A stretch of DNA of 64,000 nt from Aequoribacter fuscus (GTDB lineage: Bacteria; Pseudomonadota; Gammaproteobacteria; Pseudomonadales; Halieaceae). A model generated the notes under the pieces. That model ran no database searches and was not told the origin of the DNA. It saw only the letters and a program-made list of their open reading frames with translations. Positions 1 through 64,000 of the stretch are shown here, piece by piece. Numbering within the stretch: the stretch's first letter is position 1; the number at the start of each line of letters is the position of its first letter. Where the stretch lies: assembly GCF_009910365.1 (NCBI RefSeq), contig NZ_CP036423.1, forward strand, positions 2,666,001 to 2,730,000, written 5' to 3'. Both the position numbers and the translations under genes were made by a program.

Positions 1-1718
1 TCGCGCAGCAAGGCGTTCATCTCTGGTATCGTCAAACTCCGATTAGCTCGCACGGATCCATGGCAGGCCATGGTTGACAGAATCGCCTCGCGCTCGGCAG
101 CAATGCGGTCAGATTGACCGTACTCCGCCAAATCCGACAGCACATCGCGTACCAGTTGCTCCATGTCGGCGGATCGCAGCAAGGTAGGAACCGAGCGAAT
201 TAACAAAGACTCTTCACTCGCGGGCTCTAACTGCAAACCCAAACCCACAAACACAGCTTCGTGTTCGCGAGCCAACTCAACCTCTTTTTGGCTAACCGCG
301 ATCGCTTGTGGCACCAACAGGGGCTGTGAGCGCACCCCCTCAGAAGCATCGGCTTCTTTAAGACGCTCGTAGGTAATGCGCTCATGAGCAGCGTGCATAT
401 CGACCAACACCAAACCCTGAGCGTTCTCCGACAAGATGTAAATACCCTGTAGCTGGGCCAAGGCATAACCGAGTGGCGGGGCCTCCTCCTCAGACGACTG
501 CTCGGGCAAGGGCACTGGGTGCAGGCGCCCGTAACTGCTCATCTGTGACTGCACCGCCAATGGACTTGGCCTATTCGATGAACCAACATCTGGCCGATGC
601 GACATTCCGCCCCAACTCAAGGCGCCTTGACTCACCTCACCCGTGTGGGTATCCAAGTGACCGCCCTCCGCCAGAGGCTGAAAGCGCTCGGAGCTTACCA
701 ACTGATCGGCCGGACGCACATCTGCCAAGGCCCGATGCAAGGTCGAAAACAAAAAGTTATGCACTTCTCTGCTGTCTCTAAAGCGCACCTCGTGCTTGGT
801 TGGATGCACATTGACATCCACCAAGGCTGGGTTAATAGTCAAGTACAATACAAAGGCGGGATGGCGGCCGTGATACAGCACGTCGCGGTAAGCCTGTTTA
901 ATGGCATGAGCCACCAGCTTGTCGCGAATGACACGGCCGTTCACAAAAAAATACTGCAGATCGGCCTGCGATCGTGAAAAGGTCGGCAAGCCGACCCAGC
1001 CACTCAAACCCAAGCCACTGCGCTCACTGTCAATGTGCACTACCTGGTCGATAAAAGCGGGACCGCAAATGGTCGCCACACGCCTTTGCTGCGCCGCGGT
1101 GGAGTCAGCGACCGGTAAATTCAACACCACACGACCGTTATGCGACAGACTAAACGCCACATCAAACCGCGCCAGTGCCAATCGTTTGACAACCTCTTCT
1201 AGATGGTTAAATTCGGTTTTTTCGGTGCGCAAAAACTTGCGGCGCGCGGGAGTGTTAAAAAATAGGTCCCGCACATCGACCGTGGTCCCTTGCGGATGCG
1301 GCGTCGGTCGCACTGCGACCACTTGATCGCGGCCTTCCGACTCAGCCAGCACACCAGCGCTTGCGTCCGACGATGCATTCGTACTCAGTGCCAGCCTCGA
1401 AACCGAGGCAATACTGGCCAGCGCCTCGCCACGAAAACCCAGGCTCGATACCGCCTCTAGGTCATCCAACGATACGATTTTAGAGGTCGCGTGGCGAGCC
1501 AAGGCTAACGGCAGGTCATCGCTCTCGATACCTTGCCCGTTGTCGCGGACACGAATACGCTTAACACCGCCACCCTCGACCTCAATATCAATGCGCGTCG
1601 CCCCCGCATCTAAACTGTTTTCTACCACCTCTTTTACGACCGAGGCCGGTCGCTCAACCACCTCACCGGCCGCTATTTGGTTGGCCAATTGGGGACTTAA
1701 ACTGTGAATGCGGGCCAT
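1..1718 (-). CDS. mutL: DNA mismatch repair protein MutL (partial, C-terminus off window)
   Basis: MutL couples mismatch recognition by MutS to strand incision. About 572 codons are visible and the 3' end runs off the left edge. The N-terminus carries the GHKL ATPase motifs: the conserved Asn helix ([13 protein letters not shown]), DNGQGI and GFRGEAL. A poorly conserved linker follows, then the C-terminal dimerisation domain. That domain contains [12 protein letters not shown], which fits the DxHA(x)2E(x)4E metal-binding motif of endonuclease-type MutL, and [10 protein letters not shown], also conserved in that class. I infer that this MutL is itself a latent nickase, as in MutH-less bacteria. 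The ATG lies 3 nt after the amiB stop, so the gene is the last visible member of the nnr-tsaE-amiB-mutL operon. Confidence 0.97.
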
Positions 1719-1721
1719 AGC

Positions 1722-3023
1722 TTAACTTCTCGGAATAACGAGCGTTTGGCCAACCAAAATTCGCGACCCGTTAATATTGTTGTGTGAGCGCAATGACTCC
1801 ACCGACACCTTAAATTTTTGCGCAATACCCGACAGGGTATCACCGCGCGCGATCGTGTAGGTTTGCTGGCCCTGCTCCTTGGACCAGGCCACATACGTGC
1901 CAGGCGGTGGCTGAGCGTAAAAGTGGTCACTCACTCCCGCAAATATGGCATTCGCCATTTTACGGCGATAAGCACTGTTGTTTAACCGTCGCGCCTCAGT
2001 TGGGTTCGAAATAAACCCCGTTTCGACCAGTATCGATGGAATATCGGGTGACTTAAGTACGGCAAACGCCGCTTGCTCGACGTGGTCTTTATGCAAGCGC
2101 GCCACATTACCCATTTCGGCCAGAACGCTGGAACCCATTTGCAAACTGCGATCTAAGGTCGAAGTCATCGATAAGTCGGTCAGCACACTGGCAAGCACAT
2201 CGTCTTTATCCGACAAGGTCACACCACCGACCAAGTCAGCGGCGTTCTCGCGTTGCGCCAAATAACGCGCCGCAGTACTCGAGGCACCGCGCAAAGACAA
2301 CGCATAAACCGACGCGCCATTCGCCTGAGGGTTCGTAAATGCATCGGCATGAATCGAAATAAACACATCGGCTTGCGCGTCTCGCGCCAACTTTCGTCGC
2401 CCCGACAAGGACACGTAATAATCACCGGTCCGAATCATGACCGGCTGGTAACCTTTGGCATCCTCAAATAATTGACGCAGTTCAGCCGCAATAGCTAAGA
2501 CAACCTTTTTTTCTTGAATTTTACCGGGGCCAATCGCGCCCGGGTCTTCCCCCCCGTGACCGGCATCGATAGCGACGATAATGTCGCGCTTCTCAGAGTT
2601 ATCGACCTTTCTCGCAACCACTTTTGGTGGCGCCGCGGGATCGACCAAATCAATAACTAATCGATCTTTTTTGGTATCTGTTGCCTTCAAGGCAAAACTG
2701 CGCGGCTTGACTTGGCTTTTTAAATCTAAAACCACACGAATATCACGATCGTTACGAACCGCCGTCCTCACGCCCTTGATTGGCGTGCCGTCAAGCTCGA
2801 GGTCAGGTGTCGATCCCCACTCAGCCTTTTTAATGTCGATGACCAGCCGATCCGGATTCTTAAGTTCGAGCAGAGTGTGATCTGCAGGCTCCGACAAATC
2901 AAACACCAAGCGCGTATGATCGGGCGCTCGCCACAAACGTAGCTCCTCGATTTTTGCCGACAGCGCGCTCTCCGATAAAAGCAAACACAGCACGACAAGA
3001 CCAAGACGCCAACGCAGAACCAT
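1722..3023 (-). CDS. amiB: N-acetylmuramoyl-L-alanine amidase, AmiB type
   Basis: This periplasmic zinc amidase cleaves the peptide stem from MurNAc and splits septal peptidoglycan at division. In order there is a signal peptide (VLRWRLGLVVLCLLL, ending ALSA), an AMIN septal-targeting domain (about residues 25-125), an Amidase_3 domain starting at VAIDAGHGGEDPGA with its zinc His and the ETGFISNP motif, and a C-terminal LysM domain (YTIARGDTLSGIAQKF). I chose the ATG at 3023, which overlaps the tsaE stop as TAATG. A start nine codons further upstream is possible but would lie inside tsaE and lengthen the signal peptide. The position between tsaE and mutL is the conserved amiB locus. Amidases of this class usually need a LytM activator, and an EnvC homologue lies near the right end of the window. 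Confidence 0.93.
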   Translation of the reverse strand: MVLRWRLGLVVLCLLLSESALSAKIEELRLWRAPDHTRLVFDLSEPADHTLLELKNPDRLVIDIKKAEWGSTPDLELDGTPIKGVRTAVRNDRDIRVVLDLKSQVKPRSFALKATDTKKDRLVIDLVDPAAPPKVVARKVDNSEKRDIIVAIDAGHGGEDPGAIGPGKIQEKKVVLAIAAELRQLFEDAKGYQPVMIRTGDYYVSLSGRRKLARDAQADVFISIHADAFTNPQANGASVYALSLRGASSTAARYLAQRENAADLVGGVTLSDKDDVLASVLTDLSMTSTLDRSLQMGSSVLAEMGNVARLHKDHVEQAAFAVLKSPDIPSILVETGFISNPTEARRLNNSAYRRKMANAIFAGVSDHFYAQPPPGTYVAWSKEQGQQTYTIARGDTLSGIAQKFKVSVESLRSHNNINGSRILVGQTLVIPRS

Positions 3024-3481
3024 TACGACAGGCACTCCATGACCGCCCACCCTTTGCTAGAGCATGCTGTGACAGCAATCGTTCGACCTAACATTGCGTG
3101 CTCAAGGGTAATGACGATATCGGCCTTGGGCAGCAGATCAGCCGCCCGCTCAGGCCACTCAACCAGGCAAATGCTGTGTTCATTAAAGTAAGTTTCTACT
3201 CCCAAGTAATGCAGTTCATCGGGGTCAGCAATACGATACAGATCAAAATGATACACCGGTGGCTGAATGTGCTCGTAAGGCTCAACCAAGGTATAGGTCG
3301 GGCTTTTGACCGCGCCCTTGTGCCCTAAAAACTGAATAATGGCGCGGCTCAGCGTCGTTTTACCGGCACCCAGTTCACCGCGTAATTCAATCATGAGGCC
3401 GGGCTTCAAGCAGGCAGCCAATGCTTGACCAAAATCTAGCAAGGCTTCTTCGCTCTGAAGTTCTCGAACCAGATTAACCAC
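3023..3481 (-). CDS. tsaE: tRNA threonylcarbamoyladenosine biosynthesis ATPase TsaE
   Basis: TsaE is the small ATPase that works with TsaB and TsaD to place the threonylcarbamoyl group on A37 of ANN-decoding tRNAs. The 152-aa product has the family's usual length. It shows the P-loop GELGAGKTTL near residue 36, the switch-like SPTYTLVEPY motif and the HFDLYRI segment. Translation starts with GTG inside the end of nnr (8-nt overlap), and the stop overlaps the amiB start by one base. This is tight translational coupling in the order nnr-tsaE-amiB-mutL. Confidence 0.96.
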   Translation of the reverse strand: MVNLVRELQSEEALLDFGQALAACLKPGLMIELRGELGAGKTTLSRAIIQFLGHKGAVKSPTYTLVEPYEHIQPPVYHFDLYRIADPDELHYLGVETYFNEHSICLVEWPERAADLLPKADIVITLEHAMLGRTIAVTACSSKGWAVMECLS

Positions 3482-4988
3482 CCAAGCGCTCCTGTAAATA
3501 AGGCATTAACTGAGTCGCTCTCAACCCGCGCAAACCGAATTTAGCGGCAGCCAGATCGGCCGCATCACCATGCAAACAAACACCGAGCTCGGTCGCAAAC
3601 ACCGCATCGGGGATCTGTGCCAGCAACGCACCCAGGACCCCACTTAACACATCGCCCATACCGCCAGACGCCATGCCAGCATTACCGAAGTCACTCAAGC
3701 CGACACCTCGGTGAGAACTCACCAGACTACCAGCACCTTTGAGCACGACGACACCATCAATAAGTGCCTGTAACGCGCGGCTCGCAGCCAATCTGTCACT
3801 CTGTACCTGCGCAGTTGTCTGCCCCAGCATTCTGGCGGCCTCGCCGGGGTGCGGAGTTACCACCACCGGCGCCGTTCGCGCTGCCAAGCGTCCCAGCCAT
3901 TGCTTTGTCACCAAAATATTCAGCGCATCAGCATCCACCACTAAGGGTTGATCGCGCTCTAACACCACTTGCAATAACTGCTCGGACCAAGGGCTTTGAC
4001 CTAGACCCGGCCCAATCACTACGACCGACATCCCAGCAAGCAAGTTATCCAACTCGTGACGGTTCGCGACGGCGTGAACCATGACCTCTGGAGTTCGAGC
4101 CAACACGGCCGAGACATGCTCCGCGCGTGTTGCCACAGACACCAAGCCCGCGCCACAACTCAAGGCCGCCTCCGCGGCCATTGCTACAGCGCCACCAAAA
4201 CCGTAATCCCCCCCAACCACTAACACATGCCCATAAAGACCCTTGTGGGAATTCGCTTGGCGGGGTGCCAAGTTTGCCAGCAACGCAGGAAGATTAAGGC
4301 GCTCAGCAACCGGCGAATGCGCCGCAAAGACTGGGTCGGGAACCTCTAAATCCGAGTAGTGCAAAAAGCCGGCGCAATCGGGCCCATTACCGGTAAACAA
4401 TCCGAATTTCAAAGCAATAAAGGTCACCGTGATATCGGCTTTGACCGCCTCGCCGAGTTCGCGGCCGGTATCGCTACACAAACCCGATGGCACATCCACG
4501 GCAACAACAGGCGCCGCGCTCGCATTCATCCAAGCAATCGCGCGCAAAGCGTCGCCCTGCACGTCGCGATTCAAGCCCGTGCCCAAGAGGGCATCGACAA
4601 TAAGCCAGTCCTGGTCGAACGGTGTATCGGGCAGATCGACAAATTCTATGCCGACTTCAAGGCACAAGGCATAAGCCCTGGCCGCATCGCCTGTGAGCGC
4701 CTCGGGCGACCTGCTGAGGCACACCTGCACTTCTCGCCCGCGATTTTTGGCCAGCCATGCCACGAGCAGCCCATCGCCACCGTTGTTCCCACCACCACAA
4801 ACCACAAACAGGGGAAGGTTCGGCTCAAACGATTCGGATACAAGCTCATACACAACGCGAGCAGCGCGCGACATCAACGTAAAACCGCTGACCCCGCTAG
4901 CGATCGCACTGGCATCAATGGCGCGCGTTTGCGCCGCCAAATACAAGGCCGACTCGCGCGCAAAATAACTTGAGGGGGCTTTCGACAT
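3474..4988 (-). CDS. nnr: Bifunctional NAD(P)H-hydrate epimerase / ADP-dependent dehydratase
   Basis: This enzyme repairs hydrated NADH and NADPH. The N-terminal YjeF_N half epimerises the R and S hydrates, and the C-terminal ribokinase-like YjeF_C half dehydrates the S form with ADP. Visible motifs are VVCGGGNNGGDGL and VDALLGTGLNRDV in the first half, and VVDADALNIL, VTPHPGEAARM and NAGMASGGMGDVLSG in the second. With the ATG at 4988 the protein is 504 aa, close to the usual length. A start at 5069 is open but would run past the divergent queG start and over the predicted -10 box, so I reject it. This is the first gene of the leftward operon. Confidence 0.95.
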   Translation of the reverse strand: MSKAPSSYFARESALYLAAQTRAIDASAIASGVSGFTLMSRAARVVYELVSESFEPNLPLFVVCGGGNNGGDGLLVAWLAKNRGREVQVCLSRSPEALTGDAARAYALCLEVGIEFVDLPDTPFDQDWLIVDALLGTGLNRDVQGDALRAIAWMNASAAPVVAVDVPSGLCSDTGRELGEAVKADITVTFIALKFGLFTGNGPDCAGFLHYSDLEVPDPVFAAHSPVAERLNLPALLANLAPRQANSHKGLYGHVLVVGGDYGFGGAVAMAAEAALSCGAGLVSVATRAEHVSAVLARTPEVMVHAVANRHELDNLLAGMSVVVIGPGLGQSPWSEQLLQVVLERDQPLVVDADALNILVTKQWLGRLAARTAPVVVTPHPGEAARMLGQTTAQVQSDRLAASRALQALIDGVVVLKGAGSLVSSHRGVGLSDFGNAGMASGGMGDVLSGVLGALLAQIPDAVFATELGVCLHGDAADLAAAKFGLRGLRATQLMPYLQERLGG

Positions 4989-5021
4989 GCAAAAAAAAAC
5001 TTTATCCGTTACTCTGCCAGC

Positions 5022-5051
5022 ATTATAGGCATGCCTTAAGCATAAACCCAA
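5022..5051 (-). promoter_or_regulatory. Sigma-70 promoter of nnr-tsaE-amiB-mutL
   Basis: A perfect leftward -10 box TATAAT occupies 5022-5027. A partial -35 (TTGGGT) lies 18 bp upstream, overlapping the first codons region of divergent queG. The predicted start near 5015 gives a leader of roughly 27 nt to the nnr ATG at 4988. The prediction rests on sequence alone. Confidence 0.65.
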
Positions 5052-5055
5052 TCCC

Positions 5056-6114
5056 GTGACCGACCTCAATTTACATTCGCTTAGCGAACAACTCCAAACC
5101 TGGGCTCACGACTTGGGCTTTGCCGCCATGGGTATTAGCGACATCGACCTCAAGGAACACCCCAATTACCTGCAGCGCTGGCTCGATAAGGGCTATCACG
5201 GCACCATGAACTTTATGGCCGCACACGGCGAGAAGCGCTGGCGTCCAGAGTTGCTCGAACCGGGCACTCTGCGCGTCATATCCCTCCGCATGGATTACCT
5301 ACCCGAGAACACCCATGCTCTTGACGTATTGGAAGAGCCCAATAAAGGCTACATCGCCCGCTACACCTTGGGTCGCGATTATCACAAACTGGTGCGCAAA
5401 CGCTTAGCGACACTGGCCAAACGCCTGCAGGATGCCGCGGGTGGACACCATCGAGCCTTCGTAGACAGCGCGCCGGTATTGGAGCGTGCGATTGCTGAAC
5501 AGGCGGGACTGGGTTGGATTGGCAAAAACACCATGCTCATCAACGACAAGGCCGGCTCGTGGTTCTTTCTAGGCGAAATCTACACCGACCTGCCGCTACC
5601 GGTATCGGCCCCAAAAACCGAGAAGCACTGCGGGTCGTGCACTGCCTGCTTAGACATTTGCCCAACACAAGCCTTTGTCGGCCCCTTTGAGTTAGACGCT
5701 CGTAAATGCATTTCGTATCTAACCATCGAGCACAAAGGCAGTATTGATACCGCGCTTCGCTCGAAAATCGGCAACCGAATTTTTGGCTGCGACGATTGCC
5801 AACTGTTTTGCCCATGGAATAAATTCGCCAAACCCACCCAAGAGTCGGACTTTAAGCCACGCCACAGCTTAGACAATATCGATTTGGTCGAGCTATTTTT
5901 GTGGGATGAGCACACCTACCTCGATCGCACCGAGGGCTCAGCACTGCGACGCATCGGCTATGAACGCTGGTTGCGCAACATCGCAGTGGCTTTGGGCAAT
6001 GCCCCTAGCACCATTCCCGTTATTGAGGCACTGAAATTACGTTTGTCGTTTCCCAGCGAGTTAGTGCAGGAGCATGTTGTTTGGGCGCTGGAGCAACATA
6101 ACGTTGATGTGTAA
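5056..6114 (+). CDS. queG: Epoxyqueuosine reductase QueG
   Basis: QueG performs the last step of queuosine synthesis, reducing epoxyqueuosine to queuosine in the wobble position of GUN tRNAs, with cobalamin and two 4Fe-4S clusters. The 352-aa protein shows the first ferredoxin-like motif CGSCTACLDICPTQAF (about residue 192), the second-cluster segment FGCDDCQLFCPWN (about 245), and the conserved ERAIAEQAGLGWIGKNTM region. The start is GTG at 5056; no better ATG lies upstream because the intergenic region holds the divergent nnr promoter. The gene is divergent from nnr, as in many gammaproteobacteria. A repeat element begins only 14 nt after its stop. Confidence 0.96.
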   Translation: MTDLNLHSLSEQLQTWAHDLGFAAMGISDIDLKEHPNYLQRWLDKGYHGTMNFMAAHGEKRWRPELLEPGTLRVISLRMDYLPENTHALDVLEEPNKGYIARYTLGRDYHKLVRKRLATLAKRLQDAAGGHHRAFVDSAPVLERAIAEQAGLGWIGKNTMLINDKAGSWFFLGEIYTDLPLPVSAPKTEKHCGSCTACLDICPTQAFVGPFELDARKCISYLTIEHKGSIDTALRSKIGNRIFGCDDCQLFCPWNKFAKPTQESDFKPRHSLDNIDLVELFLWDEHTYLDRTEGSALRRIGYERWLRNIAVALGNAPSTIPVIEALKLRLSFPSELVQEHVVWALEQHNVDV

Positions 6115-6128
6115 TCGCGAGTCACACA

Positions 6129-6302
6129 GAGCACTGTAACCGGGCCTAGCCCTACAGGTTCCCTCTCGAGCCTGCGGTCGACTGGCTCGCACACGCCGTT
6201 GTCTCGAACACCACAATGCCAGCAACACCCGCATCGCTGTGACGACCATCAGCGAAATATCGCTCCCATTGGCACTCAAAGAAACCTCTAGCGCTCTCCC
6301 TC
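6129..6302 (-). repeat. 174-bp dispersed element, copy A (inverted relative to copy B)
   Basis: Reading the minus strand, this stretch aligns without gaps to 11352-11525. I count about 24 mismatches in 174 positions, about 86% identity. The outer parts are nearly identical (first 55 bp with one change, last roughly 55 bp with one change), while the central 60 bp holds about 22 of the differences. The ends carry GAG...CTC. Imperfect subterminal inverted repeats lie inside (GCTAGAGGTTTC against CCTACAGGTTCC). Short palindromes include AGCGATATTTCGCT and GGGCCTAGCCC. An open frame crosses both copies, but the substitutions are not enriched at third codon positions, so I treat the element as non-coding. 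It fills the gap after queG. The family is unknown to me. Confidence 0.85.
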
Positions 6303-6340
6303 ACTTAGTGGGTGCGTGATATTTGATGCTACGTAGAAGT

Positions 6341-6388
6341 TTCCGTGGTTCCGTGGTTCCGTGGTTCCGTGGTTCCGTGGTTCCGTGG
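6341..6388 (+). repeat. Tandem 8-bp repeat, TTCCGTGG x6
   Basis: Six perfect head-to-tail copies of TTCCGTGG are followed by a partial TTC. The array lies in the 371-bp gap between queG and cysH, about 98 bp upstream of the chosen cysH start, and is not in any credible reading frame. Perfect short arrays like this are prone to slipped-strand change, so copy number may vary between strains and change the spacing upstream of cysH. Apart from this array and repeat copy A, I see nothing else definite in the gap. Confidence 0.95.
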
Positions 6389-6485
6389 TTCACCTACAGT
6401 TGCATAAGCATAGACACAAACAGTATTTCACAGACGCCGTGCCTATTCGTATCCTGCACCGCATCACATCATGTGGGACCTTGCC

Positions 6486-7121
6486 ATGATCTTAAGCCAA
6501 CAAGAAATCGAGGAAGCCAATCATCGTTTGCGCAACGCAGCGCCAACAGACGTGATTCGCTGGGCCGTTGGCTTGGGCAGCTCCACCATTGCGTCTACCA
6601 GCTTTGGCGTTAATGCGGGCGCACTGCTGCATATGATCGCGCAGACCACGCCCAAATTGCCGATCGTGTGGGTCGACTCCGGCTATAACGTCGCCGATAC
6701 CTATCGAGTGGCTGATACCTTAACGCAACAATTACGCTTGAACCTGCACGTGTACAGCCCAGCGATGACCGCAGAGCGCCGCAATGCGATTCGCGGCGGC
6801 ATACCGACCCTAGACGAGGCGGAACGCCATGCAGCGTTTACGCGCGAAGTCAAACTCGAGCCTTTCGAGCGAGCACTTGCAGAGCACAAGCCCAAAGTGT
6901 GGATTAGCGGAATCCGACGCGAAGAGACCGATCACCGCAAGTCATTGGATATCGTTTCTGTGGATGCGCGAGGCATCCTAAAAATCGCGCCCGTGTTTTA
7001 TTGGACCGAACAGCAAATACACCACTACATGAGAGAACACGCCATTCCCTCATGCAAACACTATTTTGATCCAACGAAAGTCTTGAACGGCCGCGAGTGC
7101 GGACTGCACACCGCCGCTTAG
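6486..7121 (+). CDS. cysH: Phosphoadenylyl-sulfate (PAPS) reductase CysH
   Basis: CysH reduces PAPS to sulfite with thioredoxin in assimilatory sulfate reduction. The product of about 211 aa has the adenine-nucleotide hydrolase fold. It shows the VDSGYNVADTYRVAD region, WISGIRREETDHR and the C-terminal catalytic ECGLH motif (NGRECGLH). It lacks the paired cysteines that bind a 4Fe-4S cluster in APS reductases, so it should use PAPS. An ATG five codons upstream (6471) is also in frame; I prefer 6486 because GGGACC precedes it at about the right spacing. The gene stands alone, without cysIJ or cysDN nearby. The 8-bp tandem array lies upstream. Confidence 0.93.
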   Translation: MILSQQEIEEANHRLRNAAPTDVIRWAVGLGSSTIASTSFGVNAGALLHMIAQTTPKLPIVWVDSGYNVADTYRVADTLTQQLRLNLHVYSPAMTAERRNAIRGGIPTLDEAERHAAFTREVKLEPFERALAEHKPKVWISGIRREETDHRKSLDIVSVDARGILKIAPVFYWTEQQIHHYMREHAIPSCKHYFDPTKVLNGRECGLHTAA

Positions 7122-7123
7122 CC

Positions 7124-7255
7124 TTAGCCCATTATCGCGCCGACAGTGATCCCTAGGGCGATAGTGAACAAGAAAAAGCCCGCGACCATTTTAAACAGCG
7201 ATTTCATGTCTTTCGCGTCTTGCGTTTGATCGTCTTGGGTCATGTGATTAGCCAT
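7124..7255 (-). CDS. Small single-pass membrane protein, 43 aa
   Basis: This reading frame is absent from longer-ORF predictions. It encodes a polar N-terminus rich in Asp, Gln and Lys (MANHMTQDDQTQDAKDMKS) and then a single hydrophobic helix (FFLFTIALGITVGAIMG) reaching the C-terminus. An AGGGA ribosome-binding site lies about 7 nt before the ATG. It converges on cysH with only 2 nt between the stop codons. The polar head and C-terminal helix suggest an inner-membrane protein with its tail anchored in the membrane. I do not recognise the family. The good ribosome-binding site and the sharp polar/hydrophobic division are the reasons to believe it. Confidence 0.7.
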   Translation of the reverse strand: MANHMTQDDQTQDAKDMKSLFKMVAGFFLFTIALGITVGAIMG

Positions 7256-7357
7256 AAGATTTCCCTTTTTATTGATTTTAATTCCATGCACATGGCGTAA
7301 AATGCCCCATCATTGATTTTACTGCTTTGACCTAAATCAAAGCCGCAGTGAGGAGCC

Positions 7358-7819
7358 ATGTTTACCGCTCAAGATGACCTTAAGCTCGCTCTTCGGGGCC
7401 TGCTTGATCAAGAATACGATGTCACCGCCAACAGTGCCAACTTTGGCTCGTTGCTGTATCACAGTCTGCCCGATCTAAACTGGGTCGGTTTTTATTGGTT
7501 GCAAGACAACGAGCTTGTCCTGGGTGCCTTTCAAGGCAAACCCGCCTGCGTGCGCATTCCCCTTGGACGCGGCGTCTGTGGAACCGCTGCGGCAACCCAA
7601 GAACCCCAAATCGTGGCGGATGTGCACGCATTCCCGGGCCATATTGCCTGCGATGCCGACTCTCGATCTGAGCTCGTGTTACCCGTGATCGTCAACAACA
7701 GCTTACTGGGCGTGCTTGATCTAGACAGCCCCATTGCAAACCGCTTTGACAGCCAAACCGTAACATTGGTATCGGATTTATTATCGATTTGGTGTGCGCA
7801 CCAGTACGCGAATATTTAA
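7358..7819 (+). CDS. msrC: Free methionine-(R)-sulfoxide reductase (GAF domain)
   Basis: This cytosolic GAF-fold enzyme reduces free Met-R-sulfoxide and forms part of oxidative damage repair. The 153-aa length and the sequence WVGFYWL, IPLGRGVCGTAA, HIACDADSRSELVLPV and LGVLDLDSP are diagnostic. The three family cysteines are present: the one in KPACVR, the one in GVCG, and the catalytic one in IACD. The ATG at 7358 is preceded by GAGGAG. The gene is followed after 10 nt by asnS and is probably co-transcribed with it. Confidence 0.93.
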   Translation: MFTAQDDLKLALRGLLDQEYDVTANSANFGSLLYHSLPDLNWVGFYWLQDNELVLGAFQGKPACVRIPLGRGVCGTAAATQEPQIVADVHAFPGHIACDADSRSELVLPVIVNNSLLGVLDLDSPIANRFDSQTVTLVSDLLSIWCAHQYANI

Positions 7820-7829
7820 GGATTAAACC

Positions 7830-9236
7830 ATGAGTTCTTCAACTTCACCTCAAGCCGTTAAGTCACTTCTTGCAGCAGACGACCAGGTAGGGACTATCGT
7901 CCGAGTTCAGGGTTGGCTGCGCAGCAAGCGCGATTCCAAAGCGGGCATCTCCTTTTTAGCGATTCACGATGGCTCGTGCTTCGACACCATCCAGGCCGTC
8001 GTACCTGCCGAGCTCGACAACTACGAATCTGAGGTTAAAAAGTTATCCACTGGATGCGCGGTGGACGTCTGCGGCACTTTGGTGCAGTCCGAAGGCAAAG
8101 GCCAAGCGCTGGAAATACAGGCAACGCAGGTCATCGTTGTTGGCGACGTAGACGATCCCGAAGGCTACCCCATTGCCAAAAAACGCCACACCTTCGAATA
8201 CCTGCGCACCCAAGCGCATTTGCGCCCCCGCACCAATACCTTTGGCGCCATCACTCGGGTACGCACCACGCTCGCCAACGCGATTCATCAGTTTTTCTTT
8301 GATCATGGGTTTCACTGGATCAACACGCCCATTATTACGGGCAGCGACTGCGAAGGCGCAGGCGAGTTGTTCCGCGTAAGCACCTTGGATATGGTCAACA
8401 CCCCTAAGAATGCGCAGGGTCAGGTCGACTACAAACAGGACTTTTTCGAGCAAGAAGCCTTTTTAACCGTGTCAGGGCAGCTCGAGGTCGAGTCGTACTG
8501 CTTAGCCATGTCCAAAGTCTATACCTTTGGTCCGACGTTCAGAGCCGAGAACTCTAACACCAGCCGCCACCTAGCCGAGTTTTGGATGATCGAACCCGAA
8601 GTGGCTTTTGCTAACTTAGCCGACAACGCCGACCTAGCCGAAGCACTGTTAAAGCACGTATTCACTCGCGTGATGAACGAACGCGAAGACGACATGGCCT
8701 TCTTTAACCAGCGCATCGACACCACGGTGCTCGAGCGACTGACCAATGTTATCGAGCAACCCTTCGAGCGCATCGATTACACCGACGCCATAAACATATT
8801 GGAAAACTGCGGCCAGAAATTCGAGTTCCCCGTCAGCTGGGGCATTGATATGGCGTCCGAGCACGAACGCTATCTAGCGGAAAAACACGTAGGGCGCCCC
8901 GTCGTTGTGATGAACTATCCCAAAGATATTAAAGCCTTTTATATGCGTTTGAACGATGACGAAAAAACCGTGGCAGCGATGGATGTCTTAGCACCCGGCA
9001 TTGGCGAAATCATCGGCGGTAGCCAGCGCGAAGAGCGCCTCGATGTGCTGGACTCGCGCATGGACGAGACGATGCGAGAACACTTGTGGTGGTACCGAGA
9101 TTTACGCCGCTACGGCACGGTGCCACACGCTGGCTTCGGGTTGGGTTTTGAGCGTTTGCTGAACTACATTACCGGCATGGAGAACGTGCGCGACGCCATC
9201 CCCTTCCCTCGAACACCCGGCAACGCGCACTTCTAA
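7830..9236 (+). CDS. asnS: Asparaginyl-tRNA synthetase
   Basis: This class IIb synthetase charges tRNA-Asn. The 468-aa protein has an N-terminal OB-fold anticodon-binding domain ([14 protein letters not shown]) and a catalytic core with motif 2 ([21 protein letters not shown]) and motif 3 ([13 protein letters not shown]). Its length matches the bacterial family. An AAGGA site lies before the ATG at 7830. It follows msrC by 10 nt. A hairpin separates it from the convergent phosphomannomutase gene. Confidence 0.98.
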
Positions 9237-9255
9237 GAGCGGCCTAAACCCTGCG

Positions 9256-9281
9256 GGTCACCAGCGCCCTGATTGGTGACC
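9256..9281. terminator. Hairpin between convergent asnS and phosphomannomutase genes
   Basis: Perfect 8-bp arms GGTCACCA and TGGTGACC flank a 10-nt loop in the 48-bp gap between two convergent stop codons. The position fits a bidirectional terminator. There is no clear T-tract on either side, so it may instead be a transcript-end stabiliser or a Rho-dependent end. Confidence 0.5.
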
Positions 9282-9284
9282 TCG

Positions 9285-10700
9285 CTACAACTGACCAACC
9301 GCAAAAGCCAGGGCTTGAGCGTTGACCTCTGCGGCGCGTTCAACCGACCTCGCTTCCGAGTAGCACCGCAGTTCGGGCGCATTACCTGACTGGCGAAAAT
9401 GCACGATCACGTTATCTTCAAAGGTCAGGCGACAACCATCCGTCAAGTCCGTTGCGATCAGCTCACCCAAGCTCAAAGTCTCTGCCAACTCAAACGGTAG
9501 TCTTGCCATTAAGTCGATAAAGGCTTGCCCGCGCTCGGGCACCACCCCCTTCACGCGATCGCTCGCCGTAAAAATAGCGGGCAATTGAGCATCCAAGTCG
9601 GCAACCGAGCAGGCTTTTTCACGGCACTCGCGCATCACCGCCAGCAGCGGCAACACCGCATCACGCGTTGCCAGAGGCGCCAAGTCCTTGCCATCGATTT
9701 TGATGGCAGATGCCGTTAAAAATCCGCCGTTTGCCTCATAACCCACCACCGACTGATAGCCTGATGTAAGCGCTTGCATACCCTCAATCACATAGGGTGA
9801 TCCAATTTTTGTCCTTTCGACTCGATCAAAAGCACCGCTTTCACTGACCACAGAATTTGAGCTCACCGGTGTTACCACAGCATCCGCACCGAGAGCTTTG
9901 GCACACAAAACGCCCAGACGATCACCTCGCAACCACTGCCCCTTCGCGTCACCTATCAAGGGGCGGTCGGCATCACCATCGGTAGAGAATAAGACATCGA
10001 AGTCGTATTCACTGGCCCAGACTTTGGCGCGCTCATGATCTTCGCGACTGACCGCCTCGGTATCAATCGGCACAAATTGGTCGGTGCGCCCCAAAGCCAG
10101 AACGCTGGCACCCAAACGCTGAAAAAGGTCAGCAAACAAATCGCGTCCGACACTGGAGTGTTGATAGATCGCGACTGTGCGGCCGTCTAAACACCCAGCA
10201 TAACAATCTACGTAGCGCTGACAGTAAGCGTCGTACGCGGCCGTATTCGCGAGTGGCAACTCAGTGCTCAACCTCGCTGGCAAAGTGACGGGGGCATGAT
10301 TAATGGCTTGCTCATCCGCTTTGGTGATTTCGCCACTCGCCGTATAAAACTTTATTCCGTTACGATCGAAGGGAATATGCGAGCCCGTGACCACGATGGC
10401 AGGAAAGCCCGAAACACCCGCGTAATAAGCGATCGCAGGCGTTGGCAAGGCACCTACGTAATCGACATCGACACCTAAATCTTCAGCCGCTTTCGCGCAG
10501 GCGCTAGCAATGCTCGGGCTTGAATCACGCAAGTCATGCCCCAGCACCACAGTGCTCGGTTTATCCACCACAGCCGTCAAAAACGCGTAAGCAAACCCGT
10601 AAACCACCTCATCTGTTAAATCGCTGACTAACCCGCGCACACCGCTGGTACCGAACTTAACGTCTTTAGACTGGGTTAACTGTAAAGTTGTTTGTGTCAC
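9285..10700 (-). CDS. Phosphomannomutase / phosphoglucomutase family enzyme
   Basis: This is an alpha-D-phosphohexomutase that interconverts hexose 6- and 1-phosphates, feeding GDP-mannose or other sugar nucleotides. It opens with KFGTSGVRGL. The phosphoserine loop is VVTGSHIPFDRNG, the metal loop is DGDADRP and the sugar-binding loop is EANGGF. A C-terminal phosphate-binding domain follows (RQSGNAPELRCYSEA). Its 471-aa length is typical. The start is GTG, with GGAG upstream. It lies 18 nt downstream of the rfaH-like gene on the same strand, so the pair is probably one operon linking an antiterminator to polysaccharide precursor supply. Whether mannose or glucose phosphate is preferred cannot be read from the sequence. 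Confidence 0.88.
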   Translation of the reverse strand: MTQTTLQLTQSKDVKFGTSGVRGLVSDLTDEVVYGFAYAFLTAVVDKPSTVVLGHDLRDSSPSIASACAKAAEDLGVDVDYVGALPTPAIAYYAGVSGFPAIVVTGSHIPFDRNGIKFYTASGEITKADEQAINHAPVTLPARLSTELPLANTAAYDAYCQRYVDCYAGCLDGRTVAIYQHSSVGRDLFADLFQRLGASVLALGRTDQFVPIDTEAVSREDHERAKVWASEYDFDVLFSTDGDADRPLIGDAKGQWLRGDRLGVLCAKALGADAVVTPVSSNSVVSESGAFDRVERTKIGSPYVIEGMQALTSGYQSVVGYEANGGFLTASAIKIDGKDLAPLATRDAVLPLLAVMRECREKACSVADLDAQLPAIFTASDRVKGVVPERGQAFIDLMARLPFELAETLSLGELIATDLTDGCRLTFEDNVIVHFRQSGNAPELRCYSEARSVERAAEVNAQALAFAVGQL

Positions 10701-10718
10701 GCAGAACTCCGCACGAGT

Positions 10719-11225
10719 TTACATTTGAATGGTATCGCCAATCATTGAGCGCTCGACCACAATGCGCGAGGCACGGCCCAGCAACTCAATGAATAAATAA
10801 GCGCGCTCTTCGTCTTTACTCATGTCAAACACCCCAGCCAGACCCGCAAAGGGCCCTTGCAAGATCTCGACTTTATCGCCTTTTTTGTGGGGCCAATCCG
10901 ATTCGTTTTTAGCGCCTAGGGTTGGGTCCTGCTGCACCTGAAGAAACTCGACGACCTCATCGGGAACAGGGATGATATCTTGACCAAAACGCACCAAGTT
11001 AAAGATGCCCACGGTCGACCTTACCGGTGCTAAGTCATCGGTGCCATAGTCGACATCAATAAACAGATATCGGGGGAACAAAGGCGACACGACCAATTGC
11101 CACTTACCTCGAACGCGCTTGCGCTGTTGCAGCTTAGGCAAAAACACGCGATAGCCTTGGCGCGAAAGATTAAGCTCAGCGGCATCTTCTTGCTTGGGTT
11201 TTGTTTGCACCACTAACCAGGTCAC
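10719..11225 (-). CDS. rfaH: RfaH-like NusG-family transcription antiterminator
   Basis: RfaH binds paused RNA polymerase at ops sites and reduces termination in long surface-polysaccharide operons. The product of about 168 aa has the NusG N-terminal domain (TWLVVQTKPKQEDAAELNL, then LFPRYLFIDVDY and VRFGQDIIPVPDEVVEFL) and a KOW-containing C-terminal domain (KKGDKVEILQGPFAGLAGVF). I start it at the GTG at 11225, which gives the usual RfaH N-terminus and sits 25 nt after a predicted transcription start. A frame open to 11450 would run through the promoter palindrome and repeat copy B, so that extension is not real. Telling RfaH from other NusG paralogues is by overall resemblance only. Confidence 0.82.
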   Translation of the reverse strand: MTWLVVQTKPKQEDAAELNLSRQGYRVFLPKLQQRKRVRGKWQLVVSPLFPRYLFIDVDYGTDDLAPVRSTVGIFNLVRFGQDIIPVPDEVVEFLQVQQDPTLGAKNESDWPHKKGDKVEILQGPFAGLAGVFDMSKDEERAYLFIELLGRASRIVVERSMIGDTIQM

Positions 11226-11256
11226 GCGATTAGGCCTTGTCTTAGAAAACGACGCT

Positions 11257-11300
11257 ATTGTACGCGATTTACACGACATCGGACATTTTGAAAATGTCCG
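11257..11300 (-). promoter_or_regulatory. rfaH promoter with perfect 10-bp-arm palindrome
   Basis: A leftward -10 box TACAAT covers 11257-11262, predicting a start near 11250. No good -35 is present. Instead 11280-11300 is a 21-bp palindrome with arms CGGACATTTT and AAAATGTCCG around a single central G. Its centre lies about 40 bp upstream of the predicted start, the position of a class II activator site that replaces the -35. On the plus strand the palindrome is followed by TTTTG, so a weak terminator is an alternative reading. Confidence 0.6.
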
Positions 11301-11351
11301 TTTTGTAATCTCGTGCACATCACAGCACAAACCGTCGGACAACCTCGATAC

Positions 11352-11525
11352 GAGGGAGAGCGCTAGAGGTTTCTTTGAGTGGCAATGGGAGCGATATTTC
11401 GCTGATTGCATTCCCGGTAATGCAGGTGTTGCCAGCACGCTGGTGTTCACAGCAACAGCGCGTGAAAGCCAGTCGACCGCAGGCTCGAGAAGGAACCTGT
11501 AGGGCTAGGCCCGGTTACAGTGCTC
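11352..11525 (+). repeat. 174-bp dispersed element, copy B
   Basis: This is the partner of the element at 6129-6302, in opposite orientation and of exactly equal length. Imperfect subterminal inverted repeats lie at 11362-11379 and 11484-11503. It occupies most of the 408-bp divergent gap between the rfaH-like gene and the thioesterase gene, 51 bp beyond the rfaH palindrome. The remainder of that gap holds the rfaH promoter on the left, and about 108 bp before the thioesterase start in which I see no clear motif. No target-site duplication is convincing around either copy. Confidence 0.85.
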
Positions 11526-11633
11526 CGACCAACAGCCCAACAGCAGAGCTACCCCCAAATGGAGGAAGCGCCAACGTCGCACACTCATGGACATGCTGAT
11601 ACTCTGTGCCACTTCCACCGAAAGGACACAGGC

Positions 11634-12242
11634 GTGAAAGAAAACCCAAACTTCACCAGCGAGCAACGTCAAGCCTTACAGCACGTTGCGCAAGAGCTTC
11701 GGCTTGTGCTCGAGCACATGACTACACTCAATGGTACTGCCGACGAACTCGACGCTATCGCCGATCAAGTCAAGGCGCTCAGCGACGCTATGGCGCCCAT
11801 GACGGGCAACAAAGCGTTAGAGCATTTTGCTTTGGAGTGGGGGGACGATTTAAATTCACCCCTGCCCATGAGCCCCATCACCGGACGGTACCACCCTGTT
11901 GCCCCACCCGTTGAATTAAGCATGGTGGGCAACACTCTTGTAGGAACGGTCACCTTGAATAAGGTCTACGAAGGCGGCCCTGGCTGGGTGCACGGCTCTT
12001 GGATTGCGGCAATCTACGATCAGTTATTGGCGTTTGCGGGAATATTTAATAAAACCGGCGGCCCGACTGCGAGTTTAACGGTCGACTTCATGAAGCCCAC
12101 CCCAATTAATACACCGTTGCGCTTCGAAGCCACGATTGATTCTGTGGCCGATAAAAAGATCTACATGAGCGGCCGCTGTTATTGCGAGGGGCAATTAGTG
12201 ACAAAGTGTGAAGCCTTATTTATTCAACAAAGCTTTCGCTAG
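11634..12242 (+). CDS. PaaI-family hotdog-fold thioesterase
   Basis: This is a predicted cytosolic acyl-CoA or aryl-CoA thioesterase. About 200 residues: the N-terminal 70 are helical and charged, and the rest is a hotdog domain. That domain has the family signature around GGPGWVHGSWIAAIYDQLLA (active-site helix) and the sheet LTVDFMKPTPINTPLRFEA. The GTG at 11634 is preceded by AAAGGA at good spacing; an upstream extension to 11520 would overlap repeat copy B and is rejected. The substrate is unknown. A second, shorter thioesterase of the same superfamily lies at 13172-13588. Confidence 0.82.
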   Translation: MKENPNFTSEQRQALQHVAQELRLVLEHMTTLNGTADELDAIADQVKALSDAMAPMTGNKALEHFALEWGDDLNSPLPMSPITGRYHPVAPPVELSMVGNTLVGTVTLNKVYEGGPGWVHGSWIAAIYDQLLAFAGIFNKTGGPTASLTVDFMKPTPINTPLRFEATIDSVADKKIYMSGRCYCEGQLVTKCEALFIQQSFR

Positions 12243-12275
12243 TACGGGCGCGCACTCGACGCGCCCATCATAGGT

Positions 12276-12689
12276 TTAATTAGAAATTTCGCAACTCTCG
12301 CGTGAATTGCCAGCGTCAAAATACTCTTGAAAAACTTTCGGGGTGCGACCGCGACCCGTCCAAAGGTATTCTTCCCCATTCACAACCAAACGGTATTTTG
12401 GCGCTACTGCACCGCGTGCTTTGGATTTTGCTTTTTTTCCGCCGCGCTTTGGACTGGGACTCAAATCTTCGGGGGTAAGCCCCGACTGCGCCAGTAAGGC
12501 TTGAATGCGCTCAATATTCGCCTGTTTTTCTTTTTCGGCTTTTTCCGCTTCTTTCTGTTCAAGCTCGGATTTTACGCTTTGTAATATCCCAATTAATTTA
12601 TCAACTTCGTGCAGCGCCAAACGTTTTGCTTCGGCTTTTGCTTTGGCTTTAGATTTTACGTAAATATCAAAGGCAGACGCTTTGGCCAC
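12276..12689 (-). CDS. H-NS family nucleoid-associated protein
   Basis: H-NS-type proteins bind AT-rich DNA and silence transcription. The 137-aa protein has an N-terminal coiled-coil oligomerisation region with many Lys, Ala and Glu residues (about residues 10-70), a basic linker (PKRGGKKAKSKARG), and the C-terminal DNA-binding domain YRLVVNGEEYLWTGRGRTPKV, in which GRGRTP is the AT-hook-like loop. Its own upstream region is strikingly AT-rich, which would suit autoregulation. It is convergent with the thioesterase gene at 11634. Confidence 0.9.
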   Translation of the reverse strand: MAKASAFDIYVKSKAKAKAEAKRLALHEVDKLIGILQSVKSELEQKEAEKAEKEKQANIERIQALLAQSGLTPEDLSPSPKRGGKKAKSKARGAVAPKYRLVVNGEEYLWTGRGRTPKVFQEYFDAGNSRESCEISN

Positions 12690-12760
12690 GGGATATCTCC
12701 ATTAACTTATTTATTTAACGGAGTGTAAATAAAAATGAATTTTTGGTAAAGAAATGGTGA

Positions 12761-12783
12761 GCTTTGATTAAATTAATCAAAGC
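12761..12783. promoter_or_regulatory. Perfect 23-bp palindrome between H-NS and VanZ genes
   Basis: Arms GCTTTGATTAA and TTAATCAAAGC (11 bp each) surround one central A. It lies about 72 bp upstream of the hns-like start and 22 bp after the VanZ stop. It could be an operator of the hns-like promoter, or the stem of a terminator for the VanZ operon. On the VanZ strand no T-tract follows it, which favours the operator reading. Confidence 0.55.
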
Positions 12784-12804
12784 GTCTTTTCAACACCGAC
12801 TATT

Positions 12805-13167
12805 TTATTGAAATAAACTTCGTCGCAGCCTAACCAAAAATAACGCCGTGATAATACCCAGACTATCGGCCAACCAATCGCCCCATTCAGGTGCTCGAGT
12901 CTCGGTTAATGCCTGAAAGAACTCGATAAAAGCACCATAAATAAGCAATCCCCCAATGACGTACAGAATATGTTTGGGGTAAGACCAATAACCCAGAGTT
13001 GCCAGCACAAAAAATGCCAGTGCATGCATCACTTTATCAGAGAATAACATCACATCTTGGACCATGTTGGATGGTAGTAACGCCAAGGTCAACAGACCGG
13101 CCAAGGCCACCCAAAATAGAATGCGTAAATGGCTTAGCGACACGAAGGGGAATACGGGTGTTTTCAT
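12805..13167 (-). CDS. VanZ-like family membrane protein
   Basis: This 120-aa integral membrane protein has about four hydrophobic segments: ILFWVALAGLLTLALL, VMHALAFFVLATLGYW, ILYVIGGLLIYGAFIEFFQ and LADSLGIITALFLV. The VanZ-like hallmarks are the DKVMHALAFFVLA segment and the later IEFFQALTETRAPEWGDWLADSLG, which carries the conserved FQ...R..xxxDxxAxxxG pattern. I start at the ATG at 13167, because longer forms would overlap the upstream thioesterase gene whose stop is at 13172. It is the last gene of the MipA-MlaC-like-thioesterase-VanZ run. The function of VanZ-like proteins outside teicoplanin resistance is not known. Confidence 0.85.
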   Translation of the reverse strand: MKTPVFPFVSLSHLRILFWVALAGLLTLALLPSNMVQDVMLFSDKVMHALAFFVLATLGYWSYPKHILYVIGGLLIYGAFIEFFQALTETRAPEWGDWLADSLGIITALFLVRLRRSLFQ

Positions 13168-13171
13168 GGAC

Positions 13172-13588
13172 CTACCGATTGGGTGGAATAGCGTAAGTAC
13201 CGACGCCATGTGCCACCATGTCGTCATCGCCTTGGCTGTAAATCGCCACACTGCCCACAGCCTGCGTTTTACCCACCTTGTGTAGATCGCACACAGCCCT
13301 TAAATCTCTGTTAGCGGCGGGCTTGCGCAAGAAATTTATGGTGAGATTCGTCGTCACAGCAAGAGGAACAAGACCTATTGTTGCCAGTACCGCCACGTAC
13401 AGTGCGGTATCGGCAAGCTCCATCATGGTAGGCCCAGAGACAGTCCCACCAGGACGCAAATCTGAATCGCCAACCAAACGAATAAGCTCACAGTGATTGT
13501 GCGAGGCACTTACAATACGGCTTTTAAACCCAGGGAATTCCGTATTTAAAAAATCTTGGAGCTGATTTGCAGATAAGGTTGAAGGCAA
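13172..13588 (-). CDS. PaaI-family hotdog thioesterase (short)
   Basis: This 138-aa predicted acyl-CoA thioesterase has the hotdog central helix GGTVSGPTMMELADTALYVAVLATIG and the following strand LAVTTNLTINFLRKPAANRDLRAVCDL, which match the PaaI/YdiI class. The start is TTG at 13588, preceded by AAGGA at good spacing. It begins 9 nt after the MlaC-like stop and ends 4 nt before the VanZ-like start, so co-transcription is likely. The substrate cannot be predicted. Confidence 0.85.
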   Translation of the reverse strand: MPSTLSANQLQDFLNTEFPGFKSRIVSASHNHCELIRLVGDSDLRPGGTVSGPTMMELADTALYVAVLATIGLVPLAVTTNLTINFLRKPAANRDLRAVCDLHKVGKTQAVGSVAIYSQGDDDMVAHGVGTYAIPPNR

Positions 13589-13597
13589 AATAATTCC

Positions 13598-14302
13598 TTA
13601 ATTCACGCAGGCAGTTTTAATATAACTCGGCATCATTGCTTTATTGCTGCCGCCCTCACAAAACTGACGAAAAAATCGATGGTTTTTTTCATTCAAGGCC
13701 AAAATCAAACCCAGCCAATCGCCTTTTTTCGCATACTTGTGATAAAAACTTTTTTTCCAATTGCTGTAGCGAATATTAGCGACTTCCATGTCGCGAATAA
13801 ATACTTGATCATCACGTATTAATACTATGTATCGTAACGCGACAGTGACACCCAACGGCCCTTTTACTTTTGCATTAATATTGGGCGCTTCTTGCGTTAA
13901 ATGCATTTCAAGATCTTTTATGGTTTTTTGATTAACGTCGTAATCCAGTAAAGCCTCGAACACATAGCGGGTTAGCGTTACCCCAACCGCATTGACTAGC
14001 TGTGACCGCAAGGGTTCTTTGAGTGCTTCATTGTGGGTTCCCAGCAATAGTGACAGCAGATCATCCAAAGCCCAAAACGCTAAAAATGGCCCCGCCACAT
14101 CGCGTTCTATCTGAGTCGCCCAGGCCAAATCTTTGTTTACAGAACTCACCAAAGCCAGCTCGAGCGTTTTGTTCCATAGGCGATTAAACTCGGCTTCGGT
14201 GCGACCCACCAGAGCCTCCTCAACATCTATTGAGCTGGAAGCAAATGCGGGTAGCACAAGTAATGCGACGGCAAGCGCAGCTGGCGGCAACAAACGCATC
14301 AT
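13598..14302 (-). CDS. MlaC/Ttg2D-like periplasmic protein
   Basis: The 234-aa product has a signal peptide (MRLLPPAALAVALLVLPAFA) and a mature domain that resembles MlaC, the periplasmic phospholipid shuttle, only in outline. Points of likeness are a helical N-terminal half and the strand pattern ending VFIRDMEVANIRYSNWKKSF..., followed by a KKGDWLGLILAL helix like the C-terminal helix of MlaC. Here it has no mlaFEDB neighbours. Instead it follows a MipA/OmpV outer-membrane protein by 11 nt, suggesting a joint envelope role. The first two codons are both ATG. The MlaC assignment is by eye and could be wrong. Confidence 0.55.
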   Translation of the reverse strand: MMRLLPPAALAVALLVLPAFASSSIDVEEALVGRTEAEFNRLWNKTLELALVSSVNKDLAWATQIERDVAGPFLAFWALDDLLSLLLGTHNEALKEPLRSQLVNAVGVTLTRYVFEALLDYDVNQKTIKDLEMHLTQEAPNINAKVKGPLGVTVALRYIVLIRDDQVFIRDMEVANIRYSNWKKSFYHKYAKKGDWLGLILALNEKNHRFFRQFCEGGSNKAMMPSYIKTACVN

Positions 14303-14313
14303 CAGGTGCTGCG

Positions 14314-15165
14314 CTAATCAGAGTCGGCGTATTTAAAACGCCATATCGCACCGACACCAAATAAGACATAACTGTCATCGACAAATAAAGGGCTGTCGGT
14401 ATTTTTCGCAGACCCTAAATCCATGTAGCGTGCGTAGGCCAGAAAAGACCAAGCGCCAACATCGTATTGAATCGTCGAGGACAAACGGTAGCCAACCAAA
14501 CCGCTTTTCGCTCGATACTGGGGACGCGCTAGGGTCGCAAACGGTTGCGACACACCATAAAGCAACTGATTGTATTCTTGGTCGGCAGTGTAGGCGCCTA
14601 AGTCGATCTCAAACTCTGTGCTCTGCGTACGCCACTCGTAGTGCACACGAGGGTCGAATACCCAGCCCACCGGTTCGATACCATTAGACGGATCGAGCTC
14701 CAATGCGGCGCGAAGCGGCAGGTGTAACTCGAGGGTGTTATTACCCCACTGGGCTAATTTAAGTTCTAACTCTGGACCCACCTCTAAAATGAGTTCCAAG
14801 TCGTTCATACCCTCTCGGAGAATATCGTCGTCATTATTGACGGGCAGCGAGCCACTAACGCTGATATCGAGCTTGGCGCGATCACTTTTAAAGAGCGAGG
14901 CCTGAATGCCGTCGCGGTCTATACTCAGCCAATCACCCTCGTACTCTAGGTAGGGCAAGGGCGCGACTAAGGTGTCACTTTGAGGCGAGCCTGGGTAGTG
15001 CGGATAGTCGACAGCGGCAATACCTACACCTAACGTGAGGTCACTCCACAGCTCTTTCCAACCTGGGTAGTCAGGTGAATCCGCAGTGGATGCGTCATCG
15101 GCCGGGGCATTCGCAGCCAATAGGCCGCCAAATACCACCGCGATAATTGTACGTAAAATCAGCAT
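14314..15165 (-). CDS. MipA/OmpV family outer-membrane protein
   Basis: The 283-aa product has a signal peptide (ILRTIIAVVFGGLLAANA) and a beta-barrel of alternating hydrophobic strands. It shows MipA/OmpV features: the early LTLGVGIAAVDYPHYPGSPQ segment, VAPLPYLEYEGDWLSID, the RDGIQASLF strand, and a late YRLSSTIQYDV...FLAYARYMDLG repeat, ending in IWRFKY. Family members are porin-like or scaffold murein enzymes; no specific role can be read here. It is the first gene of a four-gene leftward run. Confidence 0.87.
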   Translation of the reverse strand: MLILRTIIAVVFGGLLAANAPADDASTADSPDYPGWKELWSDLTLGVGIAAVDYPHYPGSPQSDTLVAPLPYLEYEGDWLSIDRDGIQASLFKSDRAKLDISVSGSLPVNNDDDILREGMNDLELILEVGPELELKLAQWGNNTLELHLPLRAALELDPSNGIEPVGWVFDPRVHYEWRTQSTEFEIDLGAYTADQEYNQLLYGVSQPFATLARPQYRAKSGLVGYRLSSTIQYDVGAWSFLAYARYMDLGSAKNTDSPLFVDDSYVLFGVGAIWRFKYADSD

Positions 15166-15215
15166 AACTACCCTCGAATAAATACTGAACAGTGCTTCAG
15201 CGATGTTGCATGAAC

Positions 15216-15980
15216 TTACGTTAAAAGACCACCGTCAACGACTATGCATTCGCCGTTCGTATAGCTCGACGCATCCGAGCAAAGGTAGAGTAAGGTCCCA
15301 GCCATTTCTTGTGGTTCAGCGTGCCGACCCAGCGGAATTTGCTGAATAGCCATCTGGTAGATGTCATCGTTGGTAAATAAAGCACCGGCAAATTTTGTTT
15401 TGGTTAATCCGGGTAACAAGGCATTACAGCGAATACCCAAGGGGCCGCATTCTTTTGCAAAGGTCTTAGTCATATTGACTACCGCCGCTTTAGTGATCGA
15501 GTAAATGCCCTGCATAGGACCGGGCTGAATCGCGTTGATCGAGGCGGTATTGACGATGACACCACTACCTTGGTCACGCATAATTTTTCCGGCCTCAACC
15601 GACATAAAGAAATAGCCGCGGATGTTCACATCAACCGTTTTTTGAAAGGCCCCGAGATCAGTGTCCAGGACATGGCCAAAATAAGGGTTTGTGGCGGCGT
15701 TATTCACGCAGATATCTAGGCGACCAAACTCCGTTTTAATACGCTCAATAAGCTGCTCAATTTGAGCCAGATCGCCAATATTACACGCGATTGCAATCGC
15801 CTCGCCGCCAGCGTCACGGATCTCTTGCGCTACGCGCTCGCAATCATCAATCTTTCGGCTCGAGACAATCAGTCTGGCGCCATACTCAGCTAAGCATTTT
15901 GCCGCCTCTTCGCCAATACCTCGACTTGCGCCGCTCACCAAAGCGACACGTCCACTTAAATCAAATAGGTTTTTATACAT
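15216..15980 (-). CDS. Short-chain dehydrogenase/reductase (SDR)
   Basis: This 254-aa classical SDR is an NAD(P)-dependent oxidoreductase. The cofactor loop is SGASRGIGEEAAK, the NNAA motif is VNNAATNPYFG, the catalytic Ser is in VNTASINAIQ and the YxxxK motif is YSITKAAV. The C-terminal VVDGGLLT is typical. Its ATG lies within the end of the MFS gene (8-nt overlap), and that gene in turn overlaps ubiX. The substrate is unknown. Confidence 0.92.
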   Translation of the reverse strand: MYKNLFDLSGRVALVSGASRGIGEEAAKCLAEYGARLIVSSRKIDDCERVAQEIRDAGGEAIAIACNIGDLAQIEQLIERIKTEFGRLDICVNNAATNPYFGHVLDTDLGAFQKTVDVNIRGYFFMSVEAGKIMRDQGSGVIVNTASINAIQPGPMQGIYSITKAAVVNMTKTFAKECGPLGIRCNALLPGLTKTKFAGALFTNDDIYQMAIQQIPLGRHAEPQEMAGTLLYLCSDASSYTNGECIVVDGGLLT

Positions 15981-17190
15981 TGTTTATCCTTAATGACTCT
16001 GAATCGACTTGGGCAACGCGATAAGCCCAGTGTACGTAATATAACGACGCCACAACCAGTACCGCCCACGCCGCGGGGTAACCATAATGCGTCACGGTAA
16101 ATCCTACCACCAACGGACCCACCACGCGGCCCCAGGCAGACGCGGACCCGGTCGCGCCCATCATTTGCCCCCGATGCTTAGCATCGGCACGCTTAGACGC
16201 CAAAGAGTTTAAAATAGGAAAACAAAAATTAGCGCCCGTCATGGCAATAAAAAAGGCCAAGGGAATAGCGACATGACCACTGGCCACCACAGCCAAACAT
16301 AAGCCAAAAACCAGCGCTAACAGCGCCGTTCGCATCAAAGGGATTTCGCCAAAACGATCGATCAAACGACCGATCAAGCCACCTTGAATGATCGCCATTA
16401 TCAGACCTTGGATACCCAACACCATACCCACTTCCTTAGGGGTGTAGCCCAGGCTATCGGCCGTCCAAATCGGCAACAGATAGGTGATGGAGCTAATCAC
16501 AGCCGAATGCGTTGTAAACTGGCTGACAAAACGCAAATTTTGAGTGCGCCGTAAAAATACGATAGAGCTGCCAAAGCGATACGGTTCTGAGCGCCGACGA
16601 TGCTCCGCTTGGGCCTGGGCTTGCGCAGACACGGTCTCTTGTAAAAACAAGCCAGCGGCACCTAGGGCCAACAGTGACATCGCAGCGGCGACTAAGCAGG
16701 GCAACACAAAACTACCGGTGTCACCGCTTAACAAACCGCCAAGAAACGGGCCGACCACTAAGCCGAGTCCGAAGGCGGCTCCCAACTTTCCCATGGCGCT
16801 GGCCCGATTCTCGAGGCTAGTTAAATCAGCCATCATCGCCGCGGCCACCGGTAAGTTGCCGGCCATCAGCCCCGCAAATGCGCGCGCGGCAAAAATCATC
16901 CACAAAGCATGAGCAAAGGCCAGAGCAATATACGATACAGCGGCACCTAACAAACATAGCATTAGCGTGCGCTTGCGCCCCCAGCGATCGGAGAGTCGTC
17001 CCCAAAATGGCGACATCGCACCTGAGCAGACAGCGTACACAACGATGATTAGGGCAATATCAAATTTAGTCGCACCCAAGGTTGGCGACAAAAAGGGCAA
17101 GATCGGGATGACAATACCAAAGCCGATAAGATCAAGTAGCGCAACACAAAAAAGCAAAAAAATCGGCAGTTGTTTGCGGGTACTACTCAC
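15973..17190 (-). CDS. MFS transporter, TetA-like drug/proton antiporter family
   Basis: This 405-aa inner-membrane transporter has about twelve predicted helices. Motif A is present as GRLSDRWGRKRTLML after helix 2, and the motif C-like GAAFGLGLVVGPFLGGLLSG lies in helix 5, as in drug:H+ antiporters of the TetA/DHA1 type. The opening VALLDLIGFGIVIPILPFL also resembles TetA. The GTG start overlaps the ubiX stop by 8 nt, and the stop region overlaps the SDR start. A role in drug export is inference from the family. Confidence 0.88.
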   Translation of the reverse strand: MSSTRKQLPIFLLFCVALLDLIGFGIVIPILPFLSPTLGATKFDIALIIVVYAVCSGAMSPFWGRLSDRWGRKRTLMLCLLGAAVSYIALAFAHALWMIFAARAFAGLMAGNLPVAAAMMADLTSLENRASAMGKLGAAFGLGLVVGPFLGGLLSGDTGSFVLPCLVAAAMSLLALGAAGLFLQETVSAQAQAQAEHRRRSEPYRFGSSIVFLRRTQNLRFVSQFTTHSAVISSITYLLPIWTADSLGYTPKEVGMVLGIQGLIMAIIQGGLIGRLIDRFGEIPLMRTALLALVFGLCLAVVASGHVAIPLAFFIAMTGANFCFPILNSLASKRADAKHRGQMMGATGSASAWGRVVGPLVVGFTVTHYGYPAAWAVLVVASLYYVHWAYRVAQVDSESLRINNV

Positions 17191-17758
17191 CGCGTTTTAG
17201 GCCCTGCCAGCGCTCAATCTCGGCGCTATGAATACCAAAAAGATCCAAACAGCGACCAACCGATTGATCCACCATCGCGTCGATCGATTCTATGCCCGCA
17301 TAAAAGGCTGGTACCGGCGGCGCAATGATTGCGCCCAACTCAGACAAGGTGGTCATTGTGCGCAGATGACCCGTGTGCAAGGGGGTTTCGCGCACCATAA
17401 GAACCAAGCGCCGGCGCTCTTTTAACACGACATCCGCTGCGCGCGTGAGCAGCGTGGAGGTTACCCCGGTGGCGATTTCAGACATAGTGCGTATTGAACA
17501 AGGCGCGATCAACATACCGTCGGTCACAAACGAGCCCGAAGAAATCGTGGCACCTACGTCACCTACGGCGTACGCGTGGTGAGCGAGAGTTTTGAGCTCG
17601 CTCAAGCTCGTCGAGTGCTCTTGCGCCAGAGTCAGCTGCGCTGACTTACTGATAATTAAGTGTGTTTCGACACCCAAACCGGCCAAGATTTGCAAGGCGC
17701 GAATGCCATAAACCACTCCGGAGGCTCCACTGATCCCCACAATGATTCGCTTTGGCAT
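17183..17758 (-). CDS. ubiX: Flavin prenyltransferase UbiX
   Basis: UbiX attaches a dimethylallyl group to FMN to make the prenylated flavin used by UbiD decarboxylases in ubiquinone synthesis. The 191-aa protein has the FMN-binding start IIVGISGASGVVYGIRAL, and the conserved SSGSFVTDGMLIAPCSIRTM and RETPLHTGHLRTM motifs. It is the first gene of ubiX-MFS-SDR, joined by 8-nt overlaps. No ubiD lies in the window. Confidence 0.96.
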   Translation of the reverse strand: MPKRIIVGISGASGVVYGIRALQILAGLGVETHLIISKSAQLTLAQEHSTSLSELKTLAHHAYAVGDVGATISSGSFVTDGMLIAPCSIRTMSEIATGVTSTLLTRAADVVLKERRRLVLMVRETPLHTGHLRTMTTLSELGAIIAPPVPAFYAGIESIDAMVDQSVGRCLDLFGIHSAEIERWQGLKRGE

Positions 17759-17816
17759 ACGCGTTCTCCTTAGTTCTGTCTCCGCACTCTAGCACCACTT
17801 CGAGCAAATTTCATTG

Positions 17817-19364
17817 CTAGAAGCTGCTGGAGTTAGCCTTACGTTTGCGCGGCTTACGAGCGCCATCTTGCTCAGCTGCTTTGGGCGATCTTCGCGGTTT
17901 CGCGGGCGCTTTCGCGTTATCACGCTTTTTCGGCTTAGCTTTGCCTTTGGGCTTGTTGCCCGCCGGTTTACGCTTTTGAGAACGCTCGGGGCGATCTCCA
18001 CGCCGATCTGAATACGGCTCACGACTATCGCTATCAAGCACTTCCGGCTGAGCACGTTTTTGCGCGTAACCTAACTCCATAGCGAGTACTGCCGCAATGT
18101 CTGATGCGCTCACTTCCAGCTGATCTGCCAAATGAAATACAAATTCCTTGGCCGTATCCAAGCCTTTACGCTTCAGCCCAATCGCTATTTGATCGCGAAT
18201 TTTTTCCGCTTTAGCATCAGCGACGTCCGAGGCTGTTGGCAAGCGCATGAGCTCGATCGGCTGGCCTGTGGTGCGTTCAATCATACGCAACAGACGCTGC
18301 TCCCGATTCGCCGCAAATAAAATAGCCTCGCCCTTGCGGCCAGCGCGACCGGTTCGTCCAATACGGTGCACGTAGGCTTCGGGGTCTTGGGGTATGTCAT
18401 AGTTGACTACGTGGGTGATGCGATCAACATCTAAGCCCCGAGCCGCCACATCGGTGGCGACCACGATATCCAAGCGGCCTTTCTTAAGCTGGCTGATCAC
18501 TTGTTCGCGCGCACTCTGCGCCATATCGCCATTTAAGGCCGCGGCGGCAAAACCACGAGCCTGTAGCTTATCGGCCAGTTCGGTCGTCGCGATTTTAGTA
18601 CGCGCAAAAATAATTAGGCCGTCAAAGTCTTCAACTTCTAAGATACGGGTCAAGCCATCGAGCTTACTCGCGCCCGAAATCATCCATACGCGCTGACGAA
18701 TTGAGGTCGCGGTTACAGTCTTTTGCGTCACTGTAATATGCTGGGGGTCTTGCAGATAATCGCTGGCAATACGGCGGATAGCCGTTGGCATTGTGGCCGA
18801 AAACAAAGCAATCTGACGTTTCTCAGGCAGCTGCGACATGACCCACTCAACGTCGTCAATAAAGCCCATGCGCAACATTTCATCGGCCTCGTCCAGCACC
18901 AAATGTGCCAAGTTATCGAGTTTGAGGCTGCCCTTGCGCATGTGGTCCATAACACGCCCCGGGGTACCTACAATAACCTGCGCGCCGCGCTCTAGCTGTT
19001 TCAACTGGGTGCGGTAGTCGGTTCCACCATAAATGGGTGCCACTTGAAACCCAGGCAAATGCCGCGCGTAGCTCTGAAAGGCTTCGGCAACCTGAATAGC
19101 GAGCTCGCGGGTTGGGGCTAGGACTAAGCATTGCGTTTGCTTTTTACGGCAATCGATCTTAGCCAAAATAGGCAGCGCAAACGCCGCCGTCTTCCCGGTA
19201 CCCGTTTGCGCCTGACCGATCACATCGCAACCCTCTAGCAGGGGTGGGATTGTTTTAGTCTGGATATCGGAGGGTACTTCGTAGCCTACGTCGTCTAAGG
19301 CTTTTTGCAAATAAGCGGGCAAGTTCAAAGAGGCAAAGGTCGCCTTTGCCGGTGTATCGGTCAT
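17817..19364 (-). CDS. DEAD-box ATP-dependent RNA helicase (DeaD/CsdA-like)
   Basis: RNA helicase for ribosome assembly or mRNA remodelling. The 515-aa protein has the Q motif (PSDIQTKTIPPLL), Walker A AQTGTGKTA, PTRELAIQV, TPGRVMDH, DEAD, SAT, and the second RecA domain with ATDVAARGLDV and HRIGRTGRAGR. After residue 400 there is a DeaD-like helical region and then a highly basic tail (KPAGNKPKGKAKPKKRD). I do not see the folded RNA-binding domain of full-length DeaD, which is about 100 residues longer; the basic tail may substitute. For that reason I give no symbol. Confidence 0.92.
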   Translation of the reverse strand: MTDTPAKATFASLNLPAYLQKALDDVGYEVPSDIQTKTIPPLLEGCDVIGQAQTGTGKTAAFALPILAKIDCRKKQTQCLVLAPTRELAIQVAEAFQSYARHLPGFQVAPIYGGTDYRTQLKQLERGAQVIVGTPGRVMDHMRKGSLKLDNLAHLVLDEADEMLRMGFIDDVEWVMSQLPEKRQIALFSATMPTAIRRIASDYLQDPQHITVTQKTVTATSIRQRVWMISGASKLDGLTRILEVEDFDGLIIFARTKIATTELADKLQARGFAAAALNGDMAQSAREQVISQLKKGRLDIVVATDVAARGLDVDRITHVVNYDIPQDPEAYVHRIGRTGRAGRKGEAILFAANREQRLLRMIERTTGQPIELMRLPTASDVADAKAEKIRDQIAIGLKRKGLDTAKEFVFHLADQLEVSASDIAAVLAMELGYAQKRAQPEVLDSDSREPYSDRRGDRPERSQKRKPAGNKPKGKAKPKKRDNAKAPAKPRRSPKAAEQDGARKPRKRKANSSSF

Positions 19365-19408
19365 GGGAGTTCCTAAAAAAGAGGGCGGCCATAGTCAGCC
19401 GGTGGCGT

Positions 19409-19414
19409 AGTATA
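19409..19414 (-). promoter_or_regulatory. -10 box upstream of the DEAD-box helicase gene
   Basis: TATACT on the minus strand, within TGTATACT-like context, predicts a start near 19402 and a leader of about 38 nt. It lies in the loop of an inverted repeat with 9-bp arms AGCCGGTGG and CCACCGGCT (19397-19427), which may be the end of the znuD-like transcript. The -35 is poor. Confidence 0.45.
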
Positions 19415-19466
19415 CAGACCACCGGCTAAACTTAACACTAAAACAGGCACTTAGGTGTAGGATTAC

Positions 19467-21554
19467 CTAAAATTGCCCGCGAACGCCAATCTCAAACCCA
19501 CGACCTGGCTCCGGTGCGATCTCTTTCAAAAAAGAGGTGTGTAACCGAATTTCTTCATCGGTCAGATTATGCACGCTAGCAAAGACTGTCCAGTCGGAAG
19601 CCTGTGAAGGCGACCACTCAAGGCCAAGGTCGACGCGGGTGTAGGCCTCGGTCGCCTCCTCGTTGAACGCCACTCGATCCTGCTCGAAGGCGCGCACCAC
19701 TCGGGCCCAGGTATACAATTCGCCGCCTCGCCAATCCAGCTGGGCCAGCAGGCGATTAGCCGGCATACGAGGCACGTAGCCCTGTGACGCATCCAACTTT
19801 CCTCGACTCATATCGCCGTTGATCGACAGCGCTAAATCGCCCCCGCCGAACTCACCCAAGGCCAAGACCGAACTCAACTCTAGTCCAGAAAACGTGGCAT
19901 CTACCTGAGTATATTGATATACCGAGACCATATCGACCTCAAGCCCCGTATTCAGCAAACCAATGTAGTCGCTAAATTGATTATGGTAGAGCACAACCTC
20001 AAGGTAGTTATCTCCCCACGACCGAGACAGCGAGAGGTCGACATTGTTCGACGTTTCGCTATCGAGATCAGACGCCCCAAGCTCGATGGCTTCGGTAGCC
20101 GCGTGAACCACCCAATCTACCTCATTCAGAACGCCGGCATTGGAATAGAGCTCCTCGATGGCGGGGGCACGTTCGGCGTGGGAGTAAGCCGCGCTCCACT
20201 GCCATCCATGTTCTAAATTCTGCACCCAAGAAGCAGAAAAACTCAGGTTGTTGAATACGCGACTGTTAGCACCACTCTGGGGATCCAGCTCATCTCGATC
20301 ATAGCGAACGCCCAACTCCAATAGCCCAGCGTCAAAATGCAGGTCCTCTACGAGGAATAGGCCTAGCTGGTCTTTATCGGTTATCGGGATGAAAGCCTCT
20401 TCACCCAGAGCACTAAACTCCGATTGCCCGACCTGTAAGCCAAACACACCGTGCCAAATGCCCAGCGTTTTATGCACCGCCTCTAAACGTAGCTGCCTAC
20501 TTTTGTTACTGTAGGTCGTGCCCACTTCGCCACTAGGCTCAACTTCCGAGTGTTGATAATCTGTGTAGGTACCAAAGAAGCGCAGTTCATCCAAGAGAGG
20601 CAAAGGCTCGTGTAAATGCAGAGCCAGATCATAACGCGTCTGCTCTAAGTCTATTCGGATGCCCTGCTCGGGGTTCTCCTCTTCGTGGTCTGCAGCGAGA
20701 GGATCTTCCTCGTGCGCATGATGTGCATGCGCTGCGGCAGGGATACCATAATTGCTGTTTTGACGCTGGACTGAGAAACCGGCAAAACCCGCTTCAAAAT
20801 GACGGCTAAGGCCCAGCGTAACAATATCGGTTTCACCATCGGTGTTGGCTAAACGGCTTGGGGGGCCTGCGTACTCCTCGTCCGCGTGAGGCTCCTCTTC
20901 TATGTGTTCCTCATCGTGATGTTCAAGCGGTACCGCCGTGTTTTTCGGCACCGTTAGATCACCCCAGCTCCGAACCACTGCATCTAAATGAAAGGCGTAA
21001 TCGCCTTGAGAGGCATCCCAGCGCACCACACCGGTGCTTGCCTGACTCGCAGAATCGTAGCGAAACTCCGCCCGAGTCTCGGCTTGGTCCACAAGGCGAG
21101 GGGGAATGCGCCCATCGGTCACGTTGACCACGCCACCAATAGCACCGCCACCGTAAAGTAGCGTCGCGGGACCGCGAAGGACCTCGATGCTATCGGCCAA
21201 AATAGATTCTACCGCGACAGCATGGTCAGCGCTCAGATTGGAGGCATCGGCACTGATGGTGCCGTTCTGCAACACGGTAACACGAGCACCCTGCTGCCCT
21301 CGAATGACGGGTTGTCCGACGCCGGGCCCAAAAGAAGCGCTATTCAAGCCAGGTTGCAGCGCTAAGGTGTCCCCAATGGTGCTGCCCGCAGCGCGCTGTA
21401 ACGCTTCGCCACTCAATACGGTGACAGGCAAGGCCGTTTCTGAGGTTTTTTTGTGTAGCGGTACGGTGACGAGCACGTGCTCCATTGCAGGTGATTCGCC
21501 ACCCACAGCGGCTGCACTGACAAAGGCCAGAGCAGCGGAAATTCGCTTTTTCAT
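19467..21554 (-). CDS. TonB-dependent outer-membrane receptor, ZnuD-like (zinc), His-rich loops
   Basis: This 695-aa TonB-dependent transporter has a signal peptide, a plug domain (LPVTVLSGEALQRAAGSTIGDTL, then VIRGQQGARVTVLQNG and LRGPATLLYGGGAIGGVVNV) and a 22-strand barrel ending GFEIGVRGQF. Two histidine- and acid-rich stretches, about residues 214-235 (EHHDEEHIEEEPHADEEY) and 275-300 (AHAHHAHEEDPLAADHEEE), are the mark of ZnuD-type zinc receptors. Zinc as substrate follows from the family and these loops. It needs an energised TonB, and a TonB system lies at 27609-33164. Its ribosome-binding site lies in a hairpin with the end of the upstream small gene. No convincing Zur box was found. 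Confidence 0.88.
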   Translation of the reverse strand: MKKRISAALAFVSAAAVGGESPAMEHVLVTVPLHKKTSETALPVTVLSGEALQRAAGSTIGDTLALQPGLNSASFGPGVGQPVIRGQQGARVTVLQNGTISADASNLSADHAVAVESILADSIEVLRGPATLLYGGGAIGGVVNVTDGRIPPRLVDQAETRAEFRYDSASQASTGVVRWDASQGDYAFHLDAVVRSWGDLTVPKNTAVPLEHHDEEHIEEEPHADEEYAGPPSRLANTDGETDIVTLGLSRHFEAGFAGFSVQRQNSNYGIPAAAHAHHAHEEDPLAADHEEENPEQGIRIDLEQTRYDLALHLHEPLPLLDELRFFGTYTDYQHSEVEPSGEVGTTYSNKSRQLRLEAVHKTLGIWHGVFGLQVGQSEFSALGEEAFIPITDKDQLGLFLVEDLHFDAGLLELGVRYDRDELDPQSGANSRVFNNLSFSASWVQNLEHGWQWSAAYSHAERAPAIEELYSNAGVLNEVDWVVHAATEAIELGASDLDSETSNNVDLSLSRSWGDNYLEVVLYHNQFSDYIGLLNTGLEVDMVSVYQYTQVDATFSGLELSSVLALGEFGGGDLALSINGDMSRGKLDASQGYVPRMPANRLLAQLDWRGGELYTWARVVRAFEQDRVAFNEEATEAYTRVDLGLEWSPSQASDWTVFASVHNLTDEEIRLHTSFLKEIAPEPGRGFEIGVRGQF

Positions 21555-21559
21555 GATAA

Positions 21560-21596
21560 CTCCTAATAAATACGATAAACGTTAGCTTTTATTAGG
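21560..21596 (-). promoter_or_regulatory. Hairpin that hides the znuD-like ribosome-binding site
   Basis: On the minus strand the 9-base arms CCTAATAAA (21588-21596) and TTTATTAGG (21562-21570) can pair around a 17-nt loop. The first arm contains the TAA stop of the upstream small gene (21592-21594). The second arm contains the AGG of the AGGAG site that starts the receptor. Ribosomes finishing the small gene would open the hairpin, so receptor translation should depend on it. The stem is A/T-rich, so the effect may be modest. Confidence 0.55.
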
Positions 21597-21894
21597 GGTT
21601 GTGGGGTGGCCCTGTTGCGGGTGGTCGATATCCAGTGTAAAGGGGCAAGAGCAGGCTGTAATCGCCAGCATAAAACACCGACTGCCACTGCGGCTGCGTA
21701 CTGTGGGATGACGCTGTATCTACCGCGGTGGCAGAGCTATGAAACACCCAGCAGTCGAGCGGTTGTGCGTCAAAGTGTACGTGACCTGACTCAAACGCTT
21801 GACCGGTAACAGAGACAAAAGCCGCAACAAGCACTAGCAGGCGAAGCCAGCGAGCGCTTTTACTGTGCAATGTCTTTGCAATCATTGGGGCCAT
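21592..21894 (-). CDS. Small secreted protein upstream of ZnuD-like receptor
   Basis: The 100-aa product has a likely signal or anchor segment (RWLRLLVLVAAFVSVTGQAF), then a short periplasmic tail with several His and one Cys (SGHVHFDAQPLDCWVFH) and a C-terminal YRPPATGPPHNP. Small proteins with a comparable RAPP-like proline tail and His residues often sit beside metal receptors (DUF2946-like), so a role in zinc handling is plausible but inferred. It is 37 nt upstream of the receptor start and appears translationally coupled to it. Confidence 0.7.
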   Translation of the reverse strand: MAPMIAKTLHSKSARWLRLLVLVAAFVSVTGQAFESGHVHFDAQPLDCWVFHSSATAVDTASSHSTQPQWQSVFYAGDYSLLLPLYTGYRPPATGPPHNP

Positions 21895-21957
21895 GTCACG
21901 ATCTAGAACGAGTTCTGAGCTAGGCTAGCCCCTTATTCGGTTTTGAGCAAGCCCGTC

Positions 21958-21975
21958 TTCAAAAACCTTTTTGAA
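21958..21975. terminator. 18-bp AT-rich palindrome after the hydrolase stop
   Basis: TTCAAAAACCTTTTTGAA is a perfect palindrome that starts at the base after the alpha/beta-hydrolase stop codon. Its place suggests an intrinsic terminator, with the T-rich arm acting as part of the tract, or an operator for the small gene at 21894. The two cannot be told apart from sequence. Confidence 0.45.
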
Positions 21976-22848
21976 CTAATTGTTATAAACATCCTCTAGA
22001 AAATTAGTGATTGCCAATCGTGACTCGGGCTCGTCTAATGTAGGCGCATGACCTCGGTTCTCAAGCCGAAGGTACTGCATGGTCGGGTGTTTTGCTTGCA
22101 TTTTGGCAACACAATCGTCGGCCAAAATATCGGATAGCGCGCCGTGCACCAACAACATGGGTTTGGACAAGGTCGCGTCGAAAAACTGCCACAGATCAGG
22201 CGGCACAGCTGCAGTTTGTGAGGCATCCATAGGCTTAGAAATCGATGCATCGTAATCAAGTTTGGGCTTGCCCTCGACCGATTCGATGTACAAATTGCGG
22301 GTGAAGCTGATCCATTCAGCGTCGCCAAAATCGGGGAACGCCGGGCCATTAATGGATTTGACCTGAGCGACCGCAGCGTCCCAAGTTTCGGGGGGCGCCA
22401 ACTTACCCACATAGCTTTGAATGCGCGCCAGTCCAACAGGATCAACCTCGGGACCAATATCATTAATGACCAACGATTTAATTCGCGTCGGCGCCAGTGT
22501 CGTCATAATAAAACTCATCAAGCCGCCCATTGAGGTACCAATAACCGATACCTCGTCGATACCCAAACTGTCGAGCAAGGTAAACATATCCTGGCAGTAA
22601 ATGGCGGGCTGATAGTTGTCTGAATTGGGGTCATAGTCCGAGCGACCGCGACCACGTTGATCCACAGCAATGACCCGGTAATAGTTCGACAGCATCTCCG
22701 CTAACCCAGCAAAGTCTTTTGAATTGCGGGACAAGCCATGCATGCACAGCAGCGTTGGAGCTGAATCGCCGTTAAGGCCCGTGCACGGATAGTCACGAGC
22801 GTACAAGCTCAGGCCATCGGTACTGTTATAGTAATAGTCACGATACAT
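21976..22848 (-). CDS. Alpha/beta-hydrolase fold protein
   Basis: This 290-aa soluble hydrolase has the oxyanion segment TLLCMHGLSRNSKDF, AVDQRGRGRSD, the nucleophile elbow GTSMGGLMS (Ser), the acid in LLVHGALSDIL and the catalytic His in LENRGHAPTLDEPE. The triad is complete. I start at the ATG at 22848, preceded by AGAGGG; an in-frame ATG at 22899 lacks a site. It follows the symporter gene on the same strand by 65 nt, and both lie opposite a TetR-family regulator. It may hydrolyse an ester or lactone taken up by the symporter; this is inference. Confidence 0.88.
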   Translation of the reverse strand: MYRDYYYNSTDGLSLYARDYPCTGLNGDSAPTLLCMHGLSRNSKDFAGLAEMLSNYYRVIAVDQRGRGRSDYDPNSDNYQPAIYCQDMFTLLDSLGIDEVSVIGTSMGGLMSFIMTTLAPTRIKSLVINDIGPEVDPVGLARIQSYVGKLAPPETWDAAVAQVKSINGPAFPDFGDAEWISFTRNLYIESVEGKPKLDYDASISKPMDASQTAAVPPDLWQFFDATLSKPMLLVHGALSDILADDCVAKMQAKHPTMQYLRLENRGHAPTLDEPESRLAITNFLEDVYNN

Positions 22849-22913
22849 AGAAAACCCTCTTTTTTTATGTACTGTAACGCCAGTGGGAAACCAGCTCAAG
22901 AATAAGCGGTTGC

Positions 22914-24347
22914 TTAGTGTTTATGAGCACCAGCAAACAACAGTCCCATGCCACCAACGGCAAACGACGCGATAATGCCCCAAGCTGCTGAAACGGCTGG
23001 ATTCGAAACCCCCCAGAACAAATTGAGCACCAGATGTAAGATAATGCCGGTAAGCGCACTGGCAAACACAACAACGAGAGGGACATGCCGACGCACCAAT
23101 ACGCCGAATACCACAGGCACCACCGATGCCGCCGCTAATCCGTAAACACCTTTCTGGGCAAACAAACCAATAATGGGTGGCGGATTCCAAGCGAGTGCAA
23201 GCCCGACAATACCCACGCCCACGAGCACCCAGCGTGATAACGCCAAAGCATCGATACGATCAGAGACCAAAGGCTTAGCGATATCCGTGACGACCATCGC
23301 TGACAGGGACACTAGAATGCCATCCAAGGTGCTCATGCCCGCCGCCAGCAAGGTAATAAAAATAAACGTCAGGACAAGTTCGCCCCACAAGGACCCCGAA
23401 AACTGAAACAACAAGTACTCACGAACCACGGTATCTTGCGTTTCAATATCAAGACCCGCAAGGCGAGCGTAAAACCCGATCAGCAACATCAACATGAAGA
23501 CCGCACCTACACCAACCGTCGTCCCTACAAAGACCTTGATGTCCTTCTCACTGCGCAAATACAGAACTTTGGTCAGGATATGTGGCTGCATCATTAAGGC
23601 AAAGGTCACCACAAATCCACTGACAAACACCGAGAAGACATCAAAATACAAATCACTACTTGGATTGAACGCAGCAGCGTAGTCAGTACTGATGCGTGTC
23701 AGCGCACCCGTGACATCACCGCCAAAGTGTTGCCATCCAGTGACAACCAAAAACACAGTAACCAGAATCATCATCACGCCCTGCACCGTATTGGTATAAG
23801 CGTGTGCATAAGTGCCTCCCATCAGCACATAGGAAAACACAAAAACCAATACGCCGATCAGCGCTACCTTTTGATCCAAACCAAACAACCCAGTAACCAA
23901 GTAGCTGCAACCCACCAAAATGAGGACAACGAAGGTAATGGATAACAGATTCAAAAACGCAAAGAACAAGCTAAAACCACGATGGTTATAGCGATAATAA
24001 ATCCACTGAGGAATGGTAAGAGCTTGATGCGCCTCTCCCACACGCAAGAAGCCGCGAGTTAACACAACAAAAGCACTCAGGATGCCCAATGAACCAGCGA
24101 CCCCATAGTGTAAAAACGCGCTCAACCCGTGGACGTACACAAACCCTGGGTTGATCACAAAGGTTGCTGTCGATGATATCGAGGCTGCTAATGTGATCCC
24201 GATAAGCACGGGATGCATGTCTTTGTTGCCAATCGAGAAGGACGCAACCGACTGTGTGCGCTTCATTCCCACCCATGAGAGTGCGTAGATAGCGACCACG
24301 TAAGCGATTACCACACTGTACTTAAAGATTTCTGGCGTCATAGTCAT
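22914..24347 (-). CDS. Sodium:solute symporter (SSS family)
   Basis: This inner-membrane Na+-coupled transporter of about 477 aa has around thirteen helices. The SSS features are the N-terminal IGNKDMHPVLIGITLAASISSTATFV region, GGTYAHAYTNTVQGVMM, the sodium-site segment LLAAGMSTLDGILVSLSAMV, and the overall length. It resembles the pantothenate/proline branch, but the substrate cannot be named. I use the ATG at 24347; an ATG at 24401 is open but would cover the inverted repeats of the divergent promoter region. It pairs with the downstream hydrolase gene and faces a tetR gene. Confidence 0.87.
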   Translation of the reverse strand: MTMTPEIFKYSVVIAYVVAIYALSWVGMKRTQSVASFSIGNKDMHPVLIGITLAASISSTATFVINPGFVYVHGLSAFLHYGVAGSLGILSAFVVLTRGFLRVGEAHQALTIPQWIYYRYNHRGFSLFFAFLNLLSITFVVLILVGCSYLVTGLFGLDQKVALIGVLVFVFSYVLMGGTYAHAYTNTVQGVMMILVTVFLVVTGWQHFGGDVTGALTRISTDYAAAFNPSSDLYFDVFSVFVSGFVVTFALMMQPHILTKVLYLRSEKDIKVFVGTTVGVGAVFMLMLLIGFYARLAGLDIETQDTVVREYLLFQFSGSLWGELVLTFIFITLLAAGMSTLDGILVSLSAMVVTDIAKPLVSDRIDALALSRWVLVGVGIVGLALAWNPPPIIGLFAQKGVYGLAAASVVPVVFGVLVRRHVPLVVVFASALTGIILHLVLNLFWGVSNPAVSAAWGIIASFAVGGMGLLFAGAHKH

Positions 24348-24364
24348 TCTTATCGGGGTATGTG

Positions 24365-24409
24365 CTTGCATTGTGCAAGGAATACGCTTATTTTTCAACA
24401 AGCGTTGAA
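24365..24409. promoter_or_regulatory. Two inverted repeats in the symporter/tetR divergent region
   Basis: CTTGCA-TTG-TGCAAG (24365-24379) and TTCAAC-AAGC-GTTGAA (24394-24409) are both perfect 6-bp-arm repeats in the 106-bp gap between the symporter start and the TetR start. They are natural candidates for the TetR operator, controlling both directions. Which of the two is used is not shown by sequence. Confidence 0.55.
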
Positions 24410-24453
24410 TGGCATTGTGTGATACTGTTCAAGCGGCTCATAAGGACATTGAA

Positions 24454-25098
24454 GTGACAAACGTTAGCAAACGTGATCGAATTTTAGACGCAGCCGAGGC
24501 GCTCTTCGCAGAGCGGGGCTTTGATGGCGTGACACTTCGGCAAATCGCGAGCAGTGCGGGCGTTGACGTTGCGCTTGCGAATTACCACTTCGGCAAAAAG
24601 TTGGAACTCTTTAACGCGGTCTTCGAGCGACGCGCAGCTTTGCTTAACCAGTCACGCCTGGACGCGTTACGCAAAGTGCAAGCCGAACAAGCCGACAGCG
24701 GACCTAGCGTCGAACAAATTATCGAGGCCTTTTTACGCCCACTGGAATTGACGCAAGAGACGGCAGATCCAGGCTGGCGACATTATCTTGCGTTAATCGC
24801 CTACGTGAACAACAGCACCTATTGGGGCAAGAGAATGATGAGCAAGTTGTTTGATGACTTGGTCCAAGAATTCATTGCAGCACTGCGCCAAGCTCTGCCT
24901 ACCGCGAGCGACCAGGATTTATACTGGTGCTACCACAACTTGTCTGGCGCCCTAACGCTCACGCTCGCGCAAACCGAGCGCATCGACACCCTGTCGGGCG
25001 GCTTATGCCAATCCAGTGACTTTCAAGCGGCGTATGATCACATGATCCCCTTCGTCGCGGCCGGCTTTAGAAAGGTGTGCGGCGCAAACGCCTCATAG
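24454..25098 (+). CDS. TetR family transcriptional regulator
   Basis: This 214-aa repressor-type regulator has an N-terminal TetR HTH (RDRILDAAEALFAERGFDGVTLRQIASSAGVDVALANYHFGKK) and a helical ligand-binding domain of the CecR kind (DUF1956-like, with TYWGKRMMSKLFDD and YWCYHNLSGALTLT). I start at the GTG at 24454, preceded by AAGGA; the ATG at 24409 lies in an inverted repeat. Its divergent position makes the symporter and hydrolase its likely targets. Confidence 0.88.
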   Translation: MTNVSKRDRILDAAEALFAERGFDGVTLRQIASSAGVDVALANYHFGKKLELFNAVFERRAALLNQSRLDALRKVQAEQADSGPSVEQIIEAFLRPLELTQETADPGWRHYLALIAYVNNSTYWGKRMMSKLFDDLVQEFIAALRQALPTASDQDLYWCYHNLSGALTLTLAQTERIDTLSGGLCQSSDFQAAYDHMIPFVAAGFRKVCGANAS

Positions 25099-25106
25099 CG
25101 CTAAAC

Positions 25107-25481
25107 TCAGAGAGTGTCGTTTTTTAGCTCGCGCTCAATCCGGCTCTCCTGCTCGAATCGTGCAGATCCCACTAACTTGCGCGTTTTTTGCAAACGCTCG
25201 CGACGTCGTTCCTTACGGTAATGATCTAGCCAGTAATTAAAGCGATCTTGCTCTTCTTCGCCCGCGACAAGTGCTTCCACGAACGCGATATCGATTCCTT
25301 CGCGAAACGCGATTCTTGGGGGGCGAATCTTGTTGGCCGCATAGAGTGCGACCACTCGAATTTGGTCATCGCGTCCGTAGTGACACTGCCGAGAATAACC
25401 AAACGGGGGTGAGGGGGTTCTATTATCCATCGATACGCCAATCAATTCATTCAAGGGTGTAACGATAGCGTATGCGGACAT
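25107..25481 (-). CDS. Hypothetical protein with possible HTH-like segment
   Basis: I do not recognise this 124-aa protein. It has no signal or membrane segment. Residues about 38-75 (DDQIRVVALYAANKIRPPRIAF, then REGIDIAFVEALVAG) have the cadence of a homeodomain-like helix-turn-helix. The C-terminal third is a charged helix with many Arg, Lys and Glu residues. The start is uncertain: ATG at 25481 or an internal ATG at 25430, neither with a strong ribosome-binding site. It converges with the TetR gene and diverges from pyk. Confidence 0.6.
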   Translation of the reverse strand: MSAYAIVTPLNELIGVSMDNRTPSPPFGYSRQCHYGRDDQIRVVALYAANKIRPPRIAFREGIDIAFVEALVAGEEEQDRFNYWLDHYRKERRRERLQKTRKLVGSARFEQESRIERELKNDTL

Positions 25482-25522
25482 ATTTCGCTATGAACTGCCC
25501 AGCTGATTAAACATTCACGTGT

Positions 25523-25528
25523 TATAAT
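25523..25528 (+). promoter_or_regulatory. -10 box of pyk
   Basis: A perfect TATAAT in the 73-bp divergent gap gives a predicted start near 25535 and a short leader with GAGGAACT before the ATG. I do not see a good -35 at 16-18 bp. Confidence 0.55.
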
Positions 25529-25554
25529 TTCGACGTCTCCCTGAGGAACTGCCT

Positions 25555-27003
25555 ATGACCACCCCGACCCACCGTCGAACCAAAATTGTTGCCACTATCG
25601 GACCCGGTAGCGACAACCCAGACAGCCTATTCAGACTTATTGAAGCAGGCGTTGATGTCTTTAGATTGAATTTTAGCCACGGCTCGGCGGACCATCACGC
25701 CGCAGTCGCGGAAAGGGTCCGCAAACAGGCCGCGATTGCCGGCCGTTACGTCGGTATATTGGCAGATCTACAGGGTCCTAAAATTCGAATCGCAGGCTTC
25801 AAGGAAGGCAAGATCGAACTAAGCGCAGGAGACCGGTTTATACTTGACCTGGAGCTCGACAAAGACGCCGGCGACCAGCGCTCAGTCGGCGTGGATTTCC
25901 CGGATCTCGCGGAAAGTGTGGGTGCGGGTGATACGCTGCTTCTCGACGATGGACGCGTGCGACTAATCGTGAACCACGTATTCCATAAAACAATCGAGTG
26001 CACGGTCGTTGTAGGGGGCATACTGAGCTCCCGCAAAGGCATTAATCGTTTAGGTGGTGGGCTCTCGGCGCCCGCACTGACTGACAAAGATATTTCGGAC
26101 ATTAAAAGCCTCAAAGCGGTCCAACCGGACTTTGTCGCAGTATCGTTTGTCAGCACCGCGGCCGATATCGAGCAAACAAAGGGGTTACTTGAAGAGGCAG
26201 GGGTAAGCGCCGGCATTATCGCCAAAATCGAACGGGCTGAAGTTGTCGCCGACACAGATACTCTCGACGCAATCATAGATGCCTCGTTTGGTGTCATGGT
26301 AGCACGCGGGGATTTGGGCGTAGAGGTTGGAGACGCCCAACTCATTGGCATTCAGAAGGACCTGATTTCGCGGGCGCGGCGCCAAGACAGAGTCGTGATT
26401 ACCGCCACGCAGATGATGGAATCTATGATCAACAGTCCGATGCCCACTCGCGCCGAAGTGTTCGATGTAGCGAACGCCGTGCTTGATGGCACCGATGCCG
26501 TGATGCTTTCGGCAGAGACGGCCGTTGGTAACTACCCTGTCGAGGTAGTGAAAGCGATGGCCGACTCCGCGCTTGGCGCCGAGCGACACCCGGTAGCGCG
26601 ATCGTGGAAACACAAAGCCAATCAAAAATTTGACAGTACCCAAGAAACCATTGCTGTCTCGGCTATTTACGCCGCGAGCCACAATGATAACGTCCGGGGA
26701 ATTGCCTGTCTTACCGAATCGGGCAATACCCCCTTGTTAATGTCGCGCATCTCGTCAGGTTTGCCCATTTTCGCACTCAGTGATAATCATGCGACGTTGC
26801 AGCGTCTTGCGCTATGTCGTGGCGTTATTCCGCTCTATTTCGACGCACGAATGTTCGAGCCCGAAATGATCGAGGAGCGTGCTGTGGAGTTTTTGAAAGA
26901 CGGGCGTTACGTCGTCTCAGGCGATTCCATTATCTTGACCAAAGGCGCCATCATGGGGCAAACGGGATCAACCAACATTTTGAAGATCCTAAATGTGGCT
27001 TGA
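25555..27003 (+). CDS. pyk: Pyruvate kinase
   Basis: Pyruvate kinase makes pyruvate and ATP from phosphoenolpyruvate in glycolysis. At 482 aa it matches the type II (PykA) length. Visible motifs are KIVATIGPGSDNP, the substrate residues in FRLNFSHGSADHH, ILADLQGPKIRI, the catalytic Lys in AGIIAKIERAEVV, GVMVARGDLGVEVG and the MLSAETAVGNYPVE signature. A regulatory C-terminal domain is present. The gene is monocistronic between an unknown divergent gene and a cold-shock gene. Confidence 0.97.
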   Translation: MTTPTHRRTKIVATIGPGSDNPDSLFRLIEAGVDVFRLNFSHGSADHHAAVAERVRKQAAIAGRYVGILADLQGPKIRIAGFKEGKIELSAGDRFILDLELDKDAGDQRSVGVDFPDLAESVGAGDTLLLDDGRVRLIVNHVFHKTIECTVVVGGILSSRKGINRLGGGLSAPALTDKDISDIKSLKAVQPDFVAVSFVSTAADIEQTKGLLEEAGVSAGIIAKIERAEVVADTDTLDAIIDASFGVMVARGDLGVEVGDAQLIGIQKDLISRARRQDRVVITATQMMESMINSPMPTRAEVFDVANAVLDGTDAVMLSAETAVGNYPVEVVKAMADSALGAERHPVARSWKHKANQKFDSTQETIAVSAIYAASHNDNVRGIACLTESGNTPLLMSRISSGLPIFALSDNHATLQRLALCRGVIPLYFDARMFEPEMIEERAVEFLKDGRYVVSGDSIILTKGAIMGQTGSTNILKILNVA

Positions 27004-27190
27004 TAATCAGAATTAGTGACTTTTTCCCATAATAGAGGCTAAAGAGTCACATACATGAAGCAATAAGGGTGTTAGACTGGTCTCGTCACATTGGGTGACA
27101 CCGTTAATGTGCGGCTCTGGATTCCAGATAAAGCACGAAAGCAGCAATGTATGAAGCTCCCTACGGAGCGTTTTAACACAGGTAAGTAAT
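27004..27190 (+). promoter_or_regulatory. Long 5' leader of cold-shock gene
   Basis: The 187-bp stretch before the csp start holds several possible hairpins: GTGACT...AGTCAC (27016-27043 region), TCAC-ATTGG-GTGA, and GCTCC-CTAC-GGAGC (27156-27169) followed by GTTTTAAC. Long structured leaders that act as RNA thermosensors are known for cspA-type mRNAs. The last hairpin with its short T-tract could also attenuate. A CATAAT at 27028 may be the -10. Confidence 0.45.
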
Positions 27191-27397
27191 ATGGCTACAA
27201 CAACTGGCACCGTCAAATGGTTTAACGAAACTAAAGGCTTTGGCTTCATCGAACGTGAAGGCGGCCCTGACGTGTTCGTACACTTCAGCGCGATCAAAGG
27301 CGATGGTTTTAAAACATTGGCAGACGGCCAAAAGGTCGAGTTTGATGTGACCGATGGACAAAAAGGTCCTCAAGCGGAAAATGTGGTGCCATTGTAA
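27191..27397 (+). CDS. Cold-shock protein, CspA family
   Basis: This 68-aa single cold-shock domain is an RNA/DNA chaperone. RNP1 is KGFGFIE and RNP2 is VFVHFSAI, on the five-stranded OB fold ([15 protein letters not shown] at the start). It has the standard length, an AGGTAA site before the ATG, a long leader and a strong intrinsic terminator, so it is a single-gene unit. Which Csp paralogue it represents, and whether it is cold-induced, cannot be told. Confidence 0.96.
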
Positions 27398-27420
27398 GAT
27401 ACACCCCATCATCCAAATGA

Positions 27421-27447
27421 AAAAGGAGCCACGAGGCTCCTTTTTTT
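27421..27447 (+). terminator. Intrinsic terminator of the cold-shock gene
   Basis: Stem AGGAGCC / GGCTCCT with a 4-nt loop is followed by seven T residues, 23 nt after the csp stop. It is a textbook Rho-independent terminator. Confidence 0.92.
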
Positions 27448-27564
27448 ATACCTGTTATTTCCTACCTATTGGCGGCCTCAGCAAAAATCGCTAACCTCTG
27501 GGATTTGCCGCGCTGGCAATTAAGGGGCAATAACAGACGCGATGCTTTGCCGGCGCACCAAACA

Positions 27565-27589
27565 AAAAAGCCCGCGATGCGGGCTTTTT
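27565..27589 (-). terminator. Terminator of the TonB2-type operon (bidirectional shape)
   Basis: AAAAAGCCCGC-GAT-GCGGGCTTTTT, about 20 nt beyond the TPR-gene stop. The arms are perfect and there are T-tracts on both strands, so it can stop leftward transcription and any read-through from csp. The rest of the 27448-27564 gap shows nothing else. Confidence 0.9.
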
Positions 27590-27608
27590 CATATTTCAAC
27601 GATCAGAT

Positions 27609-28946
27609 CTAGTCTTCGGCCAATTTAGCCTGACGCTCTAGCTCGCTATTCAAGTACTTGATCCATTGCTTAGCGTAGGTTTCAGAGCGTTTGTCTTTCC
27701 CTGCTTCCTTGAACGCTTTTCGTGCTTTGTCGTACTGCTTCGTATTGAAGTAGGCCATGCCGAGCGACAACTGGGCGTTGTCCTCGCGACGAACACCGCC
27801 ACGCTTAAGACCCTTCTCCAAGGCAGCAATTGCCTCTTCAAACTTGTCTCCGTCTAGGTATACGTTACCCAGACGCGCGTACAGCTCGCCATCTTCCGAC
27901 TTCTCTGCTGCAATTTCCATCGCAGGAATGGCTTTGGCAACTTCCTGAGCCTGGCGATAGGCCGAACCCATGATCTCGTAGTTCTTAGAGGTCGGGTCGA
28001 TGAGCTTTTCTTTGAGGCCACGATCCATGACTTGAGCGGCCTTATAAGGCACTTCGCCCTGCAAGTACAAGTAGGCCATCGTTACGCGCTCGGGACCCTT
28101 GGTCAAAAGATCTTGCGCGTAAGCCGCATCCATCACGGAGAGCTGCTTCCCTTCTTCTTTTTTCTCACCGTACATATGGCTGAGCTGAATCCAGTACTGA
28201 TCTTTCGGATAGTACGTCACCAGGTTACGCAGCATATCGATGGTATTGTCCACATCGTTACGTTCAAAGTACAAGAAACGCGCCAGGTTGTACCACTGCT
28301 CCTTGGGCAACCTGCCTTTGTCTTCTTCCATTTGAATCGCGATTTTTACGTTCGCCAAGGCATTATCGTAGTCTTTCAACTGGTAGTAGCCTTGTGACAA
28401 CAACACGTGCGCCGTCGCTGATGGCTGGTCGGTGACCGCAAACCACTCGAGAAGCATGTCGACACCGTTCTTCCAGTCTTCCTGCACAAAGTACAGCTGA
28501 GCAATGGTGTACTTGGTGTTGGTCTCCATTGCCAAAGGAATGTCCGGCTGAGCAATGACGTTACGGTAGGCCTCAAGCGCTCCAGGAAAGTCTTCGTTGC
28601 TGTAGTGGATGAACGCATACAGGTTATAAACGTTAGCTAATTCGTACGAATTGAGCTCTCGCTTGCCCGACGCATCAATCATTGCATCCAACACAGACCT
28701 GGCTGTCGCCCAGTCTTTTGCCTCAGCGGCAGTTTGCGCTTCAGCCAGTTTCTCGTAAACCTTATTACGAAGCGCTGGGGTGCGACGTGTTTCACGCTCC
28801 TCCTTCTTGGCTTCCTGTGCAAACGCCGTGCTCGCTTGAAAACCGACAGCCTCAGAGGCCTTCTCGATGCCAACTTGCGCCAACATCAGAGGGAGTGACA
28901 GCGCTGCTGCCCGCATCCACACGTGTTTATTACTTAAGTTTTGCAT
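27609..28946 (-). CDS. TPR-repeat periplasmic protein of TonB2-type operon
   Basis: This 445-aa protein has a signal-like N-terminus (about residues 10-43) and then many tetratricopeptide repeats (for example YELANVYNLYAFIHYSNEDFPGALEAY, AHVLLSQGYYQLKDYDNALA and ELYARLGNVYLDGDKFEEAI). TPR proteins commonly close TonB2-type operons, as in Vibrio, and are thought to be accessory parts of the energising complex. It lies 14 nt after the tonB stop and is the last gene of the seven-gene run. Confidence 0.9.
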   Translation of the reverse strand: MQNLSNKHVWMRAAALSLPLMLAQVGIEKASEAVGFQASTAFAQEAKKEERETRRTPALRNKVYEKLAEAQTAAEAKDWATARSVLDAMIDASGKRELNSYELANVYNLYAFIHYSNEDFPGALEAYRNVIAQPDIPLAMETNTKYTIAQLYFVQEDWKNGVDMLLEWFAVTDQPSATAHVLLSQGYYQLKDYDNALANVKIAIQMEEDKGRLPKEQWYNLARFLYFERNDVDNTIDMLRNLVTYYPKDQYWIQLSHMYGEKKEEGKQLSVMDAAYAQDLLTKGPERVTMAYLYLQGEVPYKAAQVMDRGLKEKLIDPTSKNYEIMGSAYRQAQEVAKAIPAMEIAAEKSEDGELYARLGNVYLDGDKFEEAIAALEKGLKRGGVRREDNAQLSLGMAYFNTKQYDKARKAFKEAGKDKRSETYAKQWIKYLNSELERQAKLAED

Positions 28947-28960
28947 ATCTCGTATCCCGC

Positions 28961-29566
28961 TTACTGCTCAAGCTCGTAGGTGAATTTGTTCTGCACACCG
29001 GCCACTTCGATAGGCTCGCCGTCGACTACGCGAGGCTTGTACTTGAACTTTTCGGCCGCTTTTAAGCTTGCACGCTCGAAAACACCCTCGGGCTGACAAT
29101 CCACTGGAATGGGATCGCGAATAGAACCCGATTTGGTCACAACGTACTCAACGATACAGTATCCGGTGATACCGCGCGTTTGAGCGCGACGTGGGTAAAT
29201 CGGCGCAACTTTTACAATCGGCAAGTACTCACCGTCACCCGATGACATACCCGACGAATTGATCGACACGTCAACTTTTGCCGTCGGCGCGAGGTTAACA
29301 ACATCGACGTCCATATCCATATCGAACTCTAAAGGCTGCATATCTGGCGGCGGCTCTTCAGGATCTTCGACTTTCTCTGGTTTGACTTCTTTGACGTTCA
29401 CTTCAATTTCTTTGTTGGGAACGACAATGTCGGCTATTTTTCGTGATTTGACTTCTTCTTGCTCGTATTCACGGTCAATTAGGCTCTGCATCACAAAAAA
29501 CAGGCCGACTGCGACGGGAACCGCTACCAACGCGGCTATGATAACCCTCACAATACTATTGCCCAT
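28961..29566 (-). CDS. TonB-family energy transducer (TonB2-like)
   Basis: The 201-aa protein has an N-terminal membrane anchor (RVIIAALVAVPVAVGLFFVM), a short acidic and proline spacer (EVKPEKVEDPEEPPPDMQP) and the TonB C-terminal domain (LPIVKVAPIYPRRAQTRGITGYCIVEYVVTKSGSI... in outline). The periplasmic linker is much shorter than in E. coli TonB, as in TonB2 types. It transmits proton-motive energy to outer-membrane receptors, possibly including the ZnuD-like receptor at 19467. It sits between two exbD genes and the TPR gene. Confidence 0.92.
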   Translation of the reverse strand: MGNSIVRVIIAALVAVPVAVGLFFVMQSLIDREYEQEEVKSRKIADIVVPNKEIEVNVKEVKPEKVEDPEEPPPDMQPLEFDMDMDVDVVNLAPTAKVDVSINSSGMSSGDGEYLPIVKVAPIYPRRAQTRGITGYCIVEYVVTKSGSIRDPIPVDCQPEGVFERASLKAAEKFKYKPRVVDGEPIEVAGVQNKFTYELEQ

Positions 29567-29571
29567 CTCGA

Positions 29572-29991
29572 TTACACCTCATCATCCGTAGAAATACAGG
29601 GTGGCGCTGTTAGTAGCGAACGCACCTCGTCAATTAACTCCTCAACCGCGTAAGCAGGCGTATCTTGATCCACCTGGATTACTAAATTCGCTTGTGGAGC
29701 TTCCTTTTTGGCCGCTTCTGTCACTCGGTTTACGCGGTCTAAAGGTACCTTATTTTTGTTGTAATAGATGTCGCCCTGACCATCCACCGCAAAAATGATC
29801 GTACCCCGCTCACAAGCTTCCATTGTTGAAGCTTGTGGCTTAAACAACTCAACACCGGGTTCTTTAACGAACGATGACGTTACGATAAAGAAAATCAACA
29901 TGATGAATACCACGTCAAGCATCGGGGTTAAGTCGATCTGCCCCTCATCGCTGGCACTGCGACGGCGTGCAGCCTGATCTCTCATGCTCAT
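29572..29991 (-). CDS. ExbD/TolR family protein, paralogue 2
   Basis: This 139-aa biopolymer-transport subunit has a cytoplasmic basic N-terminus, one helix (DVVFIMLIFFIVTSSF) that begins with the functional Asp of the proton path (LTPMLDVVF), and a periplasmic domain ending in ELIDEVRSLLTA. It overlaps the upstream exbD by 4 nt (ATGA type) and ends 5 nt before tonB. Two different exbD genes in one operon are unusual against the single exbD2 of Vibrio. Confidence 0.93.
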   Translation of the reverse strand: MSMRDQAARRRSASDEGQIDLTPMLDVVFIMLIFFIVTSSFVKEPGVELFKPQASTMEACERGTIIFAVDGQGDIYYNKNKVPLDRVNRVTEAAKKEAPQANLVIQVDQDTPAYAVEELIDEVRSLLTAPPCISTDDEV

Positions 29992-30398
29992 TTTTTACCT
30001 CCACCGCTCGCCCAGTTAACCGAGCCAGCGCCCGCTTCTCGAGCAGCATCAGCGACGTTAACGACCGCGTTTGCCCGAGCACCTTTTTCCACTTTGATGG
30101 TAACAGCTTGCTCTGGATCGCTCGCCAGTAAGCGCTGAATGTTAGCTCGAACCGAACGTACATCGACTCGTCGATTTTCCATCCAAATTTGGTTATCGCT
30201 ACGAATATTCACCAAAATACTCGTCGCATCGCTCGGGTCCGACTTAGAGTTATCGGGACGGTTGACTTCAATCCCAGCCTCCTTGATGAACGAGGCGACA
30301 ACGATAAAGAAGATCAGCATGATAAACACCACGTCTAGCATAGGTGTTAAATCAATTTCGGCGCCGTCTTCCTCTTTTTGTTTCGCAAGTTTGCGCAT
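29988..30398 (-). CDS. ExbD/TolR family protein, paralogue 1
   Basis: The 136-aa sister of the next gene has the same architecture: KQKEEDGAEIDLTPMLDVVF, one helix, then a periplasmic domain (WMENRRVDVRSVRANIQRLL). The functional Asp in the helix start is kept. Its periplasmic half differs clearly from paralogue 2, so the pair may form a heteromeric stator partner rather than being a recent duplication. Confidence 0.93.
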   Translation of the reverse strand: MRKLAKQKEEDGAEIDLTPMLDVVFIMLIFFIVVASFIKEAGIEVNRPDNSKSDPSDATSILVNIRSDNQIWMENRRVDVRSVRANIQRLLASDPEQAVTIKVEKGARANAVVNVADAAREAGAGSVNWASGGGKK

Positions 30399-30428
30399 TG
30401 GTCGAATGTCCTTTCTGTCGTCAAACCA

Positions 30429-30950
30429 TTAATGATCTGACGTCAATTTATCCTCAAGTGATTCCTGCTCGCGCTCTGCAATTCGCTGCAAATAGGTATT
30501 TGCAAACAAACCAGATAACGCTGCCACCATCCCCGCCATCGTCGGAATTGTTGAACGCTCAACACCGCCAGCCATTGACTTTGCATCGCCACCGCCGGTC
30601 ACTGCCATTACGTTGAACACCTCGATCATACCAGTCACGGTACCCAACAGACCCAACAAGGGGCATAAGGCGACCATCGTGGTAATAACAGACATGTTGT
30701 TGTTAATCACTTCTCTACTCTGAGATACCAAGCGCGATCGAATCTGCTTCGCATTCCACGATTTCCGCTCGGCTCTACTTTCCCACTTATCGATCAACAG
30801 GCGCCGTTCAGCACGCCAAGCGAAAGTGAAAAACCAAAAGCGCTCGAAAATCAGGGTCCACATAACGAACACAAGTATCGCGATCAGCCAGAGTACATCC
30901 CCGCCTTTATCCATAAAGGCGAGAATGGTTTCAGTAATGCCTCCAGACAT
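30429..30950 (-). CDS. ExbB/TolQ family proton channel (ExbB2-like)
   Basis: This 173-aa inner-membrane protein has three helices in the MotA/TolQ/ExbB arrangement: an N-terminal helix (DVLWLIAILVFVMWTLIFERF), then MSVITTMVALCPLLGLLGTVTGMIEVFNVMA and SMAGGVERSTIPTMAGMVAAL-type helices. It is shorter than E. coli ExbB (244 aa), as in TonB2 systems. It lies 10 nt from the TtpC-like gene and works with the ExbD pair. Confidence 0.93.
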   Translation of the reverse strand: MSGGITETILAFMDKGGDVLWLIAILVFVMWTLIFERFWFFTFAWRAERRLLIDKWESRAERKSWNAKQIRSRLVSQSREVINNNMSVITTMVALCPLLGLLGTVTGMIEVFNVMAVTGGGDAKSMAGGVERSTIPTMAGMVAALSGLFANTYLQRIAEREQESLEDKLTSDH

Positions 30951-30960
30951 AGTCTAGCTC

Positions 30961-32385
30961 CTACTTGTGAGACGTCTCGGAGTGCTCGGCAATGATACCG
31001 GTCGCTTGTTCGTTCAGCAGGTGTATCACACGCTGCGCACGCCCATTAACCAAGGTGTGCAACAAGACGGTCGGAATTGCGACTAACAGACCAAGAACCG
31101 TGGTTACCAAGGCGCTCGAAATACCGCCAGCCATTGCTTTTGGATCGCCTGCACCGAAGATCGTGATCGCTTGGAAGGTGATGATCATACCGGTTACCGT
31201 ACCAAGTAGACCCATCAGCGGTGCGACAGCGGCGATAATCTTCAGCAAGGTCAGACCTGACTCTAGCTTTGGCGTTTCGCGCATCACGCCTTCGGCCATT
31301 TTCAGCTCGAGGGTTTCTGGGTCCATCGTTGGGTTGTCTTCGTGAATCTTTAATACGCGACCCAGTGGGTTGTTGGTATTAGCCGCAGAAGACTTTAACT
31401 GCGCACTCACTTTGCTGGAGATCAGTGACAGTGCAATCAAACGGTATACCGCGAGTAACAGTGCAAACACACCCACTGCAGTAATGGCGTAACCCACGTA
31501 GCCACCTTGGTGCCAACGCTCTTCCAGCGTCGGTGAATCAATGATTGCGGCTAGGAAGGAACCACCGGTGGGGCCCGTTGGGTCGATACCAAACTGGTAC
31601 ATGCCGCTTGACGCGTTGGCGAGATCAGACGCCCAGCTGGTGTAAGAACCTGCAGGCTGACGAGGCAATTCGCTCAAGTTGCCGTTGTTGTAGGCCAGGT
31701 AGTTGCCGTTGGCATCGATGATGTTGAACGCACCGATTCGGATGACGTCACGAGGCGCGCGCTCACCGGATGGTGTTGCAACTTCAGCGGTGAACTTAAC
31801 GACGTTACCTGTTTCAGTGATCTCGCGAAGCAATTCGTACCACACGCGCTCGATCTCTTCGATGCGAGGCAACTTGTCAGAGCCTGACATCTTCGCGATC
31901 AAGTCTTTCAAGAAACCTTCACGGTTGGCGTACTGCGAAGATACGAGTGACACTTCGATGTTCGACGACAAGTCACCAGCGGCCGCGGTCAAGTGGCCAA
32001 ACAATTCCGTTAACGCACCCAACTTCTCTTTTAATTGCTTCTGCTTAGCGGCAATCAACAGCTCGTTGTCTTCGAATTTGTTTTCGAGCTGAGTACTCAA
32101 GCGCTCTTGACGCTCGCGCTCGGCTTCCGCTTCTTTCAGCAAACGCGCCTGATCCGCTTTTGCTTGGGCAAAACGCGCCTCACGCGCCTTGTTTTCTTTT
32201 GCATCGGTCGCTTGACCTTGCTTCACGAACTGAAGCAACTGCTCAAGGTTTGCCGCCGCTTCTGCACGCGGATCCACTTGCGGCTCAGCAGGAGCCTCCG
32301 CAGCGTCTTGCGCATAGGTCAGACCAGAAACAGCTAACGCGCCGCCCAAAGTTAGGGCCGCAAAAATTTTATTTAACGCTTTCAT
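30961..32385 (-). CDS. TtpC-like protein: coiled coil plus MotA/TolQ/ExbB domain
   Basis: This 474-aa protein has a signal peptide (KIFAALTLGGALAVSGLTYA), a long coiled coil (about residues 45-125, rich in Ala, Lys, Glu and Gln), a periplasmic domain, and a C-terminal channel domain with helices such as AITAVGVFALLLAVYRLIAL and IIAAVAPLMGLLGTVTGMIITFQ. Vibrio TtpC, an extra partner of TonB2 complexes, has this length and design. It starts on the last base of the DUF3450 stop. Confidence 0.92.
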   Translation of the reverse strand: MKALNKIFAALTLGGALAVSGLTYAQDAAEAPAEPQVDPRAEAAANLEQLLQFVKQGQATDAKENKAREARFAQAKADQARLLKEAEAERERQERLSTQLENKFEDNELLIAAKQKQLKEKLGALTELFGHLTAAAGDLSSNIEVSLVSSQYANREGFLKDLIAKMSGSDKLPRIEEIERVWYELLREITETGNVVKFTAEVATPSGERAPRDVIRIGAFNIIDANGNYLAYNNGNLSELPRQPAGSYTSWASDLANASSGMYQFGIDPTGPTGGSFLAAIIDSPTLEERWHQGGYVGYAITAVGVFALLLAVYRLIALSLISSKVSAQLKSSAANTNNPLGRVLKIHEDNPTMDPETLELKMAEGVMRETPKLESGLTLLKIIAAVAPLMGLLGTVTGMIITFQAITIFGAGDPKAMAGGISSALVTTVLGLLVAIPTVLLHTLVNGRAQRVIHLLNEQATGIIAEHSETSHK

Positions 32386-33164
32386 TAGTTAGCCTCCGGT
32401 GCAGCTACAGGCATGTTGAGAAGTTCAATGGTGGCTTGTTTCTTGGCGATACGTACGCCTTTGCGGATTGCAGCAGCGTAGTCACCTGATGGCAGGCTAT
32501 CCCAAGACTTAGTTTCGGGATTCCACACACCACTTTCTTCACCGTCGGTCGTTTGGTAAACCAAAGACACACGACCAATACGTAGGAAATCGACGTCGCG
32601 AGTTACGCCATTGAGTTCGATGGTATCGCTGTACGTCTCCATACCTCGACCGTACTGAAGCTCAATATTGTAGGCTTCTAGTACCTGACGGAATTTCTCC
32701 GCAACCGTGATATCAGATCGATCAACGTTATCACGCAAAAACTCAATGCGTGCACGACGCTCGTCTAGGTTGAATGGAACATCCAACTCAACAAACTGCT
32801 CTAAACCGTCGATCATACGAATCACAAGCGGCATCATTTGACGCTGAATAACCGTTACGTCATCGATCGACGTATCGATATCGGCGATACGACGCTCTTG
32901 GTTATCAATTTGGCGCTGCAAACGTGCATTGTAGACCTTCAGTCCATCTACTTGCTTCATCACCGTTTTGTAGTCTGTTAACAGATCGCGGGCTTCTTCA
33001 GCCAAACGATCAATTTTCGCTTGAGACTGTTTAGCAGCAGCAGTTTTCTCTTCGCCAACTTTAATGATGGCGTCTAATGTGTTGGCTTGCGATGCGACCG
33101 AGCAAAAAGCCCCGGTAGCAACAACGGTAGCCATCAACACAGATTTTAGTCGATGCGTAGTCAT
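32385..33164 (-). CDS. DUF3450 periplasmic coiled-coil protein
   Basis: The 259-aa product has a signal peptide (LMATVVATGAFCSVASQA) and a strongly coiled-coil N-terminal half (residues about 30-110: EEKTAAAKQSQAKIDRLAEEA and so on), then a conserved domain with DVPFNLDERRARIEFL and GVWNPETKSWDSLPSGDY. DUF3450 genes regularly open TonB2/TtpC operons. It is the first gene of the seven-gene leftward run, after a 247-bp gap. Confidence 0.92.
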   Translation of the reverse strand: MTTHRLKSVLMATVVATGAFCSVASQANTLDAIIKVGEEKTAAAKQSQAKIDRLAEEARDLLTDYKTVMKQVDGLKVYNARLQRQIDNQERRIADIDTSIDDVTVIQRQMMPLVIRMIDGLEQFVELDVPFNLDERRARIEFLRDNVDRSDITVAEKFRQVLEAYNIELQYGRGMETYSDTIELNGVTRDVDFLRIGRVSLVYQTTDGEESGVWNPETKSWDSLPSGDYAAAIRKGVRIAKKQATIELLNMPVAAPEAN

Positions 33165-33271
33165 GAGGGTTGCGTATCCTATAGTCCAACGTTTGTGATT
33201 TTAGAATCTGATAAAAAAGGGGCCTAACAAGCTCGCGTTAAACCCCACCGATAACGGTAATCCGTGCGCCG

Positions 33272-33300
33272 ATTTAAACGTACAAAATGGTAATTTTCAA
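33272..33300 (-). promoter_or_regulatory. Candidate promoter of the TonB2-type operon
   Basis: TTGAAA (33295-33300) and TTAAAT (33272-33277) are separated by 17 bp on the minus strand, about 100 nt before the DUF3450 start. The -35 is good and the -10 only fair. No Fur-box-like repeat is visible. The rest of the gap to folA holds only the hairpin at 33395. Confidence 0.4.
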
Positions 33301-33394
33301 TGAAATCTCTTGCACAAACTTAAGTGATTTTGCGTTTGAGTAGATCGGTTACACATTTAGCGCAGATCTCAACGGAAGGTAACACCGCGCACAT

Positions 33395-33411
33395 CGCGAC
33401 TAAGCGTCGCG
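33395..33411 (-). terminator. Hairpin directly after folA
   Basis: CGCGAC-TAAGC-GTCGCG touches the folA stop. The stem is strong and GC-rich but lacks a T-tract, so it may stabilise the mRNA end rather than terminate alone. Confidence 0.5.
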
Positions 33412-33927
33412 CTACACACCGATCCGCTCATATGTGACAAAATGACAGGCGTATTGGTCTTTTTCGGACTGTCCAGGATGCTCGGCTTGCACCGATACCC
33501 ACTCACTCCAATCGATGCAGTCCAGGACAGTGTCGCCCTCGGGCTCTGCGTCGATGTGCGTCACGATCAGACGGTCCGTAAAAGGCAGTGCTGACGCGTA
33601 TATCTGCGATCCTCCGGCGATAATAATCTCATTCTGATCGGCATTGCAGAACGTTTGTGCCACGGATAGCGCCTGCTCAATACTCGCGCACAAAATCACC
33701 CCCTCAGGCAGATCAGGCTGACCCGAAGAAACGACGATGCTAGTGCGATTCGGCAATAGCCCCGGCAAGGACTCGAACGTACGCCGCCCCATAATCATTG
33801 GCTTGCCCAAAGTAACACGTTTGAAAAAAGCGAGATCGGTAGGCACATGCCAAGGCAGGTCGCCGTTAAGGCCGATCACGCCATTTTTAGCGACCGCAAA
33901 CACGGCAGAAACCAAAGGTTTACTCAT
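33412..33927 (-). CDS. folA: Dihydrofolate reductase
   Basis: Reduces dihydrofolate to tetrahydrofolate with NADPH and is the trimethoprim target. The 171-aa protein shows [23 protein letters not shown] (with the catalytic acid in the helix), [13 protein letters not shown] and the C-terminal [13 protein letters not shown] motif. Its ATG overlaps the thyA stop by 4 nt. The lgt-thyA-folA operon ties use of methylene-THF directly to its regeneration. Confidence 0.96.
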
Positions 33928-34757
33928 ATCGCCACCGCGCCAGCAATGTGCGCGTGGGGCTCGTAACCCACAAGTTCAAAATCGTCAAAGCAGTAGTCGT
34001 AAATCGACTCCGGCTTGCGCTTAATTCGCAAGGTTGGGAGCGCTCGAGGCTCGCGCTCAAGTTGAGTCTCGACCTGCTCAAAATGGTTGCTGTAGATGTG
34101 CGAATCACCGGTGCTTATGATGACCTCACCAGGCTCTAATTCGCACTGCTGACACAACATATGCGTCAACAAGGCCAAACTTGCCAAGTTGTAAGGCAAA
34201 CCCAAGAATGAGTCACTAGAACGAATGTAAAGCTGCGCCGACAAACGACCATTCGCGACATAAAACTGATACAGGAGATGGCAGGGCGGCAACGCCATTT
34301 TGCCCTGCCTCACATTCTCTTGTGGACTGAGCGTTTCATCGGGCAAATACTCGACGTTCCATCCATGAAATAGAATCCGACGCGAATCCGGCTTGTGCTT
34401 CAAACAATCAATGACGTAGTCGATTTGGTTAATCGCGCCACCGTCGGCAGTTGGCCATGACCGCCATTGCGCGCCATAAATCGGACCCAAATCGCCCTCT
34501 TCAGTTGCCCACTCATCCCAAATCGAAACACCATTTTCCCGCAACCAAGCGGTATTCGTATCTCCTCTCAAAAACCAAATGAGCTCGTTAGCGATGCTTT
34601 TGAAATGCAACTTTTTGGTCGTCAACAGTGGAAAGCCTTCGCTCAAGTCATGACGAAATTGACGCGCAAACACCGAGCGCGTGCCGGTGCCCGTTCGATC
34701 TGACTTATCGACGCCGTGCGCCATGATATCGCGCAACAAATCTAGGTAAACCTTCAT
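33924..34757 (-). CDS. thyA: Thymidylate synthase
   Basis: Methylates dUMP to dTMP with methylene-tetrahydrofolate. The 277-aa length is standard. Features are [19 protein letters not shown], the catalytic cysteine in [34 protein letters not shown] and the C-terminal [10 protein letters not shown]. It starts 9 nt after the lgt stop and overlaps folA by 4 nt. Confidence 0.98.
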
Positions 34758-34766
34758 ATTCCCTTC

Positions 34767-35570
34767 CTAACCGTGTTTTTTTGGCGACGCCTTGTGCGAG
34801 TACGCCCACCACAATAAATACAAGCCCAAGAGTATCATGGGGATGCATAAAATTTGACCGCGCGTCATCCAACCAAACGCCTGAAACCCCAAATGCGCAT
34901 CCGGCTCACGAAAGAATTCAGCGAGAAAGCGCAAGCAACCGTAACCCAAAGAGAACAGCCCAGCTGCCGCCCACCGAGGTCGCCGCTGTCGCGTAAACCA
35001 ATAGACCAACGCGAATAGCGTTACCCCCTCCAAGCCGAATTGATAGAGCTGTGACGGATGCCTGGGCAACTGCATAGGGTCATTAGGAAAAACCATAGCC
35101 CAAGGCACAGTCGCGGCGCGCCCCCATAACTCTTGCCCGATAAAATTCCCCAATCGACCCAGAGCCAAGCCAATGGGCGCAAGTGGCGCGACAAAATCGA
35201 GCAGATCCCCCAAGGCAACCTTTCGGGTCGTTGACAGGTAATACACCGCGGCGATCACACCCAGTAAGCCGCCATGAAAAGACATACCCCCTTCCCAAAC
35301 CCGCAACGCCCAGGCTGGATCAGACAGCAGGCGATCGGTCCCATAAAACAAAATATAGCCAAGCCGCCCACCCAAGACGATACCGATCGCAGCGTAAAAA
35401 ATTAAGTCGTCGACCCACTCCTCGCGCCATACCGAGCCCGCTTTGCGGCACTCTCTGCGCGCCAACCACCAAGCAAACGCCAAGCCCGCCAAATAGGTCA
35501 GACCATACCAATGGATTTTAAGAGGCCCAAGCTCTAGCGCAACGGGATCAATGGCGGGGTAAGCCAGCAT
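34767..35570 (-). CDS. lgt: Prolipoprotein diacylglyceryl transferase
   Basis: This inner-membrane enzyme attaches diacylglycerol to the lipobox Cys of pre-lipoproteins. The 267-aa protein has seven helices and the Lgt signature GRLGNFIGQELWGRA, plus HGGLLGVIAAVYYL and RHPSQLYQFGLEG. I start at the ATG at 35570, which gives the family N-terminus (LAYPAIDPVALELGPLKIHWYGL region) and has an AGGG site; a start at 35636 would run through the leader hairpin. It leads the lgt-thyA-folA operon. Confidence 0.96.
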   Translation of the reverse strand: MLAYPAIDPVALELGPLKIHWYGLTYLAGLAFAWWLARRECRKAGSVWREEWVDDLIFYAAIGIVLGGRLGYILFYGTDRLLSDPAWALRVWEGGMSFHGGLLGVIAAVYYLSTTRKVALGDLLDFVAPLAPIGLALGRLGNFIGQELWGRAATVPWAMVFPNDPMQLPRHPSQLYQFGLEGVTLFALVYWFTRQRRPRWAAAGLFSLGYGCLRFLAEFFREPDAHLGFQAFGWMTRGQILCIPMILLGLYLLWWAYSHKASPKKHG

Positions 35571-35584
35571 AGTGAAAGCCCTGT

Positions 35585-35613
35585 AAAAAGCACGTAGGGT
35601 AGCACCCTTACGT
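35585..35613 (-). terminator. Terminator-like hairpin in the lgt leader
   Basis: On the minus strand ACGTAAGGGT-GCT-ACCCTACGT (one bulged base) is followed by GCTTTTT, 15 nt before the lgt start and inside the 87-bp divergent gap to the NRDE gene. It has the look of an intrinsic attenuator. It could alternatively be a barrier to leftward transcription entering from elsewhere. Confidence 0.45.
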
Positions 35614-35657
35614 TTAGAATTAATGTAACCTTGCAATTTTTAGCAGGATAAACCGCC

Positions 35658-36428
35658 ATGTGCCTGATTGCTATCGGCTGGCAAGCACATCCGACGATGC
35701 CGCTGGTCATTGTTGCTAATCGCGATGAGTTTTACCAGCGCGAGTCGCAAAGCATGACCTTTTGGGAGGATCAACCAAACATCCTCGCCGGCAGAGATTT
35801 ACAGGCGGGCGGCACTTGGCTTGGCGTCAACGCACAGGGCCGCTTCGCCGCCTTAACCAATGTTCGCGAGACGCTTCCACCAGCGACCGAAACATCTCGC
35901 GGAAGCCTCGTTGGGCTGTGGCTTAGCAATCAATCCTCAAGCATGGAGCTCGTTGGTCAACTGGCCGACACGGCCGCGACGTACAGTGGCTACAACCTCA
36001 TATTTGGCGACACCTCACAGCTGCTTTGGGCGAGCAATCGCGGCCAAAATGGCTTCGAGTACAGCTATTTAGCGAGCGGCATTTACGGCCTGAGCAACGC
36101 GTCGCTGAATACGCCATGGCCGAAACTTCGACTGGCCAAGCAACGTTTAGCCCTGCAACTTAAACTCTCCCACCCCTCGATCGCCGAGCTGGCGTGGGTT
36201 ACGGCAGATACCTGCACGCAGGACGACTTAAGTCACTTAGGCGACACTGACATGGAAGAAAGCTGGCTTAGAGCACTGAGCGCACAATGGATTGCGACCC
36301 CCGATTATGGGACTCGAGCACAAACCGTCATTACGCGTGAAAACACTGGGCAAATGACATGCCACGAACGCACCGTCAGCGCTCGCGGCGACACCACTAG
36401 CGAGCAAACCTTTCAGTTTAGGATATAG
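35658..36428 (+). CDS. NRDE/TANGO2 family protein
   Basis: This 256-aa protein begins with Met-Cys and carries the family motif VANRDEFYQRES, with the following GRDLQAGGTWLGVNAQGRFAALTNVRE segment typical of NRDE (TANGO2) proteins. The exposed N-terminal Cys suggests an Ntn-hydrolase-like fold; eukaryotic relatives have been linked to heme or lipid handling. The substrate is unknown. Its 3' end overlaps the convergent ptsP gene by 11 nt. Confidence 0.9.
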   Translation: MCLIAIGWQAHPTMPLVIVANRDEFYQRESQSMTFWEDQPNILAGRDLQAGGTWLGVNAQGRFAALTNVRETLPPATETSRGSLVGLWLSNQSSSMELVGQLADTAATYSGYNLIFGDTSQLLWASNRGQNGFEYSYLASGIYGLSNASLNTPWPKLRLAKQRLALQLKLSHPSIAELAWVTADTCTQDDLSHLGDTDMEESWLRALSAQWIATPDYGTRAQTVITRENTGQMTCHERTVSARGDTTSEQTFQFRI

Positions 36429-38721
36429 AGCCTACAGCCTCATCAAGGCTCACCGGCACAAACTGCTGCATGCCACGTTCGGACAAGAAGGCGCCCAAAG
36501 CGCCCTGAATTTGCTCTGAGTGATCCATGACTACGACCTCTTCAAGCAAATTACGCGCATCATCGAGCAAGACCGAGCGAAGCGCTTTTTTGACTTTAGG
36601 CAAGCTTATCGAGTTCATCGACAAGGTGTCGTAACCCATCGCCGCCAGTAATACCGACGCGCCCGGATCACCTGCAAGCTCCCCGCAAATACTAACTGGC
36701 TTGCCCTCAGCCTTGCCGCTTTCAGCCACAATCCTCAAAGCCTGTATCACCGCGGGATGGTACGCATGATAAAGATCAGCCACCCGTGCATTGTTGCGAT
36801 CAACGGCCAAGAGATACTGAGTCAAATCATTTGAACCTACGCTTAAGAAGTCGACCTTCCTAGCTAAAGCGCGCGCCTGATACACCGCCGCTGGAACCTC
36901 AACCATAACACCAACAGGGGGACGCTCGCCCACTTCGTGACCCTCCTGCAGCAGCTCCTGATAACAGCGCTCGACCAAATCAAGCGCTTCTTGAAGCTCG
37001 GACATATTACTCACCATCGGCAGCATAATGCGTAAGTTACCCAAACCCACATTTGCCTTCATCATGGCTCGGACCTGCGCCAAAAATATCTCGGGATGAT
37101 CGAGCGTGACTCGCAGACCACGCCAGCCCAAAAAGGGGTTAGCCTCTTCGATTGGAAAATAGGGTAAGGCCTTATCACCCCCAATATCCAACGTGCGCAT
37201 GGTGACCGCTTTAGGGGCAAAAGCTTCTAACTGCTGCCGATACAGTTGGCGCTGCTCTTCCTCGCTGGGAAAGCGCTCTTGCATTAGAAATGGCACCTCT
37301 GTTCGGTACAGACCGACGCCTTCGGCGCCTCGATCTAACGAAATTGCCACATCGGCCATCAACCCAGTGTTCACGAATAAAGGAATTCGGTGTCCATCTG
37401 CCGTCTCGCAATCTACGTCTCGCAAAGATTCCAAATCTTTGCTCAAAGCCGCCTCTTGCTCGACCAACTCTTCAAAACGCTCGAGCAACATCGTCGACGG
37501 ATTCAAATGCACAACACCGTTATACCCATCGATAATAACGGTCTTACCCTCAAGCCGGGTGTAGGGTAAATCAACAGCACCCATGAGAGTCGGAATGCCC
37601 ATAGCGCGGGCTAAAATAGCAACGTGAGAATTGCCTGAGCCTCGCACCGATATTAATCCCACCAAGTTTTCTCGAGGCACCTCACCGAGCATTGACGCGG
37701 TCAACTCCTCGCCCACCAGGACCACTCGATCCGAATAATCTCGCTTATCGTGCGCATCGACCTGAAGGTAACTTAAGACCCGAGTGCCAAGATCTTTAAC
37801 ATCAACGGCACGCTCTCGTAGGTAACTGTGCTCCATTTGCTCGAAGTGCCGTATATGCTCGATCATCACCTGACTTAAGGCACCTTGGGCCCAATTGCCG
37901 GCCTTGATCAACGCGGCCACTTCGGCACCGATGGTGGAATCATCAAGAATACTTAAATACACATCGAACAACGCACGATCTTCAGCGTTCAGCTGATCGG
38001 CCAAATTCGCAGCAACCGCACGCACATCATTACGAACCGCCTCGAGTGCTTGCTTGAAGGCACGCAATTCGGCGCGCCGGTCATTCGCTTGTTTCTTGGG
38101 CACCGCATACAAATCAGCGACAGGCGACACAACAGCGACCTGTCCCACCGCAACACCCGGAGAACCTCCAATACCCGTAACACGGGTTGAGCCCTGCGGA
38201 CTCGCATTGGTATCAGTGTATTCTTCTTGGATCGAGCCGGTAACCTGAGCATGCGCAATCACGCCCGCCAGCTGTGCCGACATGGTGACCAAAAAGGCCT
38301 CATCGCTCTCGTCAAATCGACGCCGCTGTGCCTGCTGAACAACCAGCACACCCAACACGATCTTGTGGTGGATAATCGGCACCCCCAAAAAGGCGTGAAA
38401 GGGCTCTTCGCCAATACCTGATAGCAACTGGAAATGCGGGTGCTCTGACGCGTTGTCCAAGTTCACGGGCTCTTCACGGGTCGCAACCAAACCAACCAAG
38501 CCCTCGTTATGGGCCAAGCTCAACAAACCAATCTGGTTTTTGTTAAGACCTTCGGTCGCTCTAAACACCAAGCGATTTGTTGCTGGGTCACGTAAATACA
38601 CTGAGCACACCTGTGTCCCCATGGCGTCTCGCACCCGGGTCACGATGATTTTCAGCGCCTCCTCTAACGATTCAGCCGCATTTACGCGTTGCACAATGTT
38701 GCGCAACATTTCCAGCATCAT
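36418..38721 (-). CDS. ptsP: PTS-Ntr enzyme I (phosphoenolpyruvate-protein phosphotransferase)
   Basis: Takes phosphate from PEP and passes it to NPr in the nitrogen phosphotransfer chain. The 767-aa protein has an N-terminal GAF domain (residues about 5-165, with AFLGVPIIHHKIVLGVLVVQQ), then a linker, the phospho-histidine domain (GSGNSHVAILARAMGIPTLMG), and the PEP-binding barrel (DIGGDKALPYF, GWRGLRVTLD, SVGSNDLTQYLLAVDRN). The first two codons are ATG; the second fits the E. coli N-terminus best. It lies 6 nt after rppH, a widespread pairing. ptsN and npr are not in the window. Confidence 0.97.
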   Translation of the reverse strand: MMLEMLRNIVQRVNAAESLEEALKIIVTRVRDAMGTQVCSVYLRDPATNRLVFRATEGLNKNQIGLLSLAHNEGLVGLVATREEPVNLDNASEHPHFQLLSGIGEEPFHAFLGVPIIHHKIVLGVLVVQQAQRRRFDESDEAFLVTMSAQLAGVIAHAQVTGSIQEEYTDTNASPQGSTRVTGIGGSPGVAVGQVAVVSPVADLYAVPKKQANDRRAELRAFKQALEAVRNDVRAVAANLADQLNAEDRALFDVYLSILDDSTIGAEVAALIKAGNWAQGALSQVMIEHIRHFEQMEHSYLRERAVDVKDLGTRVLSYLQVDAHDKRDYSDRVVLVGEELTASMLGEVPRENLVGLISVRGSGNSHVAILARAMGIPTLMGAVDLPYTRLEGKTVIIDGYNGVVHLNPSTMLLERFEELVEQEAALSKDLESLRDVDCETADGHRIPLFVNTGLMADVAISLDRGAEGVGLYRTEVPFLMQERFPSEEEQRQLYRQQLEAFAPKAVTMRTLDIGGDKALPYFPIEEANPFLGWRGLRVTLDHPEIFLAQVRAMMKANVGLGNLRIMLPMVSNMSELQEALDLVERCYQELLQEGHEVGERPPVGVMVEVPAAVYQARALARKVDFLSVGSNDLTQYLLAVDRNNARVADLYHAYHPAVIQALRIVAESGKAEGKPVSICGELAGDPGASVLLAAMGYDTLSMNSISLPKVKKALRSVLLDDARNLLEEVVVMDHSEQIQGALGAFLSERGMQQFVPVSLDEAVGSIS

Positions 38722-38727
38722 ACCTGT

Positions 38728-39225
38728 TTAATCCTGCCGCAATGTCACATTCACCGGCGCACAGTCTGCCAGCTCCTGCATGGCCAAGCGATACACCTCA
38801 CGCTTGAAGTGGATCACTTGATCAATCGGGTGCCAATAATCGACCCACTCCCAATGATCAAATTCTGGTGTACCGTGTCCATCCAATTGGATAGCGTCGT
38901 CAGTCGCCAGTAACCGCAACAAAAACCACTTCTGTTTTTGGCCGACACACTTTCGCCCCGGACCTTTACGCCAGTACTGCCGCGGCAAGTGATACCGAAG
39001 CCAGCGCTCTGTTTGGCCTAAGATTTCGACGTGGTGCGCCTGTAACCCAACCTCTTCTTGCAACTCTCGATACAAGGCCTGCTCGGGGCTCTCTCCCGAA
39101 TCAATCCCACCTTGCGGAAATTGCCAACCGTTTTTACCGCCGATACGACGGGCCCAAAACACTTTGCCGAGGTCGTTACAGATGATAATGCCGACGTTCG
39201 GCCGAAAACCATCTTCGTCAATCAC
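38728..39225 (-). CDS. rppH: RNA pyrophosphohydrolase RppH
   Basis: This Nudix enzyme removes pyrophosphate from mRNA 5' ends and so triggers decay. The Nudix box is [22 protein letters not shown]. The 165-aa form starts at the GTG at 39225, which gives the usual (M)[11 protein letters not shown] start and has AGAGG at good spacing. An ATG nine codons upstream would leave only about 6 nt of leader after the predicted promoter (TATAGT at 39265-39270). It is followed closely by ptsP. Confidence 0.95.
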
Positions 39226-39264
39226 GACTCGCCTCTTTTCTATAAATTTCATGTTAACCTTGCC

Positions 39265-39270
39265 ACTATA
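39265..39270 (-). promoter_or_regulatory. -10 box of rppH-ptsP
   Basis: TATAGT on the minus strand predicts a start near 39258. A short inverted repeat TCAGGC/GCCTGA (39279-39300) lies just upstream, where the -35 should be; no -35 consensus is seen. Confidence 0.45.
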
Positions 39271-39326
39271 GCACGGAGTCAGGCTTTCGCGACTGCCTGA
39301 TCGATATTCTCAACAAAAGGCTCACT

Positions 39327-39986
39327 ATGGCACTGGCGATTTTTGATCTCGATAACACACTCTTGGGCACCGACTCTGACCACCAATGGGGCGAGTACCT
39401 ATGCGATCAAGGCCTTGTGTCTGCCGATGAATTTCGGGCCCGCAACGACCAGTTTTATGAAGATTACAAATTGGCAAGGTTAGATATCAACGCCTACCTT
39501 CGCTTCGTGCTCACAACCATCAAGGGCCTAAGTACCCGCGAAGTCGACGACTTGCACAGCGTATTTTTCCAGAGCCACATCGCGCCCTTTATGTTGACCA
39601 AAGCGCAGGACTGCGTGAACCAACATAACGCTAATGGTGACACCTGCCTCGTGATTACGGCGACCAGCCGCTTCATCACCGAGCCCATTGTGAGGGCGTT
39701 TGGTATTGAGCACATCATTGCGTCAGAGGCACAGATTATCGACGGACACTACACCGGCGAGCCTTCGGGCACCCCAAGTTTCGCAGGTGGTAAAGTCACG
39801 CGGCTTGCCGAGTGGCTAAACACCAAACCGGAACTTAAATCACAGGAGCACTATTTTTACAGCGATTCTCGCAACGATTTACCGTTGCTTGAAGAAGTCA
39901 GCCACCCTGTCGCTGTGGATCCCGACGATACCTTGCGGCACATTGCGAGCGAGCGAGGGTGGCCTATTTTAAGCTTTAGAGACTAA
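39327..39986 (+). CDS. HAD-superfamily phosphatase, subfamily IB (SerB-like)
   Basis: This 219-aa cytosolic phosphatase has the HAD motif [16 protein letters not shown], motif II in LVITATSRF, and motif [21 protein letters not shown]. The cap resembles phosphoserine phosphatase-like IB enzymes, but the substrate is not fixed by sequence. It is divergent from rppH-ptsP, an arrangement I recall from Pseudomonas. Its end overlaps the convergent gcvH by 4 nt. Confidence 0.9.
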
Positions 39987-40369
39987 TCGTCGCAGCTCGC
40001 ATCGTATTGCTCTGCGGTAAGCAAATCATCAACACTCGTGGCGTCATCGAGGCGCATCTTGAAGAACCAGCCATCACCATAAGGGTCTTCATTGATGACT
40101 TCCGGGTTATCTTCTAAGTTTTCGTTGATCGCAATAATTTCGCCACCGATGGGTGCGTAGATATCCGACGCGGCTTTTACCGACTCGACAACACCCGCCT
40201 CATCGCCGGCACCGAGTTGGGCGCCAACTTCGGGTAACTCGACAAACACAACATCGCCTAGCGCTTCTTGCGCATGATTCGTGATGCCGACTGTCGCAGT
40301 ACCATCGTCCTCAACGCGGACCCACTCGTGGCTGCTAACGTAACGTAACTCTGCTGGTGATTGGCTCAT
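39983..40369 (-). CDS. gcvH: Glycine cleavage system H protein
   Basis: This 128-aa lipoyl carrier shuttles the methylamine group between GcvP and GcvT. The lipoylated Lys is in [13 protein letters not shown], with [15 protein letters not shown] before it and [11 protein letters not shown]-like [11 protein letters not shown] after it. gcvT and gcvP are not in the window, so the system is split or GcvH serves mainly in lipoate metabolism. Confidence 0.96.
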
Positions 40370-40394
40370 GGCATTCCCCCAAATTAAAAAGCGT

Positions 40395-40422
40395 ATTCTA
40401 CCCCAGAGCGGTAGAAAGACAA
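40395..40422 (-). promoter_or_regulatory. Candidate promoter of gcvH
   Basis: TAGAAT (40395-40400) with TTGTCT 16 bp upstream on the minus strand; predicted start near 40388 with a leader of about 19 nt. It overlaps the very end of the ubiI-like gene. Confidence 0.45.
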
Positions 40423-41619
40423 TCAGGCAAGACCCATTGCGATTTTGGCCACTTTCCGCTTCACCGGACTTAACCGGTTAAACGTGGACATTCCCGCATT
40501 GCGCAACCAGCGCACGACAGGATTGTGCTGATCAAACAAGCGAACAAAACCTTCCATTGCGCCCGCAACGACCAGATTGTCAGTTTTACGCCGACGCTGA
40601 TAACGCGCTAGCACCAGCGTAGACCCAAGATCTAGACCTTTGCTGGCAGCTCGGCCCAACTCTTCGGCCAGCACAGAAACATCAGCAAAACCCAAATTAA
40701 TACCCTGTCCGGCTAAAGGATGAATGGTATGCGCAGCATCGCCCACCAGCACACAACGCTTGGCTTGATAGTTCATTGCGTGGCGTTGCCGTAGAGGAAC
40801 GCAAATCCGCTGAGATACCCCCGTGATTGCACCCAGTTGGATTTCGCTTTTGTGCGCCAGCGCGTCCATAAAATCAGCGTCCTCAAGCTGCATCAGGCGC
40901 TCGGCCTCGCGCTCGTGCGCAGACCAAACAAGGGATACAAATTGATCGCTGGGATGACTCAAGGGCAGAAAGGCGAGCGGACCCGTGCGCAGAAACCACT
41001 GCCGCGCCACGTGCTCATGCATGCACTCTGTCCGAAGGGTGGCCACAATCGCTGACTGACCGTAAGGCCACTCGACGACATCAACACCCATGTATTGCCG
41101 AATAATCGAAAGTGCACCATCAGCACCAACTAACAGCTGTGCTGACCAAGTTTGCCCCGACTTTAACTCAATGCGCGCCTCGGACTCGGTTGTGTCAATC
41201 GCGTTAATCTCTTGCTGCATCAACGTTCGCACGCGACTTTGTTTCAGCTTGTCATGCAAAGCGGCCAGTAACACAGAGTTTTCGACGATGGCTCCTAGCT
41301 CACTCACTTGCAGCTCGGCGGCATCAAATTGCACAAAGCCTGTGCCCTCGCCGTCCCACACCTGCATCGATCGGTACGCTTGGCGACGGACCGACGGTAA
41401 ATCTAGGCCCTGTTCACCTAAGAACTGCCATGAATTTGCCGCCACGGCACTGACTCGAGCGTCGAAGTCGTACACGGTTTGGGGCTGTTCATGTTGCACT
41501 TCGGCCCACGAACCCCGTTCGACAATCACCACATCAAGGCCCTGCCTATCTAAGGCCAGTGCGAGACTCGCTCCTGCTAATCCGCCACCAACGATCACAA
41601 CATCACATTGACTAGACAT
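40423..41619 (-). CDS. ubiI: UbiI/VisC-type FAD-dependent hydroxylase (ubiquinone biosynthesis)
   Basis: This 398-aa flavoprotein monooxygenase of the UbiH/UbiI/UbiF group hydroxylates the ubiquinone ring precursor. The FAD-binding start is [18 protein letters not shown], with [13 protein letters not shown] and the [21 protein letters not shown] motif. By position after ubiH it should be UbiI (C5 hydroxylase), though family members are hard to tell apart. The ATG at 41619 lies inside the end of ubiH. Confidence 0.87.
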
Positions 41620-42826
41620 AGTCGCCCTCACCAACAGCGCCCGCGGCAATCGCAGTAAATCGCTGCTTCACTGTCGGTATCAGATCCATGAAACCCAGGG
41701 CAAAATTGCGTACGGCACCCACCGCCCCTGTGTACTGAAATAGCTCGGGCAATAAATCACTGGCGTTCACGGTACGCCACTGATCCAGAGCTCGGCGCTG
41801 TGCATAGGGCGACAGAGCCGCGCTAGAAAAATCCTGGCTGCTCACGCACTGTGTTAGTACCTCGGTCAGACTGCGAATATCCCGCACGGATAAATTAAAC
41901 CCCTGACCAGCTACCGGGTGAAGGGTGTGCGCCGCATTTCCTAACACCACAATACCCGCCCGAACTTGCTCAATACGATGCATCATTTGCAGCGGATACA
42001 CGTGGCGCTCACCCACCTGTTCGATACGGCCCAATCGATACCCAAATTGCGCCTCTAAACTTTTGCAGAATTGCCGATCAGTCAGGCTCATAAGCTCGTC
42101 GATTCGATCTTTAGGTGCGGTCCAGACCAGCGCGCTGCGATTTAAGTCGCCCGCGTTGTTTAGGGGCAACATCGCCATGGGCCCCTGTTCGCTAAAACGC
42201 TCATAAGCGCAGTGACCATGGTGCTCTGCGGTGGCGACGTTGGCAATAATCGCACTGTGAGCGTAGGCCTTCGATTCGCGGAGCATGCCCAGACGCTGCG
42301 CCAAAGCAGATTGGCCACCGTCGGCAATAATCAGACAATCTAACAACTGTGCTTTACCGTCGGCATCGAATACTTCTACGCCGCGGGCTTTGGGCTGAAT
42401 GGTCGCCACCTCGCTGGGGGCATGCACCCTGACTCGGCTATCTTTGAGTTGTTGGGAAAGTGTTTCGCCCAAAACCCGATTCTCGATGACGCCGCCTAAT
42501 TGCGGCCAGTTGACCTGCTGCGCGGTCAATACTGTCGATCCCATCCTTCCCTTATTCGAGACATGAATGGACCGGATAGGACACGCTTGCTGGGACACAT
42601 CCAGCAGACCCAAACTGTCCATATAGCGCAGAGTGTCAAAGCTTAAAGCCGTGGAGCGATCATCAAAAGATGGCTGGGACAACGGGCGATCAAAGTCTAT
42701 CGACGCTACATCAAAAACATGAATAGCACAGCTTGCTCCGAACGACCTATCGAAAGCCAACGCGGCCAGCAAACCCACCATGCCGCCGCCGACAATACCT
42801 ACATTATGCCTTATCGATTCATCCAC
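41612..42826 (-). CDS. ubiH: UbiH-type FAD-dependent hydroxylase
   Basis: The 404-aa paralogue of the next gene has GIVGGGMVGLLAALAFDRSFG for FAD, LIIADGGQSALAQRL, and GNAAHTLHPVAGQGFNLSVRD, where GNAAH replaces the more usual GDAAH, as in UbiH. It starts with GTG, 16 nt inside pepP. The order pepP-ubiH-ubiI is the conserved gammaproteobacterial one. Confidence 0.9.
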   Translation of the reverse strand: MDESIRHNVGIVGGGMVGLLAALAFDRSFGASCAIHVFDVASIDFDRPLSQPSFDDRSTALSFDTLRYMDSLGLLDVSQQACPIRSIHVSNKGRMGSTVLTAQQVNWPQLGGVIENRVLGETLSQQLKDSRVRVHAPSEVATIQPKARGVEVFDADGKAQLLDCLIIADGGQSALAQRLGMLRESKAYAHSAIIANVATAEHHGHCAYERFSEQGPMAMLPLNNAGDLNRSALVWTAPKDRIDELMSLTDRQFCKSLEAQFGYRLGRIEQVGERHVYPLQMMHRIEQVRAGIVVLGNAAHTLHPVAGQGFNLSVRDIRSLTEVLTQCVSSQDFSSAALSPYAQRRALDQWRTVNASDLLPELFQYTGAVGAVRNFALGFMDLIPTVKQRFTAIAAGAVGEGDYV

Positions 42827-44124
42827 AGCTCGATCTCTTCAACCGTTTTAGGCGCTTGTTCAGTCAGCACCTCAGGGCCTCGTTCACTAATCAATACGTC
42901 GTCTTCAATTCGAATACCGATACCGCGCCAACGCTCGTGCACCAAAGCGTTATCAGAGGCGATGTAAATACCAGGTTCTACCGTTGTTACCATACCAGCC
43001 AACAAATCACGCCAGCGACCCTCTCTCTGATAATCGCCGACATCGTGCACATCAAGCCCCAGCCAGTGCCCAACACGATGCATGTAAAAGGCTTGGTATG
43101 CTTTGGTGTCTATCAGGTCATTCAGGGTTCCCCGCAAGATACCCAAATCCAGCAGACCCTCGGTAATAATACGCACGCTAGCGTCATGACTTGCCTGCCA
43201 AGGCAGCCCCACTTGGAGCTGCTCGATCGCAGCCTTCTGGGCCAGTAACACGATCTCGTACACAGCTTTCTGCTCGGGGCTAAAACGCCCGTTCACGGGG
43301 AAGGTACGGGTGACATCGGCAGCATACATCTGATACTCGCACCCCGCATCGATCAGCACTAACTCTCCGTCACACATACGGCGGCTGTTTTTGTCGTAGT
43401 GCAAGGTACACGCGTTTGGACCGCTTCCAACAATGGGCGCATAAGCCTGTTCGCGTGCCCCATGACGAGCAAACACATACTGTAACTCCGCTTCCAACTG
43501 GTATTCATAAACACCCGGGGCCGCCGCTCGCATCGCCGCCTGATGGCCAGCAACTGTAATATCAGCCGCCTTACGCATGACCTCAAGCTCCGCAGCATCT
43601 TTAATTAAGCGGTGCTCATGCAACAGGCGATGCAAATCGATCAAATCGCCCGGGGCCAAACTTAAGCTCGAGGCGTGCTGACGCAAATGTGCCAAAATAC
43701 CCAGCACCCGCTGATCAAAATCAGGACGCAAACCCACCGAGTAGTACACATGCTCACGCCCTTCCATTAAGCCAGGCAAGATGTCATCGATGTCATCCAA
43801 AGGGAAGGCGTCGTCGAAGCCGTAGTCACTGACCGCGCGCTCAGGGCCAACTTGCTCGCCCTCCCATAGGGCGGTTTTAGGGTCGGGCTCGGCGCAAAAC
43901 AAGATCGCCTCACCGTGCGGACGCCCGGGGACCAATACGATCAGCGCGTCGGGCTCATTAAAACCACTGAGGTACCAAAAATCACTGTCCTGCCTGAAGC
44001 GAAAATGCGTATCACGACTTCGTATTTTTTGCGAAGCAGCCGGCACCAAAGCTACCGCATTGTCGACCATGTCGGTCATTAAGCGCTGTCGACGGGCTGC
44101 GTGATTTTTAAAAGAAGAACGCAT
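42811..44124 (-). CDS. pepP: Xaa-Pro aminopeptidase
   Basis: This dinuclear-manganese aminopeptidase P cleaves N-terminal residues before Pro. The 437-aa protein has an N-terminal creatinase-like domain (RSRDTHFRFRQDSDFWYLSGF) and a pita-bread domain with the metal ligands in VLIDAGCEYQMYAADVTRTFPV, the His in MHRVGHWLGLDVHDVG, and the Glu residues in VTTVEPGIYI and GIGIRIEDDVL. It is followed by ubiH. Confidence 0.97.
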   Translation of the reverse strand: MRSSFKNHAARRQRLMTDMVDNAVALVPAASQKIRSRDTHFRFRQDSDFWYLSGFNEPDALIVLVPGRPHGEAILFCAEPDPKTALWEGEQVGPERAVSDYGFDDAFPLDDIDDILPGLMEGREHVYYSVGLRPDFDQRVLGILAHLRQHASSLSLAPGDLIDLHRLLHEHRLIKDAAELEVMRKAADITVAGHQAAMRAAAPGVYEYQLEAELQYVFARHGAREQAYAPIVGSGPNACTLHYDKNSRRMCDGELVLIDAGCEYQMYAADVTRTFPVNGRFSPEQKAVYEIVLLAQKAAIEQLQVGLPWQASHDASVRIITEGLLDLGILRGTLNDLIDTKAYQAFYMHRVGHWLGLDVHDVGDYQREGRWRDLLAGMVTTVEPGIYIASDNALVHERWRGIGIRIEDDVLISERGPEVLTEQAPKTVEEIELWMNR

Positions 44125-44132
44125 GACTTGGA

Positions 44133-44717
44133 TTAGTGCCAGATACGCTCGTGCTCATCTTCCAACGAGAGCTCATCGTCGTCGAGCGCGTAGGTGGAAT
44201 ACAAATTCAAAACCACCACGCGAACGTATTCTAACAACTCAAAAAAATCATTCTCTTGCTCATCGAAATCATCGAACCCACTCACCTCGACTCGCGCAAT
44301 TTGGGCTAAGTCTCTGAGAATCTCTGCCGACTCGGTAGTCACCTGATCCGATTGTGTAACCCCTGCCGCAAAGCCTTTTAAGAAACCCTCGCACCACAGC
44401 GCTAAACCCTCTGATCGCAGCTCCAACTCATCATCATCGTCCGGCACGAGGGGCGAAAACCCGTAGTCAGGATCGCATAAGGCCCGCAAACTCGCTGCGG
44501 CTGCCTGTTCTGTGGCGACCATCAAATCACCAGTGATGGACTCTTTTAGCGCGTGCCCCATGGCCGCTAGCAAGTCGTCCGACCGAAGCCCGGACACCAG
44601 CAAACCCACCACGCAACCGTGCCACTCTGAGGGTGACAAATCGACCCCTTCCATCAAAAACAAATCGGCTACCTGATCAAAGTCACTCGCCAGGACTTCG
44701 TCACTTTCTATCCACAT
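44133..44717 (-). CDS. ygfB: UPF0149 (YgfB/YecA) family protein
   Basis: This 194-aa acidic, all-helical protein has family features: an early LSPSEWHGCVVGLLVSG (corresponding to SPAELHGLLCGLL-type motifs) and a later LALWCEGFLKGFAAGV. It lies upstream of pepP by 8 nt, as in E. coli, and is divergent from the zapB-like/zapA genes. In Pseudomonas the homologue acts in gene regulation through AlpA; a similar role here is only possible. Confidence 0.92.
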   Translation of the reverse strand: MWIESDEVLASDFDQVADLFLMEGVDLSPSEWHGCVVGLLVSGLRSDDLLAAMGHALKESITGDLMVATEQAAAASLRALCDPDYGFSPLVPDDDDELELRSEGLALWCEGFLKGFAAGVTQSDQVTTESAEILRDLAQIARVEVSGFDDFDEQENDFFELLEYVRVVVLNLYSTYALDDDELSLEDEHERIWH

Positions 44718-44753
44718 AAAAAACTTCCTTATCGCAACACGCCACGGCTCGCG

Positions 44754-44782
44754 TTGACCTAAATCGATGTCCCTACTATAGT
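44754..44782 (+). promoter_or_regulatory. Sigma-70 promoter of the zapB-like/zapA genes
   Basis: TTGACC (44754-44759), a 17-bp spacer and TATAGT (44777-44782). It is one of the best matches to consensus in the window. The predicted start near 44789 leaves about 21 nt before the ATG at 44810. Confidence 0.75.
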
Positions 44783-44809
44783 AACCGAGAATTCATCGGT
44801 ATACCGCAA

Positions 44810-45019
44810 ATGCCTGCACATAAACCCGAAGCCCTAGAGCAAAAGATCGACCAACTCATTGCGTTGTGCAAAGAGCTTAACGCCGAAAACCAAATGCTGC
44901 TGGAACAACGCAACAGTTGGTATCGTGAGCGTCAAATGCTGGTCGAGCAAAACCAAGCCGTAAAAAATAAAGTCTCTACGGTGCTGGCTAAATTACAAGC
45001 CATGGAGCGTAGCGCGTGA
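44810..45019 (+). CDS. Small coiled-coil protein, ZapB-like (TIGR02449 type)
   Basis: This 69-aa protein is almost entirely a coiled coil (LEQKIDQLIALCKELNAENQMLLEQ), with leucines and asparagines in heptad spacing. Proteins of this size and location, overlapping the zapA start, belong to the TIGR02449/ZapB-like family and are thought to help link ZapA-FtsZ at the septum. Its TGA stop overlaps the zapA GTG. Confidence 0.85.
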   Translation: MPAHKPEALEQKIDQLIALCKELNAENQMLLEQRNSWYRERQMLVEQNQAVKNKVSTVLAKLQAMERSA

Positions 45020-45345
45020 ATAAACCTTCCGGTGTCACGATTAACCTGCTGGATAAGCAATATCAAATTGCCTGCCCAGATGAGGAGCGCGAAGACTTAA
45101 CGCTATCGGCGCGCTACCTTGACCAGCAAATGCGCAATATCAAGGCATCGGGCAAGGTCGTCGGCCTGGACCGTATTGCGATCATGGCGGCCTTAAATAT
45201 CAGTCATGAATTGCTCAAGCTCAGTCGCGAACACAAAGCGTCATTGGAGCAAGCGCAGGACCCCGTAGACTCCGCGTCATCAGCAAAACTGTGCGAAAAA
45301 ATCGAAGAAGCTCTGTATGAGCTACGTCAACTAAAGATTAGTTAA
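45016..45345 (+). CDS. zapA: Cell division protein ZapA
   Basis: ZapA binds FtsZ and promotes protofilament bundling at midcell. The 109-aa protein has the ZapA N-terminal domain (GVTINLLDKQYQIACPDEEREDL, then LSARYLDQQMRNIKASGKVVGLDRIAIMAALNIS in outline) and a C-terminal coiled coil. The GTG start overlaps the preceding stop, indicating coupling. It is followed by 6S RNA and ygfA, the classical zapA-ssrS-ygfA order. Confidence 0.95.
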   Translation: MNKPSGVTINLLDKQYQIACPDEEREDLTLSARYLDQQMRNIKASGKVVGLDRIAIMAALNISHELLKLSREHKASLEQAQDPVDSASSAKLCEKIEEALYELRQLKIS

Positions 45346-45372
45346 TTCGAGGCATTGCGCCCCTGAATACGC

Positions 45373-45378
45373 TATACT
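45373..45378 (+). promoter_or_regulatory. -10 box of 6S RNA
   Basis: TATACT 7 nt before the predicted 6S RNA 5' end. No strong -35 is visible. Confidence 0.6.
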
Positions 45379-45384
45379 AAGCGC

Positions 45385-45561
45385 GGATTCCTGGCATATT
45401 CGCCAGATATTTGTGTCCGCGAGCCGATATCAGCAAATCAGGGGCAAGCTCGCAGCGTCGGTGTGCACGTCCGCTCGACGGAAAGCCTAAAGCACTGCAG
45501 TAAGTCCCGCCTTGAACCGTTGGGTTCAAGGGCGCCCTTATCAGCGGTATGTTGGGAGTCC
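45385..45561 (+). ncRNA. ssrS: 6S RNA
   Basis: 6S RNA mimics an open promoter and binds sigma-70 RNA polymerase in stationary phase. The 177-nt region lies between zapA and ygfA, the conserved ssrS place. It contains the hallmark GAGCCGATAT, the hairpin CCTTGAACC-GTT-GGGTTCAAGG, and ends that pair (GGATTCC with GGAGTCC) to close the long rod. Overall length and order of elements match E. coli 6S RNA. The 45562-45711 stretch after it shows no gene and is probably the joint 6S-ygfA transcript. Confidence 0.92.
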
Positions 45562-45711
45562 TTTTCACCCCTCGACCTTTTATGTCCACGTTCTATGGTC
45601 TGTCGCGTTAAGCACAGATACACTCACAGATCGTAGCAACACAGTAATCCGCCACCTGCGCACGTTCTGCCTGGAGGCGATAGTGCACGACTAGCTCGAA
45701 CTCGATGAAAT

Positions 45712-46290
45712 ATGAACAACCAAGAAACTATCGCTCAGCACAAGCAGAACTTACGCCTTGAACTCAAGCAACGACGCCGGTCTGTCACGCCTGCCCAGAG
45801 AGATCGAGCAGCTGAGCAAATAGCGAAGTCCGCCTTGGCCCTAGCGAGCAACAGCAAACGCATCGGTCTTTATTACGCACTGCCCAACGAAGCGCCCACT
45901 CGGCCTTTAGCTCAGGCGCTGTGGAAAATCGGCAAACACGTCTACCTTCCACGTATCCACAACGATCGCCACTTACACTTTTTTTTGTGGGAGCAAGACA
46001 CTGTTCTAGAATCCGGCAAGCTTGGCATACCCACACCAACAAGCAACAACACTGAAATTGCCGCTGAGAATCTCGATCTAATATTCATACCGCTGCTGGG
46101 GTTTGATCAATCGGGGCATCGCTTAGGCATGGGCGGCGGGTACTACGACACCACGCTATCTCGCACTGCGCAACCAATTAAGATCGGGCTAGCGTTTGAG
46201 TGTCAAGAGGTCGAACAAGTCCCTGTCGAGGAGCACGACATTCGCCTAGACCTCTTGATTACTGAATCGCGCGTGTTGCGCTTTCAATAA
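45712..46290 (+). CDS. ygfA: 5-formyltetrahydrofolate cyclo-ligase
   Basis: Converts 5-formyl-THF to 5,10-methenyl-THF with ATP. The 192-aa protein shows the N-terminal basic RLELKQRRRSV helix, PRIHNDRHLHFFLW, and the substrate and ATP loop LGFDQSGHRLGMGGGYYDTTL. Its place after 6S RNA is the conserved one, where processing of a joint transcript is known in E. coli. Confidence 0.95.
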   Translation: MNNQETIAQHKQNLRLELKQRRRSVTPAQRDRAAEQIAKSALALASNSKRIGLYYALPNEAPTRPLAQALWKIGKHVYLPRIHNDRHLHFFLWEQDTVLESGKLGIPTPTSNNTEIAAENLDLIFIPLLGFDQSGHRLGMGGGYYDTTLSRTAQPIKIGLAFECQEVEQVPVEEHDIRLDLLITESRVLRFQ

Positions 46291-46293
46291 TCT

Positions 46294-46440
46294 CTACTCT
46301 GAATAGACACCTGCTTGCAGGGGTGTCTCGGGGTTACGCGCCTCGGTCTTTCCGGCAAACATAGGTCCCACCACCGACACCAAAGCCCCCAACACAAAGC
46401 ATACAGCAAGCACCACTAACGCATCTGGTTTACGTTTCAC
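46294..46440 (-). CDS. Small single-pass membrane protein, 48 aa
   Basis: This short frame lies between ygfA and ilvA. It starts with GTG, then KRKPDA, a hydrophobic helix (LVVLAVCFVLGALVSVVG) and a polar tail (AGKTEARNPETPLQAGVYSE), the pattern of a small inner-membrane protein with the basic end inside. The ribosome-binding site is weak (GGGCTAAG). A palindrome and a possible promoter lie upstream at 46497. I do not recognise a family. It converges with ygfA, 3 nt from its stop. Confidence 0.6.
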   Translation of the reverse strand: MKRKPDALVVLAVCFVLGALVSVVGPMFAGKTEARNPETPLQAGVYSE

Positions 46441-46496
46441 GACTTAGCCCATTGTTTCTTACGGCGCTCCTCTGCGGGGGCGCTCGCTTCTAATAC

Positions 46497-46511
46497 TGTG
46501 AATATTTCACA
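46497..46511. promoter_or_regulatory. Palindrome TGTGAATATTTCACA upstream of the 48-aa gene
   Basis: Perfect 6-bp arms TGTGAA and TTCACA around TAT. It recalls a CRP site, but the spacing between TGTGA and TCACA is 5 and not 6. It lies where the -35/-10 region of the small gene should be (TATTAG follows on the minus strand). Confidence 0.5.
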
Positions 46512-46527
46512 AATGAAAGGAAAAGCT

Positions 46528-46556
46528 AGCACTACCAATAAGTATTGGCAAGTGCT
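46528..46556 (-). terminator. Hairpin terminator after ilvA
   Basis: Arms AGCACT-CCAATA pair with TATTGG-AGTGCT, with small mismatches. On the minus strand the stem is followed by AGCTTTTCCTTT. It is about 38 nt beyond the ilvA stop. Confidence 0.65.
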
Positions 46557-46594
46557 GAGGCTTAAAAATTTAAATGCTTAACAAAGACATCCCA

Positions 46595-48133
46595 TCAAGA
46601 TGCCGCTTGCTCGGTGCTGGCCAGAAATTGCTGGTAAGCCGTATTGTTTGTCTCGTTCCAGAATCGATAGCCTAGGCGATTAAACGCTTCTTCTAATAGC
46701 GGCTCGTCTTTCTTACCCGCCTGAAAACCTACCAGCACACGCCCGTACGCGGCACCGTGATTTCGATAGTGGAACAAGCTGATGTTCCAACGATGTCCGA
46801 GTACCGATAAGAATTTGGCCAAAGCACCGGGGCGCTCGGGGAATTCAAAGCGGTAGACGAGTTCTTGACCTGCCTTGAGCGGCACATGCCCACCCACCAT
46901 AAAACGGACATGCAGCTTCGCCATTTCATTATCGGTAAGATCTTCCACCTGATAATCGGACTCACGCAAAGAGCTTAACAAGCGTTCCAAATCATCACCG
47001 GCGGGGTTCACACTTAAGCCCACAAAAACTCGCGCTTTTGCTGCATCTGCGTAGCGGTAGTTAAACTCTGTGATATTCCGCTTACCGATCGCCTGACAAA
47101 AGGTTTTAAAGGCACCGGGTCGCTCGGGAATGACGGCACTGAGCACCGCCTCACGCTTTTCACCGATCTCGGTGCGCTCTGAAATGTAACGTAAGCGATC
47201 AAAATTGGTATTAGCCCCGCTGACGATAGTCAAAAGGGTTTTATCTTCCAACTCTTCCTGCTCGATGTACTTTTTTAGCCCCGCCAACGCCAAGGCACCG
47301 GCCGGCTCCGCAATACTGCGCGTATCTTCAAAAATATCTTTGATGGCGGCACACATTTCGTCGCTGCTGACCGTAATAACACCATCTATCAAATCTTTAA
47401 TGACCCGAAAAGTTTCTTTGCCAATTTGCGCCACCGCGCACCCCTCGGCAAACAGACCGACTTCTTTTAAGGTTCCACGCCGCCCCGTGCGCATCGCCAA
47501 ATCCAAACAGGCAGCATCGTCAGGCTCAACCCCAAAAACTTTGGTTTGCGGCCAGATGTACTTGATGTAGGCGGCCACGCCAGCGAGTAAGCCACCGCCA
47601 CCCACCGGTACAAAAATGGCATCGGGCGCCTCGCCCAACTGACGCACAATTTCCACGCCGACAGTGCCTTGCCCAGCAATGACGTCGGGGTCGTCATAGG
47701 GCGGTATGTAAACCAAGCCCTGGGTCTCAACCAGCTTTTTGGCGTAGGCCGCAGCCTCTTCAAAGGTATCGCCATGCAGTACTGTTTTAGCGCCGCGCCC
47801 TCTTACCGCCTCGACTTTAATCAGAGGCGTTGTTTTAGGCATAACAATGGTAGCTTTTACCTTCATGGTCGCCGCTGCCAGGGCTAGACCCTGCGCATGG
47901 TTGCCTGCAGAGGCCGCCACCACACCACGACTTAGCTCCTGCTTAGAGAGCTTAGACATTTTGTTGTAGGCACCGCGACATTTGAACGAGAACACTGGCT
48001 GCATGTCTTCGCGTTTGAGTAAAATACGATTGCCAAAGCGCTGCGATAACAATCGCGCATCGTCGATGGGCGTTTCACGTGCGACATCGTAAACACGCGC
48101 GTTTAAGATGCGTTTTATGTATGATTGCGGCAT
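46595..48133 (-). CDS. ilvA: Threonine ammonia-lyase, biosynthetic
   Basis: PLP enzyme that makes 2-oxobutanoate from threonine, the first step of isoleucine synthesis. The 512-aa protein has the PLP lysine in FSFKCRGAYNK, the phosphate loop VPVGGGGLLAGVAAYI and SGANTNFDRL at the end of the catalytic domain. Two ACT-like regulatory domains follow (AVIPERPGAFKTFCQAIG and FPERPGALAKFLSVLG), as in the isoleucine-inhibited form. It is divergent from rpiA, as in many relatives. Confidence 0.97.
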   Translation of the reverse strand: MPQSYIKRILNARVYDVARETPIDDARLLSQRFGNRILLKREDMQPVFSFKCRGAYNKMSKLSKQELSRGVVAASAGNHAQGLALAAATMKVKATIVMPKTTPLIKVEAVRGRGAKTVLHGDTFEEAAAYAKKLVETQGLVYIPPYDDPDVIAGQGTVGVEIVRQLGEAPDAIFVPVGGGGLLAGVAAYIKYIWPQTKVFGVEPDDAACLDLAMRTGRRGTLKEVGLFAEGCAVAQIGKETFRVIKDLIDGVITVSSDEMCAAIKDIFEDTRSIAEPAGALALAGLKKYIEQEELEDKTLLTIVSGANTNFDRLRYISERTEIGEKREAVLSAVIPERPGAFKTFCQAIGKRNITEFNYRYADAAKARVFVGLSVNPAGDDLERLLSSLRESDYQVEDLTDNEMAKLHVRFMVGGHVPLKAGQELVYRFEFPERPGALAKFLSVLGHRWNISLFHYRNHGAAYGRVLVGFQAGKKDEPLLEEAFNRLGYRFWNETNNTAYQQFLASTEQAAS

Positions 48134-48249
48134 GGTAGCGTTGGCTTAGTCAAATCAGCGAGTACCATACCAAATTGTGCCTCAAGTTTCAGCAGATTAC
48201 CGTCGATGAATGCAGGCAGATACTCGATACGAACAGCAGAGATAAACCA

Positions 48250-48927
48250 ATGAGCAAAACGCAAGACGAACTGAAACGGGAAGTGGCCCAGGCGGCATTG
48301 GATTTTATTGCTCCGCATCTCACGCCAGCCAGTATGCTCGGCATTGGCACGGGATCGACGGCCAATGAGTTCATTAACTTGCTGGGCACGAGCGGCTTGC
48401 CATTCTCTGGAACCGTTGCCTCGTCGGAAGCATCAGCCCAACGCCTGCGCGACTTTGGCATTCCAGTCCTGGACCTCAGCTTAGTCGACAGCCTGCAGTT
48501 CTACATCGACGGGGCCGATGAAGCTAACGGTGCCTTGGAACTGATCAAAGGTGGCGGTGCAGCGCTAACACGCGAGAAAATTGTGGCTGCAGCGAGCGAG
48601 TTTTTTGTTTGCATTGCCGACGAGTCAAAAGAAGTGGCGACGCTTGGCAAATTCCCGCTCCCTATCGAGGTGATACCAATGGCGGAGAACATCGTCATCA
48701 ACGCCCTTCGCGCGATGGGCGGACGCCCAGAAGTGCGCGAGGGCGTTATAACCGACAATCGCAATATCATCATTGACGTCCACGATTTTATGATCGCAGA
48801 TCCAAAAGCGACCGAAACAGCCATTAATCAAATTACTGGCGTGGTATGTAACGGCCTATTCGCTCATCGAGGTGCCGACTTGTTGCTTTTAAGCGGACAG
48901 ACAGGCGTACGAAGCCTTAGAGCCTAA
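48250..48927 (+). CDS. rpiA: Ribose-5-phosphate isomerase A
   Basis: Interconverts ribose 5-phosphate and ribulose 5-phosphate. The 225-aa protein shows [13 protein letters not shown], the [24 protein letters not shown] active-site region in outline, and [11 protein letters not shown]-like [11 protein letters not shown]. The ATG at 48250 gives the E. coli-like N-terminus; a frame open to 48175 has no ribosome-binding site. It is followed 2 nt later by the marC-family gene. Confidence 0.96.
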
Positions 48928-48929
48928 AC

Positions 48930-49520
48930 ATGGATCCAATTACCGCCTTTGTTACGCTCGCGCTAGTGATGGACCCTTTGGGCAACGTTCCCTTGTTTCT
49001 ATCAGTATTGAAGGACGTACCACAAGAACGTCGCTTTAAAGTCATTCTGCGTGAACTCGTTATTGCATTGGCGGTGATGCTGCTGTTCCTGTTCGCCGGC
49101 GAAAAGGTGCTTAACCTGCTCGGCTTACAACAAGAGGCCATCGCAATTGCTGGTGCGATTATTCTATTTTTAATTGCGATACGCATGATCTTTCCCTCGC
49201 CTCACGGCATCATGGGCGAAACCCCAGAGGGTGAGCCGTTCATTGTACCTCTCGCAATCCCCGCCATTGCAGGCCCATCAGTACTTGCGATCGCCATGCT
49301 GCTGGTCAGCAACGACCCCGCTCGCATGGTTGAGTGGACGATCGCCCTGATCTGCGCGTGGCTCGCGACTTCGGTCGTGCTGCTAGCCTCACCCTTATTA
49401 CTGCGAGCACTGGGCAATCGCGGCCTGATCGCCAGCGAACGCCTGATGGGGATGGTCTTGGTGATTATTGCCGTACAGATGTTTTTTGACGGTGTGGGCA
49501 AGTTTTTACATTTGAACTAG
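48930..49520 (+). CDS. MarC family membrane protein (YhgN-like)
   Basis: This 196-aa integral membrane protein has six hydrophobic segments. It has the MarC/YhgN signature MDPLGNVPLFLSVLK near the N-terminus and VPLAIPAIAGPSVLAIAMLL in the middle. The function of the family is unsettled; the NAAT transporter label is by homology only. It starts 2 nt after the rpiA stop and is probably co-transcribed. Confidence 0.92.
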   Translation: MDPITAFVTLALVMDPLGNVPLFLSVLKDVPQERRFKVILRELVIALAVMLLFLFAGEKVLNLLGLQQEAIAIAGAIILFLIAIRMIFPSPHGIMGETPEGEPFIVPLAIPAIAGPSVLAIAMLLVSNDPARMVEWTIALICAWLATSVVLLASPLLLRALGNRGLIASERLMGMVLVIIAVQMFFDGVGKFLHLN

Positions 49521-49544
49521 ATTGACCCCAGCGAGCCGGCGCCA

Positions 49545-49982
49545 TTAAAACGCCAAGCTGAAGGTAACGGGCCCATCGTTGACAAGAGCAACCTGCATGT
49601 CGGCGCCGAATCGCCCCGTCTGCACGTCCAAACCAGAACCCAGCATACAGCCAACAAAATAGTCGAACATTACATTGGCTTCAGAGGGCGGCATAGCACT
49701 GGAAAAGCTGGGACGAAGACCTTTACGAGTGTCGGCAGCGAGCGTGAATTGCGACACCAGCAACAGGCTTCCACTGACATCGCGCACCGACCTATTCATG
49801 CGCCCCTCGCCATCGGCAAAAACGCGATAGGCGAGCAGTCGTTCTGCCGCGCGCTCGCACAGCTGTCTGGTATCGTCTTTTTCTAAACCGACAAAAACTA
49901 AGAGTCCTTGCTCGATGGCGGCAACTCGGTCACCGCCAACATCTACCGATGCACTTTTCACTCGCTGCAAAAGTAATTGCAT
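49545..49982 (-). CDS. dtd: D-aminoacyl-tRNA deacylase
   Basis: Removes D-amino acids (and Gly) from mischarged tRNAs. The 145-aa protein has the canonical SQFTLAAD motif near residue 78, the KGLRPSFSSAMPP segment and the C-terminal substrate loop NDGPVTF (the usual NxGPVT with Asp inserted). Its length and position, close downstream of typA on the same strand, are usual in gammaproteobacteria. Confidence 0.95.
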   Translation of the reverse strand: MQLLLQRVKSASVDVGGDRVAAIEQGLLVFVGLEKDDTRQLCERAAERLLAYRVFADGEGRMNRSVRDVSGSLLLVSQFTLAADTRKGLRPSFSSAMPPSEANVMFDYFVGCMLGSGLDVQTGRFGADMQVALVNDGPVTFSLAF

Positions 49983-50039
49983 AGAATCACCGAGTCACTT
50001 GCCTTGCCCACCCCCGCCGCGAAGCAGGGGCTCGTCGCT

Positions 50040-51854
50040 TTAGGCTGCGCGCGAAGCGCGCTTGCGCTCGTGCTCAACCAGCAGCTTTTTGCGCAACCGA
50101 ATAGCACTCGGAGTGACCTCAACCAGCTCGTCATCTTCGATAAACTCGAGCGCTTGCTCTAAGGTGTGACGAATCGGTGGCGTCAGCAGCAGGTTTTCAT
50201 CGGTACCGGCAGCACGGATATTCGTCAGCTGCTTTGCTTTCGTTGGGTTAACGGTTAGATCGTTAGAACGACTGTGCAAACCGATGATCTGGCCCTCATA
50301 CACCTCAATGTTCGGATCGATAAATAAGCGACCGCGGTCCTGCAGGGTGAATAAAGAGTAGGCTAAGGTTTTACCTTTCACCATGGATATCAGAACACCA
50401 TTAACACGCCTAGCGATTTCTGTATGTTTAACAGGTGCATAGTGATCAAAGATGTGCGTCATAATCCCACCACCCGACGTGAGCGTCAGGAAGAGCGAGC
50501 GAAAACCGATCAAACCGCGTGCGGGCACCATAAACTCTAAGCGCACTCGACCATTGCCGTCTGGCACCATATTCTCGAGCTCGGCTCGACGATTGCCCAA
50601 CTCTTCCATGATGGCGCCCTGATGCTGGTCTTCACAATCAATGACCAACTGCTCGTAAGGCTCTTGCATCACACCGTCGATTTCTTTGCGGATAACTTCC
50701 GGACGCGAAACACCCAACTCAAAGCCTTCGCGACGCATCGACTCAATCAACACAGACAAGTGCAATTCACCTCGGCCGGACACAATAAATTTATCAGGCG
50801 AATCGCCCTGCACGACACGCAGCGCCACATTATGTATCAATTCACGCTCCAGGCGCTCTTTAATGTTTCGCGACGTCACGTACTTGCCGTCTTTACCCGC
50901 AAAGGGCGAGTCATTTACCTGAAACGTCATGCTCACCGTTGGCTCATCGACCGACAGCGCAGGCAGAGCTTCGATGTGCGCTTGGTCGCACAAGGTATCT
51001 GAAATATTCAAGCCATCGATCCCCGTGATACAAACGATGTCACCGGCCTCAGCTTGGTCAACTTCGACACGCTCTAAACCGTGAAAGCCCATTACCTGAA
51101 GGATTTTTGCGTTGCGCTTGTTGCCTTCTCGATCGACCACAGCCACCGGGGTATTGGGCTTTAATTTGCCGCGAGTGATGCGACCCACGCCGATAACACC
51201 CACGTAGCTCGAGTAGTCCAGCGCTGAAATTTGCATCTGCAGAGGGGAGGTAGCATCAACTTCGGGCTCGGGCACACGCTTGATAATTTCGTTGAACAAG
51301 GGCGTCATGTCGTCGGCCATCTCATTGGGATCTAAACCCGCAATCCCCTGAATCGCCGAGGTGTAAACGATCGGAAAATCCAATTGTGTCTCGTTAGCAC
51401 CCAGACGATCGAACAAATCAAACACCTGATCAATGACCCAGTCTGGTCGAGCACCGGGGCGATCAATTTTGTTCACCACAACAATGGGGTTTAATCCACG
51501 TTCGAAGGCTTTAGAGGTCACAAAGCGCGTTTGTGGCATTGGTCCATCGACAGCATCGACCAATAACAATACCGAATCGACCATCGACAATACACGCTCT
51601 ACCTCGCCACCGAAGTCAGCGTGTCCCGGCGTATCCACGATATTGATACGATAATCGGACCAACGAATCGCCGTGTTTTTCGCCAAAATGGTGATACCGC
51701 GCTCACGTTCTTGGTCGTTACTGTCCATAACACGCTCAGCGCCATCTGAACGGCGATCAAGCGTGCCCGATTGCTGTAACAAACAATCCACTAAGGTTGT
51801 TTTACCATGGTCAACGTGCGCGATGATCGCGATATTGCGGAGCTGTCTAGTCAA
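50040..51854 (-). CDS. typA: Ribosome-associated GTPase TypA/BipA
   Basis: Translational GTPase for stress and cold-linked ribosome assembly. The 604-aa protein has G1 [10 protein letters not shown], the ERGITI switch, G3 [12 protein letters not shown]4 NKID, EF-G-like domains 3 and 5, and the BipA-specific C-terminal domain ([24 protein letters not shown]...). The start is TTG at 51854, giving [12 protein letters not shown] at the usual position, with GAGG upstream. Confidence 0.97.
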
Positions 51855-51898
51855 GGGGGTTTACCTCAGTAGGATGGGCTAGGCCAAAAATGGCGCGC

Positions 51899-51904
51899 AG
51901 TATA
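51899..51904 (-). promoter_or_regulatory. -10 box of typA
   Basis: TATACT on the minus strand in TGTATACTGCGC. The predicted start near 51892 gives a leader of about 38 nt. The same TGTATACT sequence precedes yibN, with a close variant before the DEAD-box gene. Confidence 0.5.
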
Positions 51905-52020
51905 CAGCAGGCCGAGAATGCAAGCTACGGCAGTATTACCGTTACATATCCACATCCCCAGCCCAAAAGATCTGCCTCCCGCTACGCTACTCACCCTCAG
52001 AAAGCCTGTCGCGGCCACTA

Positions 52021-52058
52021 GTGCACCATATTGGCACTTACGCGCACCAATATGGCGC
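52021..52058 (+). promoter_or_regulatory. Two NtrC-type binding sites (enhancer) upstream of glnA
   Basis: GTGCACCATATTGGCAC (52021-52037) and GCGCACCAATATGGCGC (52042-52058) match the NtrC dyad (GCACCA-N3-TGGTGC type). Their centres are 21 bp apart, two helical turns, and about 139 and 118 bp upstream of the predicted start, as in the E. coli glnA enhancer. Apart from these, the sigma-54 promoter and the typA -10, I see nothing else in the 406-bp gap. Confidence 0.85.
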
Positions 52059-52141
52059 AAAAACCTCGTTTAGATCCATCCGATTTAGCTTCAAACCCAC
52101 AAAAACAGTGCGAAATCGCCGAAATCGGTGCACAATCAACA

Positions 52142-52157
52142 TGGCACACATATTGCT
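52142..52157 (+). promoter_or_regulatory. Sigma-54 promoter of glnA
   Basis: TGGCAC-N5-TTGCT, with GG and GC exactly 10 bp apart, is a consensus -24/-12 element. The predicted start near 52168 leaves a leader of about 93 nt to the glnA ATG. Together with the NtrC sites it shows nitrogen control. Confidence 0.9.
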
Positions 52158-52260
52158 TTTAGGTTGTTAGCGATTTTGGACCAAGGACCACCATTAGGGG
52201 ACGCCTGAGGTTCACACAACCGCAAACAGGCAAAAGCCCGCAATCAACGGAGGAATTACA

Positions 52261-53667
52261 ATGTCAGAGCATACTCTGGATCTTATCAAAAGCAGCGAAG
52301 CACGCTGGGTGGACTTACGCTTTACCGACACCAAGGGTAAAGAACAACACGTAACCATTCCTGCGTCGGAAGTAGACGAAGACTTTTTCGAAGAAGGCAA
52401 AATGTTCGATGGCTCATCGATCGCCGGCTGGAAAGGCATCAACGAATCAGACATGATCTTAATGCCCGATGACGCGGCGTCTGTGTTAGACCCGTTCACC
52501 GACGATGCGACCGTTATCGTTCGCTGCAACATCATCGAACCTACCACGATGCAGGGTTACGATCGCGACCCTCGCTCGATTGCACAACGCGCAGAAGACT
52601 ACCTGAAAACAACGGGTATCGGTGACACCGCATTCTTCGGCCCAGAGCCAGAATTCTTCGTGTTTGACGACATCAAATGGCACGCTGACATCAGCGGTGC
52701 AGGCTATACCATCAACTCCGAAGAAGCTGCGTGGGCATCAAACCTGCACTACGATGGCGGCAACACAGGCCACCGTCCTGGCGTGAAAGGCGGTTACTTC
52801 CCCGTACCACCAGTCGATTCGCTGCATGAGTTACGCGCAGCCATGTGTATCGCCATGGAAGAAATGGGCCTACCCATTGAAGTACATCACCACGAAGTGG
52901 GCACCGCGGGTCAGTGTGAGATCGGCGTCAAGTTCAACACCCTGGTGAAAAAAGCTGACGAAGTTCAAATTCTAAAGTACTGCGTACTCAACGTAGCGCA
53001 CGGCTTTGGCAAAACAGCGACCTTTATGCCCAAACCACTGGTTGGCGACAACGGCTCAGGCATGCACGTTCACCAGTCTATCAGCAAAGACGGCGTTAAC
53101 ATGTTCGCTGGCGACGGCTACGCAGGACTGTCTGACACTGCGCTGTACTACATCGGCGGTATCATCAAGCACGCTCGTGCCCTGAACGCCTTTACGAACG
53201 CGTCTACCAACAGCTACAAGCGTTTGGTACCAGGCTTCGAAGCTCCTGTTATGTTGGCTTACTCAGCCCGTAACCGCTCCGCGTCAATCCGTATTCCTTA
53301 CGAGCCAAGCCCCAAAGGCAAGCGCGTAGAGGTGCGATTCCCTGACCCAACAGCTAACCCATACTTGGCTTTCGCAGCGATGCTGATGGCAGGTATTGAT
53401 GGCATCAAGAACAAGATCCACCCTGGCGACGCCGCTGACAAAGATCTTTACGATCTGCCAGCAGAAGAAGCCTTGGCGATTCCAACCGTATGTTCTTCGC
53501 TGCAACAAGCGCTTGAGTCACTGGACGCAGACCGCGCATTCTTAACCGAAGGTGGCGTATTCTCTGACGACATGATCGATGCTTACATCGACCTGAAAAT
53601 GGAAGAAGTCACCCGCTTGAACATGACGACTCACCCCGTTGAGTTCGACATGTACTACTCTTGCTAA
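52261..53667 (+). CDS. glnA: Glutamine synthetase, type I
   Basis: Forms glutamine from glutamate, ammonia and ATP in a dodecamer. The 468-aa protein shows [17 protein letters not shown], the metal site in [22 protein letters not shown], and [11 protein letters not shown]. The loop KDLYDLP holds the tyrosine adenylylated by GlnE in GSI-beta enzymes. A strong GGAGG site precedes the ATG. It is driven by sigma-54 and NtrC (sites upstream), with ntrBC downstream. Confidence 0.98.
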
Positions 53668-53685
53668 GCGACACCACTCAAGCAC

Positions 53686-53711
53686 AAAGCCCGCCACTGG
53701 CGGGCTTTTTT
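53686..53711 (+). terminator. Intrinsic terminator of glnA
   Basis: AAAGCCCGCC-ACT-GGCGGGCTTTTTT, 19 nt after the glnA stop: a strong stem with a six-T tract. It separates glnA from the DUF4124 gene. Confidence 0.93.
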
Positions 53712-53774
53712 ATTGCTGACACAAACGATTCGCTCTGCTAGTCTGGATATCCTTAGGAAACACTCGGTTTTTAA

Positions 53775-54308
53775 ATGCGAATTGCTCTGTTGTTTTTGAT
53801 GCTAACGCTCTCTAGCTTCGCACAGGGGCAGACCCGAATTTACAAAGTGGTGGATGCAAATGGCAACATTACATTCACCGATAAGCCGCCCATAAGCACC
53901 CAAGAAAAGTCGAGCGCCGTAGAACTCAATCAGATCAATATCAGTGCACCGCCACCGGAGCGTGCGCGCAACACCAGCATCGACAACAGCAAGCCTGAAG
54001 CCAATATCGACTACGACATCACCATCACCAGCCCGCCAGACAGCACGACCATTCCCATGGGACCGGGCAACTTCTCACTCAGCGCCTCGGTTAGCCCTGC
54101 GCTGGAATATGGCGATAAATTGCAACTTATCCTCAACGGTGAGCCTTACGGCAGGCCTCAAAGCACCAGTACTTGGGGCCTAACAAATGTGCTTCGTGGC
54201 GCTCACGACCTGTCGATTCAGGCGGTGAGCGACTCAGGTAAAGTACTCTCGCAATCACGCCCTGTTCGCGTCTATGTACTGAGACCCTCCAAACTCTATC
54301 GCAACTAG
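53775..54308 (+). CDS. DUF4124 domain protein
   Basis: The 177-aa product has a signal peptide (RIALLFLMLTLSSFAQG) and an N-terminal DUF4124 domain (RIYKVVDANGNITFTDKPP). The C-terminal part resembles a Big/Ig-like sheet (ITSPPDSTTIPMGPGNFSLSASV). It is periplasmic and of unknown function. A gene of this kind between glnA and ntrB is familiar from Pseudomonas-like genomes, so it may be tied to the nitrogen locus by history rather than function. An NtrC-type site follows its stop. Confidence 0.88.
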   Translation: MRIALLFLMLTLSSFAQGQTRIYKVVDANGNITFTDKPPISTQEKSSAVELNQINISAPPPERARNTSIDNSKPEANIDYDITITSPPDSTTIPMGPGNFSLSASVSPALEYGDKLQLILNGEPYGRPQSTSTWGLTNVLRGAHDLSIQAVSDSGKVLSQSRPVRVYVLRPSKLYRN

Positions 54309-54309
54309 C

Positions 54310-54324
54310 GCACCAAATTGGTGC
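54310..54324 (+). promoter_or_regulatory. NtrC-type binding site upstream of ntrB
   Basis: GCACCA-AAT-TGGTGC is a perfect 15-bp NtrC dyad two bases after the DUF4124 stop, about 146 bp before the predicted ntrB start. A weaker GCACC...TTGGC lies at 54426-54440, overlapping the sigma-54 element. Confidence 0.85.
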
Positions 54325-54436
54325 AATTAAGTTTAGGCTGTGCTCAAATAGGGCGCAGCGCTCGACAAAATACCCGTTACACTCGCGATTTTTGTCCCAA
54401 ATGGCGTTGTTTTGGCTCTCGATCAGCACCAAAAGT

Positions 54437-54452
54437 TGGCGTCATTCTTGCT
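54437..54452 (+). promoter_or_regulatory. Sigma-54 promoter of ntrB-ntrC
   Basis: TGGCGT-N5-TTGCT, with GG and GC 10 bp apart. The predicted start near 54463 is upstream of the chosen ntrB ATG (54518) but downstream of the alternative ATG at 54455, which therefore cannot be used from this promoter. Confidence 0.8.
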
Positions 54453-54517
54453 AGATGTTAGCGAATAATTCGCGTTTTCTGGCAGATCATGGTCTGCCGA
54501 TAAAATGGAAGGCACTC

Positions 54518-55573
54518 ATGGCCCCAATAGATACAATCGATAGCTTAAGCACCGGTGTAATAACACTGGATAGCGAGTTGTGTATTTGTGCCATGAACTC
54601 CGCTAGCGAGGCCATGCTCTCCACCTCGAAAGCCCGCTTGGCGGGTACTCATTTTATCGACCTAGTGAAGAATGCAGACGACGTGGTACCTCAAATACGC
54701 GCTGCCATTGAAGCCCATACGCCCATCACACAACGCAGCGTTACGCTACAAAATAATGGCAACGAGCCCGTCACAGCTGATTTGACGATAACCCCATCAA
54801 GACCCGATCGTGATGGCAGTCTGCTAATTGAGCTGCACCCCGTCGATCGGATCATGCGCATCAGCCGAGGACAAAATCTCCTGCAGACCACTGAAACGAC
54901 GCACCAAATCGTCCGTGGACTGGCTCATGAGGTAAAAAACCCACTGGGCGGTATCCGCGGAGCGGCACAATTGTTAGCCCGCGAACTCGAAGATCCCGAT
55001 CAACTGGAATATACCCAGATTATTATTCGGGAGGCCGATCGTCTAAGAGCCTTGGTCGATCGTCTGCTTGGCCCGAATAAACCCGTAGACCGACTCCCTT
55101 TAAATGTGCACGAAGTGCTCGAGCACGTGCGACGCCTGCTCGAAGTCGAGAGCGACCAGAAGGTCAGGATCGAGCGCGATTATGACCCAAGCCTCCCGGA
55201 TATCGTTGGAGACCGCGCTCAGCTGATTCAAGCCATCCTGAATATCGCGTTAAACGCTATTCAAGCCAACGACGGTGAGCACGAGTGCCTGATTACTCTG
55301 CGCTCTCGCGTACTGCGTCAGTTTACGATTGGCGCAATCCGCCACCGCTTAGTGTGTAAAATCGATATCGAAGACAACGGCCCGGGCATCGACGAAGCAC
55401 TGATGGGATTAATCTTTCTGCCCATGGTCACCGGCCGCGCGGAAGGCACAGGCCTGGGCTTGTCGATATCGCAAAGTATTATCAATCGCCATGGCGGTCT
55501 GCTCGAGTGTCAGAGCGAACCCGGCAAAACCCTATTCTCACTATACCTTCCCTTGGAGCTAGATCATGAGTGA
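54518..55573 (+). CDS. ntrB: Nitrogen regulation sensor histidine kinase NtrB
   Basis: Cytosolic sensor kinase that phosphorylates NtrC when nitrogen is short and acts as phosphatase with PII when it is plentiful. The 351-aa protein has a PAS domain (LSTGVITLDSELCICAMNSA), the H-box LAHEVKNPLGGIRGAAQLL with the phospho-His, the N-box NIALNAIQAN, and the G-boxes EDNGPGID and GTGLGLSIS. The ATG at 54518 has GGAAGG upstream and gives the E. coli length. It overlaps ntrC by 8 nt. Confidence 0.96.
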   Translation: MAPIDTIDSLSTGVITLDSELCICAMNSASEAMLSTSKARLAGTHFIDLVKNADDVVPQIRAAIEAHTPITQRSVTLQNNGNEPVTADLTITPSRPDRDGSLLIELHPVDRIMRISRGQNLLQTTETTHQIVRGLAHEVKNPLGGIRGAAQLLARELEDPDQLEYTQIIIREADRLRALVDRLLGPNKPVDRLPLNVHEVLEHVRRLLEVESDQKVRIERDYDPSLPDIVGDRAQLIQAILNIALNAIQANDGEHECLITLRSRVLRQFTIGAIRHRLVCKIDIEDNGPGIDEALMGLIFLPMVTGRAEGTGLGLSISQSIINRHGGLLECQSEPGKTLFSLYLPLELDHE

Positions 55574-56984
55574 TACCTCAAATGTGTGGGTCGTAGATGA
55601 CGACGATTCGATCCGCTGGGTACTAGAACGCGCTCTCACCCAGGCGGGGATAAAATGCCGGTGCTTCGAAGAAGCCGACAGCCTGCTGGCAGAGATCAAA
55701 TACGAACAACCCGACGCCATTATCAGTGACATTCGAATGCCGGGAACCGACGGGCTCGCCATGCTCGACGAGCTACACGCGAGCCTTCCAGAACTCCCTA
55801 TCATCATCACCACAGCGCATTCGGACCTCGAAAGTGCCGTCGCCTCGTATCAGCAAGGTGCTTTCGAATATTTACCCAAACCCTTTGATATCGACGATGT
55901 CATTGCCATCACCGAGCGCGCCATCTCACATCGCCGCAAAACGTTAAAGACCTCGGAGGCAAAAGAGGAAGCGCTTCCTACCACCGAGATCATCGGTGAG
56001 GCGCCCGCAATGCAGGAGGTGTTTCGTGCGATCGGACGCTTAGCGCACAGCAATATTACGGTGTTGATCAACGGCGAATCGGGTACAGGTAAAGAGCTTG
56101 TCGCTCGAGCATTACATCGCCATTCACCTCGTGCCAGCGCGCCATTTATCGCACTTAATATGGCTGCGATACCTCGCGACCTTATGGAGTCAGAGTTATT
56201 CGGCCACGAAAAAGGGGCTTTTACCGGTGCCGCTCAAAAACGTGAGGGCCGTTTTGAACAAGCCAACGGTGGCACCCTGTTCCTCGACGAGATTGGCGAT
56301 ATGCCAGCCGAAACCCAAACACGGCTACTTCGAGTACTTGCCGACGGTGAGTTCTATCGAGTGGGCGGGCACGTCGCGGTAAAATCCGATGTTCGAATTA
56401 TCGCTGCAACCCATCAGAATCTTGAAGAACTGGTGCGCAAAGGCGATTTCCGCGAGGATTTATTTCACCGCTTAAATGTCATTCGAATTCATATTCCACG
56501 CTTAGCTGAGCGACGCGAAGATATTCCAAAATTGATGCAGTACTTCTTTCAGCGCGCTGCCGAGGAATTGGGTGGCGAGAAAAAAGTTCTGCTGCCTGAA
56601 ACCGAAAAATACCTGTGCACACTTGACTGGCCTGGCAACGTACGCCAGTTAGAAAACACCTGCCGATGGATCACCGTTATGGCATCAGGCCGGGAAATCC
56701 ATATTGACGATCTCCCTCAGGAATTACGCGAACCCACTGTCCACGAGGCGATCGATTCGCCCTCAGATTGGGGTGGACAGCTCCGCGAGTGGGTCAGCAC
56801 CCAGCTAGCGTCGGGGCGACAGCATATTCTGGACGAGGCAACACCGCGATTCGAGCGCATCGTCATTGAAGCGGCCCTAAACTACACCGGCGGCCGCAAA
56901 CGCGACGCGGCAGAACTGCTAGGCTGGGGCCGCAACACGCTAACGCGCAAAATGAAGGAATTGGAACTATCCAGCCGGAGCTAA
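55566..56984 (+). CDS. ntrC: Nitrogen regulation response regulator NtrC
   Basis: Sigma-54 activator of nitrogen genes. The 472-aa protein has a receiver domain with the phospho-Asp at about residue 55 ([11 protein letters not shown]) and a conserved Lys in YLPKPFD. An AAA+ domain follows, with Walker A GESGTGKE, the sigma-54-contact GAFTGA loop ([11 protein letters not shown]) and Walker [14 protein letters not shown]-terminal Fis-type HTH is present ([22 protein letters not shown]). Sites for it lie upstream of both glnA and ntrB, so the pair is self-regulated. Confidence 0.97.
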
Positions 56985-57002
56985 GCGTCTTACACTAGCG
57001 CC

Positions 57003-57479
57003 ATGTTTCACGTTGTTTTATTTGAACCCGAAATCCCGCCCAACACAGGCAACATTATGCGCCTGTGTGCCAACACGGGCTGCGAACTGCATCTGGTTGA
57101 ACCGTTGGGGTTTAGCCTCGACGAAAAACGCCTCCGTCGTGCGGGCATGGATTATCGCGACATCAGCGTGGTAACCAGCCATCGCAACTGGGAAGAGTGC
57201 CTACACGCTATTCGCGTAAAAAGCCCGAGCACACGTGTTTTCGCCTGCACGACGAAGGGCTCTCAGGCTCACACAAAGGCCGTTTTTCAGTCTGGCGACA
57301 TTATTTTAATGGGCCCTGAAACTCGAGGCTTACCCATAAATATCATCGAATCTACCCCGGCCGAATATCGTATTCGTATTCCGATGGCGCCTGAATCAAG
57401 AAGTTTGAATTTATCGAACGCCACCGCAGTGATTCTGTACGAAGCACTGCGGCAGACAGGGTTTGAGGGATTGAGCTAA
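57003..57479 (+). CDS. trmL: tRNA (cytidine/uridine-34-2'-O)-methyltransferase
   Basis: SPOUT enzyme that methylates the wobble ribose of two tRNA-Leu isoacceptors. The 158-aa protein shows the [18 protein letters not shown] opening, [10 protein letters not shown] and the knot segment [27 protein letters not shown]. It starts 18 nt after ntrC and ends 4 nt from the convergent secB. Confidence 0.95.
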
Positions 57480-57483
57480 AACC

Positions 57484-57990
57484 CTAGTGAGTAGCTTCGC
57501 CTTGCTCAGCAGCTTGCGATTGAGCTTGAGCCTGTGCTAAAGCCTGCTGATACAGCGCATCAAAATTTACTGGCGCCAGCATCAACGCTGGGAACCCGCC
57601 TTTAACCACCATCGTATCGATGCTTTCACGCGCGTAAGGGAACAAGATATTCGGCGCTGCCGTGCCTAACAAGCGACGCAGGGTCTCACCTTCAAAGCCT
57701 TTGATAAAGAAGATACCGGCTTGCTGAACTTCGACTAGAAAAGCCGTTTCTTCCTCGATTTTAGCCGTGACCGTAATGGTAAGAACCACTTCAAAGTTGC
57801 CCTCTTCATCGATTTTGTCGCTCTTGGTGTTCAGATCGATGTTGATTTTGGGCTGCCACTGCTGACGAAACACACCGGGCGTTGCTGGCGACTCGAAAGA
57901 GACGTCTTTGGTGTAGATGCGCTGCATCACGAATTGTTGTTCTGGCGCCTGTGCTGCACCTGCTTCTGCTGTAGTTTGCTCGTCGGCCAT
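57484..57990 (-). CDS. secB: Protein-export chaperone SecB
   Basis: Keeps preproteins unfolded and delivers them to SecA. The 168-aa protein has the SecB fold, with QRIYTKDVSFESPATP at the start of the domain, VVLTITVTAKIEEETAFLVEVQQAGIF, and the GFPALMLAPVNFDALYQQAL tail. I use the ATG at 57990, which has GGAGG upstream; a start five codons earlier would cover that site. The Gln/Ala-rich C-terminus may be the SecA contact. It is last in yibN-grxC-secB. Confidence 0.96.
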   Translation of the reverse strand: MADEQTTAEAGAAQAPEQQFVMQRIYTKDVSFESPATPGVFRQQWQPKINIDLNTKSDKIDEEGNFEVVLTITVTAKIEEETAFLVEVQQAGIFFIKGFEGETLRRLLGTAAPNILFPYARESIDTMVVKGGFPALMLAPVNFDALYQQALAQAQAQSQAAEQGEATH

Positions 57991-58011
57991 GTAGCCGTCC
58001 TCCATTTATGG

Positions 58012-58266
58012 TTAGTTAAAAAATGTATCGAGTTTACCGGCACGCTCGAGCGCAGCCATGTCATCGTAACCGCCGATGTGAGTGGATCCAATCCAAATTT
58101 GTGGGACCGAGGTGCGCCCCGCTTTACGCGTCATTTCCTGACGCAGCTGCGGATCGCCATCGACCGCTATTTCTTTGTAACGAATGTTTTTCGCATTGAG
58201 TAAATGCTTGGCGCGAATGCAGTAGGGGCAAAATCGCGTGGTGTAAATAACGACTTCTGGCGTCAT
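58012..58266 (-). CDS. grxC: Glutaredoxin 3
   Basis: This 84-aa glutathione-dependent thiol reductase has the active site RFCPYCIRAK, the TSVPQIWIG cis-Pro loop and HIGGYDDMAAL for glutathione. The ATG overlaps the yibN stop as ATGA. Longer in-frame starts up to 58395 would lie wholly inside yibN. The yibN-grxC-secB order is the same as in E. coli. Confidence 0.96.
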   Translation of the reverse strand: MTPEVVIYTTRFCPYCIRAKHLLNAKNIRYKEIAVDGDPQLRQEMTRKAGRTSVPQIWIGSTHIGGYDDMAALERAGKLDTFFN

Positions 58267-58688
58267 GACTTGGTGACCACTGGCAATTGCAACGCGTCCC
58301 ACTCCATCATCCCGCCTTTCATCTTGTAGACGTCGCTGAAACCGGCGTCCAATAACTGCTTGCTGGCGCCTGATGCTGTTTGCCCCATGCGACACACAAC
58401 AATCACAGGCTTCTCTTTGTAAGCTTCAAGCTCGCCCACTCGCGAACCCAACTTGGCATTGGGGATATGGACACTATCGGCGATGTGGCCTTTTTTGTAA
58501 TCTGCAGCTTCGCGAATATCCAAAAATACGCCGCCGTGACTATTCACGCGAGCGATCGATTGCTGTGGCGTTAGGGCGGGCGCACCACGCGACAACTCGT
58601 GACGAATAAACATCACAATCAACACCGCCAGCGCAGCAAATAAGATCCACTGCTGTCCAACGAACTGCAAAAATAAACTTGTGTTCAT
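58263..58688 (-). CDS. yibN: Membrane-anchored rhodanese-like protein (YibN)
   Basis: The 141-aa product has an N-terminal membrane helix (WILFAALAVLIVMFIRH) and one rhodanese domain (GGVFLDIREAADYKKGHI), in which the active-site Cys is kept in VVCRMGQTAS. It is likely anchored in the inner membrane with the domain in the cytosol. Its sulfur donor or acceptor is unknown. It is divergent from gpmI and first in the yibN-grxC-secB operon. Confidence 0.92.
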   Translation of the reverse strand: MNTSLFLQFVGQQWILFAALAVLIVMFIRHELSRGAPALTPQQSIARVNSHGGVFLDIREAADYKKGHIADSVHIPNAKLGSRVGELEAYKEKPVIVVCRMGQTASGASKQLLDAGFSDVYKMKGGMMEWDALQLPVVTKS

Positions 58689-58744
58689 GAGCTACCCATT
58701 CAGAGGCTGAAGCTTGCCCGTGTAGATTTACCAGCTAAGCGGCG

Positions 58745-58750
58745 CAGTAT
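58745..58750 (-). promoter_or_regulatory. -10 box of yibN-grxC-secB
   Basis: TATACT on the minus strand in TGTATACTGCGC, predicted start near 58738, leader about 50 nt. The -35 is poor. Confidence 0.5.
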
Positions 58751-58853
58751 ACAGGCTCAAGCGGCGTCTCACCAGCGCTCGGAACCCGCAAGGGTGCCCA
58801 AAAACGCAAATCCCGATTCGACACCAGCCCTACTCGGCGAAGTCCGCTTCCGT

Positions 58854-58859
58854 TACAAT
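58854..58859 (+). promoter_or_regulatory. -10 box of gpmI
   Basis: TACAAT on the plus strand predicts a start near 58866 and a leader of about 41 nt with GGAGA before the GTG. No good -35 is seen. The rest of the 218-bp divergent gap shows nothing more. Confidence 0.5.
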
Positions 58860-58906
58860 ACTCAAGTAGCAAACACCCAGCGCCAAACTCTCGGAGACCC
58901 CTACTC

Positions 58907-60448
58907 GTGCCCGACAAAACACCTACCCTACTGATTATTCTTGATGGCTTCGGTCACCGCGAAGCAAAAGAAGACAACGCCATCGCAAACGCCAGTACGC
59001 CAACATGGGATCGCCTGTGGTCGCAGCGCCCCCATTCGCTTATTTCTGGCTCAGGTCTAGACGTCGGGCTACCCGACGGGCAAATGGGAAATTCTGAGGT
59101 GGGCCATATGAGTCTTGGCGCAGGACGAATTATTTACCAGCAAATCACGCGCATCGACAAAGCCATCGAAGACGGTGAATTCTTCAACAACCCCGCGCTA
59201 TGCCAAGCAATTGACAGCGCCCAGGCGAACTCCGGGGCGGTGCATATTTTTGGACTTTTGTCGCCAGGCGGGGTCCACAGCCATGAAAACCACATCATCG
59301 CCGCCATGAAACTGGCGGCCCAGCGGGGTGCAACCAAAATTTATTTGCACGCCTTCCTCGATGGCAGAGATACGCCACCACGCAGCGCTAAAGCATCCCT
59401 AAAAGCCGTGGAAGCCGCATTCACGGAACTGGGCAAGGGACAAGTGGCAAGTGTCGTGGGACGTTATTATGCAATGGATCGAGATCAGCGCTGGGATCGA
59501 GTCGAACAAGCCTACACCTTGATTACCGAGGGCAAAGGTAAATACACGGCAAGTTCCTCACTCGAGGCTCTGGAGCAAGCCTACCGACGCGATGAGAATG
59601 ATGAGTTTGTCGCGCCCACCGCAATTTCCGCCGGCGAACCCATTCGAGTCGAAGACGGCGACAGCATCATTTTTATGAACTTTCGTGCGGATCGCGCCCG
59701 CGAAATCACCCAATGTTTTGTCGACCCTGACTTCAATGGATTCGAGCGCCAGCGGCCGCTTAAGCTGGCTAATTTCACCTCGGCAACCGAGTACGCCAAG
59801 TCGTTACCAACTGAAATTGCTTTTCCCAGCGAGAGCCTCAGCAACGTGCTAGGTGCCTATCTCGCTGACCTAGGCAAAACTCAACTACGCATCGCCGAAA
59901 CTGAAAAATACGCCCACGTCACTTTCTTTTTTAGCGGCGGCCAAGAGACTCTGTTCGACGGCGAAAAGCGCGAGCTAATCCCGTCTCCTGATGTCGCGAC
60001 TTATGACCTACAACCCGAGATGAGCGCCCCAGAAGTCACCGCCAAACTCTGTGAAGCTATTCGATCAAAACAATTCGATTTGATCGTCTGTAACTACGCC
60101 AACGGCGATATGGTGGGACACACCGGGAATTATCAAGCAGCTATTAAAGCGGTCGAGGCGCTTGACCAATCGCTGGCGCAAGTAGAACAAGCCCTGGCCG
60201 AGGTAGGAGGACAAGCACTCATTACTGCCGATCACGGCAACTGCGAGCAAATGCTCGACTACGACAGTGGGCAGTTACACACCCAACACACCACGGAGCA
60301 CGTACCGCTTGTCTACATCGGCCCAAAAAATATCAAGTTCAAACAAACTGAGGGGCGCTTGGCCGATATTGCACCGTCGTTATTGCACCTTATGGAACTC
60401 GATATTCCCGCGGAAATGACCGGACAGTGTTTGATTGAAAACGCCTAG
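58907..60448 (+). CDS. gpmI: 2,3-bisphosphoglycerate-independent phosphoglycerate mutase
   Basis: Manganese-dependent glycolytic mutase that interconverts 3- and 2-phosphoglycerate. The 513-aa protein shows the metal-site start [12 protein letters not shown], the catalytic Ser in [29 protein letters not shown], and the late [10 protein letters not shown] and [12 protein letters not shown] metal ligands. The start is GTG. The gpmI-envC-ctpA order is common in gammaproteobacteria. Confidence 0.97.
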
Positions 60449-61589
60449 AGCTATCTTTATACGCTTGCTCCTATGCTGCGCGTTATGCGCTGCAACGGCA
60501 AGCGGCGGCCAGGCGCAAACAGAAGACCGAGAACAAGCGAGCGCAGAGCTGCAACAAGTCAGCGATAAGATCAACCAGGTCGACGCGCAACTCAAACGCA
60601 ATGCAGCGCAAATTAGTCGTTATCAGACCGAGATTGAGTCAAGCGAACGCGCTATTTTTAGTACTCGCAGAAAAATTGCCGACGAACGGCTGACGCTCAC
60701 GCGACTAGATACCGAACTGTTAAAGCTAGAAGCTGAAGAGCAAGTTGCACGCAATGAACTCGCATCCGAAGCGCAGCGCATTAAAACGCTGCTCAGAGCG
60801 CTGTTCGCCAATCGGGACAGCGACACTCTGAAGCTGCTGTTGTCGCAGGACAATCCCGCCAATTTGGCCCGCAACTTAGCGTTTCATGCCCGCGTACTCA
60901 AACAGCAAAACATTCAAATTGACGCACTGATGTTGCTGCTCGCGAAACTCGACCAAACACAGAAAGAGTTAGCGCAAAATCGTCAAGATCGCGAGCGCAC
61001 ACTGACAGCCCTAGAGAGCGAAGAGCAAAACTTGAGCCGGCAACAGCAAGAGCGCACACAACAGGTCGCCGCACTGCAGCAAATGACGCAGTCACTACAA
61101 GTGCAAAAACAGCAGCTCGAGCAAGACCAAGCCAGGCTGCAAAATCTAATCGACGAATTGGACACTCTGGCACTGACCAATGAGACTATACAAATCGCCC
61201 CCTTCGCCGATCAAAAAGGCAAATTACAATGGCCCACAGAGGCCAAGGTAAGTACCCGGTTTAATAGCAAACGAAACACCAATGTGCGCTGGCAAGGCAT
61301 GCGATTTAGCAATATTGCCGATGATCCAATCAGGCCCATTTATCACGGAAGAGTCGTTTTCGCCGACTGGCTGCGCGGCTATGGCCTGCTCGTCATTATT
61401 GACCACGGCGAGAATTACATGAGCCTGTATGCACACAATAACAGTATTTCGGTCGAGGAAGGTCAGTGGGTAGATCCCAGCACCGTCATTGCCTCGGCGG
61501 GTAACACTGGCGGCCAGGAAGAGCCCGGCCTATACTTCGAAGTACGCCATCAAGGTGAACCGCAAAACCCAGCGCACTGGTGCCGCTGA
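60435..61589 (+). CDS. envC: EnvC-type murein hydrolase activator
   Basis: Periplasmic activator of the division amidases. The 384-aa protein has a signal peptide ([17 protein letters not shown]), a long coiled coil (about residues 30-235) and a C-terminal LytM domain ([21 protein letters not shown]). The zinc ligands are degenerate: HxH is replaced (LYFEVRH) and the first His/Asp pair is missing (VRWQGMRF). So, like EnvC, it should be non-catalytic and act on an amidase, for which AmiB at 1722 is a candidate. It starts with TTG, 14 nt inside gpmI. Confidence 0.93.
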
Positions 61590-61603
61590 AATAAGGACAC
61601 ATT

Positions 61604-62974
61604 ATGCCAACCAAACGCCTTCGTATAATCGCCTCAAGCCTTTTGCTGTGCGGCATCAGCGCTGTAAGCTTTTCCGAAGAGCCGGCCAATCCCGAACCCC
61701 AAGCGGAAATCAAACAAGAGCTTCCACTTGAGGCATTAAAACGCTTTGCGGATGTCTTTAATCAAATCCGCCAGGGTTATGTCAAAGAAATCCCGCAAAG
61801 TGAGCTCATGGACTACGCCATTCGCGGCATGATGTCGAATCTGGACCCTCACTCGGTGTACCTCAACAAAGAAGCCTTCAGCGAACTGCAAGATTCCACC
61901 TCGGGAGAGTTCGGCGGTATCGGCATAGAAGTCGGCAAAGAAAACGGTTTTATTACCATCATCTCCCCGATTGATGACACCCCCGCCGCCAAAGCGGGCT
62001 TGCAAAGCGGCGACGTCATTCTCAGTATCGATGGCGAGTCCATGGAAAACAAAACTCTGAGCGAGGCCATTGATCGCATGCGAGGCGAGGCGGGTACCCC
62101 AATCACGCTAGAGATTGGACGCAGCGGCGAGAGTCAGCCCTTTGACGTCGATTTAGAGCGAGCCAATATCCCGGTAAAAAGCACGCGTGAACGACTGCTA
62201 GCACCCGGCATTGGCTATCTACGAATTTCGCAATTCCAACGAAAAACGCACGAAGATGTGGCTAAAAGCCTAGATAAGTTGCTGGAGTCAGGTGAATTGA
62301 GCGGACTGGTGCTCGACCTTCGGAACAACCCCGGCGGTGTACTCCAAGCCAGCGTGGGAGTTGCCGACCATTTCCTAGATGGCGGTCTGGTCGTTTACAC
62401 CGAAGGTCGCATTGATGATGCGGCCGCGGAGTACGAGGCGACAGAAGGCGACCGTCTCAATGGCGCTCCCATCGTTGTATTAATTAATCGCGGCTCCGCC
62501 AGCGCTTCTGAAATTGTCGCCGGAGCTCTGCAAGACCAGAAACGTGCCGTTATCATGGGCACGCAAAGTTTCGGTAAAGGTTCAGTACAAACCGTCTTGC
62601 CGCTGTCGGAAGAGATCGCGGTTAAATTGACCACGGCGTTATATTTTACGCCTTCAGGCCGCTCGATTCAGGCCGAGGGCATTACCCCCGACATCAACGT
62701 CGAGCGCGCCAAAGTCACCGCAGTGGCCAGCGGTCGACGCATTAGCGAAGCGGATCTGCGCGGACACTTGGAGAACATTCAGGCCGAGGATAAGACTGAG
62801 GAGAATGAACCATCGTTCAATGCCGAAGAAAGCTTGCAGCTGCTAGAAGACGACAACCAGTTATTTGAGGCCTTTACGCTACTGAAGGGCTTAAGCATTT
62901 TACAGCAGCGACTCAGTTCGCCAGCACCCAATGCGGACGCGACAACTCGCGTAACAGAACAAGAGCCGCAGTAA
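61604..62974 (+). CDS. ctpA: C-terminal processing peptidase (S41 family)
   Basis: This periplasmic serine protease trims C-termini and in Pseudomonas controls murein hydrolases. The 456-aa protein has a signal peptide (IIASSLLLCGISAVSF), a PDZ domain (GIGIEVGKENGFITIISPIDDTPAAKAGLQSGD... in outline) and the S41 core with the catalytic Ser in RGSASASEIVAGAL and Lys in SFGKGSVQTV. The GYVKEIPQ/LDPHSVYLN start is typical of CtpA. It lies 14 nt after envC and converges with hisF. Confidence 0.95.
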   Translation: MPTKRLRIIASSLLLCGISAVSFSEEPANPEPQAEIKQELPLEALKRFADVFNQIRQGYVKEIPQSELMDYAIRGMMSNLDPHSVYLNKEAFSELQDSTSGEFGGIGIEVGKENGFITIISPIDDTPAAKAGLQSGDVILSIDGESMENKTLSEAIDRMRGEAGTPITLEIGRSGESQPFDVDLERANIPVKSTRERLLAPGIGYLRISQFQRKTHEDVAKSLDKLLESGELSGLVLDLRNNPGGVLQASVGVADHFLDGGLVVYTEGRIDDAAAEYEATEGDRLNGAPIVVLINRGSASASEIVAGALQDQKRAVIMGTQSFGKGSVQTVLPLSEEIAVKLTTALYFTPSGRSIQAEGITPDINVERAKVTAVASGRRISEADLRGHLENIQAEDKTEENEPSFNAEESLQLLEDDNQLFEAFTLLKGLSILQQRLSSPAPNADATTRVTEQEPQ

Positions 62975-62980
62975 GTCGGG

Positions 62981-63754
62981 CTACAGGCGCATCTCTATGC
63001 CGCACGCGGCCATATGCGCCTTAGCCTCGGCGATGGTGTACTCACCAAAATGAAAAATACTCGCCGCTAGCACAGCATCAGCATGTCCCTGCAGCACGCC
63101 TTGGGCTAAGTGATCAAGGGTACCCACGCCACCCGATGCAATAACGGGAATGGAAACGGCGTCTGCAATTGCGCGGGTCACCGCCAAATCGAAACCATTT
63201 TTGGTGCCATCGCGATCCATGCTGGTTAACAAGATCTCGCCGGCGCCTAACTCAGCCATTTTCTCAGCCCAGCGAACAGCATCAATGCCCGTTGGCTTAC
63301 GACCGCCGTGAGTAAAGATTTCCCAACGCGGTGTCTCGCCTTCTTCATGCACGGCTTTTGCGTCAATCGCCACGACAATGCACTGGCTGCCAAAGCGATC
63401 GGCCGACTCTTGCACCAAGGCCGGGTTGTGAATTGCCGCGGTATTGATACTGACCTTATCAGCGCCCGCATTTAACAATACTCGAATATCGTCAACCGAA
63501 CGCACCCCGCCGCCAACGGTTAGAGGGATGAATACTTCGCGCGCGATTTGCTCGACCGTGTGCACGGTGGTATCACGATTTTCGTGGCTAGCGGTAATAT
63601 CGAGAAACGTAATTTCATCAGCACCGGCCTGATTGTAACGACGCGCGATCTCGACAGGATCGCCAGCATCGCGAATACCGACAAAGTTCACACCTTTGAC
63701 AACGCGACCGTTATCGACATCTAGGCAAGGAATGATGCGTTTGGCTAGGCCCAT
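62981..63754 (-). CDS. hisF: Imidazole glycerol phosphate synthase subunit HisF
   Basis: Cyclase subunit that uses ammonia from HisH to make IGP and AICAR in histidine synthesis. The 257-aa (beta/alpha)8 barrel shows [16 protein letters not shown], the catalytic Asp residues in CLDV and the [12 protein letters not shown] loop, and the phosphate sites VGGGVRS and [11 protein letters not shown]. Its ATG overlaps the hisA stop by one base. Confidence 0.98.
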
Positions 63755-64000
63755 TAAGCGCAGACCTCATCGCAGTAGGCTTGCGCTTCTCGCACATCTA
63801 GCGTGCCTTCATAAATTGCTCGGCCCGTAATCGCACCGCAAATACCTTTAGAGGAAACCGCCGCCAAGGCTTTAATGTCTTCCATGTTAGTAATGCCACC
63901 CGAGGCAATCACCGGAATGGACGAGGCTTGAGCCATTTGCACCGTGGCTTCAACATTGACGCCCTGCATCATGCCGTCGCGGGCAATATCGGTGTACACA
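63754..64000 (-). CDS. hisA: Phosphoribosylformimino-AICAR isomerase HisA (partial, N-terminus off window)
   Basis: The C-terminal 81 or so residues are visible: [16 protein letters not shown], the phosphate site [14 protein letters not shown] and [17 protein letters not shown]. HisA is the half-length barrel partner that makes the HisF substrate. The start lies beyond the right edge. It is joined to hisF by a TAATG overlap, the usual his operon order. Confidence 0.96.

Follow-up and report, generated by a model that had tools for sequence, protein, structure and literature searches.

Divergent promoters that overlap and share one operator are a general arrangement in bacteria. Class II activators bind at a site centred near −41 of a promoter whose −35 region is weak or absent. 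For rfaH itself, control through sigma-N and sigma-S was reported in Salmonella (PMC3459932). The locus analyzed here, located in a 64-kb stretch of DNA (referred to as the window, the whole stretch that was analyzed), resembles enterobacterial rfaH regulation (RpoN/RpoS, growth phase) in that an rfaH-type gene would be under transcriptional control. It differs from the Salmonella gene in that a search of the 121-bp promoter region in three genomes revealed no sigma-54 core (GG-N10-GC).

Like divergent shared-operator systems, the locus has one palindrome between two outward promoter-like pairs, lying across both −35 regions. Unlike such systems, no classical repressor or activator gene was present among the 14 neighboring proteins searched (5056-17190), the site is single in the genome, and one side opens with a duplicated non-coding element. 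The sole DNA-binding candidate among the 14 neighbors is an H-NS-family gene (12276-12689); the rfaH-like protein is an elongation factor by family. The features of the locus are as follows.

9285..10700, minus strand: phosphomannomutase/phosphoglucomutase-family gene (Pfam PGM_PMM domains I-IV)
10719..11225, minus strand: rfaH-like NusG-family gene, GTG start, 168 aa (TIGR01955 140.7 bits; PDB RfaH E 9.5e-17)
11257..11286, minus strand: predicted rfaH promoter, ATGTCC (11286-11281), 18 nt, TACAAT (11262-11257), start about 11250 (consensus match)
11280..11300, no strand: proposed operator, perfect palindrome CGGACATTTT-G-AAAATGTCCG (same place in G002 with 1 change and in G003 with 2 changes; 19/21 columns invariant in three genomes)
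11280..11309, plus strand: predicted divergent promoter, CGGACA (11280-11285), 18 nt, TGTAAT (11304-11309), start about 11316 (consensus match)
11340..11526, plus strand: element A, a 187-bp block that is conserved and non-coding, either a candidate structured RNA or a leader (conservation, model match, folding)
11593..11637, plus strand: short upstream frame of 14 codons, ending in a TGA that overlaps the GTG start of the thioesterase gene (length and overlap unchanged in G002 and G003)
11634..12242, plus strand: 4HBT-family thioesterase gene (Pfam PF03061 E 3.3e-05)
6128..6314, minus strand: element B, paralogue of A, between queG-type and cysH-type genes (86% identity to A over 174 bases)

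The earlier note had described a near-perfect 21-bp palindrome centred some 40 bp ahead of the start that TACAAT predicts. Both statements were confirmed, and the palindrome is in fact perfect: the arms, CGGACATTTT (11280-11289) and AAAATGTCCG (11291-11300), are 100% complementary around a 1-nt centre, and allowing a single mismatched pair extends the symmetry to 25 bp. As TACAAT on the minus strand at 11262-11257 places the rfaH start at about 11250, the centre of the palindrome (11290) falls at about −40. Perfect palindromes whose arms reach at least 10, separated by a spacer of 0-1, occur three times in the window (11280, 12761, and 53686), against a mean of 0.17 per 64 kb in 12 first-order Markov copies. 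Taken alone, the palindrome at 11280 is thus unusual, not unique, and its case is carried by location and conservation. The palindrome at 53686 is terminator-like, judged by its G+C-rich arms. Another, GCTTTGATTAAATTAATCAAAGC (12761-12783), lies upstream of the H-NS-family gene; used as a control, it was not kept in any aligned relative (G001, G002, and G003).

We compared the upstream regions of 18 rfaH-like loci, 400 bp each, four from the same genus (G000-G003) and 14 from other genera. The palindrome was observed within 400 bp upstream of rfaH at three of the four same-genus loci (G000, G002, and G003, with 0, 1, and 2 mismatches). The best match upstream of rfaH in G001 had at least 8 mismatches of 20, as had those at all 14 loci of other genera, from which the palindrome is absent. 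Conservation in relatives, which the earlier note had expected, therefore held at two of the three other same-genus loci examined, but failed in G001 and outside the genus. The most economical account, an operator between two divergent promoters or else a −35 region common to them, concerns a site seen in one genus only, and only three closely related genomes carry the palindrome. A fifth genome of the genus, G004, which is 73% complete and stands outside the sample of rfaH loci compared, gave no match to the palindrome, the element, or the thioesterase.

In G000, G002, and G003, 19 of the 21 palindrome columns are invariant, versus 285/409 over the whole region. Among the 401 stretches of 21 columns, 54 (that of the palindrome being one) have at least 19 invariant columns, so column conservation alone is modest evidence. 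A wider search allowing up to 3 mismatches found the palindrome in 7/58 genomes, own included, versus 6/58 with a match to the reversed control. Three of the seven matches are linked to rfaH (own, G002, and G003), and the other four are 3-mismatch matches inside open frames. In the class sample, up to 2 mismatches gave 2/369 genomes, own included, the second match being inside an open frame; the reversed control matched 4 genomes.

In G001, which is without the palindrome, rfaH and the thioesterase gene are still divergent neighbors, and element A is also missing at that locus. The palindrome and element A are accordingly present or absent together at the four same-genus loci, and rfaH is found at all four. 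The 400 bp upstream of the two nearest thioesterase orthologues without element A, those of G001 and G021, contain no such palindrome either.

The start codon of the rfaH-like gene (GTG, 11225-11223) was chosen by comparing relatives. RfaH is the best family match of its product, which scores only 50.4 bits with NusG and resembles solved RfaH chains in sequence. Its score with the RfaH equivalog TIGR01955 is 3.8 bits below the curated cut-off of 144.5, and the four genus orthologues score 139.2-142.8 bits. A phosphomannomutase-family gene follows 18 bp after rfaH, as the earlier note had indicated in placing the palindrome upstream of such a gene, and the two likely share an operon.

The two promoter-like pairs that overlap the palindrome each recur unchanged in the three genomes. 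Of the sigma-70 consensus letters, the rfaH pair matches 8/12, with other minus-strand pairs in these genomes reaching 8 or 9 of 12. The hexamer paired with TACAAT, at a spacing of 18, matches only 3/6 consensus letters, and the reported lack of a −35 is thus correct as regards a good one. With a centre at about −40 from the predicted start and a weak −35, the palindrome may have the geometry of a class II activator site. On the opposite strand, a pair that the earlier note had missed, CGGACA-18-TGTAAT, matches 9/12 letters, its −35-like hexamer being likewise weak (4/6), and 12 of the 13 columns at 11301-11313 are invariant in the three genomes. In shuffled sequence, the promoter scan gives pairs of 9/12 at a rate of 0.5 per 800 bp. 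For the locus itself, it listed another plus-strand pair, TTTACA-16-GAAAAT, the first hexamer of which is different in each relative. Both −35-like hexamers occupy the rfaH-proximal arm of the palindrome, on opposite strands.

From these sequence features, we propose with moderate confidence that the palindrome is a single-locus operator common to two divergent promoters. A dimeric transcription factor would bind it as DNA within the overlapping −35 regions. The minus-strand promoter would drive rfaH and the phosphomannomutase gene, and the plus-strand promoter would drive a leader containing element A and then the thioesterase gene. Because the two predicted −35 hexamers share one arm, on opposite strands, RNA polymerase could engage only one of the promoters at any moment. 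Bound at about −40 of rfaH, the factor could activate that promoter; the same factor, at about −26 of the opposite promoter, would block polymerase there. We infer the promoter activity, the protein binding, and the signs of regulation in this scheme. The sequence does not tell an activator from a repressor, and nothing computed here distinguishes the sign. A role at the level of DNA is argued by the predicted starts, which leave the palindrome in neither transcript. Perfect symmetry within a divergent intergenic region also counts in favor of an operator.

A possible, though less probable, explanation is that only the rfaH-proximal arm is functional, as a pair of overlapping −35 hexamers, its symmetry being partly coincidental and no factor being bound. 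The proximal arm is invariant in 10/10 columns and the distal arm in 8/10; all three substitutions of the relatives (G002 and G003) are in the distal arm, where each disrupts the symmetry with no compensating change. This distribution counts against an operator, as it is also expected if only the −35 hexamers are selected, and the lack of a second site in the genome suits the same explanation. The restriction of the palindrome to three close relatives and the nature of the promoters, consensus matches of 8 and 9 letters of 12, also weigh against the operator. On the other hand, perfect 10-bp arms at this spacing are rare in the Markov copies, and G002 keeps the symmetric 17-bp core, GACATTTTGAAAATGTC, unaltered, with one letter changed in G003. 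The weakness of both −35 hexamers suggests help from a factor. The survival of the core and these weak hexamers are the reasons why we prefer the two-sided operator to a mere pair of −35 hexamers.

The earlier note had proposed an activator dedicated to rfaH, which would act from about −40, the opposite side having no role. Several parts of this proposal stand, namely a site resembling an operator at the position typical of an activator, the lack of a good −35, and partial conservation. It is also in keeping with the −10 hexamer being TACAAT instead of TATAAT, and with G001, which is without the palindrome, having a full TATAAT upstream of rfaH. The part that fares poorly is the exclusive link to rfaH: an opposite promoter-like pair, equally conserved, overlaps the site and uses the same arm, and the palindrome tracks element A across the four same-genus loci, all of which have rfaH. 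We consider a one-sided activator improbable.

The earlier note had also suggested a genome-wide search for the palindrome to define a regulon. The genome (3.1 Mb, single contig) contains no second site with up to 3 mismatches to the 20-base or the 18-base version, and a 16-base core with up to 2 mismatches was found at 3 places, itself included, versus 2 for the reversed control. No further site thus rises above the control level. Regulon operators have copies at other promoters, often that of the regulator's own gene; no such copy was found for this one, and consequently no regulon emerged and no factor or autoregulated gene can be linked to the palindrome.

Control of surface polysaccharide operons by the antiterminator, as the earlier note envisaged, was likewise not supported. 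We searched for GGCGGTAGCNT, the E. coli-type ops consensus, and obtained 9 ops-like matches, fewer than the 19 of the reversed control and all inside open reading frames of at least 110 codons; these counts apply to the E. coli-type consensus, and this clade may use another signal. Elements of that type, expected in the leaders of RfaH target operons, were therefore not found there, again with the reservation that the RfaH relative of the clade may recognize another. Literature searches with the letters of the palindrome returned, among the matches listed, only a 9-letter term in unrelated contexts, and searches on rfaH regulation and on Halieaceae with small RNA gave nothing on this site among the matches listed.

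It is very unlikely that the palindrome is an RNA hairpin serving as a plus-strand intrinsic terminator, with the stem followed by TTTTGT. The terminator scan does report 9 pairs, a loop of 3, and a T-rich tail. However, 2 pairs of the stem are lost in G003 and 1 is lost in G002, there is no plus-strand gene terminating shortly before the site (the listed frame that runs across it, 11194-11502, is a mechanical ORF), and the scan gives 2 such sites in total versus a shuffle average of 1.0. Least credible of all is a remnant of GGACA repeats of the phage type (sites of a replication protein, for example), because although 4 of the 10 viral contigs with an exact GGACATTTTNAAAATGTCC have several GGACA/TGTCC repeats around it, the remaining 6 carry it inside one homologous protein-coding frame, the single further CGGACA nearby (11336-11341) is not conserved in G002 or G003 and forms no repeat array, and none of the 14 neighboring proteins (5056-17190) matches a phage family in Pfam.

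Under the preferred explanation of a shared operator, the plus-strand transcript would carry element A in its leader. The conservation of this element and the existence of its paralogue B, neither of which the earlier note had remarked on, were observed directly. The 386-bp block containing A has 80% DNA identity in G002 and G003, and by DNA it was found in 3/140 genomes of the family, all of the same genus. The covariance model R1 scores element A at 207 bits, A being one of the sequences from which the model was built. It found both elements in G000 and G002, found element A in G003, and gave no match in G001 or G004. The two B copies reported in G002 are identical on either side of 100 N, and were treated as an assembly artefact and counted as one. 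In the order sample, the model matched 1/293 genomes, namely our own, and none of the other 292, with strict filters that lose weak matches. A scan of contigs with an 18-mer of the element gave 41 places, at which the model was strong for 3 loci (two assemblies), weak for 3 (E 0.14-0.44), and without a match for the rest. Contigs carrying element A include Halieaceae bacterium LH.11 and Gammaproteobacteria bacterium Ww597. No viral contig had the 18-mer. Separately, in viral contigs L098, L101, L103, and L104, GGACATTTTNAAAATGTCC is found among GGACA/TGTCC repeats, perhaps arrays of binding sites for a phage protein.

Several identities of A and B were ruled out. The own genome holds two copies only, which excludes a widely dispersed repeat, and a search of plasmids yielded no match to the 386-bp block, which excludes a plasmid-borne origin. 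No tRNA or tmRNA was found in 5000-13000. Searches against Rfam gave nothing for B at values up to E 10 and, for the A region, four rows, all below the gathering score (best E 0.8); a catalogued RNA was thereby rejected. Like 6S RNA (RF00013), A and B are non-coding, intergenic, and near 180-190 nt in length. Unlike it, they match no Rfam family, and the genome has a separate 6S RNA gene (45385-45562, 90 bits), which rules out this identity as well.

The evidence that A and B form a structured RNA was mixed, and we regard them as a weakly supported candidate. Folding was somewhat more stable than that of shuffles, with z values of −2.12 for A, −1.83 for B, and −2.60 for the opposite strand of A. 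A consensus energy as low was reached in 2/100 column shuffles on either strand, and the structure conservation index was reached by 13 and 17 of 100. As shuffles attain the index on both strands, neither strand is favored and structure conservation is unsupported, leaving RNA as a candidate only. The covariation term was unfavorable (+2.61), with both-sided changes in 2/55 pairs. A hairpin at the start of A has a perfect 5-bp stem whose letters differ in the three A copies (CCTCG/CGAGG, CCCTC/GAGGG, and CCCTT/AAGGG). Its register is shifted by one in G002, and the stem is imperfect in B of G000; B of G002 lies outside this comparison.

Element B is flanked by genes with QueG_DUF1730 and PAPS_reduct domains, and no such palindrome is present upstream of it. 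Just upstream of B, at 6341-6391, is a tandem array of the 8-bp unit TTCCGTGG, with 6.4 copies and 100% matches. G002 has a similar tandem array with an altered unit. Downstream of A, the thioesterase orthologue is divergent from rfaH in G001, G002, and G003. The overlap of the 14-codon frame with the thioesterase start (GTGA or TTGA in three genomes) suggests possible translational coupling.

A more elaborate and speculative model, which we consider rather unlikely to hold in full, extends the shared operator to a switch. A factor at the palindrome would allocate polymerase either to the antiterminator operon or to the RNA/thioesterase transcript, and the two would be expressed in opposition. 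A and B would represent a duplicated regulatory RNA of this genus, with A divergent from rfaH and with B, about 5 kb away and lacking the palindrome, supplying the RNA independently. If only the −35 hexamers matter, the locus would be an ordinary pair of overlapping promoters. If the shared operator is real, it would constitute a small, concrete, and testable switch before an RfaH-type antiterminator outside enterobacteria, and would draw attention to a duplicated non-coding element that is seen here in one genus and belongs to no Rfam family.
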